40,790 nt of DNA from a virus. The translations under genes and the position numbers were made by a program. Numbering within the stretch: position 1 is the stretch's first letter; every line of letters begins with the position of its first letter. The DNA is taken from positions 1 to 40,790 of the IMG/VR virus record IMGVR_UViG_3300007640_000068; one strand, given 5' to 3'. Under the pieces are notes generated by a model, which had not been told where the DNA came from, ran no database searches, and was given only the letters and a program-made list of their open reading frames with translations. Positions 1-40,790 of this stretch are shown piece after piece.

Positions 1-1545
1 AAAGTCGTGCCAATATCAACGAACTATCCTTTCTTCTTTAAGCCCATTCAAGACGGTATGGATAGACCAAAAACAGAATTGGCATATAGAGTGCCAGCAT
101 CAAAACTCACTAGAAGATCTATATCGGACACAGAGAACGAAGAAATACTCACTGGACTCGACACAACTATTGACTGGAAAAACACTGGAGATAACTCTTA
201 CGATGGAGAAAAGTTGCGATTACTCGTCCATGATGAATCTGGAAAATGGGAACGTCCAGATAATATCCTCAACAACTGGCGTGTCACTAAAACTACATTA
301 AGACTTGGTCGTAGAATTATTGGCAAGTGTATGATGGGGTCAACTTCAAACTCTCAAGAAAAGGGAGGAGGGAATTTTAAGATATTATATAGGGATTCAG
401 ATGTGTCTGAAAGGAATGCTAATGGTCAAACAAAAAGCGGACTATATAGTTTGTTTATTCCTATGGAGTGGAACTTTGAAGGATTTATTGACGCTTATGG
501 TCAACCTGTATTTAGAAAGCCAGAAAATATTGTTTTAGATGCTCTTGGAGATGTTATAGAGGGGGGAGTATTAGATTATTGGGAAAATGAAGTAGAGAGC
601 CTTAGAAGCGATTCTGACGCACTTAATGAGTTTTATAGACAGTTTCCAAGAACAGAAGGACATGCTTTTCGTGATGAAGCTAAAAATAGTTTATTTAATC
701 TAACTAGAATATATGAACAAATAGACTTTAATGATAATCTTGAAAGGCAACGTGTTGTACAAAGGGGAGGGTTCTCTTGGAAGAATGGAATCAAAGACAC
801 GGAGGTTATATGGACGCCAGAAAAGAATGGAAGATTTTATGTGACTTGGATACCTCCACGAGATCTTAGAAACAGGGTTATACATAGAAATGGATTTAAA
901 TATCCTGGAAACGAGCACATAGGGTCTTTTGGATGTGACTCTTATGATATATCTGGAACCGTAGGGGGAGGAGGTTCTAATGGAGCTCTTCATGGATTTA
1001 CAAAGACAAACTTTGACGGTCCTTCTAATATGTTCTTTTTGGAGTATATATATAGACCTCAAACGGCAGAGATTTTCTACGAGGATGTTCTTATGGCAAT
1101 GGTATTTTATGGTATGCCTATTCTAGCTGAAAATAACAAACCTAGACTTTTGTATCATTTAAAAAATAGAGGATATAGAAGATGGAGTATAAACAGACCA
1201 GATAAACATACAAATGATTTATCTAAAGCAGAAAAGGAGCTTGGCGGTATACCGTCCTCTCCTTCAGTGATTTCCATACACGCAGAAGCTATAGAAAGCT
1301 ATATAGAAAACAATGTTGGATTTAGTGACGAGGGAACTGGAAAGATGTACTTTACAAGAACTTTACTTGATTGGGCAAACTATGATATTAATAATAGAAC
1401 AAAGTTTGATGCAACAGTAAGTTCAGGATTGGCTATCATGGCAAATCAGAAGTATGTCCTTAAGCCTCAAAAAAATAGTATAGAAATAAATGTTAACTTT
1501 GCAAAGTATAATAATGGAGGCATAGTTAGCTCTATTATAAAGTAA
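1..1545 (+). CDS. terL: Terminase large subunit (5' partial)
   Basis: Packaging motor and nuclease that pumps DNA into the prohead and cuts concatemers. The frame is open to the left edge, so the N-terminus with Walker A lies outside. Counting from the GTG at 7, a Walker B motif (LLVHDE, residues 72-77) is followed by a coupling motif GSTSN (111-115). The C-terminal half looks like the RNase H-fold nuclease, with a first acidic residue in FGCDSYD (D311). It is followed 4 nt later by the portal gene, the classical order. No frameshift seen. Family assignment is by motif and context; the crAss/Cellulophaga-podovirus likeness is from memory of those proteins. Confidence 0.9.
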   Translation, partial: KVVPISTNYPFFFKPIQDGMDRPKTELAYRVPASKLTRRSISDTENEEILTGLDTTIDWKNTGDNSYDGEKLRLLVHDESGKWERPDNILNNWRVTKTTLRLGRRIIGKCMMGSTSNSQEKGGGNFKILYRDSDVSERNANGQTKSGLYSLFIPMEWNFEGFIDAYGQPVFRKPENIVLDALGDVIEGGVLDYWENEVESLRSDSDALNEFYRQFPRTEGHAFRDEAKNSLFNLTRIYEQIDFNDNLERQRVVQRGGFSWKNGIKDTEVIWTPEKNGRFYVTWIPPRDLRNRVIHRNGFKYPGNEHIGSFGCDSYDISGTVGGGGSNGALHGFTKTNFDGPSNMFFLEYIYRPQTAEIFYEDVLMAMVFYGMPILAENNKPRLLYHLKNRGYRRWSINRPDKHTNDLSKAEKELGGIPSSPSVISIHAEAIESYIENNVGFSDEGTGKMYFTRTLLDWANYDINNRTKFDATVSSGLAIMANQKYVLKPQKNSIEINVNFAKYNNGGIVSSIIK

Positions 1546-1549
1546 AAAT

Positions 1550-3973
1550 ATGCAAGATTCTTCTGGGAGATATACTATAGGATTTCCAAATCAACTAGCG
1601 TCTGATGCAGAAAAAGCATCTAAACAATATGGCTTAATGGTAGGACGTGCTATTGAGTCTGAATGGTTTAGAAAAGAGGGTGGTCAATCTAGGTTTTACA
1701 ACAATAGAGATACATATCACAAGCTTAGAACTTACGCTATGGGCGAACAGTCTGTGCGTAAATATAAAGATGAACTTGCTGTCAATGGAGACATATCTTA
1801 TCTAAACTTAGACTGGACTCCAGTTCCTATTATTCCAAAGTTTGTTGACATTGTGGTTAATGGAATAACAAACAGACTTTTTGATATTAAAGCGGAAGCT
1901 GTAGACCCAATATCGTCAAACAAAAAAGCAATGTACAAAAATCGCATTCAAACTGAAATGCGAAATAAAGAAGATTTTGAAGAAATAGGAGCGTTGTTAG
2001 GGAAGAATATGTTTTCTACTCAACCAGACATGCTGCCAGAATCTGACGATGAGTTAGAGCTTCACATGAAAATCGACTACAAAGATGATATTGAAATAGC
2101 TGAAGAGAAAGCTATTGAGACTACTTTGAAATACAATAACTACGAATTAACCAAAAAACGTGTAGATGAAGATGCTACAGTTCTTGGTATATCAGCAATA
2201 AAGCATTCTTTCAATAGACATGAAGGGGTGAAGGTTGAATATGTTGATCCTTCTGATTTGGTGTACAGCCCCACAGAGGATCCTTATTTTGATGACTGTT
2301 ATTATTTTGGTGAAGTTAAGAATGTAAATATCACTGAATTAAAGAAAATAGATCCATCACTAACGCAGGCAGAAATAGATGAAATAGCTAAATCTTCGTC
2401 TAAATTTGATGCTTATCAAGGAATGCGTGGTGGCTATAAGACCGATAACTTTGATTATAACACAGCTACATTGCTGTATTTCTGTTATAAGACGGACAAG
2501 AATATCGTATATAAAAAGAAAAAAAACGCCTACGGAGGAGATAGGGTATTGAAAAAAGACGATCAATTCAATCCACCCAAGACAGAGCAAGCTCGTTTTG
2601 AAAAACTATCTAAAAGAATTGACGTATGGTACGAAGGTGTTCTTGTTCTAGGAACAAACAGAATCCTGAAATGGGATGTAATGAAAAACATGGTGAGACC
2701 GAAAAGCTCGATGGAGAAAGTATACGCTCCATTTATTGTAAGTGCACCAAAAATGTACAGGGGTCAGATTGATTCACTTGTTAAAAGAATGATTCCTTTT
2801 GCGGATCAAATACAATTATTACATTTAAAATTACAGCAGGTTGCTGCTAAAATGATTCCAGATGGAGTTTTTATTGACATTGATGGACTTAGTTCTATTA
2901 ATTTAGGCAATGGAAACACGTATTCTCCACAAGAGGCTTTGAATTTATATTTCCAAACTGGATCAGTTATAGGTAGAAGTCTTACGGAAGAGGGAGAATT
3001 TAATCACGGCAAAGTTCCTATTCAGGAATTAACCTCATCTGGAGCAAACGCTAAAATATCTTCCCTTATAAACGTATATAACTACAATCTTAATATGTTA
3101 AGGGGCGTGACAGGCTTAAATGAAGCTAGAGATGGTTCTATGCCAGATTCACATGCTTTAGTAGGTGTTCAGAAGCTTGCTGCACTAAACTCAAATACTG
3201 CAACAAGACACATTTTAAAATCAGGGATATTTATAACACAGAGACTTGCAGAGTGTGTTAGTTATCGTATATCTGACATATTAGAGTATTCTGATATGAA
3301 AGAAGACTTTGTTAAAAACATTGGCAGGCATAGCGTTGAAATACTTGAAGAGATTAAAGAGCTTCATTTACACGATTTTGGAATTTTTATTGAATTACAT
3401 CCTGACGAAGAAGAAAAACAGATGCTTGAGCAAAACATCCAAACATCTTTATCTGCTGGTAAAATTGATATAGATGACGCAATTGATATTAGAGGCATTA
3501 AAAATGTAAAAATTGCCTCACAATTGTTGAAAGTTAGAAAAAGACGCAAAGAAAAACTAGACAATAAACGTCAACAAGAAAACATTGCGTTACAAGCTGA
3601 GGCTAATCAACAAGCTGCTTTAACGGCTGAGCAAGGCAAACAACAAACAGCACTAGCTAAAATGGAGGCTGAGGCTAAAATAAAACAACTTGAGGCTGAT
3701 CTTGAAATGCAAAGAATGCAACAGGAGTTTTATTTAAAATCAGAACTTATAAAACTTCAGAAGGGCATTGAAGGACAAATAAAGTCTACTGAAATGCAAC
3801 TTCAAATGGAAAAAGACAGGTACAAAGAAGATAGAAAAGACGGTAGAACTGCGAAACAAGCTACCCAACAATCAAAATTAATTCAGCAGAGACAACAGGA
3901 TTTAGATCCAATTGACTTTGACGGCAGGGATTCATTAGGCTCAGGCATAGAGGGAATCGTAGGCATTGATTAA
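1550..3973 (+). CDS. Portal protein
   Basis: Dodecameric ring at the packaging vertex, inferred from size (807 aa), position directly after the terminase and before scaffold and capsid genes, and overall pattern: an alpha/beta body, then a long Q/E/K-rich helical C-terminus (about residues 650-780) with many QQ and EAEAK-type stretches predicted to form a coiled coil. Such long helical tails are typical of podovirus portals and may form the barrel inside the capsid. Start ATG at 1550 follows an A-rich leader with no Shine-Dalgarno. The length resembles portals of crAss-like phages. Function rests mostly on synteny. Confidence 0.85.
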   Translation: MQDSSGRYTIGFPNQLASDAEKASKQYGLMVGRAIESEWFRKEGGQSRFYNNRDTYHKLRTYAMGEQSVRKYKDELAVNGDISYLNLDWTPVPIIPKFVDIVVNGITNRLFDIKAEAVDPISSNKKAMYKNRIQTEMRNKEDFEEIGALLGKNMFSTQPDMLPESDDELELHMKIDYKDDIEIAEEKAIETTLKYNNYELTKKRVDEDATVLGISAIKHSFNRHEGVKVEYVDPSDLVYSPTEDPYFDDCYYFGEVKNVNITELKKIDPSLTQAEIDEIAKSSSKFDAYQGMRGGYKTDNFDYNTATLLYFCYKTDKNIVYKKKKNAYGGDRVLKKDDQFNPPKTEQARFEKLSKRIDVWYEGVLVLGTNRILKWDVMKNMVRPKSSMEKVYAPFIVSAPKMYRGQIDSLVKRMIPFADQIQLLHLKLQQVAAKMIPDGVFIDIDGLSSINLGNGNTYSPQEALNLYFQTGSVIGRSLTEEGEFNHGKVPIQELTSSGANAKISSLINVYNYNLNMLRGVTGLNEARDGSMPDSHALVGVQKLAALNSNTATRHILKSGIFITQRLAECVSYRISDILEYSDMKEDFVKNIGRHSVEILEEIKELHLHDFGIFIELHPDEEEKQMLEQNIQTSLSAGKIDIDDAIDIRGIKNVKIASQLLKVRKRRKEKLDNKRQQENIALQAEANQQAALTAEQGKQQTALAKMEAEAKIKQLEADLEMQRMQQEFYLKSELIKLQKGIEGQIKSTEMQLQMEKDRYKEDRKDGRTAKQATQQSKLIQQRQQDLDPIDFDGRDSLGSGIEGIVGID

Positions 3974-3978
3974 TTTTA

Positions 3979-3986
3979 TAATTTTG
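3979..3986 (+). promoter_or_regulatory. Bacteroidota-type -7 element TAATTTTG
   Basis: Matches TAnnTTTG and sits 23 nt before the scaffold start in the only gap between portal and scaffold genes. No TTG is found at the expected -33 distance, so this is a weak candidate promoter for the scaffold-capsid block. Confidence 0.35.
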
Positions 3987-4009
3987 CATAATAATTAAAT
4001 CTAATTTAT

Positions 4010-5140
4010 ATGGAATGGAAAGTAAGGGCGTTGGATAACGATGGTAATCCTATTGAGCCAAATCAAGAAACTGTACAAGAAGAGGTGCAAGAGCCTGTTC
4101 AAGAAAGTGTACAGCAAGAGATAGTAGAAGAAACAACAGAAGAACAAGAGGTTGTAGCGGAAAGCGAGCCATCTGTTGAGGAAAAAATAGAAGATAAAGT
4201 TATAGAAAAGCCTTTCGAGCTTGACGATAATAGTATCTTGAGTTATTTAAAGGATAGACACAACTTAGAAGTTGAGTCTATTGACGTTCTTAAAAATACT
4301 GGAAAAAAACAAGAGCAATCTTTACCAGAAGATATTGTTAAGTTTATGGAGTACAAGAAAGAGACTGGACGTTCTTTCGATGACTATGCTAGACTACAAC
4401 AAGACTGGTCACAAGTCGATGAGACAACACGTTTGCGAGAATATTATAAGCAAACAAAGCCTCATTTAGATATAGATGAAATTGATTATTTAATCAAAGA
4501 AGAGTACAGCTATGATAGTGAACTTGACGATGAAAAAGATATCAAGAAAAAAAAGATTGCATATAAAGAGGAATTATATAAAGCTACTAGCCACTTTGAA
4601 GCGTTAAAGGAGAAATATAAAGCACCACTTGAGTCAAGAGATGCCGATATCCCAGAGCCCTACATGGAAGCTTTTAACTTTTATAATCAATACAGAGAAC
4701 AATCTGAGCAAGAAGCAGAAGCTCAAAAACAGCGCTCTAAAGTCTTTGCTGAAAAAACGAATGTTCTTTTTTCTGATGATTTCAAAGGTTTTGAATTTAA
4801 AGCAGGAGAAAAGAAACAAGTTTATAAGCCATCCGATATAAGTAAAGTTAAAGAAGTACAGTCTGATATCAGCAACTTTTTTAATCAACACTTAGATGAA
4901 AATGGAATAGTTAAAGACATTAATGCGTATCACAAAGCTTTGTACGCTGCACAAAATGCAGACACTCTATTTAATTTTGCTTATGAGCAAGGTAGAGCAG
5001 ATGCAACGGATGGAATTGTTAAAGAAACTAAAAATATAGACATGAACATCCGTGAAAATGTAGTAACAGAAAGCGGAGGTACAAAGTTTAGAGCTGTTTC
5101 AGCAGAAGATGAGTTCTCGTTTAAAATTAAAAAACGATAA
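4010..5140 (+). CDS. Putative capsid scaffolding protein
   Basis: 376 aa, very acidic and charged, with a Gln/Glu/Val-rich N-terminal segment (about residues 19-65, many EE, VQE and QE units) and long predicted helices, including KKKK patches in the middle. It lies between portal and major capsid protein, where podoviruses encode the scaffold. No catalytic motif is visible. Scaffolds are poorly conserved, so the assignment comes from position, size and composition. An assembly-core or head-associated role is the main alternative. Confidence 0.65.
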   Translation: MEWKVRALDNDGNPIEPNQETVQEEVQEPVQESVQQEIVEETTEEQEVVAESEPSVEEKIEDKVIEKPFELDDNSILSYLKDRHNLEVESIDVLKNTGKKQEQSLPEDIVKFMEYKKETGRSFDDYARLQQDWSQVDETTRLREYYKQTKPHLDIDEIDYLIKEEYSYDSELDDEKDIKKKKIAYKEELYKATSHFEALKEKYKAPLESRDADIPEPYMEAFNFYNQYREQSEQEAEAQKQRSKVFAEKTNVLFSDDFKGFEFKAGEKKQVYKPSDISKVKEVQSDISNFFNQHLDENGIVKDINAYHKALYAAQNADTLFNFAYEQGRADATDGIVKETKNIDMNIRENVVTESGGTKFRAVSAEDEFSFKIKKR

Positions 5141-5163
5141 TTAATCATTAAAAACTTTAAAAA

Positions 5164-6501
5164 ATGAGTGTAACTATTTCTGGAGTACAAGGTGCTTTAA
5201 CCCCAGCTCCATCAAAGTCGACTTTATCGACTAACTATTTAGGGTCTGCTATTGAGTTTACTTCTCAATACTTACCTGATGTTTATGAAAAGGAGTTCGA
5301 AAAGTACGGTAATCGTTCTGTATCTTCATTCTTAAGAATGGTAGGTGCTGAGATGCCTTTCCAATCGGACGTTATTCAATGGGCTGAGCAAGGTCGTCTT
5401 CACTTAGCTGTGTCTGGCGCTACTCGTTCAGGTGATGTAATCACTTCTAACGCACACCCTTTCCGCGTTAACCAAACAGTAATCATTTCTGATGGAACTG
5501 ACCAAGACAAAGCTATCGTTACAGCTGTAACTACTAACACATTTGATGTTGCTTCTTATTCTGGAGCAAACATTGCTGCTGCTGTTGGTACAACTGGACT
5601 TAGCGTATTTGCTTTCGGTTCTGAATTTGCTAAAGGTACTGCTGGAATGAGCGGTTCTCTAGAGGCTCCTAAAGATATCCAAACTACTACTCCTATTATC
5701 ATCAAAGATAAATATGAAGTAAATGGTTCTGACATGGCTCAGATTGGATGGATTGAAGTAACTACTGAGAACGGTGCTACTGGATACCTATGGTACTTAA
5801 AATCAGAGCATGAAACTCGTCTACGTTTTGAAGATTACCTAGAATTATCTCTTATTGAAGGAGAGCCTGCTGCTTCTGGATCTGGTGCTGAAACTGCTGG
5901 ATACAAAGGAACAAAAGGTTTATTCTATGAATTAGAAAATCGTGGTAACATTTCTACTGGTTCTATTGCTACTCGTGCTGACATCGAAGAGCTTATCAAA
6001 GTTCTAGACAAAGAAGGAGCTATCCAAGAAAACGTACTTTTCGTTAATCGTACTAAATCTTTCGAAATTGACAAAGTATTAGCTGATCAAAATAACAGCG
6101 GTGCTTCTACAAGCTCTTACGGTTTATTTGATAACGATGAGTCAATGGCTATCAGCTTAGGATTCAAAGGATTCAACTTAGGCTATGATTTCTACAAAAC
6201 TGACTGGAAATACTTAAACGATGCTACAACTGGAGCCTTAACTTCTGGAGTAGATGGTGTATTAGTTCCTGCTGGTACTACTACTATCTACGATCAAGTT
6301 TTAGGTAAGAACGCTGTTCGTCCTTTCTTGCACGTGAAATATCGTAAGTCAGAAGCAGAAGATCGCAAGTATAAGTCTTGGGTTACTGGTTCAGCTGGTG
6401 CTGCTGGAATGACAAGCGACCTTGACGCAATGCAAGTTCACTTCTTAAGTGAAAGAGCGCTTTGTGTTCATGGAGCAAACAACTTCATCCTTATGAAGTA
6501 A
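5164..6501 (+). CDS. Major capsid protein
   Basis: 445 aa, in the capsid position. The N-terminal part, with EFTSQYLPDVYEKEF and then VIQWAEQGRLH near residue 75, resembles major capsid proteins of crAss-like and related Bacteroidota podoviruses (HK97 fold expected). A Gly/Ala/Thr-rich region around residues 80-165 could be an inserted surface domain. Codon use differs from neighbours: Arg is mostly CGT, while most other genes use AGA, as expected for a very highly expressed gene. It is followed immediately by a strong intrinsic terminator, consistent with a separately measured, abundant mRNA. Confidence 0.88.
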   Translation: MSVTISGVQGALTPAPSKSTLSTNYLGSAIEFTSQYLPDVYEKEFEKYGNRSVSSFLRMVGAEMPFQSDVIQWAEQGRLHLAVSGATRSGDVITSNAHPFRVNQTVIISDGTDQDKAIVTAVTTNTFDVASYSGANIAAAVGTTGLSVFAFGSEFAKGTAGMSGSLEAPKDIQTTTPIIIKDKYEVNGSDMAQIGWIEVTTENGATGYLWYLKSEHETRLRFEDYLELSLIEGEPAASGSGAETAGYKGTKGLFYELENRGNISTGSIATRADIEELIKVLDKEGAIQENVLFVNRTKSFEIDKVLADQNNSGASTSSYGLFDNDESMAISLGFKGFNLGYDFYKTDWKYLNDATTGALTSGVDGVLVPAGTTTIYDQVLGKNAVRPFLHVKYRKSEAEDRKYKSWVTGSAGAAGMTSDLDAMQVHFLSERALCVHGANNFILMK

Positions 6502-6510
6502 TATTTATCT

Positions 6511-6543
6511 AAAGGGGATGGGACATCCTGTCCCCTTTTTTTT
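6511..6543 (+). terminator. Intrinsic terminator after the capsid gene
   Basis: AAAGGGGA ... TCCCCTTT arms around a 12-nt centre, followed by a run of T. An inner GGGACA/TGTCCC pairing is an alternative fold. It lies 10 nt after the capsid stop codon. Confidence 0.9.
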
Positions 6544-6565
6544 AATTTAATTAAATAGTAATAAA

Positions 6566-7324
6566 ATGGCAAAAAAAAATACAACTACCCAATCTGGTTG
6601 GGAAGTAAAAGATAGAGTTTATATATTATCTGGAAACAGAACTCCAGTAAACTTCATTCTAAGATCGAGACATAGTCTCAACAAACCACTACAATATTTT
6701 GACGGACAGATTACACGTTCACTTAGATTCGCATCGAATCAAACTTCTGTGTTTGAGGATGAGCAATTTGGAGATGTGACTCTTCCAGCGATTATATTTA
6801 AAGACGGAAAACTAATTGTTCCTAGAGAACAGGTTTTGTTGCAACAATTTTTAAGTTTATTTCACCCAGACAGAGGTAAAGTATACGAAGAATTTGACCC
6901 CAATGCTAAGGCAGAATTAGAGATTGCTAGTGAAGAGGAGAAGCTTGATGCTCAAAATTTAGTTAGAGAAATGGATATTGAAGATTTAGAGGCTATAGCA
7001 CGTGTTGCTTTAGGGTCTGGGGTTTCAAACATGAGCTCTAAAGAAATGAAAAGAGACATGCTTATTTATGCTAGAAACAATCCAAAAGAGGTAACGGATT
7101 TAGCTCAAGATGAGAATATTAAATTACGTAATCTAGCTGTTCGTGCAGTTGAAATGGGAGTGCTCTTTATTAAAGACGACAATAGAACTGTATGCTGGAA
7201 CAATAAAACAAAAGACAAAATTGTAACAGTTCCTTACGGTGAAAATGTATATTCAGCTCTTGCTGGGTTCTTTAAAACAGATGACGGACTAGACATTTTA
7301 CAAGGCATCACCAATAAAATGTAG
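6566..7324 (+). CDS. Conserved virion-module protein, possible capsid-associated protein
   Basis: 252 aa, placed between the capsid terminator and the connector genes. The N-terminal half reads like a beta-rich domain (residues 12-95, with repeated short hydrophobic strands). The middle is helical and acidic (about 110-195, with LDAQNLVREMDIEDLEAI), and the end is again mixed. No signal peptide or membrane segment. I recall similar proteins just after the capsid gene in crAss-like phages, but their function is unknown to me. A capsid-auxiliary or head-completion role is inference from position only. It ends in two consecutive hairpins. Confidence 0.75.
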   Translation: MAKKNTTTQSGWEVKDRVYILSGNRTPVNFILRSRHSLNKPLQYFDGQITRSLRFASNQTSVFEDEQFGDVTLPAIIFKDGKLIVPREQVLLQQFLSLFHPDRGKVYEEFDPNAKAELEIASEEEKLDAQNLVREMDIEDLEAIARVALGSGVSNMSSKEMKRDMLIYARNNPKEVTDLAQDENIKLRNLAVRAVEMGVLFIKDDNRTVCWNNKTKDKIVTVPYGENVYSALAGFFKTDDGLDILQGITNKM

Positions 7325-7382
7325 TGTTTCCACCCAACACTACCACAAGAGGGGAGTTACGAGAGTGGCTCCTCTTTTTTTT
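7321..7382 (+). terminator. Double-hairpin terminator
   Basis: A perfect 8-bp hairpin (GTAGTGTT/AACACTAC, 7-nt loop, 7321-7343) overlaps the stop codon. A second hairpin, AAGAGGGG/CTCCTCTT with one G-T wobble (7347-7376), runs into a T tract. Confidence 0.8.
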
Positions 7383-7383
7383 G

Positions 7384-7391
7384 TATTTTTG
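7384..7391 (+). promoter_or_regulatory. Bacteroidota-type -7 element TATTTTTG
   Basis: Fits TAnnTTTG, lies right behind the terminator T tract and 15 nt before the next start codon. No clear TTG at -33. A terminator followed by a promoter suggests that a new transcription unit starts here. Confidence 0.5.
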
Positions 7392-7406
7392 TGGAAAGAT
7401 TTAGTA

Positions 7407-8096
7407 ATGATAGATAACGTAAGAAGCACTGTATTAAGTGTGTTAAATAAAGAGAACAGAGGAACTCTTACGGTTTCTCAGTTTAATGCATATGCTAAGT
7501 ATGCTCAGCAATCATTGTTTGACCAATACTTTTCTGAATATTCTCGTTTATCTACATTAAAAAACGCTAGAAGATTATCTAGGGATCAGGGAGATAAATT
7601 AACTATTTTAAGATCGAACATAGACAAGTTTATGAAGTCTGCAACAATATCTAAGACTTCTACATATTACATCAAGCCATCTGACTTATACGCTCCCATA
7701 TCTTTAGTATATGGAGGAAAAATGGTTGAATATATTCCAAAACATAAACAAACGTTTTTAGAGTCATCTAACATATCTGGTCCATCAACATTGTATCCAG
7801 GATATTGTGATGAGAATGATTATTGGTATTTAAAACCAGCTTCTTTAGCAGATGATTTAAGTTTATCTTACATAAGAACTTTAGCCGATCCAAAGTGGAC
7901 ATATACTGTAGTGGCAGAGAACCCTATATTTAATCCTTCGGCTGGAGACTATCAAGATTTCGAGCTTGGTCCAGATGACGAAACTGGATTAATTATAGAA
8001 ATATTAAAACTATCTGGAGTAACTATTAGAGAGGCAGAAGTAACTCAAGCAGCCGCTCAAATAGATGCTATAGATGCGCAAAAAGAAAATGTATAA
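7407..8096 (+). CDS. Putative head-tail connector / structural protein
   Basis: 229 aa from the ATG at 7407. I reject an earlier in-frame start at 7365 because it would place the coding region across the terminator and the -7 element. The N-terminal half is helical and rich in Ser/Lys/Arg; the second half has many aromatic strands (residues about 95-180). No known catalytic motif. It sits directly upstream of the adaptor-like protein and downstream of the capsid genes, so a ring or connector component is likely but unproven. Confidence 0.7.
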   Translation: MIDNVRSTVLSVLNKENRGTLTVSQFNAYAKYAQQSLFDQYFSEYSRLSTLKNARRLSRDQGDKLTILRSNIDKFMKSATISKTSTYYIKPSDLYAPISLVYGGKMVEYIPKHKQTFLESSNISGPSTLYPGYCDENDYWYLKPASLADDLSLSYIRTLADPKWTYTVVAENPIFNPSAGDYQDFELGPDDETGLIIEILKLSGVTIREAEVTQAAAQIDAIDAQKENV

Positions 8097-8099
8097 TAG

Positions 8100-8957
8100 A
8101 TGGCACTAACAGATCAACAATATTATAATGATAGCGCTAATTGGGGTGAAAGTCAGTTTGTGCTATTGAAGGATATCATAAATAATTTTATGGCATTCTA
8201 TGTAGGAGATGATAAATTAATAAATGATGTTCAGCGTTATGATGTTGTATTTCATGCAAAGAGGGGATTACAAGAACTTCATTATGATGCATTAAAAGAC
8301 GTTAGAGCTCTTGAATTGGAATTGCCTGATGATTTAAGACTTGAGTTGCCAAAAGATTTTGTTAGACTAATTAGACTCTCTTGGGTTGATGATTTAGGAA
8401 GGCTTCATCAAATGATGTCTGACGATCAAACTACAATAGCAAAGGCATATCTACAGGACAATGATTACAACATTATATTTGATAGTCAAGGCGCTGCTAC
8501 AGAAGGAACCTCAGTTATAGACACAAAACTAGCTCTAGCTCAAAGTGTAGACAACGATACATTTACAAATTTAGATTATGAGTTTTTTGGAGGTCGCTTT
8601 GGGCAGGACACAAAAAGCGCTAATGTAAATGGGAAGTACAATATTGATAAGAATTTAGGATATATTAGATTTAGTTCAGATGTAAAAGGAAAAGCCGTTG
8701 TTATAGAGTATTTGACAGATGGCTTAGAATACATGAATGAAGATGAGTTGAAAATAAATAAACTTGCTGAGGACTTTTTATACAAGTATATTGCATATCA
8801 AATAATTCAATACAAGTTTGGCGTTCAAGAGTACATTGTTAGACGTGTGAAGGGGGAGCATTTTGCAGCCCTTAAAAACATGAAAATAAGAATGATGGAT
8901 ATACATCCATTTGATTTAGTACAGGCTCTTAAGGGACGTAACAAGTGGATTAAATAA
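8100..8957 (+). CDS. Head-tail adaptor / ring protein
   Basis: 285 aa, starting 4 nt after the previous stop. The N-terminal region (about residues 40-75, RYDVVFHAKRGLQELHYDAL) is a helical pattern I recognise from ring/adaptor proteins of crAss-like and Cellulophaga podoviruses, comparable in role to T7 gp11 or P22 gp4. A variable central segment (about 115-190) is followed by a conserved helical C-terminus. Its stop codon overlaps the next start (TAATG), so translation with the tail stabilisation protein is probably coupled. Confidence 0.75.
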   Translation: MALTDQQYYNDSANWGESQFVLLKDIINNFMAFYVGDDKLINDVQRYDVVFHAKRGLQELHYDALKDVRALELELPDDLRLELPKDFVRLIRLSWVDDLGRLHQMMSDDQTTIAKAYLQDNDYNIIFDSQGAATEGTSVIDTKLALAQSVDNDTFTNLDYEFFGGRFGQDTKSANVNGKYNIDKNLGYIRFSSDVKGKAVVIEYLTDGLEYMNEDELKINKLAEDFLYKYIAYQIIQYKFGVQEYIVRRVKGEHFAALKNMKIRMMDIHPFDLVQALKGRNKWIK

Positions 8958-11900
8958 TGAAAATACAAAATCTATTTACATCTGGAAAGATGAACAAGGA
9001 TCTTGACGAAAGACTTGTTCCTCAAGGAGAATACAGAGATGCTCTTAATGTCAAGGTTGCAAATTCAGAAGGCTCTGATGTTGGTGCAATAGAAAATTCG
9101 CTTTCAAATGAAGCAATGACTTCCCTTGACTTTGGAACAAACCCAATGTGTATAGGGGCTGTAGCAGATGATAAAAATAGAAAAATATATTGGTTTGTAA
9201 AATCAGATACAGGGTCTTATATAGCAGAGTATTCAGAGTTTACAAATAGTGCCGCATTTGTTTTAAAAGACACAAGAACAAATAGTGTCTTAAACTTCAA
9301 GAAGCATAAACTCATAACTGGAGTTAATCTTTTGATTAATGATGACGAGGATAAAATATTCATATACTGGACAGACGGTGAAAACCCACCTAGATTTTTA
9401 GAAGTTTCGGAAGCTAAATCATTTGCAGAAAATGGTTTTAATGAGGAAGATATATCAGTAATTAAAGCACCTCCAAGAAAAGAACCATCGATAGCGTTGG
9501 TTATAGACGGTCAACTAGATGACAACTATATTAAGGAAAAGTTTTTTACGTTTGCTTATAGATATAGATACAACCACAACAAGTATAGCGCACTATCTCC
9601 CTTTTCAGAAGTAGCGTTTTTCCCTAACGATGATACGTTTCAAGACAAGCCTTATGATGTCTATGCAATGACTAATAAGTACAACTCAGTAAATATAACT
9701 TACAATACTGGGTCTAGTCGGGTTCTTGAGATAGAGGTTTATGCTAAAGAAGAAAACTCACCAAACAATTATTTGATAGGTAAGTTTAACAAGCAAAATG
9801 ACGGTATTGCTGACAACGCAGAGTATACCATTAGTTTTAATAACAATAAAATATACACTGTACTTAGTGAGACACAATATAACAGGGTTTATGATAATGT
9901 GCCAATAAAAGCGCAAGCCCAAGACTTTATAGGCAATCGTATTGTATACGGTAACTATGAAGAAAATTATAATATAACAGAGCCTTTAGATCTTGATCTT
10001 CAAATTCAAACAGAAGCTATAGGCGCTGGATGTGCTTCAAATAGAAACTACAAGATTAACAACACAACATCTAGCGATATAATTTATCAATATTTACTAT
10101 GTGATGAAACATCAACTCCATCTGGCTGCTACACTTATTCTGTTCAGAACAATGATTTAAGTCAAAGTGCAACTTTTAGATATATTGACTGCAATGGAGT
10201 TTTAGTCGAAGATGTAGTTGTGTTAGCAGATAGCTCAACACCAGATTTTTGCGCTCAAGCTGGATCTGTATCCAGACAAGGTGGTGCTCAAATAATAATA
10301 ACTGAAGAGAATACGTCTTGTACGTCTTATAGAGAGGGAATAGCTAAGCCAGGCAACAATTATATTTGTGCTTCTCAAGTAGTCAGTCAAGCTGGGCTTA
10401 CAATTACAGACGAAGGGGATTGTGGTGGAGAGTACGGCACGGTTAAGACATTAAAGAGCAATAGAAACTACATTGTTGGTCTTGTGTACTTTGATTCTAA
10501 TGGCAGAAAATCATCTGTAATAGCAGATGAAAATAAATTTATTAATGTGCCATTTGGAAATAGTGATTTATCAAATAGTCTTCAGGTAACAATAAATAGT
10601 TTTGCTCCCTCATGGGCTGATAGATACAAAATAGCTATTAAAGAAATTGAAAGAAACTATGTTGTACTAAAGACATTGGGTGATATTTGGTATAAGAGCG
10701 AAACAAGTTCATCTAACCCAGCATCATATTCTTATCTGTATGTAAGGATAGATGAAAAAGAAAAAAATAAAGTTCCAGACGGATCAAAAGTCATAGCTAA
10801 AAAAATTGGCATTATACCAGTTAATGATATTGAAATATTTGAAGTAGAGTCTGTGGCATTATATGATGCTAATGAGATAGCATCGTCTTCTGAAGCTGGA
10901 TTATATATTAAATTGCGTGGCGATGGTCTTTTGAAGACTTTAGCACAAGCAGCTTATATTGGTTCTCTTCCGCTAAGTGGATACACAACATTTGAAGTTG
11001 TTTCGGAAAAAGAACAAGACTCTGTATTTTATGAAATTCCAGGAACATATGATGTAATTAATGGTCTTCATAACGGTACTCAACAGAATCAAACACAAGC
11101 CCTTCCAGCCATAGTACAATCTCAGGCGTTTAATGCATTTGCTTTTGGATACGGAGTGGAGTCAAACAGAATAAAAGACGACATAACTTTAAATACATTT
11201 AATCTAGGAGTAAGGGTTAATGAAAGACTAGACTCATTTAAAAGAAACAAAAGAATAGCTTCATTGACATATAGTGATGTATATGAGGAAAGCACAGGAT
11301 ATGATGGGCTAAATGTATTCAACCTATCTCAAGCAAACTACAAAGATATTGATGAGAAGTATGGTGAAATAAATAAACTTCATTCAAGAGACAATGATCT
11401 TATAGTTTTTCAAGAAAATAAAATACATAAAATTCTTTTCAATAAAAACGTATTGTTTACAGCATCTGGAACAGGAGACGTTTCTCAGACATTAAGTGTT
11501 TTAGGTCAAGAAGTGCCATACGTTGGAGAATACGGAATAAGCGGTTCTCCTGAATCTTTTGCGACTTGGGGTAGTAGGATATACTTTGCAGACGAAAGAC
11601 GCTCAGCGGTACTTAGATTAGCTCAGGACGGCATGACTGTAATTTCCGACTATGGGATGAGAAGTTGGTTCAACGACAATCTAAGCAAGAATTTAAATAT
11701 AAATGCCGTTGGAGGATATGACCCAATAAATGGTCAGTATGTAATTTCAGTTCAAGACCAACAAGTTGAATGGAGAGAAGACACTTATGTGTGTAATGAA
11801 GATGGGACAACTACTACGTCAACCTCGACTACTACATTAAGCCCGACCTCTACATCAACCTCGACCTCTACATCGACCTCGACATCAACCTCGACATCAA

Positions 11901-12742
11901 CATCAACCTCTACTTCTACATCAACATCAACCTCTACATCTACCTCAACTACTTCAACTACAACGGAAGGTCCAGCACCTACAACAACTACAACTACTAG
12001 CGCAGCACCACGATCAGTGTGGTATGAAATGACCGATTGCGCCGATAGTTCAACAAAGTATTCGCAAGAATATAACGAAGGAGATTTTTCAATCAATGAA
12101 AGGGTTACTTCTGTAGGCGGAATAACGTTAGTAATAACAGGTGAGGGATTAGCTGATCCAGGCGGAATGTTATATGCGATAACGTCTACAGGTTTAACAG
12201 GATGTCCATCGGGGACTACAACAACTACTTCCACAAGTACAACTACTACCACAACACTAAGATCAGTTTGGTACCAGATGACGAATTGTAGCGATAGCTC
12301 AACGATTTATTCTCAACAGTACACTGAAGGAGATTTTGCAATCAATGAGAGAGTTACTTCAGCAGGTGGATTAACTGCAGTTATTACAGGCGAGGGATTA
12401 TCTGATCCAGGTGGATTCTTGTATGCGATAACATCTACAGGTTTAACAGGCTGTCCAGCAGCAACTACAACAACTACAACTGCTGCGCCAACAACAACGA
12501 CAACAACCTCAACGCCTGTGTCATTTTATTATTATAGAGCTACTAAATGTTCTAATTCTGAAACTGTTTTTATAAAAGGAGCGGGATCATTAGGACAGTT
12601 CTCGGTTGGAAATGTAGTACAATATGATGATGGAAGCCAAACTTATTGCGCAACTATTAATTTATTAAATTCAGGAACAGGCTCAAATGGTGATATCACC
12701 TTCCAGGTTTCAGGCTGTATAGACTTTAATTGTGCTGAATAA
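8957..12742 (+). CDS. Tail stabilisation / nozzle protein with Ser/Thr-rich repeats
   Basis: 1261 aa. Residues 1-950 resemble the large tail stabilisation proteins (P22 gp10 / T7 gp12-like role) of Bacteroidota podoviruses: an N-terminus with FTSGKMNKDLDERLVPQGEY, then long beta-rich repeats, ending with GGYDPINGQYVISV. After about residue 955 the character changes: a (Ser-Thr)n tract coded by TCNACN hexamers, then two copies of a 66-aa domain (residues 1019-1084 and 1102-1167) separated by poly-Thr linkers, and a final Cys-containing domain of about 75 aa. The family's usual C-terminal segment is absent here but present in the separate gene at 14168, so this gene seems to have been split by insertion. 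Confidence 0.82.
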   Translation: MKIQNLFTSGKMNKDLDERLVPQGEYRDALNVKVANSEGSDVGAIENSLSNEAMTSLDFGTNPMCIGAVADDKNRKIYWFVKSDTGSYIAEYSEFTNSAAFVLKDTRTNSVLNFKKHKLITGVNLLINDDEDKIFIYWTDGENPPRFLEVSEAKSFAENGFNEEDISVIKAPPRKEPSIALVIDGQLDDNYIKEKFFTFAYRYRYNHNKYSALSPFSEVAFFPNDDTFQDKPYDVYAMTNKYNSVNITYNTGSSRVLEIEVYAKEENSPNNYLIGKFNKQNDGIADNAEYTISFNNNKIYTVLSETQYNRVYDNVPIKAQAQDFIGNRIVYGNYEENYNITEPLDLDLQIQTEAIGAGCASNRNYKINNTTSSDIIYQYLLCDETSTPSGCYTYSVQNNDLSQSATFRYIDCNGVLVEDVVVLADSSTPDFCAQAGSVSRQGGAQIIITEENTSCTSYREGIAKPGNNYICASQVVSQAGLTITDEGDCGGEYGTVKTLKSNRNYIVGLVYFDSNGRKSSVIADENKFINVPFGNSDLSNSLQVTINSFAPSWADRYKIAIKEIERNYVVLKTLGDIWYKSETSSSNPASYSYLYVRIDEKEKNKVPDGSKVIAKKIGIIPVNDIEIFEVESVALYDANEIASSSEAGLYIKLRGDGLLKTLAQAAYIGSLPLSGYTTFEVVSEKEQDSVFYEIPGTYDVINGLHNGTQQNQTQALPAIVQSQAFNAFAFGYGVESNRIKDDITLNTFNLGVRVNERLDSFKRNKRIASLTYSDVYEESTGYDGLNVFNLSQANYKDIDEKYGEINKLHSRDNDLIVFQENKIHKILFNKNVLFTASGTGDVSQTLSVLGQEVPYVGEYGISGSPESFATWGSRIYFADERRSAVLRLAQDGMTVISDYGMRSWFNDNLSKNLNINAVGGYDPINGQYVISVQDQQVEWREDTYVCNEDGTTTTSTSTTTLSPTSTSTSTSTSTSTSTSTSTSTSTSTSTSTSTSTSTTSTTTEGPAPTTTTTTSAAPRSVWYEMTDCADSSTKYSQEYNEGDFSINERVTSVGGITLVITGEGLADPGGMLYAITSTGLTGCPSGTTTTTSTSTTTTTTLRSVWYQMTNCSDSSTIYSQQYTEGDFAINERVTSAGGLTAVITGEGLSDPGGFLYAITSTGLTGCPAATTTTTTAAPTTTTTTSTPVSFYYYRATKCSNSETVFIKGAGSLGQFSVGNVVQYDDGSQTYCATINLLNSGTGSNGDITFQVSGCIDFNCAE
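11805..11985 (+). repeat. Hexanucleotide tandem repeat coding for (Ser-Thr)n
   Basis: Irregular TCNACN units (TCGACC, TCTACA, TCAACC, ACATCA) repeat in frame for about 150 nt and encode alternating Ser and Thr. Such tracts expand and contract by slippage in multiples that keep the frame. Confidence 0.9.
12011..12208 (+). repeat. 66-aa tail-tip domain, copy 1
   Basis: First of three copies of a 198-nt unit; the others are at 12260-12457 and 13945-14142. Protein pattern: SVWYxMT-C-DSST, then EGDFxINERVTS, ITGEGLxDPGG, ending TSTGLTGCP. Two conserved Cys could form a disulphide. Copies differ mostly at synonymous positions. Confidence 0.9.
12260..12457 (+). repeat. 66-aa tail-tip domain, copy 2
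   Basis: Same pattern as copy 1, flanked on both sides by poly-Thr linkers within the stabilisation protein. Confidence 0.9.
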
Positions 12743-12773
12743 TTTTATATTGTTAAAGTAAAAATTAAATTAA

Positions 12774-13679
12774 ATGAAATACATATGTGCTCAGCCAGCA
12801 ATCCAATACTTTGGATGGCAAATAGATGCTCTACTGTATAGTTTCAAAAATGTTGGTGTAAATCTAGAAGATGTACATGTCATATGCGCTATACATGGTG
12901 AGATAGATCCATACTTTGACACATTGATGAAAAAGTATACAGGCGTATTGTTTTCGTTTTATGAGGATACAAGAGAATACAGAGACTATATACCATCAAT
13001 AAAACAGCATCTTTTATACAAACACTATTCGGCATTCCCAGAAATGGAAAATGAAACAATATTTTTAGTTGATGCTGATATATGTTTAACTAGACCAATT
13101 GATTTTTCTGGATTACTAGATGATAATGTGTGGTATGTTAGTGATACTGTCAGTTATCTAGGATATGATTACATTGAATCTAAAGGCAGGGACATAATGG
13201 ATGCCATGTTTAAGTATGGTGGCATATCAGAAGATATAGTAAAATCAATGAACAATGCAGCTGGAGGAGCACAATATTTATACAAAAACGTAAAGAAAGA
13301 GTTCTGGAATGAAGTTGTTGATGTTTCTCACGAGATATATAAAAACGTTTCTGTGATAAGCGAAGAGAAAAAACAAAAAGACGATGATTATTTCCCTATT
13401 CAAATATGGACTGCAGAGATGTGGGCTATGCTTTGGGTTGCTTGGAAAAAAGGAATAATAACTTCTGTTCATAAAAATTTAGACTTTTGCTGGGCAACAG
13501 ATCCTATAGAAAAGTGGCATAAAACAAGTATATTTCATAACGCTGGAGTTACAAATGCGGAATCTGGTATGTTTTTTAAAGGTAAATACATAGATGATTT
13601 TCCTGATTTAAATTTAGAAATATCAAAAGACAAGTGTTCTTATAGATATTATGGAGTATTACAGCAGGCTCTTGTGTAA
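12774..13679 (+). CDS. Putative GT-A-fold glycosyltransferase
   Basis: 301 aa. A DxD metal/nucleotide-sugar motif occurs in a hydrophobic setting (FLVDADICL, D100 and D102). The N-terminal YFGWQIDALLYSF and later GGAQYLYKN and IFHNAG segments recall peptidyl-Ser/hydroxyproline glycosyltransferase-like proteins; that finer placement is tentative. No signal peptide, so it would act in the cytoplasm of the infected cell. It lies between two genes coding for Ser/Thr-rich virion repeats, which suggests O-glycosylation of those linkers. It also sits inside what looks like a disrupted tail gene. Sugar and acceptor cannot be told from sequence. Confidence 0.72.
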   Translation: MKYICAQPAIQYFGWQIDALLYSFKNVGVNLEDVHVICAIHGEIDPYFDTLMKKYTGVLFSFYEDTREYRDYIPSIKQHLLYKHYSAFPEMENETIFLVDADICLTRPIDFSGLLDDNVWYVSDTVSYLGYDYIESKGRDIMDAMFKYGGISEDIVKSMNNAAGGAQYLYKNVKKEFWNEVVDVSHEIYKNVSVISEEKKQKDDDYFPIQIWTAEMWAMLWVAWKKGIITSVHKNLDFCWATDPIEKWHKTSIFHNAGVTNAESGMFFKGKYIDDFPDLNLEISKDKCSYRYYGVLQQALV

Positions 13680-13699
13680 TCCGTAATTTAGTATCTTTG
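13672..13699 (+). promoter_or_regulatory. Bacteroidota promoter TTG-N17-TATCTTTG
   Basis: TTG at 13672-13674 and TATCTTTG at 13692-13699 with 17-nt spacing match the Bacteroidota TTG-N17-23-TAnnTTTG pattern. It starts over the end of the glycosyltransferase gene and lies 14 nt before the next ATG. Confidence 0.7.
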
Positions 13700-13713
13700 T
13701 AAAAAATATTATA

Positions 13714-14145
13714 ATGCCGTATACTACTGGGACAAAGACTGTTTTGACTTTGAGAAAATACATTGATGGTCAGCCAACCAATGAAACAAAGGCAAACTCA
13801 TCTAGTGATCCAGACTATATTCCACCATATGTAGATACAGTGGATTGTCCTATATCTGAAATAACCACAACAACTACAACGGCGGCTCCAACTACAACTA
13901 CAACTACTGCAGCTACGACTTCTACTTCCACAACGACAACACTACGATCAGTGTGGTATCAAATGACGGATTGCTCAGACAGTTCAACGAAATATTCACA
14001 ACAATACAATGAAGGAGATTTTGCGATTAATGAAAGGGTCACTTCAGTAGGTGGATTAACTGCGGTTATTACGGGTGAGGGGTTAGCTGATCCAGGTGGG
14101 TTATTATATGCGATAACATCTACGGGTCTAACTGGATGCCCATAA
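13714..14145 (+). CDS. Small Ser/Thr-rich virion protein with one 66-aa domain
   Basis: 143 aa. An N-terminal piece of about 50 aa is followed by a Thr/Ser/Ala-rich linker (about residues 50-76) and one copy of the 66-aa domain (78-143) that occurs twice in the tail stabilisation protein. It has its own promoter-like element. Likely a tail-tip or decoration protein carrying an exchangeable receptor-binding or glycan-bearing domain. It could also have arisen by duplication of the end of the stabilisation gene. No known enzymatic motif. Confidence 0.7.
   Translation: MPYTTGTKTVLTLRKYIDGQPTNETKANSSSDPDYIPPYVDTVDCPISEITTTTTTAAPTTTTTTAATTSTSTTTTLRSVWYQMTDCSDSSTKYSQQYNEGDFAINERVTSVGGLTAVITGEGLADPGGLLYAITSTGLTGCP
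13945..14142 (+). repeat. 66-aa tail-tip domain, copy 3
   Basis: Third copy of the domain found at 12011 and 12260, here ending the small Ser/Thr-rich protein. Confidence 0.9.
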
Positions 14146-14167
14146 CTTATTCTATAAATAAAATATT

Positions 14168-14923
14168 ATGCCCAATAATACATTAACATACGATGAAAAG
14201 GTTAGAGGATGGACCTCATTCCACTCCTACATACCTGAGCAGATGGTTAATCTAAACAACGTATTTTACACTTTTAAGAACGGACAGCTGTATAAACACA
14301 ACAAAACCACAGGTGCTCGTAACACTTATTACGGAACTTCTTACAATACTGAAGTAGAGCTTGTGTCAAATGCGGCTCCTTCAGAGGTTAAAATATTTAA
14401 GACTATAGAAATTGAGGGGAATAGTCCTAACTGGGATGTAACTATTATAACTGATTTAGATCAAGGGCATGTAGATAAAACATCATTTACAAAAACAGAG
14501 GACTCAACAAACACCTACAATGAGGGCATGTACTCTACACATATAAGAAGAAATACTGCTGATGAGGTAAATACTCAACTCTTGTCTGTACAAGGAATTG
14601 GCAATCTAATAAGTTTAGCAGGAACAAATTACACCTTTACATCTGTACCATCCGCACTATCCATTGGAGATGTGCTTTATCAAGCAGTTGGAGGTGCGTA
14701 TAACAGAATAGGAACTATAACAAATAACGATGGAACCACTATTACAGTCGGAACAGCATCAGTTATTCCTAATGTAAATGACTTCATATTTGCTGCAAAA
14801 AGCCCAATTGCTGAGTCATATGGACTAAAAGGATACTATGCTAACGTGAGACTTGTAAGTAGCGACACTAATGCTGTAGAGCTTTATGCTGTTAACAGTG
14901 AAGTGAGCAAAAGCTACTCGTAA
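14168..14923 (+). CDS. Detached C-terminal part of the tail stabilisation protein
   Basis: 251 aa. Begins with LTYDEKVRGWTSFHSYIPE and continues with NNVFYTFKNGQLYKHN. This pattern, as I know it, normally follows directly after a YVISV-like segment inside a single long stabilisation/tail protein. Here that upstream segment ends at about residue 950 of the gene at 8957, more than 2 kb away. The piece has its own ATG and intact frame, so it is likely a functional separate subunit that assembles with the large protein. The C-terminal half is beta-rich. Function as tail component is well supported; the split origin is inference. Confidence 0.75.
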   Translation: MPNNTLTYDEKVRGWTSFHSYIPEQMVNLNNVFYTFKNGQLYKHNKTTGARNTYYGTSYNTEVELVSNAAPSEVKIFKTIEIEGNSPNWDVTIITDLDQGHVDKTSFTKTEDSTNTYNEGMYSTHIRRNTADEVNTQLLSVQGIGNLISLAGTNYTFTSVPSALSIGDVLYQAVGGAYNRIGTITNNDGTTITVGTASVIPNVNDFIFAAKSPIAESYGLKGYYANVRLVSSDTNAVELYAVNSEVSKSYS

Positions 14924-14929
14924 TATTCG

Positions 14930-14937
14930 TATATTTG
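14930..14937 (+). promoter_or_regulatory. Bacteroidota-type -7 element TATATTTG
   Basis: Fits TAnnTTTG, 18 nt before the start of the next gene, in a short intergenic gap. No clear TTG at -33. Candidate promoter for the internal-virion gene block. Confidence 0.5.
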
Positions 14938-14955
14938 CACTAAATAAGATATAAT

Positions 14956-15582
14956 ATGGCACTACCAATAGTCATGGCTGCAATTGCAGGTGGAGCGGCA
15001 CTAGCAAAGGGAATTTCTGGGGCTGTTCAAGCCTCAAAAGCAAAAAAAGCTCTTGAAAGCTTCCAGAGGCAAGAATTAAAAAATATTACAGAAGGCATGA
15101 GAGTGTCTACTCTCGGAGCTGAACTTCAAACTCAAGAAGCTCAAAGACGTTTTGCAACATCAGTAGAGGCGCTTAGATCTGGAGGCGTTAGAGGTTTGGT
15201 TGGAGGACTTGGTCAGCAAGAACAACTTCAACAAACACAACAGCAACAAATAGCCGCTGATTTAGATAGACAACAACAACAGATTGAAATGATGAGAGCC
15301 CAGGATGAAGCTCGTATTCGTGCTATGCAGGAGGAAAGAGAAGGGCTTGAAATGGGTAGAATAGCTGGACAACAAGCGGCTGGTAGAGCTCAATTGTCAA
15401 GTGCTTTTGGTGACATTGCTAGTATAGCTACTTCATTTATATCACCAGCAGGGGTAGCAACGCCCAAAAATAATACAACCCTCTTGAGTCAAACAGGATT
15501 AAAGCCAGTATTGGATACAAAAGCACTACTTACGCCTGTTGAAATACCAAAAATTGAGTATAATATAAAACCTATACAATAA
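14956..15582 (+). CDS. Internal virion protein, T7 gp14-like
   Basis: 208 aa. A hydrophobic Ala/Gly-rich N-terminus (residues 3-25) is followed by a long Gln/Glu/Arg coiled coil (about 35-145, with QQEQLQQTQQQQ) and a second Ala/Ser/Phe-rich stretch (about 148-170). This architecture and position, first of three genes after the tail tube genes, match T7 gp14-type ejection proteins that form part of the channel across the envelope. Stop and next start overlap (TAATG), so expression is coupled to the next gene. Confidence 0.7.
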   Translation: MALPIVMAAIAGGAALAKGISGAVQASKAKKALESFQRQELKNITEGMRVSTLGAELQTQEAQRRFATSVEALRSGGVRGLVGGLGQQEQLQQTQQQQIAADLDRQQQQIEMMRAQDEARIRAMQEEREGLEMGRIAGQQAAGRAQLSSAFGDIASIATSFISPAGVATPKNNTTLLSQTGLKPVLDTKALLTPVEIPKIEYNIKPIQ

Positions 15583-17039
15583 TGTCATCATACTCAGAAG
15601 GATTTGAATTAGGATATAGAGCCAATGCCCCACTTGCGGGTATTTCGGAGGGCATCCAAATGTTTACTCAAGAATATCGTAAACAACAAGAAATAGGTCG
15701 TCAAAGACAGGAAGAATACGAAAAGGCAAGATCAGAATTTAAAAAAAAGCAAGAAGAAACCTACGGAAAGTATGCCAAAGAAGACCTGTATGACAATACA
15801 GGATTTACTGATTTCGATACACTAGGAGATAAGTTCACAAAGTCTGCTAGAGAAACATATGAAATAAATGAGTTTGCTTTCAGAAATGGATTTATAGATG
15901 AGAGTGAATTAACCGCAAGAAACAACACTTTAAAAGCTCAGTCACAAAAGCTAACCAAAATTTTTGATGAAGCAAATAAGATGCTTGAGGAAAAAGAAAA
16001 GCTTGAGGCGCAAGGTCTTGGTAATAAGTTAAATGACATTAGACTGGATCTTTTGGAGGATTTTTCTAAAAATGTTAAAGTTTCTTCTGGACTTGACGGT
16101 CTTTATATGTCTACCATTGGTAAAGATGGTAAGCAAAAAAATATATCGGTATCTGAATTTTCTAAAATACTTCAAGCAGATTCTGGAGTTGATATGCAGA
16201 AAGACTTAGATGATTTATTAAAACTAGGAGGCTATAGGGAATACACAACCAAAGACGGCAAAAGAGTAGTAAGATCTTATGATAGAGACGATGAGCTTGG
16301 TAAAGGTTTGATAAAAACTAAGGTTGAGGGATATACTGACCAACAAGTCATAGATGCAATGTTTGAATTAGGCTTAGCTACAGACAACCCTGAAGAGGCA
16401 AAAGAAGGTGTAAAACTTATAAGCACAAAAAACATCTTTGATTTTGAGGTAAATTCCCAAATTAGAGATCAAGTTGCAACTGCAATGCAAGATAAACTGA
16501 GTGAGCAGCAGAAATTTAAAATGATTTCTACAGAAGCTAAACCTGAAAAAACAGAGCCAGATAAATCATTAGTTAGCACTACAAGGATAACGGCTGAAGA
16601 CGCTAATGATACAAAAGGGGATAGAATAAGATTTTCTCCAAACAAATTACAAGGGCTTCCAATGTCTTATGTAGAAAAATACAAAGGTTATGAAGAGTCA
16701 ATAGATAAAACGATAGCAAAACAAAACTTAATTGGATATGAAGTTGATGTAACAAAAGATGCTACTTTTTTAGGAGCAAACTTTTATCCAGATAAAGGTA
16801 TTTTTGAGGTAGAGATAGGATATGATGTTGTAACGGGAGATTCTGTTATGGATGATCTAACCCCAAGGAAATCAATGCGATCTACCATTGTACTAAATTC
16901 ACTAGATGAGATAAATGATTTTTATGCTGGGATTGGTAGATCAGATTTAATGATAAGCTCTAGAGATTGGGAGTCAAAAAGAAAAGAGAGAGAGGCTGCA
17001 AGAGGAAAAGTCGGAACTGGATCAAAATATAATAATTAG
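15582..17039 (+). CDS. Internal virion protein, T7 gp15-like position
   Basis: 485 aa, starting within the previous stop codon. N-terminal half strongly helical and charged (about residues 25-165, EYRKQQEIGRQRQEEYEKA pattern); the rest is mixed. No enzymatic motif recognised. Being the middle of three coupled genes between a gp14-like protein and a giant protein, it is probably the second ejection protein. Sequence identity to T7 gp15 is not claimed. Confidence 0.6.
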   Translation: MSSYSEGFELGYRANAPLAGISEGIQMFTQEYRKQQEIGRQRQEEYEKARSEFKKKQEETYGKYAKEDLYDNTGFTDFDTLGDKFTKSARETYEINEFAFRNGFIDESELTARNNTLKAQSQKLTKIFDEANKMLEEKEKLEAQGLGNKLNDIRLDLLEDFSKNVKVSSGLDGLYMSTIGKDGKQKNISVSEFSKILQADSGVDMQKDLDDLLKLGGYREYTTKDGKRVVRSYDRDDELGKGLIKTKVEGYTDQQVIDAMFELGLATDNPEEAKEGVKLISTKNIFDFEVNSQIRDQVATAMQDKLSEQQKFKMISTEAKPEKTEPDKSLVSTTRITAEDANDTKGDRIRFSPNKLQGLPMSYVEKYKGYEESIDKTIAKQNLIGYEVDVTKDATFLGANFYPDKGIFEVEIGYDVVTGDSVMDDLTPRKSMRSTIVLNSLDEINDFYAGIGRSDLMISSRDWESKRKEREAARGKVGTGSKYNN

Positions 17040-17041
17040 TA

Positions 17042-20000
17042 ATGAACGAAGAGGCAATAAAAGACGCATTCGAATACTTTTATAGAACTGGATACAATGG
17101 AGACATAAATCAGTTTAGAGATCTTTTGAATACCAATAAAGAAGCTGTAGAAGATGTTTATGATTATTTTGTAGAGACAGGTTACGAAGGAGATATAAAT
17201 TCGTTCAAAGATTTAGTAGGTGTTGAACCTGTAAAAAAAAAAGAATCAAGCGATACATTTACTCCTTCTTTAGAGGGAGAATCGAAATTCAAATCAATAT
17301 TAGGTCCTGAGTTTGATCCTGATGATCAAGAATACGCAGAATATTTAGAGAAAAAAAACAAAGAGGCTATTTCTAAGATCAGAGAAATACGACCTGATCT
17401 TGATTTTCCCACAAAAGAAGAGTATTATGGAGTAGAAAAAATACCTGAGTTTACTGAAACAAGTGTATATAAAGATATAACAGAATTATCTGCTGCAGAA
17501 AAAAAAGCAACCGCCGAAAGAGCTAAAATTGCTCAAGAATATGCTGAAGGCAAGAGAGATCTTACGCCACAGCAATCATTAATAAATACTCTACACAACT
17601 CGTTTGGAAGACTTGCAACGACAGATGATAAAGCTAGATATTTATATGGAATAGTCTCTGGCGACATGGAACAAGTTGGGTTAGCCGAAAAAGAACTTGC
17701 AAGAGTAGAAAGTTACTCAAAACCAGTAGCAGAGTTTACCCAAGCATCAAAATTACTAAAAGATGCTGGAGATGATTATAAAGCAAAAAAAGAAATAGCT
17801 CCAGAGGTAAGAAAAATGTTTGGAGCTGCATTCGTTGACTCGTTTGCAAGTGTTTTAACATCTGCTGTACAGTCACGTTTGACTTATGGATTAGGATTAG
17901 CATCTGACATGATTGGAGAGTCAATCAGGTCTTATAATAAAGAAAAAGCTATAGCTAATAATGTATCTGAAGAAGAACTATATAATAGTGGAGATGCAGA
18001 AATTACTACACCTGGGATAATCGGTTTCTTTTCCTATAGGATGGAAAAGTTTGGTCTAGGTAAAATAGGAAAGGCAATAAGAGAAATGCCTCAAGGTGTA
18101 AAAAAGTTTTTTGCAAACTTTCTTAGCACATCAACAACTGAAGGTTTGACTGAAGGAGGACAGTTTATTGCTGAAGAAATTAATAAATTTATTGGTAGTA
18201 AGGATAAAATTAATGAAGAAGACGACCTTTCTGGTATAGGCGATAAGTTTGTCGAAATATTAAGATCAAGAGAATTTAGAGAATCAATATATAAAGGAAT
18301 TGCTGGTGGAGGCGGTGCATATTCAGGTGGAAGAGCTTACACGGCAATGGCTGGAATAAAAACAGATGAGCAAACTAAAAAACAAGATGATGCGTTTGAT
18401 ATGCTCATAAAGTTGAAAGATGCAAGACAAAAAGCAAAACTTACTCCAGAAGAAGACCAAGCTTTTACAACAGCAGAAGAGCAGGCTAAGAAAGAAATTA
18501 AAGACGTAAATGAAGAGGCTGCTGAAACACTGAACAGTCTTGAGGAAAATGAAGTAAAAGAAATAGAACAGCTTCAAAGAGAGCAGCAGAGCTTAAACAA
18601 CATGCTAATCAACACTGTAAATTCTAAAAATTTAACGGAAGAACAGAAAGAGATTGTAATTAAAGAGCTTCAAAAAAAATTCAAAAATAACGTAGATAGG
18701 GTTAATGAAATAAAAAAACAAGTTAAAACCCCAAAAACGAAGGAAGAAAAGAAAGACACACCGAAGGGATTTGATTTAACTTTAGAGGAAGATGTAAAAT
18801 CTGTAGAGCAGAAATATGACCCAACCACAGAAGCTGATAAATTTACAATAATAGAGGCTGCTAAAAGAACTCAAGCAGCCTTACAAAAAGCAATACCTGG
18901 ATTAAATATTGTATTGCACGAAACTTCAGATAGTTTTGTTCAAGAAAGTGGAGCAGGTCAGGTTGGTAGAGGAGCTTTTAATCGAAAGCAAAATACAATA
19001 CACATAAACCTACAAGATGCAGATCGAACTACTCTGGCTCATGAGGCTTTCCATGCAATGTTTAGAAATGTTATAAATAAAGGAAGATGGGAGTCTGAAA
19101 CTAAAAAGATGTTTGAGGCTGTTTTACCTGATATTAAAGGCACTGCGCTTGAGAAAGAATTGGAGGACTTTATATCAAACTATGATACTAATGTACAAAA
19201 CGAAGAGCGTCTAACTCAGATGTTTGCAAGGATTGCAGAAACTGAAACTCAGTTTAAAGCAACTACAAAACAAAAAGTAAAAGACTGGATCAATAAAGTT
19301 GCAAGAGCTATAAACAGAGATAACGTATTTACAGACAAAGACATACAGGATCTTGAAGTAAAAAGAGTTCTGAACACATTAGCTGGTAAAGTTACAACTG
19401 GGGAGGAGATAGAGGCTATAGAGGTTGCTAAACTTGATTCTGAGGTTCGTGAAAAACTAATAAAAGGTGAGGATATTGAACAAGGCTCTTATATTGGAAA
19501 TGTTTTTATAGACAAGAACTATAAGGAAGAAGACAGAGATATTGCCCTTCAACTCAAAGAAAGAACCATAGACCTTCAAAATATAGTCAGAGGGTCTTTG
19601 AATGATTTGGTTGGAAAAAATGTATTTGGAATGGCAGCAGACCGTGCAGCTGTTGGTAATATTGAAATCAACGGTAAAGAATATAACATGATGGGCGGAC
19701 CATTGTATGCATATTTAAATCAAGGCGGATGGGCTTTTAGTGCTAAATCACCAGCAACAAGGGTTCTTAATAATGCCAAGGCAACAGACGGTATCGCAAT
19801 TATAATGCTTCAGGCGAAGGAAGGCATTCTTGGTAATCAGATGACTTACGATATTGTTGTTGATCAGTTTAGAACTGCCGTTGAAAGAGGGCGGGCTAAA
19901 GAGTCAGATCTTGTTGAAGACATAAATGAAGCTCTAAATGCTAAAGCATCGATAAGAACTTTTATAGAGAAACAAAAGTCTAAAAAGAATACTCTTTCAA

Positions 20001-23000
20001 CTGTTAAATCCTTGGATGATTTTGACAAAATATTAAGGGTCGCTAATTTTGCCCAAAGAAAAGATTTTTTTCTAAGCTTACTAGGAGGAACTGGTCTTAA
20101 AACTAAAAGTAGTTTTGAGAAAAAATATGAATTTCTTTCTACTGACAAACTCATAGACGCAATGACGGATCCTGCATTCAAAGACCTTGAGTATGGTGAT
20201 TTGGTGGCAGCTGTTCAGTTTGATAAAGATTCTGATTTAATAGACACCAGAGAAACAAATCAGTATGATACTCACCCATCATATCCCTTCATATTAAAGG
20301 GAAAACCACTAATGGTTTTTAATAAACCAGTTGACACAAGAAAGGTTTTTGGCGATTTTATTTCCACTAAGGGTCAGGTTTTAGGAGAAGAGGATAAACC
20401 TAGTGGTGCATATACAACAATGCAGGCACAGCCAAAAGCTAAAGTAAAACAAGTCGAGGAAGAAGTTTCTGAAGTTGCTTTGCAAAAGAATGCGGCTAAT
20501 ATACTTAAAGGATTCTCTAAAGATAGTAAAGAGTTTTTAAAAGATTTAGAAAAACAAAAAAAGAAAACAAATGTATGGAATGCAGTTTTTGACAGGCAGT
20601 CTGATTTAAAAAAGATTTTTTCCAAAGGAACAATAGGATCGAAAGAAGTATACAATTCTATCGTAACAAAAGCTGGAGCATCTGCATATGCAAAAGAAAA
20701 ATTTAAAGAAGCTGAGGCTAAAATATATAAAGGAATCTCTCCAGACGAAGAGGATACTCTAAACGCAATAATACTTGCAAAAAGAGTTATAGCTATCAAT
20801 AAAAAAAGAATTGAAAAGCAAGTCGAGGCTGCTAAATATGCTAAGGAATATGGGAAAACAATATCAAAGTCAAAGGCAAAAGACATAGATAAAAATATAT
20901 TGGACTTCTACTATGATTTAACAATAACAGAAAACGAAGAAGGAGATGATGTTGTTGTTTACAAATTAAAAGATTTCAATCCCTATTCAGCAGTAAATAA
21001 AAGTGGAGGCGTTTTAGATGCCGCATCAGCAACTCAAGCTCTTGAGCAGCTTAAAACGACAAATCCAAAATTATACAATGATCTTGATGCTAGATCTGAA
21101 ATTTATTTCGAAGAGTTTAGAGGTCTGTTAAAAGAACTATATGATTCTGGTAGAATAAACAAAGGAGCTTATGAGTACTTTAGAGACGTAAATTACTCTC
21201 CAATAAAAGTTCTTCAAAAGATATTTAAAGACAATCAAAAACTGACGCAAGAAGAAATAGACAAAACAGCCTCTTTATATGGTATACCAGCAAAAGACAT
21301 TCTTGCCTTGACTGATAAAAACGAAATGACAATCTTGACTGATTCAAGATGGATTTTAGCGATGAGCACCGCAGCAATTCAAAGGAAGAGGTTTAACAAT
21401 GTGTTGATGAATAAAATTTATGACGCAGTCAACACAACTCCAATGGCTTTTGAAGAGTTTATTACTTTAGATAGAAAAGAGGGAAAAGAAAAAGGCTTTG
21501 TGCCTGTATCCTTTTTTATAAAAGGAGAACCAATGAAAGTGTATATGGATGAGCAGTACGCTAGACAGCTTATGGATATACGTGTTGATAATAAAATTTT
21601 AAATGGTATTGAAAAATTTAGTGGTGGGAAGCTGTTGAAATTCTTTGCAACTGGAGGTAACGTAGCTTTTATACTTTCAAACGCTCCTATAGATTTAATG
21701 AACGTAGCTTTATTTACGGATGTATATAACAGAACGCCACTAGAGAGATTCTTATTCGGTGGGAAATATGTTGGGCTTGCTAAGGTTACAGGTGATTTTC
21801 TTAAGAATGCCACTAAAAAAATGATATCTGATGTTAGAGGAAAGGGTGAATACAAGAAGCTATATGAGGAGTTCCTGAGATATGGTGGAGGAATGGACTA
21901 CCTTTCTCAAACAGGAATATCAAAAATCAACAAGGGGCGTGATACTAACTACGACAGATTGCTTGGTATATTATCATATCTAGGGACTACATCCGAACAA
22001 GCTGTTCGTGTGTCTGTTTTCGATAAGGTAAAGAAAGATAAGATAAAAGAATACATAAAGAAAAACGGTGTAAAACCCACTGGTAAGTCTCTAGAAAACA
22101 TACTTTTTGAAGCGGCAGCTCAAGCAAGAGAGACTATAGATTTTGCTCAAGGAGGCGATTTAATAAAACAAATAGATAAAATTGTACCATACACAAACGC
22201 AACTATACAAGGTATCAGAAGACCTATAGATTACGCAAAACAAAACCGTAAAGGCTTTACGTCTGCTTTAGCGCATGTTGCTGGAATAGGAGTTGCAATT
22301 CCTGGTCTTAATTTTTTATTAGCTGGACTTGCTGGAGATGATGAGGAACCTAAGGAAGTCTTAAAAGAGCTTAGAGAGATGTCGTCAAAATACGAAAAAG
22401 CAAACTACTATCAGTTGTTAAACCCATTTGATTTAAGAGATGAAAAAGGTAATTTAAACTACATAAGAATAAGAAAACTTCCAACGATTTCTCTATTCTC
22501 AACTCCTACGGAAGATCTGACTTACAGTTATTTTACTGGGAAAGATTTTGATACAAAACTTTTAATGCAGTCTGCAAGATCTACTGTGCCATTTACAGGG
22601 GGTATAGTTGATCTCGCTGGAAGCAACCCAGCTATATCAGCTTTTGTTGCATATTATGCTAATTATGATTTGTTTAGAGGAAAAGAAATAGTCAGAAAAG
22701 ATGCCAACAGACCAATAAAAGCCTACGCAGAAGGTATGGAAGACGATGATGTTTCTGTACTATACAAGGCGTTTGCAACGCTAGGATCTTCCGTGGGTGT
22801 TGATGTTTCGCCCAAAAGGATGCAGGCGGCAATAGAAAAGGTAATCACAAACCCAACTACAAATCCTTTAGTTGGTCTATTGTATGGAGGCGGAGAAGCA
22901 TTGAAGCAACTTAAAGATGGAGACGCTGATATAGACTTCATATTAAAACCATTAAAAGGATTTTTCGATGGTATTTCAAGAAGAGCTTACAGGCAAACAA

Positions 23001-23434
23001 ACCCTAACGTAAAAAAATACAACGAAAAGGATGTCGTTCTTGATCTTATAGAAAAAAACAATACAGAATCTTATTTAAAAAACAAGCGTGCTAATGATAA
23101 AATGAACGATCTGATTGATCAGTACGGAGTAGGTGATTTGCCAAAGACTTTGCCTAGTGAATTTAAAGACTACATAAAAGAAAACTTTGACCCAAATGAT
23201 CAAAAAAGAATGATTGAAAAATATGCAAGGAGATTGAAATCTTCTGTTATTGATGGAATATTTTTTGATATTGCATATGAAAGAGATCCGAAGAATCAAG
23301 CTTTATATTTACAGTACTTGTATGGACCAACAATGGAGATTGAAGAGTATATTGAATTACAGAGGTTTATAAAAACAATAACAGGTAGAAAAATATCCAA
23401 AAAAGCATTACTAGAATATAAGAATCTTAAGTAA
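17042..23434 (+). CDS. Giant internal virion / polyvalent protein with zincin motif
   Basis: 2130 aa, by far the largest gene. Residues 1-65 contain two tandem copies of a roughly 30-aa unit (AFEYFYRTGYNGDINQFRDLL and DYFVETGYEGDINSFKDLV). A metalloprotease-like HEAFH motif stands at residue 667 within a zincin-like segment. Ala/Gly-rich hydrophobic stretches occur near 1540 and 1740-1768 and could cross a membrane. Between them lie long helical regions. Position as last gene of the late operon and multi-domain build fit the T7 gp16-type ejected protein, here with protease activity in place of a visible transglycosylase. Followed by terminators. Confidence 0.75.
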   Translation: MNEEAIKDAFEYFYRTGYNGDINQFRDLLNTNKEAVEDVYDYFVETGYEGDINSFKDLVGVEPVKKKESSDTFTPSLEGESKFKSILGPEFDPDDQEYAEYLEKKNKEAISKIREIRPDLDFPTKEEYYGVEKIPEFTETSVYKDITELSAAEKKATAERAKIAQEYAEGKRDLTPQQSLINTLHNSFGRLATTDDKARYLYGIVSGDMEQVGLAEKELARVESYSKPVAEFTQASKLLKDAGDDYKAKKEIAPEVRKMFGAAFVDSFASVLTSAVQSRLTYGLGLASDMIGESIRSYNKEKAIANNVSEEELYNSGDAEITTPGIIGFFSYRMEKFGLGKIGKAIREMPQGVKKFFANFLSTSTTEGLTEGGQFIAEEINKFIGSKDKINEEDDLSGIGDKFVEILRSREFRESIYKGIAGGGGAYSGGRAYTAMAGIKTDEQTKKQDDAFDMLIKLKDARQKAKLTPEEDQAFTTAEEQAKKEIKDVNEEAAETLNSLEENEVKEIEQLQREQQSLNNMLINTVNSKNLTEEQKEIVIKELQKKFKNNVDRVNEIKKQVKTPKTKEEKKDTPKGFDLTLEEDVKSVEQKYDPTTEADKFTIIEAAKRTQAALQKAIPGLNIVLHETSDSFVQESGAGQVGRGAFNRKQNTIHINLQDADRTTLAHEAFHAMFRNVINKGRWESETKKMFEAVLPDIKGTALEKELEDFISNYDTNVQNEERLTQMFARIAETETQFKATTKQKVKDWINKVARAINRDNVFTDKDIQDLEVKRVLNTLAGKVTTGEEIEAIEVAKLDSEVREKLIKGEDIEQGSYIGNVFIDKNYKEEDRDIALQLKERTIDLQNIVRGSLNDLVGKNVFGMAADRAAVGNIEINGKEYNMMGGPLYAYLNQGGWAFSAKSPATRVLNNAKATDGIAIIMLQAKEGILGNQMTYDIVVDQFRTAVERGRAKESDLVEDINEALNAKASIRTFIEKQKSKKNTLSTVKSLDDFDKILRVANFAQRKDFFLSLLGGTGLKTKSSFEKKYEFLSTDKLIDAMTDPAFKDLEYGDLVAAVQFDKDSDLIDTRETNQYDTHPSYPFILKGKPLMVFNKPVDTRKVFGDFISTKGQVLGEEDKPSGAYTTMQAQPKAKVKQVEEEVSEVALQKNAANILKGFSKDSKEFLKDLEKQKKKTNVWNAVFDRQSDLKKIFSKGTIGSKEVYNSIVTKAGASAYAKEKFKEAEAKIYKGISPDEEDTLNAIILAKRVIAINKKRIEKQVEAAKYAKEYGKTISKSKAKDIDKNILDFYYDLTITENEEGDDVVVYKLKDFNPYSAVNKSGGVLDAASATQALEQLKTTNPKLYNDLDARSEIYFEEFRGLLKELYDSGRINKGAYEYFRDVNYSPIKVLQKIFKDNQKLTQEEIDKTASLYGIPAKDILALTDKNEMTILTDSRWILAMSTAAIQRKRFNNVLMNKIYDAVNTTPMAFEEFITLDRKEGKEKGFVPVSFFIKGEPMKVYMDEQYARQLMDIRVDNKILNGIEKFSGGKLLKFFATGGNVAFILSNAPIDLMNVALFTDVYNRTPLERFLFGGKYVGLAKVTGDFLKNATKKMISDVRGKGEYKKLYEEFLRYGGGMDYLSQTGISKINKGRDTNYDRLLGILSYLGTTSEQAVRVSVFDKVKKDKIKEYIKKNGVKPTGKSLENILFEAAAQARETIDFAQGGDLIKQIDKIVPYTNATIQGIRRPIDYAKQNRKGFTSALAHVAGIGVAIPGLNFLLAGLAGDDEEPKEVLKELREMSSKYEKANYYQLLNPFDLRDEKGNLNYIRIRKLPTISLFSTPTEDLTYSYFTGKDFDTKLLMQSARSTVPFTGGIVDLAGSNPAISAFVAYYANYDLFRGKEIVRKDANRPIKAYAEGMEDDDVSVLYKAFATLGSSVGVDVSPKRMQAAIEKVITNPTTNPLVGLLYGGGEALKQLKDGDADIDFILKPLKGFFDGISRRAYRQTNPNVKKYNEKDVVLDLIEKNNTESYLKNKRANDKMNDLIDQYGVGDLPKTLPSEFKDYIKENFDPNDQKRMIEKYARRLKSSVIDGIFFDIAYERDPKNQALYLQYLYGPTMEIEEYIELQRFIKTITGRKISKKALLEYKNLK

Positions 23435-23441
23435 AAAAAAG

Positions 23442-23500
23442 ACCCAGCTACTGTCTTCACTGGGTCATTCTCCAATTAGCAAGTTGATTCGTTGACTTGC
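23442..23500. terminator. Back-to-back terminators between converging operons
   Basis: GACCCAG/CTGGGTC hairpin (23443-23467) is followed on the minus strand by eight T, ending leftward transcription. AGCAAG/CTTGCT hairpin (23478-23502 region) is followed on the plus strand by a T-rich run, ending the late operon. A third hairpin, TCAAGG/CCTTGA near 23546, lacks a T tract. Confidence 0.85.
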
Positions 23501-23576
23501 TTTTTGTTTTTATAGATGAAATAAATCATCCATCATGTTTGATATCAAGGCTCACTACTTCCTTGACAAAACAAAA

Positions 23577-24035
23577 CTATAATATATTTTTTAAAATAGC
23601 AATAGTTTCATCACAATCTTTTTGATTTCTTGGCATAAATAGGTTTGTTTGTATCCCCTCATTCACTAAATGCATCTTAAACAGCTTCCAGCGTATAGGA
23701 AAGCTCTCATTTGGGTTACCTTTGGTCTCTATTATGAATCTAGGTGGATCCTGTACGTCTATGAAGTCTGGAGTGTATTTTATTCCCAAAAGCTTCTTGT
23801 TTCCCCTATCGTGTAGTATTTTTTTAGACTTAGTCTTTTCATAGGATGCCATAGGGAAGTCGCAGCTGTTGATGATAGTGAATGTTTTGCCTTCATATTT
23901 GTTTTTGATTTTAGCCTTCTTCAGCGCCCTGTACATATATAGTTCTAGCTTGGAGGCAAACTCAATACCATCTTCCTTTACTTTTGTGGATCGAGTTATT
24001 TGTTTTCTTTTTGCAGCTTTTTTACGCTTCATCAT
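23577..24035 (-). CDS. PD-(D/E)XK nuclease, T7 endonuclease I-like resolvase
   Basis: 152 aa with a Lys/Arg-rich N-terminus. The pattern YTPDF (D90) followed by IIETKG (E103, K105), with an upstream Glu in the first helix (E25 or E31), matches the catalytic set E-D-ExK of T7 gp3 endonuclease I, which cuts branched DNA such as Holliday junctions and helps degrade host DNA. Overlaps the upstream gene by 14 nt. Last gene of the leftward operon. Other PD-(D/E)XK families (VSR-like, TnsA-like) are possible but the YTPDF...ETKG spacing favours gp3. Confidence 0.72.
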   Translation of the reverse strand: MMKRKKAAKRKQITRSTKVKEDGIEFASKLELYMYRALKKAKIKNKYEGKTFTIINSCDFPMASYEKTKSKKILHDRGNKKLLGIKYTPDFIDVQDPPRFIIETKGNPNESFPIRWKLFKMHLVNEGIQTNLFMPRNQKDCDETIAILKNIL

Positions 24036-24480
24036 CTAGTTTTATTATGGAGACAATGTCTTCAATCATTAAAACACTATTAAAAAAAATATAGGCATCT
24101 TCTTCATTGTCCCCAAGATACTCCTCCCACGTCCTGTCCTCACTTCCCATCAAGTCGCTTTTAGTAAAAACGCTATATCTTTTATAATCATTTATGGAAC
24201 AGTTATACAGGTGATCTTTTAAGTCCTCCCAGAACGAAGGAAATTCCATCAAACAAACTACAGCATCTCTATCGTCTACTGAAAGTTTTGAGGCTAACCA
24301 ATAAACCTCGTCTTGATGTATGGTCTCAATAAAAATGTCAAAATCTTTTTTTATGTATACGTAATAGTATAGGGATTCATCCCACTCTTCAATAACTTCT
24401 AGAAGTATTTTATATACATTTATTGCTTCAGAAAGGGAGATCTTCTGGTTGAATACGATTTTCTTTGGATTTAATCTCAT
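24022..24480 (-). CDS. Hypothetical acidic protein
   Basis: 152 aa from the ATG at 24480 (MRLNPKKIVF). An upstream in-frame start at 24561 would add a Trp/Cys-rich stretch that lies fully inside the preceding gene, so I prefer the later start. Acidic, helical, with several Asp/Glu/Trp/Tyr clusters and no known motif. Overlaps the upstream gene by 53 nt and the nuclease by 14 nt. Function unknown. Confidence 0.6.
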   Translation of the reverse strand: MRLNPKKIVFNQKISLSEAINVYKILLEVIEEWDESLYYYVYIKKDFDIFIETIHQDEVYWLASKLSVDDRDAVVCLMEFPSFWEDLKDHLYNCSINDYKRYSVFTKSDLMGSEDRTWEEYLGDNEEDAYIFFNSVLMIEDIVSIIKLDDEA

Positions 24481-24652
24481 ATATTGCCCTTTCCAAATAA
24501 AGCACTTGATCCATAGCCTCCTCTTTAGCATGTTCCAACCACTCCAACAAAGATAAATCATTTTCAGCTAGAGTCGTATTATATTTTTCTATACCTCTCT
24601 TGCTCCTATCTCTGAACTGAGCAATGACCATTGAAACTATTGGATCAGTCAT
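24428..24652 (-). CDS. Small conserved phage protein with acidic DLPF tail
   Basis: 74 aa. Pattern QFRDRSKRGIEKYNTTLAEN followed by LSLLEWLEHAKEEAMDQVLYLERAI is one I recognise from small proteins in many phages, with an all-helical, MazG-like look; function unknown. It ends PEDLPF, resembling the C-terminal tip by which single-strand binding proteins recruit partners. Two other replication genes here share that ending. Overlaps the upstream gene by 8 nt. Confidence 0.75.
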   Translation of the reverse strand: MTDPIVSMVIAQFRDRSKRGIEKYNTTLAENDLSLLEWLEHAKEEAMDQVLYLERAIYEIKSKENRIQPEDLPF

Positions 24653-24848
24653 TCTTCTTCCCAGAATCTTCCTGTATATCTTCCTTTAATTGATTCAGGG
24701 CTTTTTGGTATCCAGGCACTCTCTTCAAAGTCTCTAGCGTCCCAACTGATAGGTCTTTTAGATTTGTTAGTTGCCCCACTACCGCCATCATCTGTCCCTC
24801 CAGATCCCTGATGCTGTTCTTCATTTGTATCAACTCGCTTTCTTTCAT
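24645..24848 (-). CDS. Small coiled-coil protein
   Basis: 67 aa from the ATG at 24848, which overlaps the stop of the upstream gene (TGATG), so I chose it over a GTG one codon earlier. Heptad-like Leu/Met/Val pattern through most of its length, basic and Lys-rich end. A second frame (24649-24855) also stays open but has poor composition. Function unknown. Confidence 0.55.
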   Translation of the reverse strand: MKESELIQMKNSIRDLEGQMMAVVGQLTNLKDLSVGTLETLKRVPGYQKALNQLKEDIQEDSGKKND

Positions 24849-25186
24849 CACTCATGGATTAAAGTTATCTTAAGATTATCCCATTTACCAAGCTTAACGT
24901 CCTCATTTACAAGGAAATCAATTTTATTTTCCCAACGTTTATTCATTCTATCCTGTATTGTCCAAACACCATCATAGATTCCAGTGCCTTTAACTAATAT
25001 TTTAGAACCCATTTTAAAGCCCTCTGCTTCAAGATCTCTTGACACAGCAACCCAACAATGGTTTATTGCATTTTCCTCGCTTATATGAGCTCCTGATGCC
25101 GTTATAAAAGGTGTGTCATCCGTTTGTCCAGGAACTGCGTTATAAACTGTTGCTGTAACTAAAATTGTTGTTAGTAGTTTTATCAT
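24848..25186 (-). CDS. Secreted 3D-domain protein
   Basis: 112 aa. N-terminal signal-peptide-like segment (MIKLLTTILVTATVYNAV), then TASG, a central segment with GSKILVKG and a VWTIQDRM segment. This matches the small 3D domain (double-psi beta barrel of the MltA/RlpA type), named for its conserved Asp residues and seen in cell-wall-active proteins. It would be exported to the periplasm and may help in peptidoglycan remodelling or lysis. The start overlaps the stop of a tiny membrane-protein ORF (ATGA). Catalytic activity is not proven by the motif alone. Confidence 0.65.
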   Translation of the reverse strand: MIKLLTTILVTATVYNAVPGQTDDTPFITASGAHISEENAINHCWVAVSRDLEAEGFKMGSKILVKGTGIYDGVWTIQDRMNKRWENKIDFLVNEDVKLGKWDNLKITLIHE

Positions 25187-25287
25187 AATCTTCCGTTTAT
25201 AAAATATCTAATAACCATAATCCACAGTCCTATTCCAGAAAACACGGCGGTTATCTCGGCTATATCTAGCATTGTAATTAGAAGCAT
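25183..25287 (-). CDS. Tiny single-span membrane protein
   Basis: 34 aa read by eye: M-L-L-I-T-M-L-D-I-A-E at the start, then a hydrophobic core with FSGIGLWIMVIRYF and a basic end NGRL. It fills the gap between the phosphoesterase and the 3D-domain gene and ends with an ATGA overlap into the latter, which supports translation. One transmembrane helix with a positive C-terminus could be holin- or spanin-like, but no family is recognised. Confidence 0.45.
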   Translation of the reverse strand: MLLITMLDIAEITAVFSGIGLWIMVIRYFINGRL

Positions 25288-25292
25288 ATTTT

Positions 25293-26453
25293 CTAGAATA
25301 AGTGTGTGAATCTTGCTATTTGCCCAAAATCTTTTGAATGAATAAAACCTTCAACGGCTTTAGGCGCATGTTGAAAGCCGTTTCTATGGTGCCAGGAGTC
25401 AGTTCCAGAAGGTGATCTGAGAGCTTCAACAGTGACGCCAACAAAATCTTTAGACATCTTGTGGTGTATGTGGTGTATATACACATATCTATGTTTGGCG
25501 ACTGACCAATCATCCTTAGACTCCTGCGCCATAAGTAGCGGTAAGTCTTGTGGTTTGGCTCCATCTCCGTGCGTTGTTCCGATAAGGTTGTTGTAGTATC
25601 GATAGTATTTACGATGTGCAATTGAGGTGTCAAAGGTAATGTTTTTACATTCATTGTACCACGATTTGATTGAGTCAGCTAAAAAGAAGCCGCTTTGGTA
25701 GTCGTGATTCGATGGATTAAAAACAAAATGAACGTCTGCAACTCTAATCAAAGAGTCTAAGACATCAATGTAAAGCTTCTTTGCAACCAAAAAGTTTTCG
25801 TACCACATTCCATCTGTGTCCTGTGGAGTTCCGCTTGTTGTAACTCTCTTTGGGGTATCTATATGTAGAATATCATTACCCGCTACAAAAAGTATCTGGT
25901 CTATTCCAAATCCACTTGACTTGTCTAGTATTCCTTGCACTCCTTGTTTAACTCGATTAACTGCTATTTGTGTATTGTAATCTTCTCCCGTTTCAAAAGA
26001 AGACGCTAACTTACCAATGTGTACATCAGCAGGATCAATAACAAGTAGATAATCATTAGTACCGATTGTTCGCTGAATAGTTTCATATTTAAAAGTATGA
26101 TTTTTAACTGCATCAATATGATCCTCAAGCATTTGATCAAACGTTGGACCACTTTCTTTATTGGGTCTAAACTGTATAGACCATTTTTTATCTTTAGACC
26201 AGGCTATACCAACGGAGCTGATATCAATTCCTCTTTCCTCACACGCCTCAGCAAGCGCTGGTTGTTCTTCCGACCTAATTAATTTGTTTAAATGTTTGGA
26301 GATGCATCTTCTAGTTACCTCTATTGCTCTAGCCGATTCGTCTATATCTAAGTCTTCATGAATATGCCTGGCTATTTCTGTAAAGTTTCTGTGTCCTTGT
26401 TTAAAATAAGTTTCAGCTAAACTTTTTATTTCATTTAATTCTTCCTTACTCAT
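25293..26453 (-). CDS. Metallophosphoesterase with N-terminal HTH
   Basis: 386 aa. Calcineurin-like motif series: DVHIG (around residue 147), a GND segment, NPSNHD, GTTHGDGAK and HIHHK, which together supply two-metal ligands. About the first 60 residues look like a helix-turn-helix (RRCISKHLNKLIR). Substrate unknown; phage relatives are annotated as DNA or nucleotide phosphoesterases, sometimes SbcD-like. Start ATG at 26453 overlaps the stop region of the upstream 56-aa ORF by 8 nt. Role in DNA degradation or repair during replication is inference. Confidence 0.85.
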   Translation of the reverse strand: MSKEELNEIKSLAETYFKQGHRNFTEIARHIHEDLDIDESARAIEVTRRCISKHLNKLIRSEEQPALAEACEERGIDISSVGIAWSKDKKWSIQFRPNKESGPTFDQMLEDHIDAVKNHTFKYETIQRTIGTNDYLLVIDPADVHIGKLASSFETGEDYNTQIAVNRVKQGVQGILDKSSGFGIDQILFVAGNDILHIDTPKRVTTSGTPQDTDGMWYENFLVAKKLYIDVLDSLIRVADVHFVFNPSNHDYQSGFFLADSIKSWYNECKNITFDTSIAHRKYYRYYNNLIGTTHGDGAKPQDLPLLMAQESKDDWSVAKHRYVYIHHIHHKMSKDFVGVTVEALRSPSGTDSWHHRNGFQHAPKAVEGFIHSKDFGQIARFTHLF

Positions 26454-26616
26454 CTGATTTTATTTGGTTTTGTATTTTTTCTAAATCTAGTTTTAAAGAA
26501 GATATCATTCCCTTTACCTTGTCAAAGTCAGGTTCGTAAAGAGAGTCGATAATAGTGTCTACACTTGTCCGTAGAGTTAATCTTAACCTCTCTATAAACC
26601 TTGTTCTTTGTATCAT
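26446..26616 (-). CDS. Small hypothetical protein
   Basis: 56 aa read by eye: begins MIQRTRFIERLRLTLRT and ends with a helical LDLEKIQNQIKSDE. Its ATG overlaps the stop of the upstream gene (ATGA) and its end overlaps the phosphoesterase start by 8 nt, exactly the spacing expected in this tightly packed operon. Helical, mixed charge, no known motif. Confidence 0.6.
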   Translation of the reverse strand: MIQRTRFIERLRLTLRTSVDTIIDSLYEPDFDKVKGMISSLKLDLEKIQNQIKSDE

Positions 26617-26918
26617 ACATCAGCATCCATATGTTGCAGAAAAGAATCCCCAAGACTCTTGTTAAATGATTTAATAGCTCTGTAAATAATTCTAGATTTT
26701 TTTTTGGTTTCTCTTTTATCTTTTAGTGATGAAGATATACCAAGCTCAGTATAAAGCATTGAGTCAAGCTCTAATAGAGCATCAAGTTTCTCTGTATCAG
26801 ATTTGCTTGAATATCCAACAACCCTGTCGCAAAATGAAGAAACATCAATTGTATGTATATCATACATGGGTTGTTTTATTTTATTATATTCTCTAAGAAA
26901 CAGATTATTTTTTCTCAT
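26613..26918 (-). CDS. Hypothetical protein
   Basis: 101 aa, starting 11 nt after the upstream gene. Basic Lys/Arg patch in the centre (DKRETKKKSRIIYR), helical, no recognised domain. A TAATTTTG -7-like element lies 5 nt before the start codon. Confidence 0.6.
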   Translation of the reverse strand: MRKNNLFLREYNKIKQPMYDIHTIDVSSFCDRVVGYSSKSDTEKLDALLELDSMLYTELGISSSLKDKRETKKKSRIIYRAIKSFNKSLGDSFLQHMDADV

Positions 26919-26923
26919 GTTAT

Positions 26924-26931
26924 CAAAATTA
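26924..26931 (-). promoter_or_regulatory. Bacteroidota-type -7 element TAATTTTG
   Basis: Fits TAnnTTTG on the minus strand, 5 nt before the ATG at 26918. No -33 TTG. A promoter this close would give a leaderless mRNA. Confidence 0.35.
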
Positions 26932-27240
26932 TATATTATTTTTAAAACTTAAATAATTATTTTCACTTTTTTTTAGAGTTTGTTCATCAACCATCCTCTT
27001 GAAATAAGTTAAATATATCTCGTAAGTCGGCTCCAGTAGCTCGTGTTGATCATATTTCTTTGTGGATTGCACATGCTTTGTTAGCTTGTTTTGATTTATC
27101 TCTATGTTTAACAAAAACTTATTATCCTTAATCATTTCAGGATAAATTTTTATTCCATTTGCAATACAATACGCCATAGCATTGAGGTGTTGCTTTGTTG
27201 GACTGAAGTCTGATTTTTTAATTTTCTTTGGTCTTCCCAT
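26929..27240 (-). CDS. Hypothetical basic protein
   Basis: 103 aa. Starts with MGRPKKIKKS, an AT-hook-like GRPKK motif that often contacts minor grooves, followed by helices with many Lys, Asn and Tyr. No family recognised. Lies immediately downstream of the primase-helicase, so a DNA-binding helper is plausible; a small terminase subunit is another idea without direct support. Confidence 0.6.
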   Translation of the reverse strand: MGRPKKIKKSDFSPTKQHLNAMAYCIANGIKIYPEMIKDNKFLLNIEINQNKLTKHVQSTKKYDQHELLEPTYEIYLTYFKRMVDEQTLKKSENNYLSFKNNI

Positions 27241-27251
27241 TTTTTTTATAA

Positions 27252-29039
27252 TTAAAACGGTAAATCGTTATTTTCTATTTCAAACGCTTGACTTATAGTT
27301 CTGTTCAGAATATCGTTTTCTTTTCTGTCAAATATGAATGTTGGAGGGTTTTGGTCTTTGGCATAATATCTTCCAGAGACAACGTCGTATCTAAAAAATA
27401 AACTTGCATCCATTTCTCCCTGAAACTTCATTTTAATTTTTTGAACTTTAAACTCTACATCGTTTTTACTGTGGATTGCATCGTCTTTAAAGTATCTGAA
27501 AATAGAAAAACCATCATGAGTCTGATTTCTAAAATCCGCAGAACCACTGCAGTCATAAAGAGTCGGTATATCATATACCCCATGTTCGTTCTTTCGCATC
27601 TTTGTTGGATGCACAACTAGAAATATAATAACGTTATTCATCTGAGCGAACATAGTCAGATGGGTCAGAACCTTCTTGATTTTAGATAATTCGCTATCGT
27701 TTGATTTGTCATAGTCAATCTTGTTAAAGGCATCTATAACAAAAATATCAACCCCATAGATAAACATCTGTTCTTTAAACTTTTCCATAATCCAACTCCA
27801 CGTAGGAATATCTCCTTTGTCTGGAGCAGTTATGTAGATCCTTTCGTTTGCCCATTCAACATATCTATCAATCTGTTCTTTTGTTACTCTAGGTCTGTTT
27901 GGGTTTTCTTGCCAAAAGTTTGTACCAAAAAACTTCTCAATGAATGTGGTTTGGTGTAGTGACATTGGAGAATGTTCGGGAGAAAAGAAAGACGCTTTCA
28001 TGTTGTAGTCACGAACTAAGTTCATTACATACCACTCTGTAAAGTTTGATTTACCATGAGATGGGATACCAGTAGCAACTACTAGGTGTCCACGCATTAC
28101 AGAGAAAATGTCCTTCAAATCCCCAAAACATCTGTGCTTAGGATACAAAGTTTCAGGGAGACCATTTATGTGCAGATCGTGTATACCACCCGCTAAATCT
28201 TGAATTGTAAATGTTCCTGAAGCAGGATATCTCTTTCCATTTGAGACTGACTCCCTAACTAAGTCTTCTTTTCCTTCAACCAAATCTCCGTTTGCATCCT
28301 TGTTCTTGAATAGTATGCGAACACATCTGTATCTTCCAAGTCGTTGTGCTATCTTTTCGGCTACAGCCTCGCCTTTAGCATCGTTATCTGTTCCAATATA
28401 AAACTTCTCTATGTCTTGTAGATACTTCTCGCAGTTAATCCAATAGTCATCATTGTCATTTGCTCCATTTGGAATGCTGATTGTGTTCTTGAATCCAGAC
28501 TGATGCATAGCTAATACATCAAACTCTCCCTCAACTATAAACACTTCCTTCTGACCGATAGCAGAGTTTATATTGTAAAATATAGGCTTTGTCTGTGCCG
28601 TTTGTGTAAAGTGCTTACCTCCAGAACGATATTTTTTGTTTACCAAAGTATCTCCCTCAAAATAATTGAACACTATGTTGTTCATTTTTTTACCCGCCTG
28701 TGGTTGAAAATATTCTTCTTGAGTTACATTTAATTCCTTGAGAGTAGACTGATTTATCCCTCTAGATTCGCAAAACTTAACCATGAAATCAGATAATTTT
28801 GTGTAGTTTGTCCAGGTTTGTTCTGGTAACTTGTAGATTTTATCTGTTATAGTATTGCCATCATCACGAATTGATATTGCCTCACAGTGATGACACTTTG
28901 CTAATCCTTTAGCAACGTTTACACTTAGGCTTCTGTCTTGTTTGTTCTTCCTATCAGGAGTACACAACGGACATTTTGTTTTTATCTGCCCAGATGATTT
29001 TCCTTTTAAGTCAATTTGATTCCATTCTATTGTTTTCAT
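27252..29039 (-). CDS. Primase-helicase (T7 gp4-like)
   Basis: 595 aa. Zinc-binding domain with C23, C26, C49 and C52 (CPLC ... CHHC); TOPRIM primase core with VEGEFDVLAM (about 169-178) and GTDNDAKG (about 217); C-terminal RecA-type hexameric helicase with Walker A GIPSHGKS (about 325-333), a FVIDAF Walker B-like strand and a VVHPTK sensor-like strand. It unwinds DNA and lays primers at the phage fork. It ends NNDLPF, acidic with a terminal Phe, like the tail of T7 gp4 that contacts the polymerase. Overlaps the upstream gene by 4 nt (ATGA). Confidence 0.93.
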   Translation of the reverse strand: MKTIEWNQIDLKGKSSGQIKTKCPLCTPDRKNKQDRSLSVNVAKGLAKCHHCEAISIRDDGNTITDKIYKLPEQTWTNYTKLSDFMVKFCESRGINQSTLKELNVTQEEYFQPQAGKKMNNIVFNYFEGDTLVNKKYRSGGKHFTQTAQTKPIFYNINSAIGQKEVFIVEGEFDVLAMHQSGFKNTISIPNGANDNDDYWINCEKYLQDIEKFYIGTDNDAKGEAVAEKIAQRLGRYRCVRILFKNKDANGDLVEGKEDLVRESVSNGKRYPASGTFTIQDLAGGIHDLHINGLPETLYPKHRCFGDLKDIFSVMRGHLVVATGIPSHGKSNFTEWYVMNLVRDYNMKASFFSPEHSPMSLHQTTFIEKFFGTNFWQENPNRPRVTKEQIDRYVEWANERIYITAPDKGDIPTWSWIMEKFKEQMFIYGVDIFVIDAFNKIDYDKSNDSELSKIKKVLTHLTMFAQMNNVIIFLVVHPTKMRKNEHGVYDIPTLYDCSGSADFRNQTHDGFSIFRYFKDDAIHSKNDVEFKVQKIKMKFQGEMDASLFFRYDVVSGRYYAKDQNPPTFIFDRKENDILNRTISQAFEIENNDLPF

Positions 29040-29731
29040 AATGCACTTCTGTGTATTGATTTTTGTTTTCCTGTTCTAGGGTCGTAGTTGTATCGTTTGC
29101 AAAACCAAGACAAAAAGTGTCTGGTGTAGTCACTCTGAAGTTTAGAGCTTTCATTCACAGTTTCAAGATGAAGATTAAACTCAGTGAATAAATTTTCAAG
29201 ATGCTGTTCAGTAAATTTAAACTTTGTGACTAGGGCATTTTTATATTTATCGTTTTCAAGCAGACGATGACGAATTTCATCAATATCCCTATATACGACA
29301 TCAACTATATTGTTATTATTGTTACTATTGTTATTCTTGTTATCTTCTTTAGTAGTTGCCCCTCGTTTGCCCTTAGCTTGCCCCTCGTTTGCCCCTCGTT
29401 TGCCCCTATCTTTTTTCTTTGACTGGTAATCATCATATTTACAGATAGTTATGAGGCTAAATAGGTTTGCCCTTTTTTCGACTTTTATCTCTTCTGTCTT
29501 CTGTAATTTTTTAAGTGAAGTTCTGACTTCTTTGACAGATAATCCAGTCTCATTAGAGAGAGTTTGAATGGAAGTTATAAAGGTTGAGCGATTAACCTTA
29601 AAGCCTTTCCATTCTTTATCTCTCCAATTTGCCTTGAGTAAACAGTGAATGAATAACTTGAACGTCTTCAAGTCTTCATACCATTCCCACTCAAGTATCT
29701 TTCTGTCTATCGTTATGAATGAGCCATCCAT
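29036..29731 (-). CDS. Replisome organiser / helicase-loader-like protein
   Basis: 231 aa. N-terminal winged helix (about residues 1-95, FKLFIHCLLKANWRDKEWKGF ... ETGLSVKEVRTSLKKL) as in phage replisome organisers, an unstructured linker of KRGAN-type repeats and an Asn run (about 110-142) coded by TTGCCCCTCG and TTATTG-type repeats, then a C-terminal helical domain similar to DnaT/DnaD-type partner-binding domains (about 150-225). Sits directly upstream of the primase-helicase with a 4-nt overlap, fitting a role in loading it at the origin. Confidence 0.75.
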   Translation of the reverse strand: MDGSFITIDRKILEWEWYEDLKTFKLFIHCLLKANWRDKEWKGFKVNRSTFITSIQTLSNETGLSVKEVRTSLKKLQKTEEIKVEKRANLFSLITICKYDDYQSKKKDRGKRGANEGQAKGKRGATTKEDNKNNNSNNNNNIVDVVYRDIDEIRHRLLENDKYKNALVTKFKFTEQHLENLFTEFNLHLETVNESSKLQSDYTRHFLSWFCKRYNYDPRTGKQKSIHRSAL

Positions 29732-30219
29732 CTCTTGAAGTTTTTTTGATGAGTCACTGGTAGATTATTGATAAAAACTTTTATTCTTTTAATTTCAGAC
29801 TTAGTGTTTATGTGCCTATTAATTAATTTGTTATTTAAATTTTTAGCAGAGACTAGTTCTTCATAAACTGTTTTTTGTGGTATATCCAATACTGGGAATA
29901 TGGAATTAATTTTATTTTTTATACTAACCACGTAGTACATTATTTTTTTATCTACCTGAACAAGGTCTTTTATTGTGCGTACAGCATATAATATTGTAGC
30001 ATGATCTTTACCGAAAATGCCCCCTATACTTGAAAGGCTTAATTCTGTGTGGTGCCTAAGAATATAAATAGCTATTTGTCTTCTTTCTACAATTTCTCTA
30101 CGTCTAGTTTTTGTATCTGACAGTACGTTATATCCAAGACCAAATATATCATTACATACTTCAATTATTATTGATGCTTTACTACTTTCATCTAAAAATT
30201 CAAAATATTCTTCTTTCAT
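29713..30219 (-). CDS. DnaA domain IV-like origin-binding protein
   Basis: 168 aa from the ATG at 30219. A TTG start 84 nt upstream is possible but would put a strong hairpin (30254-30278) in the coding region, and the ATG has a typical A-rich leader. Residues about 47-84 contain RRQIAIYILRHHTELSLSSI, then GGIFG-KDHATILYAVRTI, matching the HTH and GKDHTTVLHA-type signature of DnaA domain IV, which reads the DnaA box. No AAA+ domain is present. The C-terminal part is basic and helical. Probably binds phage or host DnaA boxes to start or steer replication. Confidence 0.82.
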   Translation of the reverse strand: MKEEYFEFLDESSKASIIIEVCNDIFGLGYNVLSDTKTRRREIVERRQIAIYILRHHTELSLSSIGGIFGKDHATILYAVRTIKDLVQVDKKIMYYVVSIKNKINSIFPVLDIPQKTVYEELVSAKNLNNKLINRHINTKSEIKRIKVFINNLPVTHQKNFKRWMAHS

Positions 30220-30253
30220 TTTAATTTGTGTTAAATTAGAATTGTCTTGAATA

Positions 30254-30278
30254 GGGGACTCACTTGCCAAGAGTCCCC
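30254..30278 (-). other. Leader hairpin between SSB-like and DnaA-like genes
   Basis: Perfect 8-bp inverted repeat GGGGACTC/GAGTCCCC with a 9-nt loop. There is no T tract on the minus strand, so it is more likely an mRNA-stabilising or processing hairpin than a terminator. It decides the choice of the downstream start at 30219. Confidence 0.7.
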
Positions 30279-30320
30279 CTGTGTCATTCAAGCTATTAAT
30301 CAAAAATCAAATAAACAAAA

Positions 30321-30614
30321 TTAATAAGGCAAGTCATCATCAGCAGTAACGGTTTGCGCTACAACTGAAGCTTTTTGTGGACTCATTTGTCCATTATCTT
30401 TAGGAGGAAATACTTTTCCCAAATTTACACTTGTCTTTTGCTCTTTGCTGTATGCTGAGATAGACTCAGAGCCATCCTCCCATACGTTAAAGTCAAGCCA
30501 AATTTGTTTTCCGTACTTTTCATGATCAGTTACCTGACTTGGATTTTGTCGTACAAAATCTCCTAATGCATTTACACTAAATGCGATACTCTTTTTTGAA
30601 ACTGGTTTTCCCAT
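30321..30614 (-). CDS. Putative single-stranded DNA-binding protein
   Basis: 97 aa. The core reads as a small beta-barrel candidate (WLDFNVWEDGSESISAYS) and the C-terminus is acidic and ends DDDLPY, close to the DDDIPF tip of bacterial SSB that recruits DNA-processing partners. Lies among replication and recombination genes, beside the exonuclease and annealing protein. No OB-fold signature is strong enough by eye, so the call rests on tail, size and context. Confidence 0.6.
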   Translation of the reverse strand: MGKPVSKKSIAFSVNALGDFVRQNPSQVTDHEKYGKQIWLDFNVWEDGSESISAYSKEQKTSVNLGKVFPPKDNGQMSPQKASVVAQTVTADDDLPY

Positions 30615-30624
30615 AATAAAAAAA

Positions 30625-31311
30625 TTAAATTAAAATTTGTGTTAAGTCGTTTAAATATTCCCTACATAGCTTAACTCTATTGTAGATTTTTTCAATGTCG
30701 TTTTCGTTCTTTTCAATTTCGAACTCTTTAATTCTGTATTTCATAGGCATTTCACCATACTTGTGACCATCCCATATTTCTTGCTCAAGATTCTTTGGGA
30801 GTTCCATGACCCCTAGCTTTCTCTCCACAACCCTCATCTCGTGAAATATTATTTCATCAGGAGTATCTACAAGGCAGTAAACTAGCTTTGATGTTTCTTT
30901 GTTCGTTAAAGCCATGTATCCTTGCATCTGCCAATAATAATCTTTGTTTGGCACCTCTTTGTCGGTCAAAGGGAATGTGCTATAGTCCCAAGACGATTTA
31001 ATATCTATGAGTTCTTCGTCTATTATATCAGGTTCTCCAGTGATAAATTCATTGTCAAATCTTTCTGCATTTTTTTTATAATCCTTACCAATGAAGTTTC
31101 CGTACATATATATTGATTCATCTTCTACTATGAGTCCCTTGTCTAGATATTTAGATCGAACTGTAGATGACTTCTGAAACAATTCTTCCTTGAATATGCT
31201 CCCCAAGAAAGTTTTAGGACCAGCCGACAACGTATCCTTTTCAGGGTACGTCATCAACTTGCCTAAGGACGAGCATCTAAAGAGATAGTTATCAAATGAA
31301 AGTTTACTCAT
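30625..31311 (-). CDS. PD-(D/E)XK exonuclease (YqaJ/lambda-exo type)
   Basis: 228 aa. Motifs in order: GEPD (D95), ELIDIKSSW (D103, K105) and YYWQMQGYM (about 125-133), the D-(D/E)xK-QxxxY pattern of YqaJ/lambda-type 5'-3' exonucleases. Would resect DNA ends to make 3' single strands for the Rad52-like annealing protein two genes upstream, together with the SSB-like protein downstream. Overlaps the HNH gene by 4 nt (ATGA). Confidence 0.82.
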   Translation of the reverse strand: MSKLSFDNYLFRCSSLGKLMTYPEKDTLSAGPKTFLGSIFKEELFQKSSTVRSKYLDKGLIVEDESIYMYGNFIGKDYKKNAERFDNEFITGEPDIIDEELIDIKSSWDYSTFPLTDKEVPNKDYYWQMQGYMALTNKETSKLVYCLVDTPDEIIFHEMRVVERKLGVMELPKNLEQEIWDGHKYGEMPMKYRIKEFEIEKNENDIEKIYNRVKLCREYLNDLTQILI

Positions 31312-31826
31312 ACTCTTCTAATTTTTCTGTTTTTTAATATATAGTGTAGTGTACCTCCGCTAGAGATGTTAAAGTGCTCTTGAGTCTTTTTTCTTGACTT
31401 TCCGCACTCGATATAAAAATTATAGACTTCATCGGCATCGTATTTAATTGTTTTTTTAGATGCATTTACAGCCCTTGCAAGTCTTTCCTTAGAAGGAACA
31501 TCCATGCAATTTTCTCTGTTGGAACCAAGAACTATATTGTCATTTTTATTATTTAGTTTGTCTCCATCTAAGTGCCGAACAACAACTCCCGCTTCATATA
31601 TTTTATCCTTGTATTTATTGTACGCCACAAGCCTATGGGCTGTTAGTGTTTTGTTTTTTCCGTTAACAGAAACTGTACACTTTATATAACCTTGTCTGTT
31701 TTTTGTTTGCACTAAAGTTCCATTAGGCGTAAACATTTGTCCGTTATTGTCCACAAAATATCCCCTTTTAGCAGACAACATCTCAATTTTTGAAAATTTT
31801 GTTTTGTTATGAGTTAAATTCTCCAT
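31308..31826 (-). CDS. HNH endonuclease (homing-type)
   Basis: 172 aa. HNH fold pattern: TAHRLVAY (H64), VVRHLDGDKLNNKNDNI (H85 and the Asn-rich zinc/metal loop), then GSNRENC, followed by a C-terminal DNA-binding region that looks like an HTH (about 128-165). This is the usual build of free-standing phage HNH homing endonucleases. It separates the annealing protein from the exonuclease, which normally act as a pair, so it has probably invaded the recombination operon; it is however joined to the exonuclease by an ATGA overlap. Confidence 0.85.
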   Translation of the reverse strand: MENLTHNKTKFSKIEMLSAKRGYFVDNNGQMFTPNGTLVQTKNRQGYIKCTVSVNGKNKTLTAHRLVAYNKYKDKIYEAGVVVRHLDGDKLNNKNDNIVLGSNRENCMDVPSKERLARAVNASKKTIKYDADEVYNFYIECGKSRKKTQEHFNISSGGTLHYILKNRKIRRV

Positions 31827-31836
31827 TTTTAAATTA

Positions 31837-32367
31837 TTATAATTTTACTTCAACCCATTTCTTCAAGCCTTCATCATACTTTTTCTTAAACCTAGCATTA
31901 CCGTTGTTATCATAAATACCCACTCCGATAACTTTAGCGTCAACAATTTGATTTTTTACGTACCAGCCAAATGTTTTCTCACTAGGAGCCATGCTTATAG
32001 AGATTCCCCTATATGCTTCCGTATAAAGTTCTCTGCCGATTCCCCAGTTTGTACATGCTCTTTTAAAAGAATCCGAAGACTCTCCCTTTTCACTTTCAAA
32101 ATTACTAGGAGCTCCAGCATCATCTTTCCACACCCAGTCAGATTTATCTTCATCATAAATTCCAACACTACAATATAAGTTACCCTTAACCTCGTAGTGT
32201 TTTCTTTGCCAGTTGCTTGAGCCAACAACCTTGTCAAGCACATTCATGTCAACACGTGCGTCTTTGTAAATAAGAATGTTCTTTTTACCTTGATACCCTC
32301 CTTTACCCTCTCGAACCTCTAAGTATTCGCCTTCAAGAGGAAGAAATAAATTTTGTAGTTTTTTCAT
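31837..32367 (-). CDS. Rad52-like single-strand annealing protein
   Basis: 176 aa. The segment GESSDSFKRACTNWGIGREL (about 95-115) is the characteristic Rad52/22-family signature, preceded by a VGSSNWQRKHYEV strand and a CSVGIYDE strand. The family anneals complementary single strands during phage recombination. Works with the PD-(D/E)XK exonuclease and the SSB-like protein encoded just downstream. Overlaps the upstream gene by 35 nt. Length fits the short phage forms that contain only the ring-forming core. Confidence 0.85.
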   Translation of the reverse strand: MKKLQNLFLPLEGEYLEVREGKGGYQGKKNILIYKDARVDMNVLDKVVGSSNWQRKHYEVKGNLYCSVGIYDEDKSDWVWKDDAGAPSNFESEKGESSDSFKRACTNWGIGRELYTEAYRGISISMAPSEKTFGWYVKNQIVDAKVIGVGIYDNNGNARFKKKYDEGLKKWVEVKL

Positions 32368-32743
32368 AATTTAGTTTGATTTCATTAATATGTGTTTGTG
32401 TTTTTGTTTTTAAAATATCAAGCCTTTCTTGACTCGCTTTCAGTATGCCTTCGCTAATTGAATCGTCATTCTTGAGCTTCTCCATTTTATCAAACGCATC
32501 TGAGTAAGATAAGATGTACGATAACTCTTTTAATGTGTTTTCATATGCATAGTCCACCAAAACGTCCTCTACAGGTCTGTAAATGTCTGACGTGGTGTAC
32601 AAAAGCTCATATTTCTTATCACCTACCTTCTCTAACTTTAGTTTAGGGAAGAAATACTGTTCGCTATCGTCTAAGAATATGAATTTATCTGCAGTATCTT
32701 GGCAGTTCCAAATCACTTTCAGTTTATAGTCTCTATTTTCCAT
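32333..32743 (-). CDS. Hypothetical protein
   Basis: 136 aa. Beta-rich first half (KLKVIWNCQDTADKFIFLDD) and a helical charged second half. No recognised domain. Overlaps both neighbours (11 nt and 35 nt), so expression is coupled to the annealing protein. Confidence 0.65.
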   Translation of the reverse strand: MENRDYKLKVIWNCQDTADKFIFLDDSEQYFFPKLKLEKVGDKKYELLYTTSDIYRPVEDVLVDYAYENTLKELSYILSYSDAFDKMEKLKNDDSISEGILKASQERLDILKTKTQTHINEIKLNYEKTTKFISSS

Positions 32744-32963
32744 TAATTAATGTTAAGAGTTTATCAACTTGGTCTTCCAATCTTCTCATGGTTTCAAAGT
32801 TTTCCTCAATGATTTCAGATTTTTGTGTGATAATCATGTTGTCGTACTCATGTTGCTTTTCAGCCATATGTAGTTCGTACTCTAACTTGGCTATTTTAGC
32901 CCTTAGTTTAGGCATTTTATCCAATAGCCACTCGTATTGTGCTTGTTCAAATGTTTGTTCCAT
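32733..32963 (-). CDS. Small coiled-coil protein
   Basis: 76 aa from the ATG at 32963. The upstream TTG at 32972 overlaps a promoter element and is rejected. Almost entirely helical with a heptad pattern (LDKMPKLRAKIAKLEYELHM). Possibly an anti-host or scaffold-type accessory protein; function unknown. Confidence 0.65.
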   Translation of the reverse strand: MEQTFEQAQYEWLLDKMPKLRAKIAKLEYELHMAEKQHEYDNMIITQKSEIIEENFETMRRLEDQVDKLLTLINGK

Positions 32964-32969
32964 TGTTAA

Positions 32970-33000
32970 CAAAATTAAATTTTAGTTTATTAAAACGCAA
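32970..33000 (-). promoter_or_regulatory. Bacteroidota promoter TTG-N20-TAATTTTG
   Basis: Minus strand TTG (32998-33000), 20-nt spacer, TAATTTTG (32970-32977), six nt before the ATG at 32963. Both elements and spacing match the Bacteroidota consensus. It likely starts the recombination-replication operon and would yield an almost leaderless message. Confidence 0.65.
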
Positions 33001-33005
33001 GCTTT

Positions 33006-33209
33006 TTACATTAAAATCAATCTTAAATATTTTTTAAGTTCATTTAATCTCTTGCTCTTCTGTCTCATCTCCACCATCTTCTGATGTAAATCTAGATCGT
33101 CTAGCATGTGCAAATCTTTCAGTTCCGAAATCATTTTCGTGTGCATGTCGAATATATGGTCTTTCACTTTCTTGATATGAGACTTCTTCTTGTTCTTGAA
33201 TAAGTTTAT
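33006..33209 (-). CDS. Possible overlapping ORF (+1 frame)
   Basis: 67 aa from an ATG at 33209 (MINLFKNKKKSHIKKVKDHI). Well-formed helical Lys/Leu/Met-rich protein that overlaps the charged protein above by about 170 nt and extends 34 nt past its stop. Third positions are much richer in G/C than normal here, a sign that the frame could be a by-product. Kept as a low-confidence alternative. Confidence 0.25.
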   Translation of the reverse strand: MNLFKNKKKSHIKKVKDHIFDMHTKMISELKDLHMLDDLDLHQKMVEMRQKSKRLNELKKYLRLILM

Positions 33210-33330
33210 CATTCTTTTTGTTTTTAGGGGAGGCAATATAATTAAAATATTCTTGCTCCATCCAATGAAGTTCCATTCTACCTGCGTTTTCGTACCATGT
33301 TTCCTCTAAAGTTCTTTTTATTCCACTCAT
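33040..33330 (-). CDS. Hypothetical charged protein
   Basis: 96 aa with ATGA overlap to the upstream gene. The N-terminus is aromatic and acidic (LEETWYENAGRMELHW), the remainder highly charged (EQEEVSYQESERP, EDGGDETEEQE). Third codon positions are mostly A/T, as in other genes here, which favours this frame over an overlapping one. Function unknown. Confidence 0.6.
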   Translation of the reverse strand: MSGIKRTLEETWYENAGRMELHWMEQEYFNYIASPKNKKNDKLIQEQEEVSYQESERPYIRHAHENDFGTERFAHARRSRFTSEDGGDETEEQEIK

Positions 33331-33614
33331 AATTCCTCGTCATAAAATGTTAAATCTTTGGACTTATAACAACCTTCGCTACAATATTCATCATTGTAGT
33401 CAGGCTCAGCATCTCCACAATCCATACCTAAAGCTGTCCCACAAACTCTACAAACATTCCAAGACTCTATAATTGCTTCATCAGTAGAGTCATCTATGTA
33501 AAACATTTTTTGTCCAATAGTTACATATAAGCATTTGTTACTTCTAATATCTATGTTCATGTCGTTGTTGTAATTTGATTTGATGATAGTGAATACTTCA
33601 CATTTGTCCACCAT
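33327..33614 (-). CDS. Small zinc-finger protein
   Basis: 95 aa. Cys pattern CRVCG (C55, C58), C66, C78 and C82 near the C-terminus can bind one zinc. N-terminal 50 residues form a beta-type region. Likely DNA-, RNA- or protein-binding; no family recognised. Overlaps the next gene by 4 nt and the small GTG-start ORF by 58 nt. Confidence 0.65.
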   Translation of the reverse strand: MVDKCEVFTIIKSNYNNDMNIDIRSNKCLYVTIGQKMFYIDDSTDEAIIESWNVCRVCGTALGMDCGDAEPDYNDEYCSEGCYKSKDLTFYDEEL

Positions 33615-33736
33615 ACATTCATTTTGTATGCGTCATTAAATTGTTTTTGGGACATAACCTTGAAACGAACAATACCATCTGCCCCCTTTTGGGAGCAGAC
33701 GTATATGCCCGTTTTTAATCTAATAATATTATCCAC
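33557..33736 (-). CDS. Small ORF with GTG start
   Basis: 59 aa read by eye: begins MDNIIRLKTGIYVCSQKG, continues GIVRFKVMSQKQFNDAYKMN and ends in a Thr run. The GTG (33734-33736) overlaps the stop of the upstream gene, which suggests coupling. It fills an otherwise empty gap. Against it: a hairpin (TCTGC/GCAGA, 33680-33701) lies inside, and the end overlaps the zinc-finger gene. Confidence 0.42.
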   Translation of the reverse strand: MDNIIRLKTGIYVCSQKGADGIVRFKVMSQKQFNDAYKMNVWWTNVKYSLSSNQITTTT

Positions 33737-34085
33737 AGATAGATTTTATTTGATTAATGACTTCGTTTTTTGCGTTCTCTTCAATCAATTTTACTAAATC
33801 ACTAAAGGTATAAGCCTTCCCTTGATGTAGAATTAAAATTTGAGTATTTGTCGCATTAAACTTACTTGTTTGTTCTGGTCTTTTTTGAATTTTGTTATTG
33901 ATTTCACAATTCTCAATAGCAGATTTAATTCTTCCAGATGTAATCTCATATCCGTATCTCTTTTTAAATTCAGATTTGATACGCATAGTGTGTTTGTCTC
34001 GTAGCTGATAGATAAACTCCATCTGCTTTACTCCAAGTTTTCCTGTGTGAGGACGTTTTGTTTTTACTTCTTTTTTTGTTGTCAT
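33729..34085 (-). CDS. Basic DNA-binding-like protein
   Basis: 118 aa, strongly basic. N-terminus KKEVKTKRPHTGKLG, then a helix-turn-helix-like region (about 18-60, MEFIYQLRDKHTMRIKSEFK and GRIKSAIENCEI). First gene of this block, downstream of an inverted repeat and repeated motifs (34148-34226), so it may be a regulator of the leftward operons. That role is inference. Confidence 0.65.
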   Translation of the reverse strand: MTTKKEVKTKRPHTGKLGVKQMEFIYQLRDKHTMRIKSEFKKRYGYEITSGRIKSAIENCEINNKIQKRPEQTSKFNATNTQILILHQGKAYTFSDLVKLIEENAKNEVINQIKSICG

Positions 34086-34104
34086 AATAATTAAATTTAA
34101 TTTT

Positions 34105-34130
34105 GCCTACTCTGTTCGCAGATTTTCGGC
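34105..34130 (-). ncRNA. Leader hairpin with CGAA loop
   Basis: Minus strand: GCC/GGC outer stem, internal loop GAAAAU/AGUA, CUG/CAG inner stem, CGAA loop. The right half of this element (CCTACnCTGTTCGCAG on the plus strand) recurs at 37934-37949. Lies about 20-45 nt before the ATG at 34085. Confidence 0.45.
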
Positions 34131-34147
34131 TTCCTCTGTTTTTTTTG

Positions 34148-34189
34148 TTGTCCACTAATGTCCTATAAATGCATGACAATAGTGGACAA
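34148..34189. promoter_or_regulatory. Operator-like 15-bp inverted repeat
   Basis: TTGTCCACTAATGTC (34148-34162) and GACAATAGTGGACAA (34175-34189) are inverted repeats with one mismatch and a 12-nt A/T-rich centre. Position upstream of a leftward gene block suggests a protein-binding operator. Confidence 0.65.
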
Positions 34190-34192
34190 TAC

Positions 34193-34226
34193 TCGATAAA
34201 GTGCATAAATAATCGTTTAAGTGCAT
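34193..34226. repeat. Paired TCGATAAAGTGCAT-like motifs
   Basis: TCGATAAAGTGCAT (34193-34206) and TCGTTTAAGTGCAT (34213-34226) are 20 nt apart, roughly two helical turns. Two more copies occur at 38160-38173 and 38236-38249, also in non-coding DNA. Confidence 0.65.
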
Positions 34227-34257
34227 CTTACCATAGTTCAATAAAATCTACTTCAGC

Positions 34258-34482
34258 TTAAGTTCCCATTCTTGTCCATGCATTATTAGCACAGTAGTTA
34301 TCTAAAGCCTCGTTTCTATGCTCTACTTCTAAAGCCATTTGCTCTGCTTCAACATATGACTCAGTTAGTCTTGTCATTGTTCCCATCGCAGTTGGAGTTG
34401 TTACACTCCAACCTTGATGTATTTTCATATCGGCAAACCCACTTCGAGTTGTCCATGTCGCTGGTTTTATTTTATCATTCAT
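34258..34482 (-). CDS. Hypothetical small protein
   Basis: 74 aa. Begins MNDKIKPATWTTRSGFADMK, moderately Thr/Ala-rich, acidic helical C-terminus (EAEQMALEVEHRNEALDNY). No family recognised. Lies 6 nt downstream of the protease-like gene and just before the inverted-repeat region. Confidence 0.6.
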   Translation of the reverse strand: MNDKIKPATWTTRSGFADMKIHQGWSVTTPTAMGTMTRLTESYVEAEQMALEVEHRNEALDNYCANNAWTRMGT

Positions 34483-34488
34483 ATATAT

Positions 34489-34899
34489 TTAAGTTTTTTG
34501 TAATGGTTTTTTCCAAGTGTTGTATGGGGACTTATGTCTGCAATCCCAAATATCTCTCACTATTCCTTGGTCTAGGCACACTAAGTGATTAGCTAATACA
34601 ACAACATATGTTTCGGTATCACTTAATGGATACTCTTTGAGTGTATAGCCTTTGATTTTCTTTTCTTTTATAAATCCTCTTTTTTCCAAAAACTCCTCAT
34701 AGGTTTGTTTTTCGTTTGGCATTGCTCCATTGTTGTATGAAATTTCCCAAAGCTCCTTTCTTACAGATTGATAATCTTCATCTGTGGCTATTGACAAAGC
34801 CCTGACAACACAATCTGCAACCCTGTCTTTTTTGTATTTCATTTGAAAATACTTGTGACGACCTCCGTCATCGTAAACGTAATCATTAATTTGTTCCAT
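34489..34899 (-). CDS. Papain-like cysteine protease-fold protein
   Basis: 136 aa. DCVVRALSIATDEDY (C30 at the head of a helix), ANHLVCLDQG (H105) and RDIWDCR (D116/D119) give the Cys-His-Asp order of the C39/papain-like fold. Small phage proteins of this type are common; their substrates are unknown, and a host-directed or self-processing role is inference. No signal peptide. Confidence 0.65.
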   Translation of the reverse strand: MEQINDYVYDDGGRHKYFQMKYKKDRVADCVVRALSIATDEDYQSVRKELWEISYNNGAMPNEKQTYEEFLEKRGFIKEKKIKGYTLKEYPLSDTETYVVVLANHLVCLDQGIVRDIWDCRHKSPYNTWKKPLQKT

Positions 34900-34919
34900 T
34901 GTTTTTTAATTATTTAATT

Positions 34920-35420
34920 TTAGTGTTGCTTGTTCCATGATTCTTCTGATTCTTTAATCACGTCTATCAGTTCATGAGCCATTCTTGACCCAAACCTCTC
35001 TAGGTTGAATTTCTGAATTTCTTCATTCCAGTGACTAAACCCACTACGCTTCCATTTAAGGTAGTATTCATCCTCCCACCAGCCATCATCCAATAGCGCC
35101 TCAATAACGTCTAAGGAGACGTCTTTGTAGCCCTCAGATTCTTCGTATAGGTTTTTTTCCTCGTCCTTAGTGAACTTGCCTTTATCGGCATAGTCTCCTG
35201 TTATGACAATTGAATCACCAGCCCATGAGCCGATGATTTTCTTGTCACTTCTGAGGTCACCTCCCCCACGATTGTTACCGTCTGCAAGTAATATTCCAAG
35301 CCCTTGCATGATTGTTCCTCTGTCAGAGGTGAACTCCATTAACTTTGCTCCACTGCCAAATGCATATGGTGATAATGTTTGTTTCTTTGTGGTGTTAACC
35401 ACCTTATAATACTGTCCCAT
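34920..35420 (-). CDS. Conserved hypothetical protein (MGQYYKVVN family)
   Basis: 166 aa. The N-terminal MGQYYKVVNTTKKQTLSPYAF pattern, followed by GSGAKLMEF, is one I recognise from widespread phage and bacterial proteins of unknown function. Mixed alpha/beta, Trp-rich centre (DDGWWEDEYYLKW). No catalytic motif. Leader AATCTAAAAACAATAACAATG resembles those of the ribozyme-site genes but lacks the cleavage motif. Confidence 0.7.
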   Translation of the reverse strand: MGQYYKVVNTTKKQTLSPYAFGSGAKLMEFTSDRGTIMQGLGILLADGNNRGGGDLRSDKKIIGSWAGDSIVITGDYADKGKFTKDEEKNLYEESEGYKDVSLDVIEALLDDGWWEDEYYLKWKRSGFSHWNEEIQKFNLERFGSRMAHELIDVIKESEESWNKQH

Positions 35421-35431
35421 TGTTATTGTTT

Positions 35432-35689
35432 TTAGATTAAAAAATTACTTAAAGTTTCTTTATGGAAATTGTATGCATTTTCCATATCTTTTGCAGAGTT
35501 AAACTCATCCTCGATAATAAAATTTCTATCATCGATATGCGCATGCCCTTCTCCACTTACAAATTTATAGTAGTCATTTAGGCATTCTAATAGGTTGTAG
35601 TTTTCGTCTCGTTTAAAGGCTATAACGCACGAGCCTATCACATCATGTTTTTTGTTTAGCAGTTGGTGTACTTCTACTGTGTAATACAT
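35432..35689 (-). CDS. Hypothetical protein
   Basis: 85 aa from the ATG at 35689 (MYYTVEVHQLLNKKHDVIG). Earlier in-frame starts to 35773 overlap the upstream gene; I chose this one because the ATG is preceded by AATCTTAAAACAAATAA, the same leader found before the ribozyme-site genes. Mixed alpha/beta, no known motif. Confidence 0.65.
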   Translation of the reverse strand: MYYTVEVHQLLNKKHDVIGSCVIAFKRDENYNLLECLNDYYKFVSGEGHAHIDDRNFIIEDEFNSAKDMENAYNFHKETLSNFLI

Positions 35690-35699
35690 TTTATTTGTT

Positions 35700-35876
35700 T
35701 TAAGATTCATCAATTTCAGTGTTGCATTCAATGACGTTCCACTGCTCAAGTTCTTCATGTTCAAATTGTCCACTATACACTCCTTCGTTGTATAGTCTTT
35801 CAGCTTCCTCTATTGAGTTTGCTTCTACTTCAATTGTTGTAGCAATTAGTTTGCTTTCAGTGATTGTAAATTTCAT
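35700..35876 (-). CDS. DpnD/PcfM-like small protein
   Basis: 58 aa read by eye: MKFTITESKLIATTIEVEAN, then SIEEAERLYNEGVYSG. This beta-beta-alpha layout, with an ExEA-EEAE-type segment, matches the small DpnD/PcfM family of unknown function common on mobile elements. Preceded by ribozyme-site copy A and an A-rich leader; first gene of the mRNA that would be released by cleavage there. Confidence 0.7.
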   Translation of the reverse strand: MKFTITESKLIATTIEVEANSIEEAERLYNEGVYSGQFEHEELEQWNVIECNTEIDES

Positions 35877-35887
35877 TGTTATTTGTT

Positions 35888-35930
35888 TTAAGATTAATAT
35901 AAGACGTTAGGAGGCTCATAGGAGCCCCCT
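35888..35930 (-). promoter_or_regulatory. Hammerhead target site A with upstream hairpin
   Basis: Minus strand: hairpin 35909-35930 (GGCTC/GAGCC stem extended past one mismatch), then AACGTC/TTATATTAATCTTAAA, then the ATG at 35876. The 17-nt core (35891-35907) is identical to the cleavage site of the ribozyme at 37833-37925 and can pair with its arms. Between ArdC-like and DpnD-like genes. Confidence 0.7.
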
Positions 35931-35940
35931 GTTTGATTAT

Positions 35941-36879
35941 CTACCCTTGGATGTACTTAACTACTTTGGTAGCTTGTTGCATCGCAAATAGGCATGCTTT
36001 TGGCTTATCCTCCAGCTCCTTGCACCATCCATTTATATAAGCTTGGCTGTTGCTCACTGATTCCATAGGATTGAGTCCTAGCATTCCAGTGATATACATT
36101 GCACTGATTTCAGCAACCAGCTCCTCCTGTGCATAGGTCTCATCTCCCCACATAGACACCTCAGTTAGTGTCTTTCTGTTTAGCCTTGACTCGTGTCCAG
36201 TTGAGTGAGCCAGCTCATGGAACAGCACCTTGTAGTAGCTGTCAGAGTCGCAGAAGGTCTCTGGCTTTGGCATCTGTACTCTGTCCGCAACCGTGTGGTA
36301 GTATGCTCTATCTCCACCATGATTAAGTTTTAGCTTTCCGTCTCTAGATATATAGCTTGACGTTAGCTGTTCAGCAACCTCGATTGGTTCATGTACTATC
36401 TTCTCAGTCTTAATGTTTATAGGCTCAATACCTTCGCACTGCGCTACGTTGAATACATTGTAGTATTTCCATGTGTACGTTGGACGGTATCTGTTGACCA
36501 GCTTACCAGAGTCCGTTGTCATTTTATCTCTGAGGTTGACGGTCTTGATTTCTTTGTCTGTTAGAAACTTTCCAGTCTTCATATCTTGGTATCCAATCTT
36601 GCAGAAGTACACTGGTGTTGAGTTGCTACCCTTCTTGACCGTTCCATCAAGACTAACACACTGCTTGTAGGTCAACCACTGGTTGTACTCGTAGCCTTTG
36701 TCTAGCATCACAGCGTTAAGCATGAAGATGTTAAAGCCGTTGTAGTATGTCTTAGTTGACAAATTCATTGGTTGATTCTCAGAACCAGCCTTCCAAGGCT
36801 TGAACCAGTTGAATCCATTCTTCTTCAGTCCCTCTATGACCGCTTCATTTACTTTTTTGAAAATTACATCTTGTGACAT
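35941..36879 (-). CDS. ArdC-like anti-restriction protein / metallopeptidase
   Basis: 312 aa. N-terminal ArdC-type single-strand DNA-binding domain (about 1-130, KPWKAGSENQP and YYNGFNIFML), C-terminal zincin-like domain with FHELAHSTGHESR (HExxH around residues 220-224) and EELVAEISAMY. Proteins of this build protect incoming DNA from restriction and occur on plasmids and phages. G/C content is higher than in the replication genes, suggesting later acquisition. Transcribed leftward as a single gene between two ribozyme target sites, so it may be released as a monocistronic mRNA. Confidence 0.85.
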   Translation of the reverse strand: MSQDVIFKKVNEAVIEGLKKNGFNWFKPWKAGSENQPMNLSTKTYYNGFNIFMLNAVMLDKGYEYNQWLTYKQCVSLDGTVKKGSNSTPVYFCKIGYQDMKTGKFLTDKEIKTVNLRDKMTTDSGKLVNRYRPTYTWKYYNVFNVAQCEGIEPINIKTEKIVHEPIEVAEQLTSSYISRDGKLKLNHGGDRAYYHTVADRVQMPKPETFCDSDSYYKVLFHELAHSTGHESRLNRKTLTEVSMWGDETYAQEELVAEISAMYITGMLGLNPMESVSNSQAYINGWCKELEDKPKACLFAMQQATKVVKYIQG

Positions 36880-36889
36880 TGTTTGTTTG

Positions 36890-36928
36890 TTTAGATTAAT
36901 ATAAGACGTTGGGCAGAGTGAACTGCCC
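36890..36928 (-). promoter_or_regulatory. Hammerhead target site B with upstream hairpin
   Basis: Minus strand: perfect 6-bp hairpin GGGCAG/CTGCCC (36911-36928), then AACGTC/TTATATTAATCT (core 36893-36909) and the leader of the ArdC-like gene. One T is missing in the distal arm compared with site A. The hairpin begins 7 nt after the stop of the upstream gene and has no T tract in this direction. Confidence 0.7.
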
Positions 36929-36935
36929 TTTTTAT

Positions 36936-37133
36936 TTAAAAACCATCTCCACCGTAAGCCATATAATGGTCAATTTCTTGTAGTTTGTCCATTATCTTTT
37001 CAATTTCAGTTAATTTTTGTGGCTCTTTTACTGTTATGTAATCTCTAAGATTTCTCATGCTAAACCAAGCCTCTGCATAGATACGGTCATAGGTTTTTTC
37101 ATCTTCAGTGTAGCTTTGTGTGTTCTGTGACAT
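36936..37133 (-). CDS. Small hypothetical protein
   Basis: 65 aa, acidic and helical (TYDRIYAEAWFSMRNLRDYI, LTEIEKIMDKLQEID), no known motif. Lies alone between target sites B and C. Confidence 0.65.
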   Translation of the reverse strand: MSQNTQSYTEDEKTYDRIYAEAWFSMRNLRDYITVKEPQKLTEIEKIMDKLQEIDHYMAYGGDGF

Positions 37134-37144
37134 AATAGTTTATT

Positions 37145-37185
37145 TTAAGATTAATATAAGACGTTAGGGGAACCGTAGCTCCCCT
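37145..37185 (-). promoter_or_regulatory. Hammerhead target site C with upstream hairpin
   Basis: Minus strand: 6-bp hairpin AGGGGA/TCCCCT (37166-37185), then AACGTC/TTATATTAATCTTAAA (core 37148-37164) and the ATG at 37133. Hairpin starts 4 nt after the upstream stop codon. Confidence 0.7.
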
Positions 37186-37189
37186 TGGA

Positions 37190-37408
37190 CTAGAAGTAAA
37201 ACTCTGTTCCACCAAACTCATTCTCGAACAGTTCATCGAACAGCGCTTGTATTTTTTCCTCGGTATCAAGGGTATCAATTTGCTCTCCGCCTTGGAACAC
37301 CTTAGTTCCTTTGACATATACGGTTCCTTCGTAGTTCCATACTGAATACACCTCTGCTCCGTTTAGGCATTTAAGGTTTTCTTTCGCTTTGCTTGATAAA
37401 GTTTTCAT
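37190..37408 (-). CDS. Small hypothetical protein
   Basis: 72 aa. Beta-rich centre (AEVYSVWNYEGTVYVKGTKV) and an acidic Phe-rich end. No family recognised. Preceded by degenerate target site D and followed by site C. Confidence 0.65.
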   Translation of the reverse strand: MKTLSSKAKENLKCLNGAEVYSVWNYEGTVYVKGTKVFQGGEQIDTLDTEEKIQALFDELFENEFGGTEFYF

Positions 37409-37417
37409 TGTGTTTTG

Positions 37418-37440
37418 TTTAGATTAATATGAGATTACGT
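37418..37440 (-). promoter_or_regulatory. Degenerate hammerhead target site D
   Basis: ACGTAATCTCATATTAATCT on the minus strand: 3-nt insertion and changed triplet compared with the other copies, no hairpin. It overlaps the last codons of the upstream gene, whose stop TAA uses the ATATTAATC part. Probably cleaved poorly or not at all. Confidence 0.5.
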
Positions 37441-37693
37441 GGATGAGTGAATCATCTATTTTTACTAATATGCCTTCTAGCTGTTCAAACATCTCTATTG
37501 GTAGATATAGGGCGGCATATTGATGGATTTTATCATAGTAATAACCATCAAACAAACCGTATAACATGTTTGTCAGTTCAGCTGTATCGTCTTCAGTACG
37601 TACAAAGCTTTTAACTTTACTGATACAGTCTAAAATGAATGATGTGTCACTCATTTCAAATACTTCGTGTCTGTTGAATCTTTTGTAGTTCAT
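37424..37693 (-). CDS. Small hypothetical protein
   Basis: 89 aa, helical, with aromatic centre (YGLFDGYYYDKIHQYAALYL) and acidic patches. No recognised motif. The C-terminal codons are embedded in target site D, an arrangement that may explain the drift of that site. Preceded by target site E. Confidence 0.65.
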   Translation of the reverse strand: MNYKRFNRHEVFEMSDTSFILDCISKVKSFVRTEDDTAELTNMLYGLFDGYYYDKIHQYAALYLPIEMFEQLEGILVKIDDSLIHVISY

Positions 37694-37705
37694 TTTAATT
37701 GATAT

Positions 37706-37744
37706 TTAAGATTAATATAAGACGTTGGGAAGATTTAACTTCCC
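37706..37744 (-). promoter_or_regulatory. Hammerhead target site E with upstream hairpin
   Basis: Minus strand: perfect 6-bp hairpin GGGAAG/CTTCCC (37727-37744), then AACGTC/TTATATTAATCTTAAA (core 37709-37725). The hairpin loop contains the stop codon of the 28-aa ORF upstream. Confidence 0.7.
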
Positions 37745-37821
37745 TCACAACACTCACAAATACTAGAGAATTCATACTCTATGGTTGTCATTTCTGTGTC
37801 GCAAATTTCACAATAATTCAT
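37735..37821 (-). CDS. 28-aa zinc-knuckle micro-protein
   Basis: Read by eye: MNYCEIC, DTEMTTIEYEFSS, ICECCEGS. Two Cys pairs (C4/C7 and C22/C24-C25) can form one zinc site. It has the same leader type as its neighbours (AATCTTAAAAATAAACTACAATG) right after the ribozyme's cleavage site, so it would be the first ORF on the 3' cleavage product. Very short, so translation is uncertain. Confidence 0.5.
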   Translation of the reverse strand: MNYCEICDTEMTTIEYEFSSICECCEGS

Positions 37822-37832
37822 TGTAGTTTATT

Positions 37833-37925
37833 TTTAAGATTAATATAAGACGTGGACGGCATTGCTACCGTCCGTTTTAACGTTTCGTCCTTGTTTGGAC
37901 TCATCAGTTATATGTAAATCTTAAA
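37833..37925 (-). ncRNA. Type I hammerhead ribozyme
   Basis: Read 5'-3' on the minus strand. Stem I 5' strand UUUAAGAUU-UAC-AUAUAA (37925-37908), core CUGAUGA (37907-37901), stem II GUCC/GGAC with loop AAACAA (37900-37887), core GAAA (37886-37883), stem III ACGU/ACGU (37883-37880 with 37853-37850) enclosing a perfect GGACGG/CCGUCC hairpin (37873-37854), cleavage triplet GUC ending at 37849, stem I 3' strand UUAUAU-U-AAUCUUAAA (37848-37833). All invariant hammerhead nucleotides are present, including the G-C closing pair of stem II. Predicted cut between 37849 and 37848. The internal loop in stem I and loop II could make the usual tertiary contact. Confidence 0.93.
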
Positions 37926-38122
37926 CGTTGTTTCCTACGCTGTTCGCAGTTGTCCCTCGGGCATACCTGTTACTCTTCAACACTAACCCTGTCCCTATCG
38001 GGGAGGTCGTCTCCGTCATCCAGCTATCTTGCTGTCCTGTTCGGGAGAGTTTCAGAAGAGTGTCTCTCACCACCCAGTCGAAGTAATCTACATGTGCTAG
38101 CTACACGTCCATCGACACCGCT
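37926..38122 (-). ncRNA. Structured G/C-richer RNA upstream of the ribozyme
   Basis: About 200 nt with no credible ORF and clearly higher G/C than its flanks. Minus-strand hairpins in a row: GTCGA/TCGAC enclosing an inner ACGUGU/ACAUGU pairing (38077-38116), GAGAG/CTCTC (38045-38068), CAGC/GCTG (38021-38034), GGAG/CTCC (38002-38014), CCC/GGG (37993-38002, partly alternative), then the CTGCGAACAG element (37934-37949). It ends at the hammerhead, whose cut would set its 3' end. I do not recognise a named RNA family. Confidence 0.55.
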
Positions 38123-38130
38123 ATATTATT

Positions 38131-38912
38131 TTAAATATTCAATATGACAATGAAAAAAATCGATAAAGTGCACATCTTTTTTTGATTTCCCAATGTTTAC
38201 AGTACTTCCCAGAGCATCAAAATCAACCAAAAAAATCGATGAAATGCATAAAAATTCTTGAAAAAAAATTTGGATATGTTATTTATTTTCCCTATCGCGC
38301 ACGCACGCACACACGTGTACACGCACGTAATCTTATTAGCACGAATGCCGATAATAACAAAGTGTTGATTAGCCCTTATAAACACTGGGCTCAAGGCTGT
38401 TTTCTTGTGATGACATATCGATATCTGGTGTTAGGTGTAAAATGCTAAACGTGTTGGTGGTTATTCGGAATCCAGACGCATATAAAACCATAAATCCTTA
38501 TCCATTCCATAGAAATAGCATGGCTTTTTAGCTAATCTGCACCATGGTCAAAGCAAAAACCTAAAAACTTTGGTGACGTTGTCGATTCAAAGTGACGGGG
38601 TGGGTTTAAGGAATCGGTTTTCCCAAAGGGTCGGGTGTCTTGTATTGTATATATAACCCAAAACCTACATACATCTAAAAACGTGTTTAAAAACACAAAG
38701 GTCTAGTGTTTACGGTAGTTTACACGTGGCATAAAAAAGGGACATTTACTGTTTATATATATGTGTACATTTATTTGTCCACTTTTCATGCCATCTGTTG
38801 TATATACAACTGTTAATATTTATTTTAATTAAATACGGTTGTTGATTAGAAATAATTGTGTAATATTGTTGTGTTATTTGTTGTTTATAATTTGTTTTCA
38901 TTAATTGGGAGA
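38131..38912. other. Non-coding region with palindromes and repeats
   Basis: No convincing gene on either strand. Contents: two TCGATAAAGTGCAT-like motifs (38160, 38236); a 34-nt alternating pyrimidine-purine tract (38296-38329); an imperfect inverted repeat GGCAT..GGGACA / TGTCC..ATGCC (about 38731-38795); a perfect 14-nt palindrome GTTGTATATACAAC (38797-38810); and A/T-rich DNA to 38900. Candidate region for origin, early promoters or regulator binding; no DnaA-box cluster was found. Confidence 0.6.
38296..38329. other. Alternating purine-pyrimidine (Z-DNA-prone) tract
   Basis: 34 nt strictly alternate pyrimidine and purine, mostly CG and CA/TG steps, including the palindrome CGTGTACACG (38314-38323). 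Such tracts flip easily to the Z form under negative supercoiling. Confidence 0.8.
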
Positions 38913-38947
38913 AGGGCTGTTGATTAGATGTCGACAGCTCTTTTTTC
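38913..38947 (+). terminator. Intrinsic terminator
   Basis: AGGGCTGT/ACAGCTCT stem (8 bp, one G-T wobble) with a 13-nt loop, then six T. It would stop plus-strand transcription from the non-coding region before the small gene at 38966, hinting at an unidentified rightward transcript upstream. Confidence 0.75.
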
Positions 38948-38952
38948 TTTTT

Positions 38953-38960
38953 TAACTTTG
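38953..38960 (+). promoter_or_regulatory. Bacteroidota-type -7 element TAACTTTG
   Basis: Fits TAnnTTTG, just behind the terminator and only 5 nt before the ATG at 38966. No -33 TTG at the expected distance. Confidence 0.4.
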
Positions 38961-38965
38961 GGGGT

Positions 38966-39133
38966 ATGTTTATAATATCTTTTCTTTTTCCAAATGCGTT
39001 GATGTTTGGGTTTGAATATTTCGAAGAAACTGAGGATCTTCAATTCAATGAGATCAATGTTTATATTCTATTTGTAGCAATCGCCTATAGATGGAGAAGT
39101 GATGGGGAAAAAATACAAAATCTAGATCTTTGA
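38966..39133 (+). CDS. Small hypothetical protein
   Basis: 55 aa read by eye: MFIISFLFPNALMFGFEYFE, acidic centre (ETEDLQFNEINVY), hydrophobic ILFVAIAYRW and a charged end. The stop overlaps the TTG start of the next gene (TTGA), showing the same coupling as elsewhere. I have a weak memory of similar FGFEYYEE-type small phage proteins. First gene of the rightward glycosyltransferase/radical SAM unit. Confidence 0.65.
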   Translation: MFIISFLFPNALMFGFEYFEETEDLQFNEINVYILFVAIAYRWRSDGEKIQNLDL

Positions 39134-39984
39134 TTAAAGTAGTTAGTTGCTTTATTAATAGTTATTATTATAACCAGTTTTTGGTTATGTATAAATCCTA
39201 CATATATTATGGCAACACTGTTCAATTTAGGGTATACGATTGGGACAGAAAGAACCCATTGAAACAAGAAAACCTTGATTATTTAAAGAGCATAGGGGTA
39301 GAGGTTGTTCGAGTTGATATTGAAGATTGGGACATCAGGCTTTATCGTTTGCAGTATGGATTTAAATGGAAGGGTCTTATAGAGAGTGATGCAACATATG
39401 AGATATTGGTTGATGCCGATACATTGTTTTTAGACAACATAGAAGGGTTATTTGATCAGATTAGCTATTATGACTTTATGGTTGTCCCAGAGATGCACAG
39501 AAGTATAGATGGTACAGCATTAAGACTTGGATATTTATTCAACATAGGGTTTTTTGTTATAAATCATAAGGCAAAGCATTATTTGAAAGATTCAGTTGAG
39601 ATGTTAAAGAAAGACAGTACAAGACTGGAGATGGAATCTTTGTGTGAGATAATGAAAGATAAAGACAGTGTGTTTGAGTTGCAGTGGGAAGAGTACATGC
39701 ATCTGTGGCAAAATCACAAAGCAGTTAAAAAGTCTTTAGTTATAGAGGAAGGAAAACCAAAGATTATCCTTGAGGATGGCAGAAGTATGAAGTTTTATCA
39801 TTTTACAACAATGATAGATCCATACAAAGACAGTTTGATAAACAGACTCAATGTAGAACCAAAGACTGCGGTTAGAATGTGGGTGAAAAGACACAGTAAC
39901 CCTGTTATTTTTATTTATGAATATTTTAGAAATTCAGAAGAATTTAATACATTAAAAGAAACAATCGAATCATGGAAAGTATAA
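39130..39984 (+). CDS. Putative GT-A-fold glycosyltransferase 2
   Basis: 284 aa, TTG start overlapping the previous stop. MIKVVSCFINSYYYNQF opening strand-helix, then EILVDADTLFL with a DxD motif (D95, D97), a GYLFNIGFFVIN segment and a C-terminal KFYHFTTMIDP, together resembling GT8-like nucleotide-sugar transferases. Unlike the enzyme at 12774 it is next to a radical SAM enzyme rather than a structural gene. Target (DNA base, phage protein or host surface sugar) unknown. Confidence 0.68.
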   Translation: MIKVVSCFINSYYYNQFLVMYKSYIYYGNTVQFRVYDWDRKNPLKQENLDYLKSIGVEVVRVDIEDWDIRLYRLQYGFKWKGLIESDATYEILVDADTLFLDNIEGLFDQISYYDFMVVPEMHRSIDGTALRLGYLFNIGFFVINHKAKHYLKDSVEMLKKDSTRLEMESLCEIMKDKDSVFELQWEEYMHLWQNHKAVKKSLVIEEGKPKIILEDGRSMKFYHFTTMIDPYKDSLINRLNVEPKTAVRMWVKRHSNPVIFIYEYFRNSEEFNTLKETIESWKV

Positions 39985-40790
39985 GGTATGCGCAGATAGA
40001 TCCAAACGGACTTTGTAATGCTGGGTGTTGGTTTTGTCCTGTATCCTATAAAGGTAATCCAACAGAGTATATTAATCAGATGTCTCCAGAGGATTTTAGA
40101 AATATTATACAACAGGTAGATTATTTTAAAGGAGACATTGTGTCCCCACAGTTTAATGGCATATATACATCTCATTATAACGAATCTTTGTTGTACAGGT
40201 ATTTCGAAGAGATGCTAGAGACTTTGAGGGAGTTTAAACTAGGAACGGTTATATTAACTAACGGAACTCCATTAACACCAGATAAAGTCGAGATAATCAA
40301 TAAATATAAAGATGTAGTGTGGGGACTATGCGTTAATGCTCCAATATGGAGTGATGAAGAGCTTTTTGCAAAAAGAACTAATATGAACAAGAGTTTGTTT
40401 CAAAAGCTAAAAATAAACGTATCCTATGCCTATGTAAACTTGAAAAACAAAAACATACTATCAATACAGGTTAATGGACACGATAGAGACTCAGGGGCTC
40501 TAAAAGGACCAAAGTTCCCAGATATTACAGAAACAGAACTTGAAGAACAAGTTGCCGCAGCAAAAGCATTGTTTCCAAATGCAAATGTATTCAAGCAACC
40601 TCATCTTATAGATCGAGTTGGATTGATAGACGAATACATAAGTTCATCTCCATTTGTGCATCCAGAGAAAAAGGTTGTGGGATGTATGGGGAAAAGAGAC
40701 ACAGAGTGGATACATGTCAATGCTAAATCAGAACTTTTCCTTTGTTGCAATGATTATGAGATGGAGCATAAATATGCAAATCTAAAAGAA
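39972..40790 (+). CDS. Radical SAM enzyme with SPASM-like end (3' partial)
   Basis: 273 codons from the ATG at 39972, open to the window edge; overlaps the glycosyltransferase by 13 nt. LCNAGCWFC carries the radical SAM CX3CX2C cluster (C15, C19, C22); the following strands and TNGTPLT fit the TIM-barrel core. Near the end, VGCMGK (C238) and FLCCND (C258, C259), with a WIHVNAKSEL strand before the Cys pair, look like the start of a SPASM auxiliary-cluster domain. Such enzymes often modify peptides or sugars; the substrate here is unknown. Confidence 0.82.
   Translation, partial: MESIRYAQIDPNGLCNAGCWFCPVSYKGNPTEYINQMSPEDFRNIIQQVDYFKGDIVSPQFNGIYTSHYNESLLYRYFEEMLETLREFKLGTVILTNGTPLTPDKVEIINKYKDVVWGLCVNAPIWSDEELFAKRTNMNKSLFQKLKINVSYAYVNLKNKNILSIQVNGHDRDSGALKGPKFPDITETELEEQVAAAKALFPNANVFKQPHLIDRVGLIDEYISSSPFVHPEKKVVGCMGKRDTEWIHVNAKSELFLCCNDYEMEHKYANLKE

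Follow-up and report, generated by a model that had tools for sequence, protein, structure and literature searches.

Intercistronic substrate-only hammerhead sites matched to a single upstream ribozyme in a virus genome: a candidate multi-target hammerhead

Introduction

Natural hammerheads are self-cutters and the trans-acting forms are engineered, while the role of many phage hammerheads is an open question (review PMC6155905). In the engineered trans hammerheads a two-armed ribozyme strand cuts separate RNAs (PMC6155905), an arrangement like the one proposed here; those molecules are man-made, whereas the present candidate is natural and has natural substrates. Enzyme and substrate parts are also separated by a long insert in the discontinuous hammerhead of mammalian Clec2 3' UTRs (Martick et al. 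2008, as described in PMC6155905), but there one enzyme part serves one site, while in the present system one enzyme part faces several sites over kilobases. Clustered complete hammerheads have been reported around single prophage genes, and processing of the transcript into gene-length mRNAs was proposed for them (Perreault et al. 2011, PMC3088659). They resemble the present locus in lying between the genes of a phage transcript (PMC3088659). Each cut site of those arrays has its own core, in contrast to the single core and many core-less sites described below.

Other enzymes perform comparable tasks. RNase P RNA is a natural RNA that cuts many separate RNAs, but it is large, reads shape rather than pairing through two complementary arms, and is unrelated to the present ribozyme. 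RNase III cuts the early polycistronic mRNA of T7 between genes, next to hairpins; that enzyme is a host protein, whereas the present system would use a phage ribozyme. No natural hammerhead with substrate-only sites was found in the literature searched, most subscription journals lying outside it. To our knowledge, no earlier small nucleolytic ribozyme with natural trans substrates is known, and the present one would be the first.

Results

The hammerhead of the window

The window, by which the whole analysed stretch of 40,790 nucleotides is meant, is a 40.8 kb virus record with terminase and portal genes at one end and an early-type operon on the minus strand that comprises replication genes and an ArdC anti-restriction gene. 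A hammerhead opens this operon, ahead of all its sites. Its parts are listed below, with a slash marking the predicted cut within a sequence.

37922-37837, minus strand: complete type I hammerhead (Rfam RF00163, 40.6 bits, E 4.7e-07)
37922-37908, minus strand: stem I 5' strand, AAGAUU-UAC-AUAUAA
between the stem I 5' strand and stem II, minus strand: core CUGAUGA
37900-37887, minus strand: stem II, GUCC-AAACAA-GGAC, then GAA
37883-37879, minus strand: stem III 5' strand ACGUU, then linker and hairpin
37854-37873, minus strand: hairpin GGACGG..CCGUCC between the stem III strands, adjoining the own site (MFE -14.2)
37837-37853, minus strand: own cleavage site ACGUC/UUAUAUUAAUCU, predicted cut 37849/37848; CACGUC gives a stem III of 4 bp
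37733-37820, minus strand: first cistron after the ribozyme, a Cys-rich ORF of about 28 aa (MNYCEICDTEMTTIEYEFSSICECCEGS), read from the sequence

The Rfam score lies above the gathering score, and the boundaries assigned by Rfam itself, 37913-37843, are independent of the initial annotation. Judged by its core, NUH site, three helices and open stem I, this is a bona fide type I hammerhead for which self-cleavage is predicted. It shares the core, stems I-III and the GUC site with RF00163 but differs in stem III, whose 4 bp give way to a linker and to a distinct hairpin adjoining the substrate strand, and in the reuse of this substrate strand, together with a hairpin, elsewhere. Stem I exceeds the Rfam model as well, with AAGAUU-UAC-AUAUAA pairing with UUAUAU-U-AAUCUU. 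The fold has a z-score of -4.8 and no shuffle was equally stable; the region upstream of the ribozyme, 37920-38140, folds no better than shuffles (z -0.8).

Substrate-only sites of the window

The 17-mer ACGTCTTATATTAATCT occurs exactly at 35891, 36893, 37148 and 37709 and, within the ribozyme's own site, at 37837, always on the minus strand. The copies named in the initial annotation were thus re-found, where shuffles expect 0.31 even with up to three mismatches allowed, and at that tolerance no further match appeared in the window. The four copies outside the ribozyme all lie downstream of it and have no catalytic core, as had been claimed: Rfam and further core searches detected no second hammerhead core anywhere in the window.

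37709-37744, minus strand: site E, hairpin GGGAAG..CUUCCC (37744-37727) and AACGUC/UUAUAUUAAUCUU, predicted cut 37721/37720
37421-37456, minus strand: degenerate copy D (TAATCTCATATTAATCT), weak hairpin GAUGA..UCAUC, distal part of stem I kept
37148-37185, minus strand: site C, hairpin AGGGGAG..UUCCCCU (37185-37166) and AACGUC/UUAUAUUAAUCUU, predicted cut 37160/37159
36893-36928, minus strand: site B, hairpin GGGCAG..CUGCCC (36928-36911) and AACGUC/UUAUAUUAAUCU, predicted cut 36905/36904
35891-35930, minus strand: site A, hairpin AGGGGGCUC..GAGCCUCCU (35930-35909) and AACGUC/UUAUAUUAAUCUU, predicted cut 35903/35902

Site E, with its exact 17-mer, precedes an 89-aa ORF (37693-37424), and the stop codon of the Cys-rich ORF falls inside its hairpin. 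Site C is followed by a 65-aa ORF (37133-36936), site B by the ArdC-like anti-restriction gene (36879-35941; Pfam ArdcN/MPTase-PolyVal, phrog_7245) and site A by a 58-aa ORF (35876-35700). The position before start codons proved to be strikingly regular, the distance from cut to ATG being 25-27 nt at all five exact sites. A GC-rich hairpin stands directly 5' of every site and its sequence is different each time; the whole conserved block corresponds to the part that is complementary to the ribozyme arms. Beyond a 3x1 internal loop this complementarity continues in a distal helix of stem I, AAGAUU/AAUCUU. The sequences also bear out that AACGUC at sites A, B, C and E forms 5 bp with the ACGUU of the ribozyme, compared with 4 bp for CACGUC at the own site.

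The degenerate copy D is a different case. A related sequence is present, as the initial annotation had it, but the ACGTC part, which holds the stem III strand and the GUC, is lost, and the copy overlaps the end of the upstream gene, ahead of a 72-aa ORF (37408-37190). Cofolding with the ribozyme yields a weak ddG of -3.8, against -7.3 to -7.9 for the other sites (-7.9 at site E). Copy D is therefore not counted as a site and is probably a decayed relative that has lost its cleavability. Two positions on the reverse-complement axis, 13619 and 21790, match at the level of 6+4 pairing; the distal helix is absent from both and they were set aside as chance.

Related systems in other virus genomes

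IMG/VR was scanned for hammerheads with a GUCC/GGAC stem II, and substrate-only sites were then searched for. The survey comprised 325 distinct hammerhead-like motifs in 200 loci. With chance matches and arrays of complete hammerheads excluded, multiple substrate-only (orphan) sites with hairpin and ATG were found in three lineages of unrelated phages: the window, F1 and F3. Lineage F1 consists of 16 ribozyme-bearing contigs with one hammerhead each and up to 11 substrate-only sites, and F3 of one locus, L186, with one hammerhead and three such sites, whose ribozyme scores below the Rfam gathering score (31.7 bits to RAGATH-1-hammerhead). The first locus found, L075, carries one hammerhead with the own site hairpin-GGUGUC/UAUAGCAAUAGGAGGCUAU..AUG together with 11 more sites, all on its strand and nine of them ahead of SD and ATG, against none on the opposite strand. 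L178 and L186 were found subsequently by the same IMG/VR site search; the F1 leader pattern gave 14 more loci, to which a final scan added four contigs. The window lineage is known from a single genome, as is L186, and it is F1 that supplies the dense statistics.

Whole-record scans of 12 F1 contigs detected one hammerhead in each of the 10 with a match, so that a core at each cut site was found neither in the window nor in these 10 records. One of the other two, G010, seemingly has no ribozyme, but a run of N, an assembly gap, sits exactly at the expected place. In four larger F1 records (L178, G005, G007 and G008) the sites occupy a stretch of about 2.5 to 5 kb that follows the ribozyme. All real sites share the ribozyme's strand and come after it within 5 kb, and none is found on other operons; rare matches elsewhere in G005 and G008 have no hairpin and leader cassette.

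Arrays of complete hammerheads are also present in the survey (L066, 5 copies; L213, 9 copies), and L213 is the sole array among the 10 matches of a scan of bacterial genomes. In another array of this kind, L256, one site resembles a copy that lost its core and is a possible evolutionary intermediate. The orphan candidates L055, L071, L102, L162 and L171 were judged to be chance or pieces of ordinary hammerheads.

The terminase DNA of L178 is 68% identical to that of Pelagibacter phages. No hammerhead was found in the stretches examined of the Pelagibacter phage HTVC027P, phage 023Pt_psg01 and DSL-LC04, which have terminase DNA like L178, nor in the ArdC relatives L125, L126 and L127. A BLASTN search of the window region against 50,697 phage records gave no match, and in IMG/VR the 17-mer occurs in the window only; near relatives of the window may be missing from the search.

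Ribozyme arms match the sites of their own lineage

The arms differ by lineage (GCUAUA/ACAC in F1, AUAUAA/ACGU in the window and GUAAUA/ACAC in L186), and the orphan sites of each of the three lineages match the resident ribozyme and essentially only that one. The resulting matrix of arms by genomes is near block diagonal. F1 arms find 7-12 sites per F1 genome and none on the opposite strand, and F3 arms find four sites, in L186 only. The arms of the window find seven matches there, five of them real and two in coding DNA and devoid of the distal helix, and no same-strand match elsewhere. Arms and sites thus match within lineages, the opposite of the independent drift in related phages that the initial annotation had named as a refutation of its proposal. 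Together with the hammerhead rules obeyed at the orphan sites, this supports its suggestion that a single core would serve many sites.

The locus L273 is similar to the window in that its own site forms three stem III pairs and the orphan sites four. In both, stem III favours the orphan sites over the own site, as though the arm were maintained for the orphan sites.

Cofolding of the F1 ribozyme strand with UAUAGC or UGUAGC orphan sites gives the hammerhead fold, whereas the UAUGGC variant departs from it. In the window, RNAcofold places the core region unlike a hammerhead fold, nearest-neighbour energies ignoring tertiary contacts. At about -8 kcal/mol the ddG of the arms is modest, and binding in trans may be limited where RNA concentrations are low.

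Hammerhead rules at the F1 orphan sites

A set of 79 F1 orphan sites was gathered by means of the downstream SD leader hairpin 3' of the cut, and not by the site. Positions 16.4-16.1 read GUGU (G16.4 U16.3 G16.2 U16.1) in 79 of 79, uniformity between contigs being partly a matter of selection, as most F1 contigs were fetched with a pattern holding GTGTCT and SD; variation within contigs, over all leaders, is free of this bias. Position 17 is C in 76 sites, A in two and U in one, and never G. U1.1 never varies, although the leader leaves it unpaired; the nucleotide opposite it there is T in 43 cases, C in 27, A in 16 and G in 2. Within stem I only positions 1.2 and 1.4, which face a U of the ribozyme, vary, between A and G and preserving the pair, and the rest is fixed, the fixation of 1.5 and 1.6 being partly built in by a collecting leader stem that includes 1.3-1.6.

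From nucleotide 1.2 onwards, 3' of the cut, the leader folds into a hairpin that covaries and exposes the SD in its loop. Leader pair 1.4 is A-U in 50 and G-C in 38 cases, none broken, and pair 1.2 is A-U in 56, G-C in 24, G-U in 6 and A-A in 2. The A/G changes in the sites are matched by the leader partner, and therefore the sites serve two pairings at once. Upstream of 16.5 the F1 sequence is nearly unconserved (IC at most about 0.3), and the hairpins that precede the orphan sites are strong, with mean MFE of -14.6 in F1, -12.7 in the window and -15.9 in F3 against backgrounds of -3.4, -2.9 and -3.1, respectively. A strong upstream hairpin is absent at 7 of 72 F1 orphan sites, and some F1 sites have no gene immediately behind them.

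Pair 208-219 in stem II of the F1 ribozyme is G-C in six, A-U in five, C-G in three and U-A in two contigs, none broken. Because stem II covaries while the arms and core are fixed except for N7, the F1 ribozyme itself is under selection. In the main F1 clade the ribozyme is preceded by a 5' domain that is conserved and covaries, and for which no match was found upstream of the window ribozyme (37920-38140).

Discussion

Taken as a whole, the sequences make it highly probable that one catalytic RNA at the 5' end cuts many intercistronic sites of its own transcript, cleavage being predicted. The arms of the ribozyme would recognise the cassette of hairpin and (A)ACGUC/UUAUAUUAAUCU before at least five genes of the window. 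Once folded, the RNA would cleave its own site and use this one core on the remaining cassettes of its polycistronic transcript, reaching them by long-range folding while still attached or in trans after the own cut has freed the core. Cleavage at the own site would leave a 5' RNA that holds the core and both arms and is closed by a 3' hairpin. After every cut, the message upstream would end in a stable hairpin followed by a few nucleotides and a 2',3'-cyclic phosphate, and the one downstream would begin with a 5'-OH leader of about 25 nt, which in F1 would fold into the hairpin with the SD in its loop. The outcome would be like the processing of phage early mRNAs by RNase III or RNase E, performed by a phage RNA. 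What the sequences show is the motif, its hairpins, the complementarity, the fit of arms to sites in three lineages and the confinement of the sites to the transcript downstream of the ribozyme; the cleavage itself, its course in trans or in cis and any consequence for the stability or translation of the mRNA are inferred.

Cutting in trans is likely, because the cut at the own site would free the ribozyme. A natural trans-acting, multiple-turnover hammerhead, in which a self-freed phage RNA acts as a dedicated endonuclease for up to 11 intercistronic sites, is on balance slightly favoured. A strictly cis form of the same mechanism, with long-range folding within the own transcript and never in trans, is the less probable variant, though one to be taken seriously: all real sites are located on the same predicted transcript as the ribozyme, which accords with it, but the cut at the own site would detach the core, ribosomes between the genes would hinder folding at the kilobase scale, and the orphan sites pair with the ribozyme at least as well as the own site does.

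Readings that dispense with cutting at the orphan sites explain less. It is very improbable that a translation leader or SD-hairpin cassette has spread by duplication, its likeness to a ribozyme substrate being inherited from one copy and unused. The F1 leaders do form hairpins that present the SD in the loop, as the unbroken pair 1.4 attests, and hairpin cassettes of another kind lie between genes of the ArdC relatives L125 and L126, where there is no ribozyme. However, the leader pairing excludes 16.4-16.1 and 17 and does not hold U1.1, all of which are invariant or NUH-limited in the 79 sites; the hairpins 5' of the sites have no common sequence, against a simple duplication; and the cassette is absent from late F1 genes. 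The fixed stem III strand, GUH and U1.1 and the unrelated hairpins are thus left unexplained by the duplicated leader that the initial annotation had offered as an alternative. Because L125 and L126 have such cassettes without a ribozyme, hairpins between early genes are a trait shared more widely among such phages, and the ribozyme system may have been built upon it.

The other alternative offered there, that the repeats are promoters or operators of which the hammerhead merely contains one copy, is very improbable. The repeats are AT-rich, on the same strand and directly before start codons, as promoters would be, but only unrelated hairpins and no common -35-like element lie upstream of the motif, and no sigma-70-like site was called at the minus-strand copies, the count being equal to that of shuffles in a scan that had Bacteroidota-type promoters outside it. 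Moreover, the F1 leader hairpin, beginning at nucleotide 1.2, requires an RNA whose 5' end lies at the cut or further upstream, and neither the NUH rule nor the variation that follows arm pairing is accounted for. Slightly less probable still is a ribozyme that cuts only itself and whose released 5' RNA pairs with the leaders as an antisense regulator; the base-pairing would be the same, and the CUCC of the F1 ribozyme pairs with and covers the SD, yet antisense needs no GUH, stem III strand or hairpin adjacent to the cut, and all of these are kept. Intrinsic terminators were rejected: the hairpins are followed by (A)ACGUC or GUGUC with no U-run on the coding strand, few T occur in the 8 nt before most F1 sites, and the window hairpins were not called on the minus strand. 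Promoter, duplicated-leader and terminator readings all appear to fit poorly.

If multi-site cleavage by one ribozyme is true, a hammerhead can serve in nature as an enzyme for other stretches of an mRNA. Phage hammerheads would then have a concrete job, the production of single-gene messages with set 5' and 3' ends, which is testable through the 5'-OH ends predicted at named nucleotides. The arms and linkers of these loci would likewise provide natural designs for trans-cleaving ribozymes.

A conserved domain adjoins the F1 ribozyme

In the phage lineage F1, a conserved domain of ~110–150 nt lies immediately 5' of the ribozyme (L272:819-990 and the equivalent position in other F1 contigs; alignment A2). 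It contains covarying helices, for example columns 57-61/77-81 and 102-106/121-126 of the same alignment, and has no Rfam match, and it probably represents a new structured RNA domain.

At their distal end, F1 operons close with a hairpin and T-run that resemble a terminator. Beyond these lies one further predicted cleavage site, which has no Shine-Dalgarno sequence and is adjoined by a promoter-like TATAAT. This site reads GTGTC or GTGTA, the predicted cut, and then TRTAGCAAATA..TTGTTATAAT. Near the operon end, L272:5674-5854 gives a manA RNA-like match (RF01745; 38.9 bits, below the gathering score).

Hairpin cassettes and hammerhead arrays in other loci

The window itself carries a DUF805b RNA motif (RF02914, 50 bits; 34104-34139, minus strand) that precedes a short early ORF. 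Relatives of its ArdC region, L125 and L126, contain repeated intercistronic hairpin cassettes without a ribozyme, possibly another RNA processing signal.

Features of F1 operons and other loci
L190:14029, L272:5950, L275:5413, L208:2684: post-terminator sites of F1 operons
L126:4942-5014, 6915-6991, 7212-7282: cassettes, ATCATCTTGCCCCAT..ATGGGGTT(A/G)AGGTGGT
L125:6933-6967, 7234-7270: cassettes, AGAGGGGGGAGTATTTCCC..
L213:540-4563: nine complete hammerheads, each a short way 5' of a gene start
L066:1892-6179: five complete hammerheads, likewise placed

Type III-like hammerheads precede genes at L028, L037, L056, L072, L088 and L106. A hairpin, often GTGTCTTCAAAGACAC, lies just 5' of their cleavage site, and these loci repeat the order of hairpin, cut and leader. 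In the complete-hammerhead array of L256, one site (6931) has retained its leader and the hairpin of stem III but has seemingly lost its core; it may be an intermediate towards the form in which one core serves many sites.
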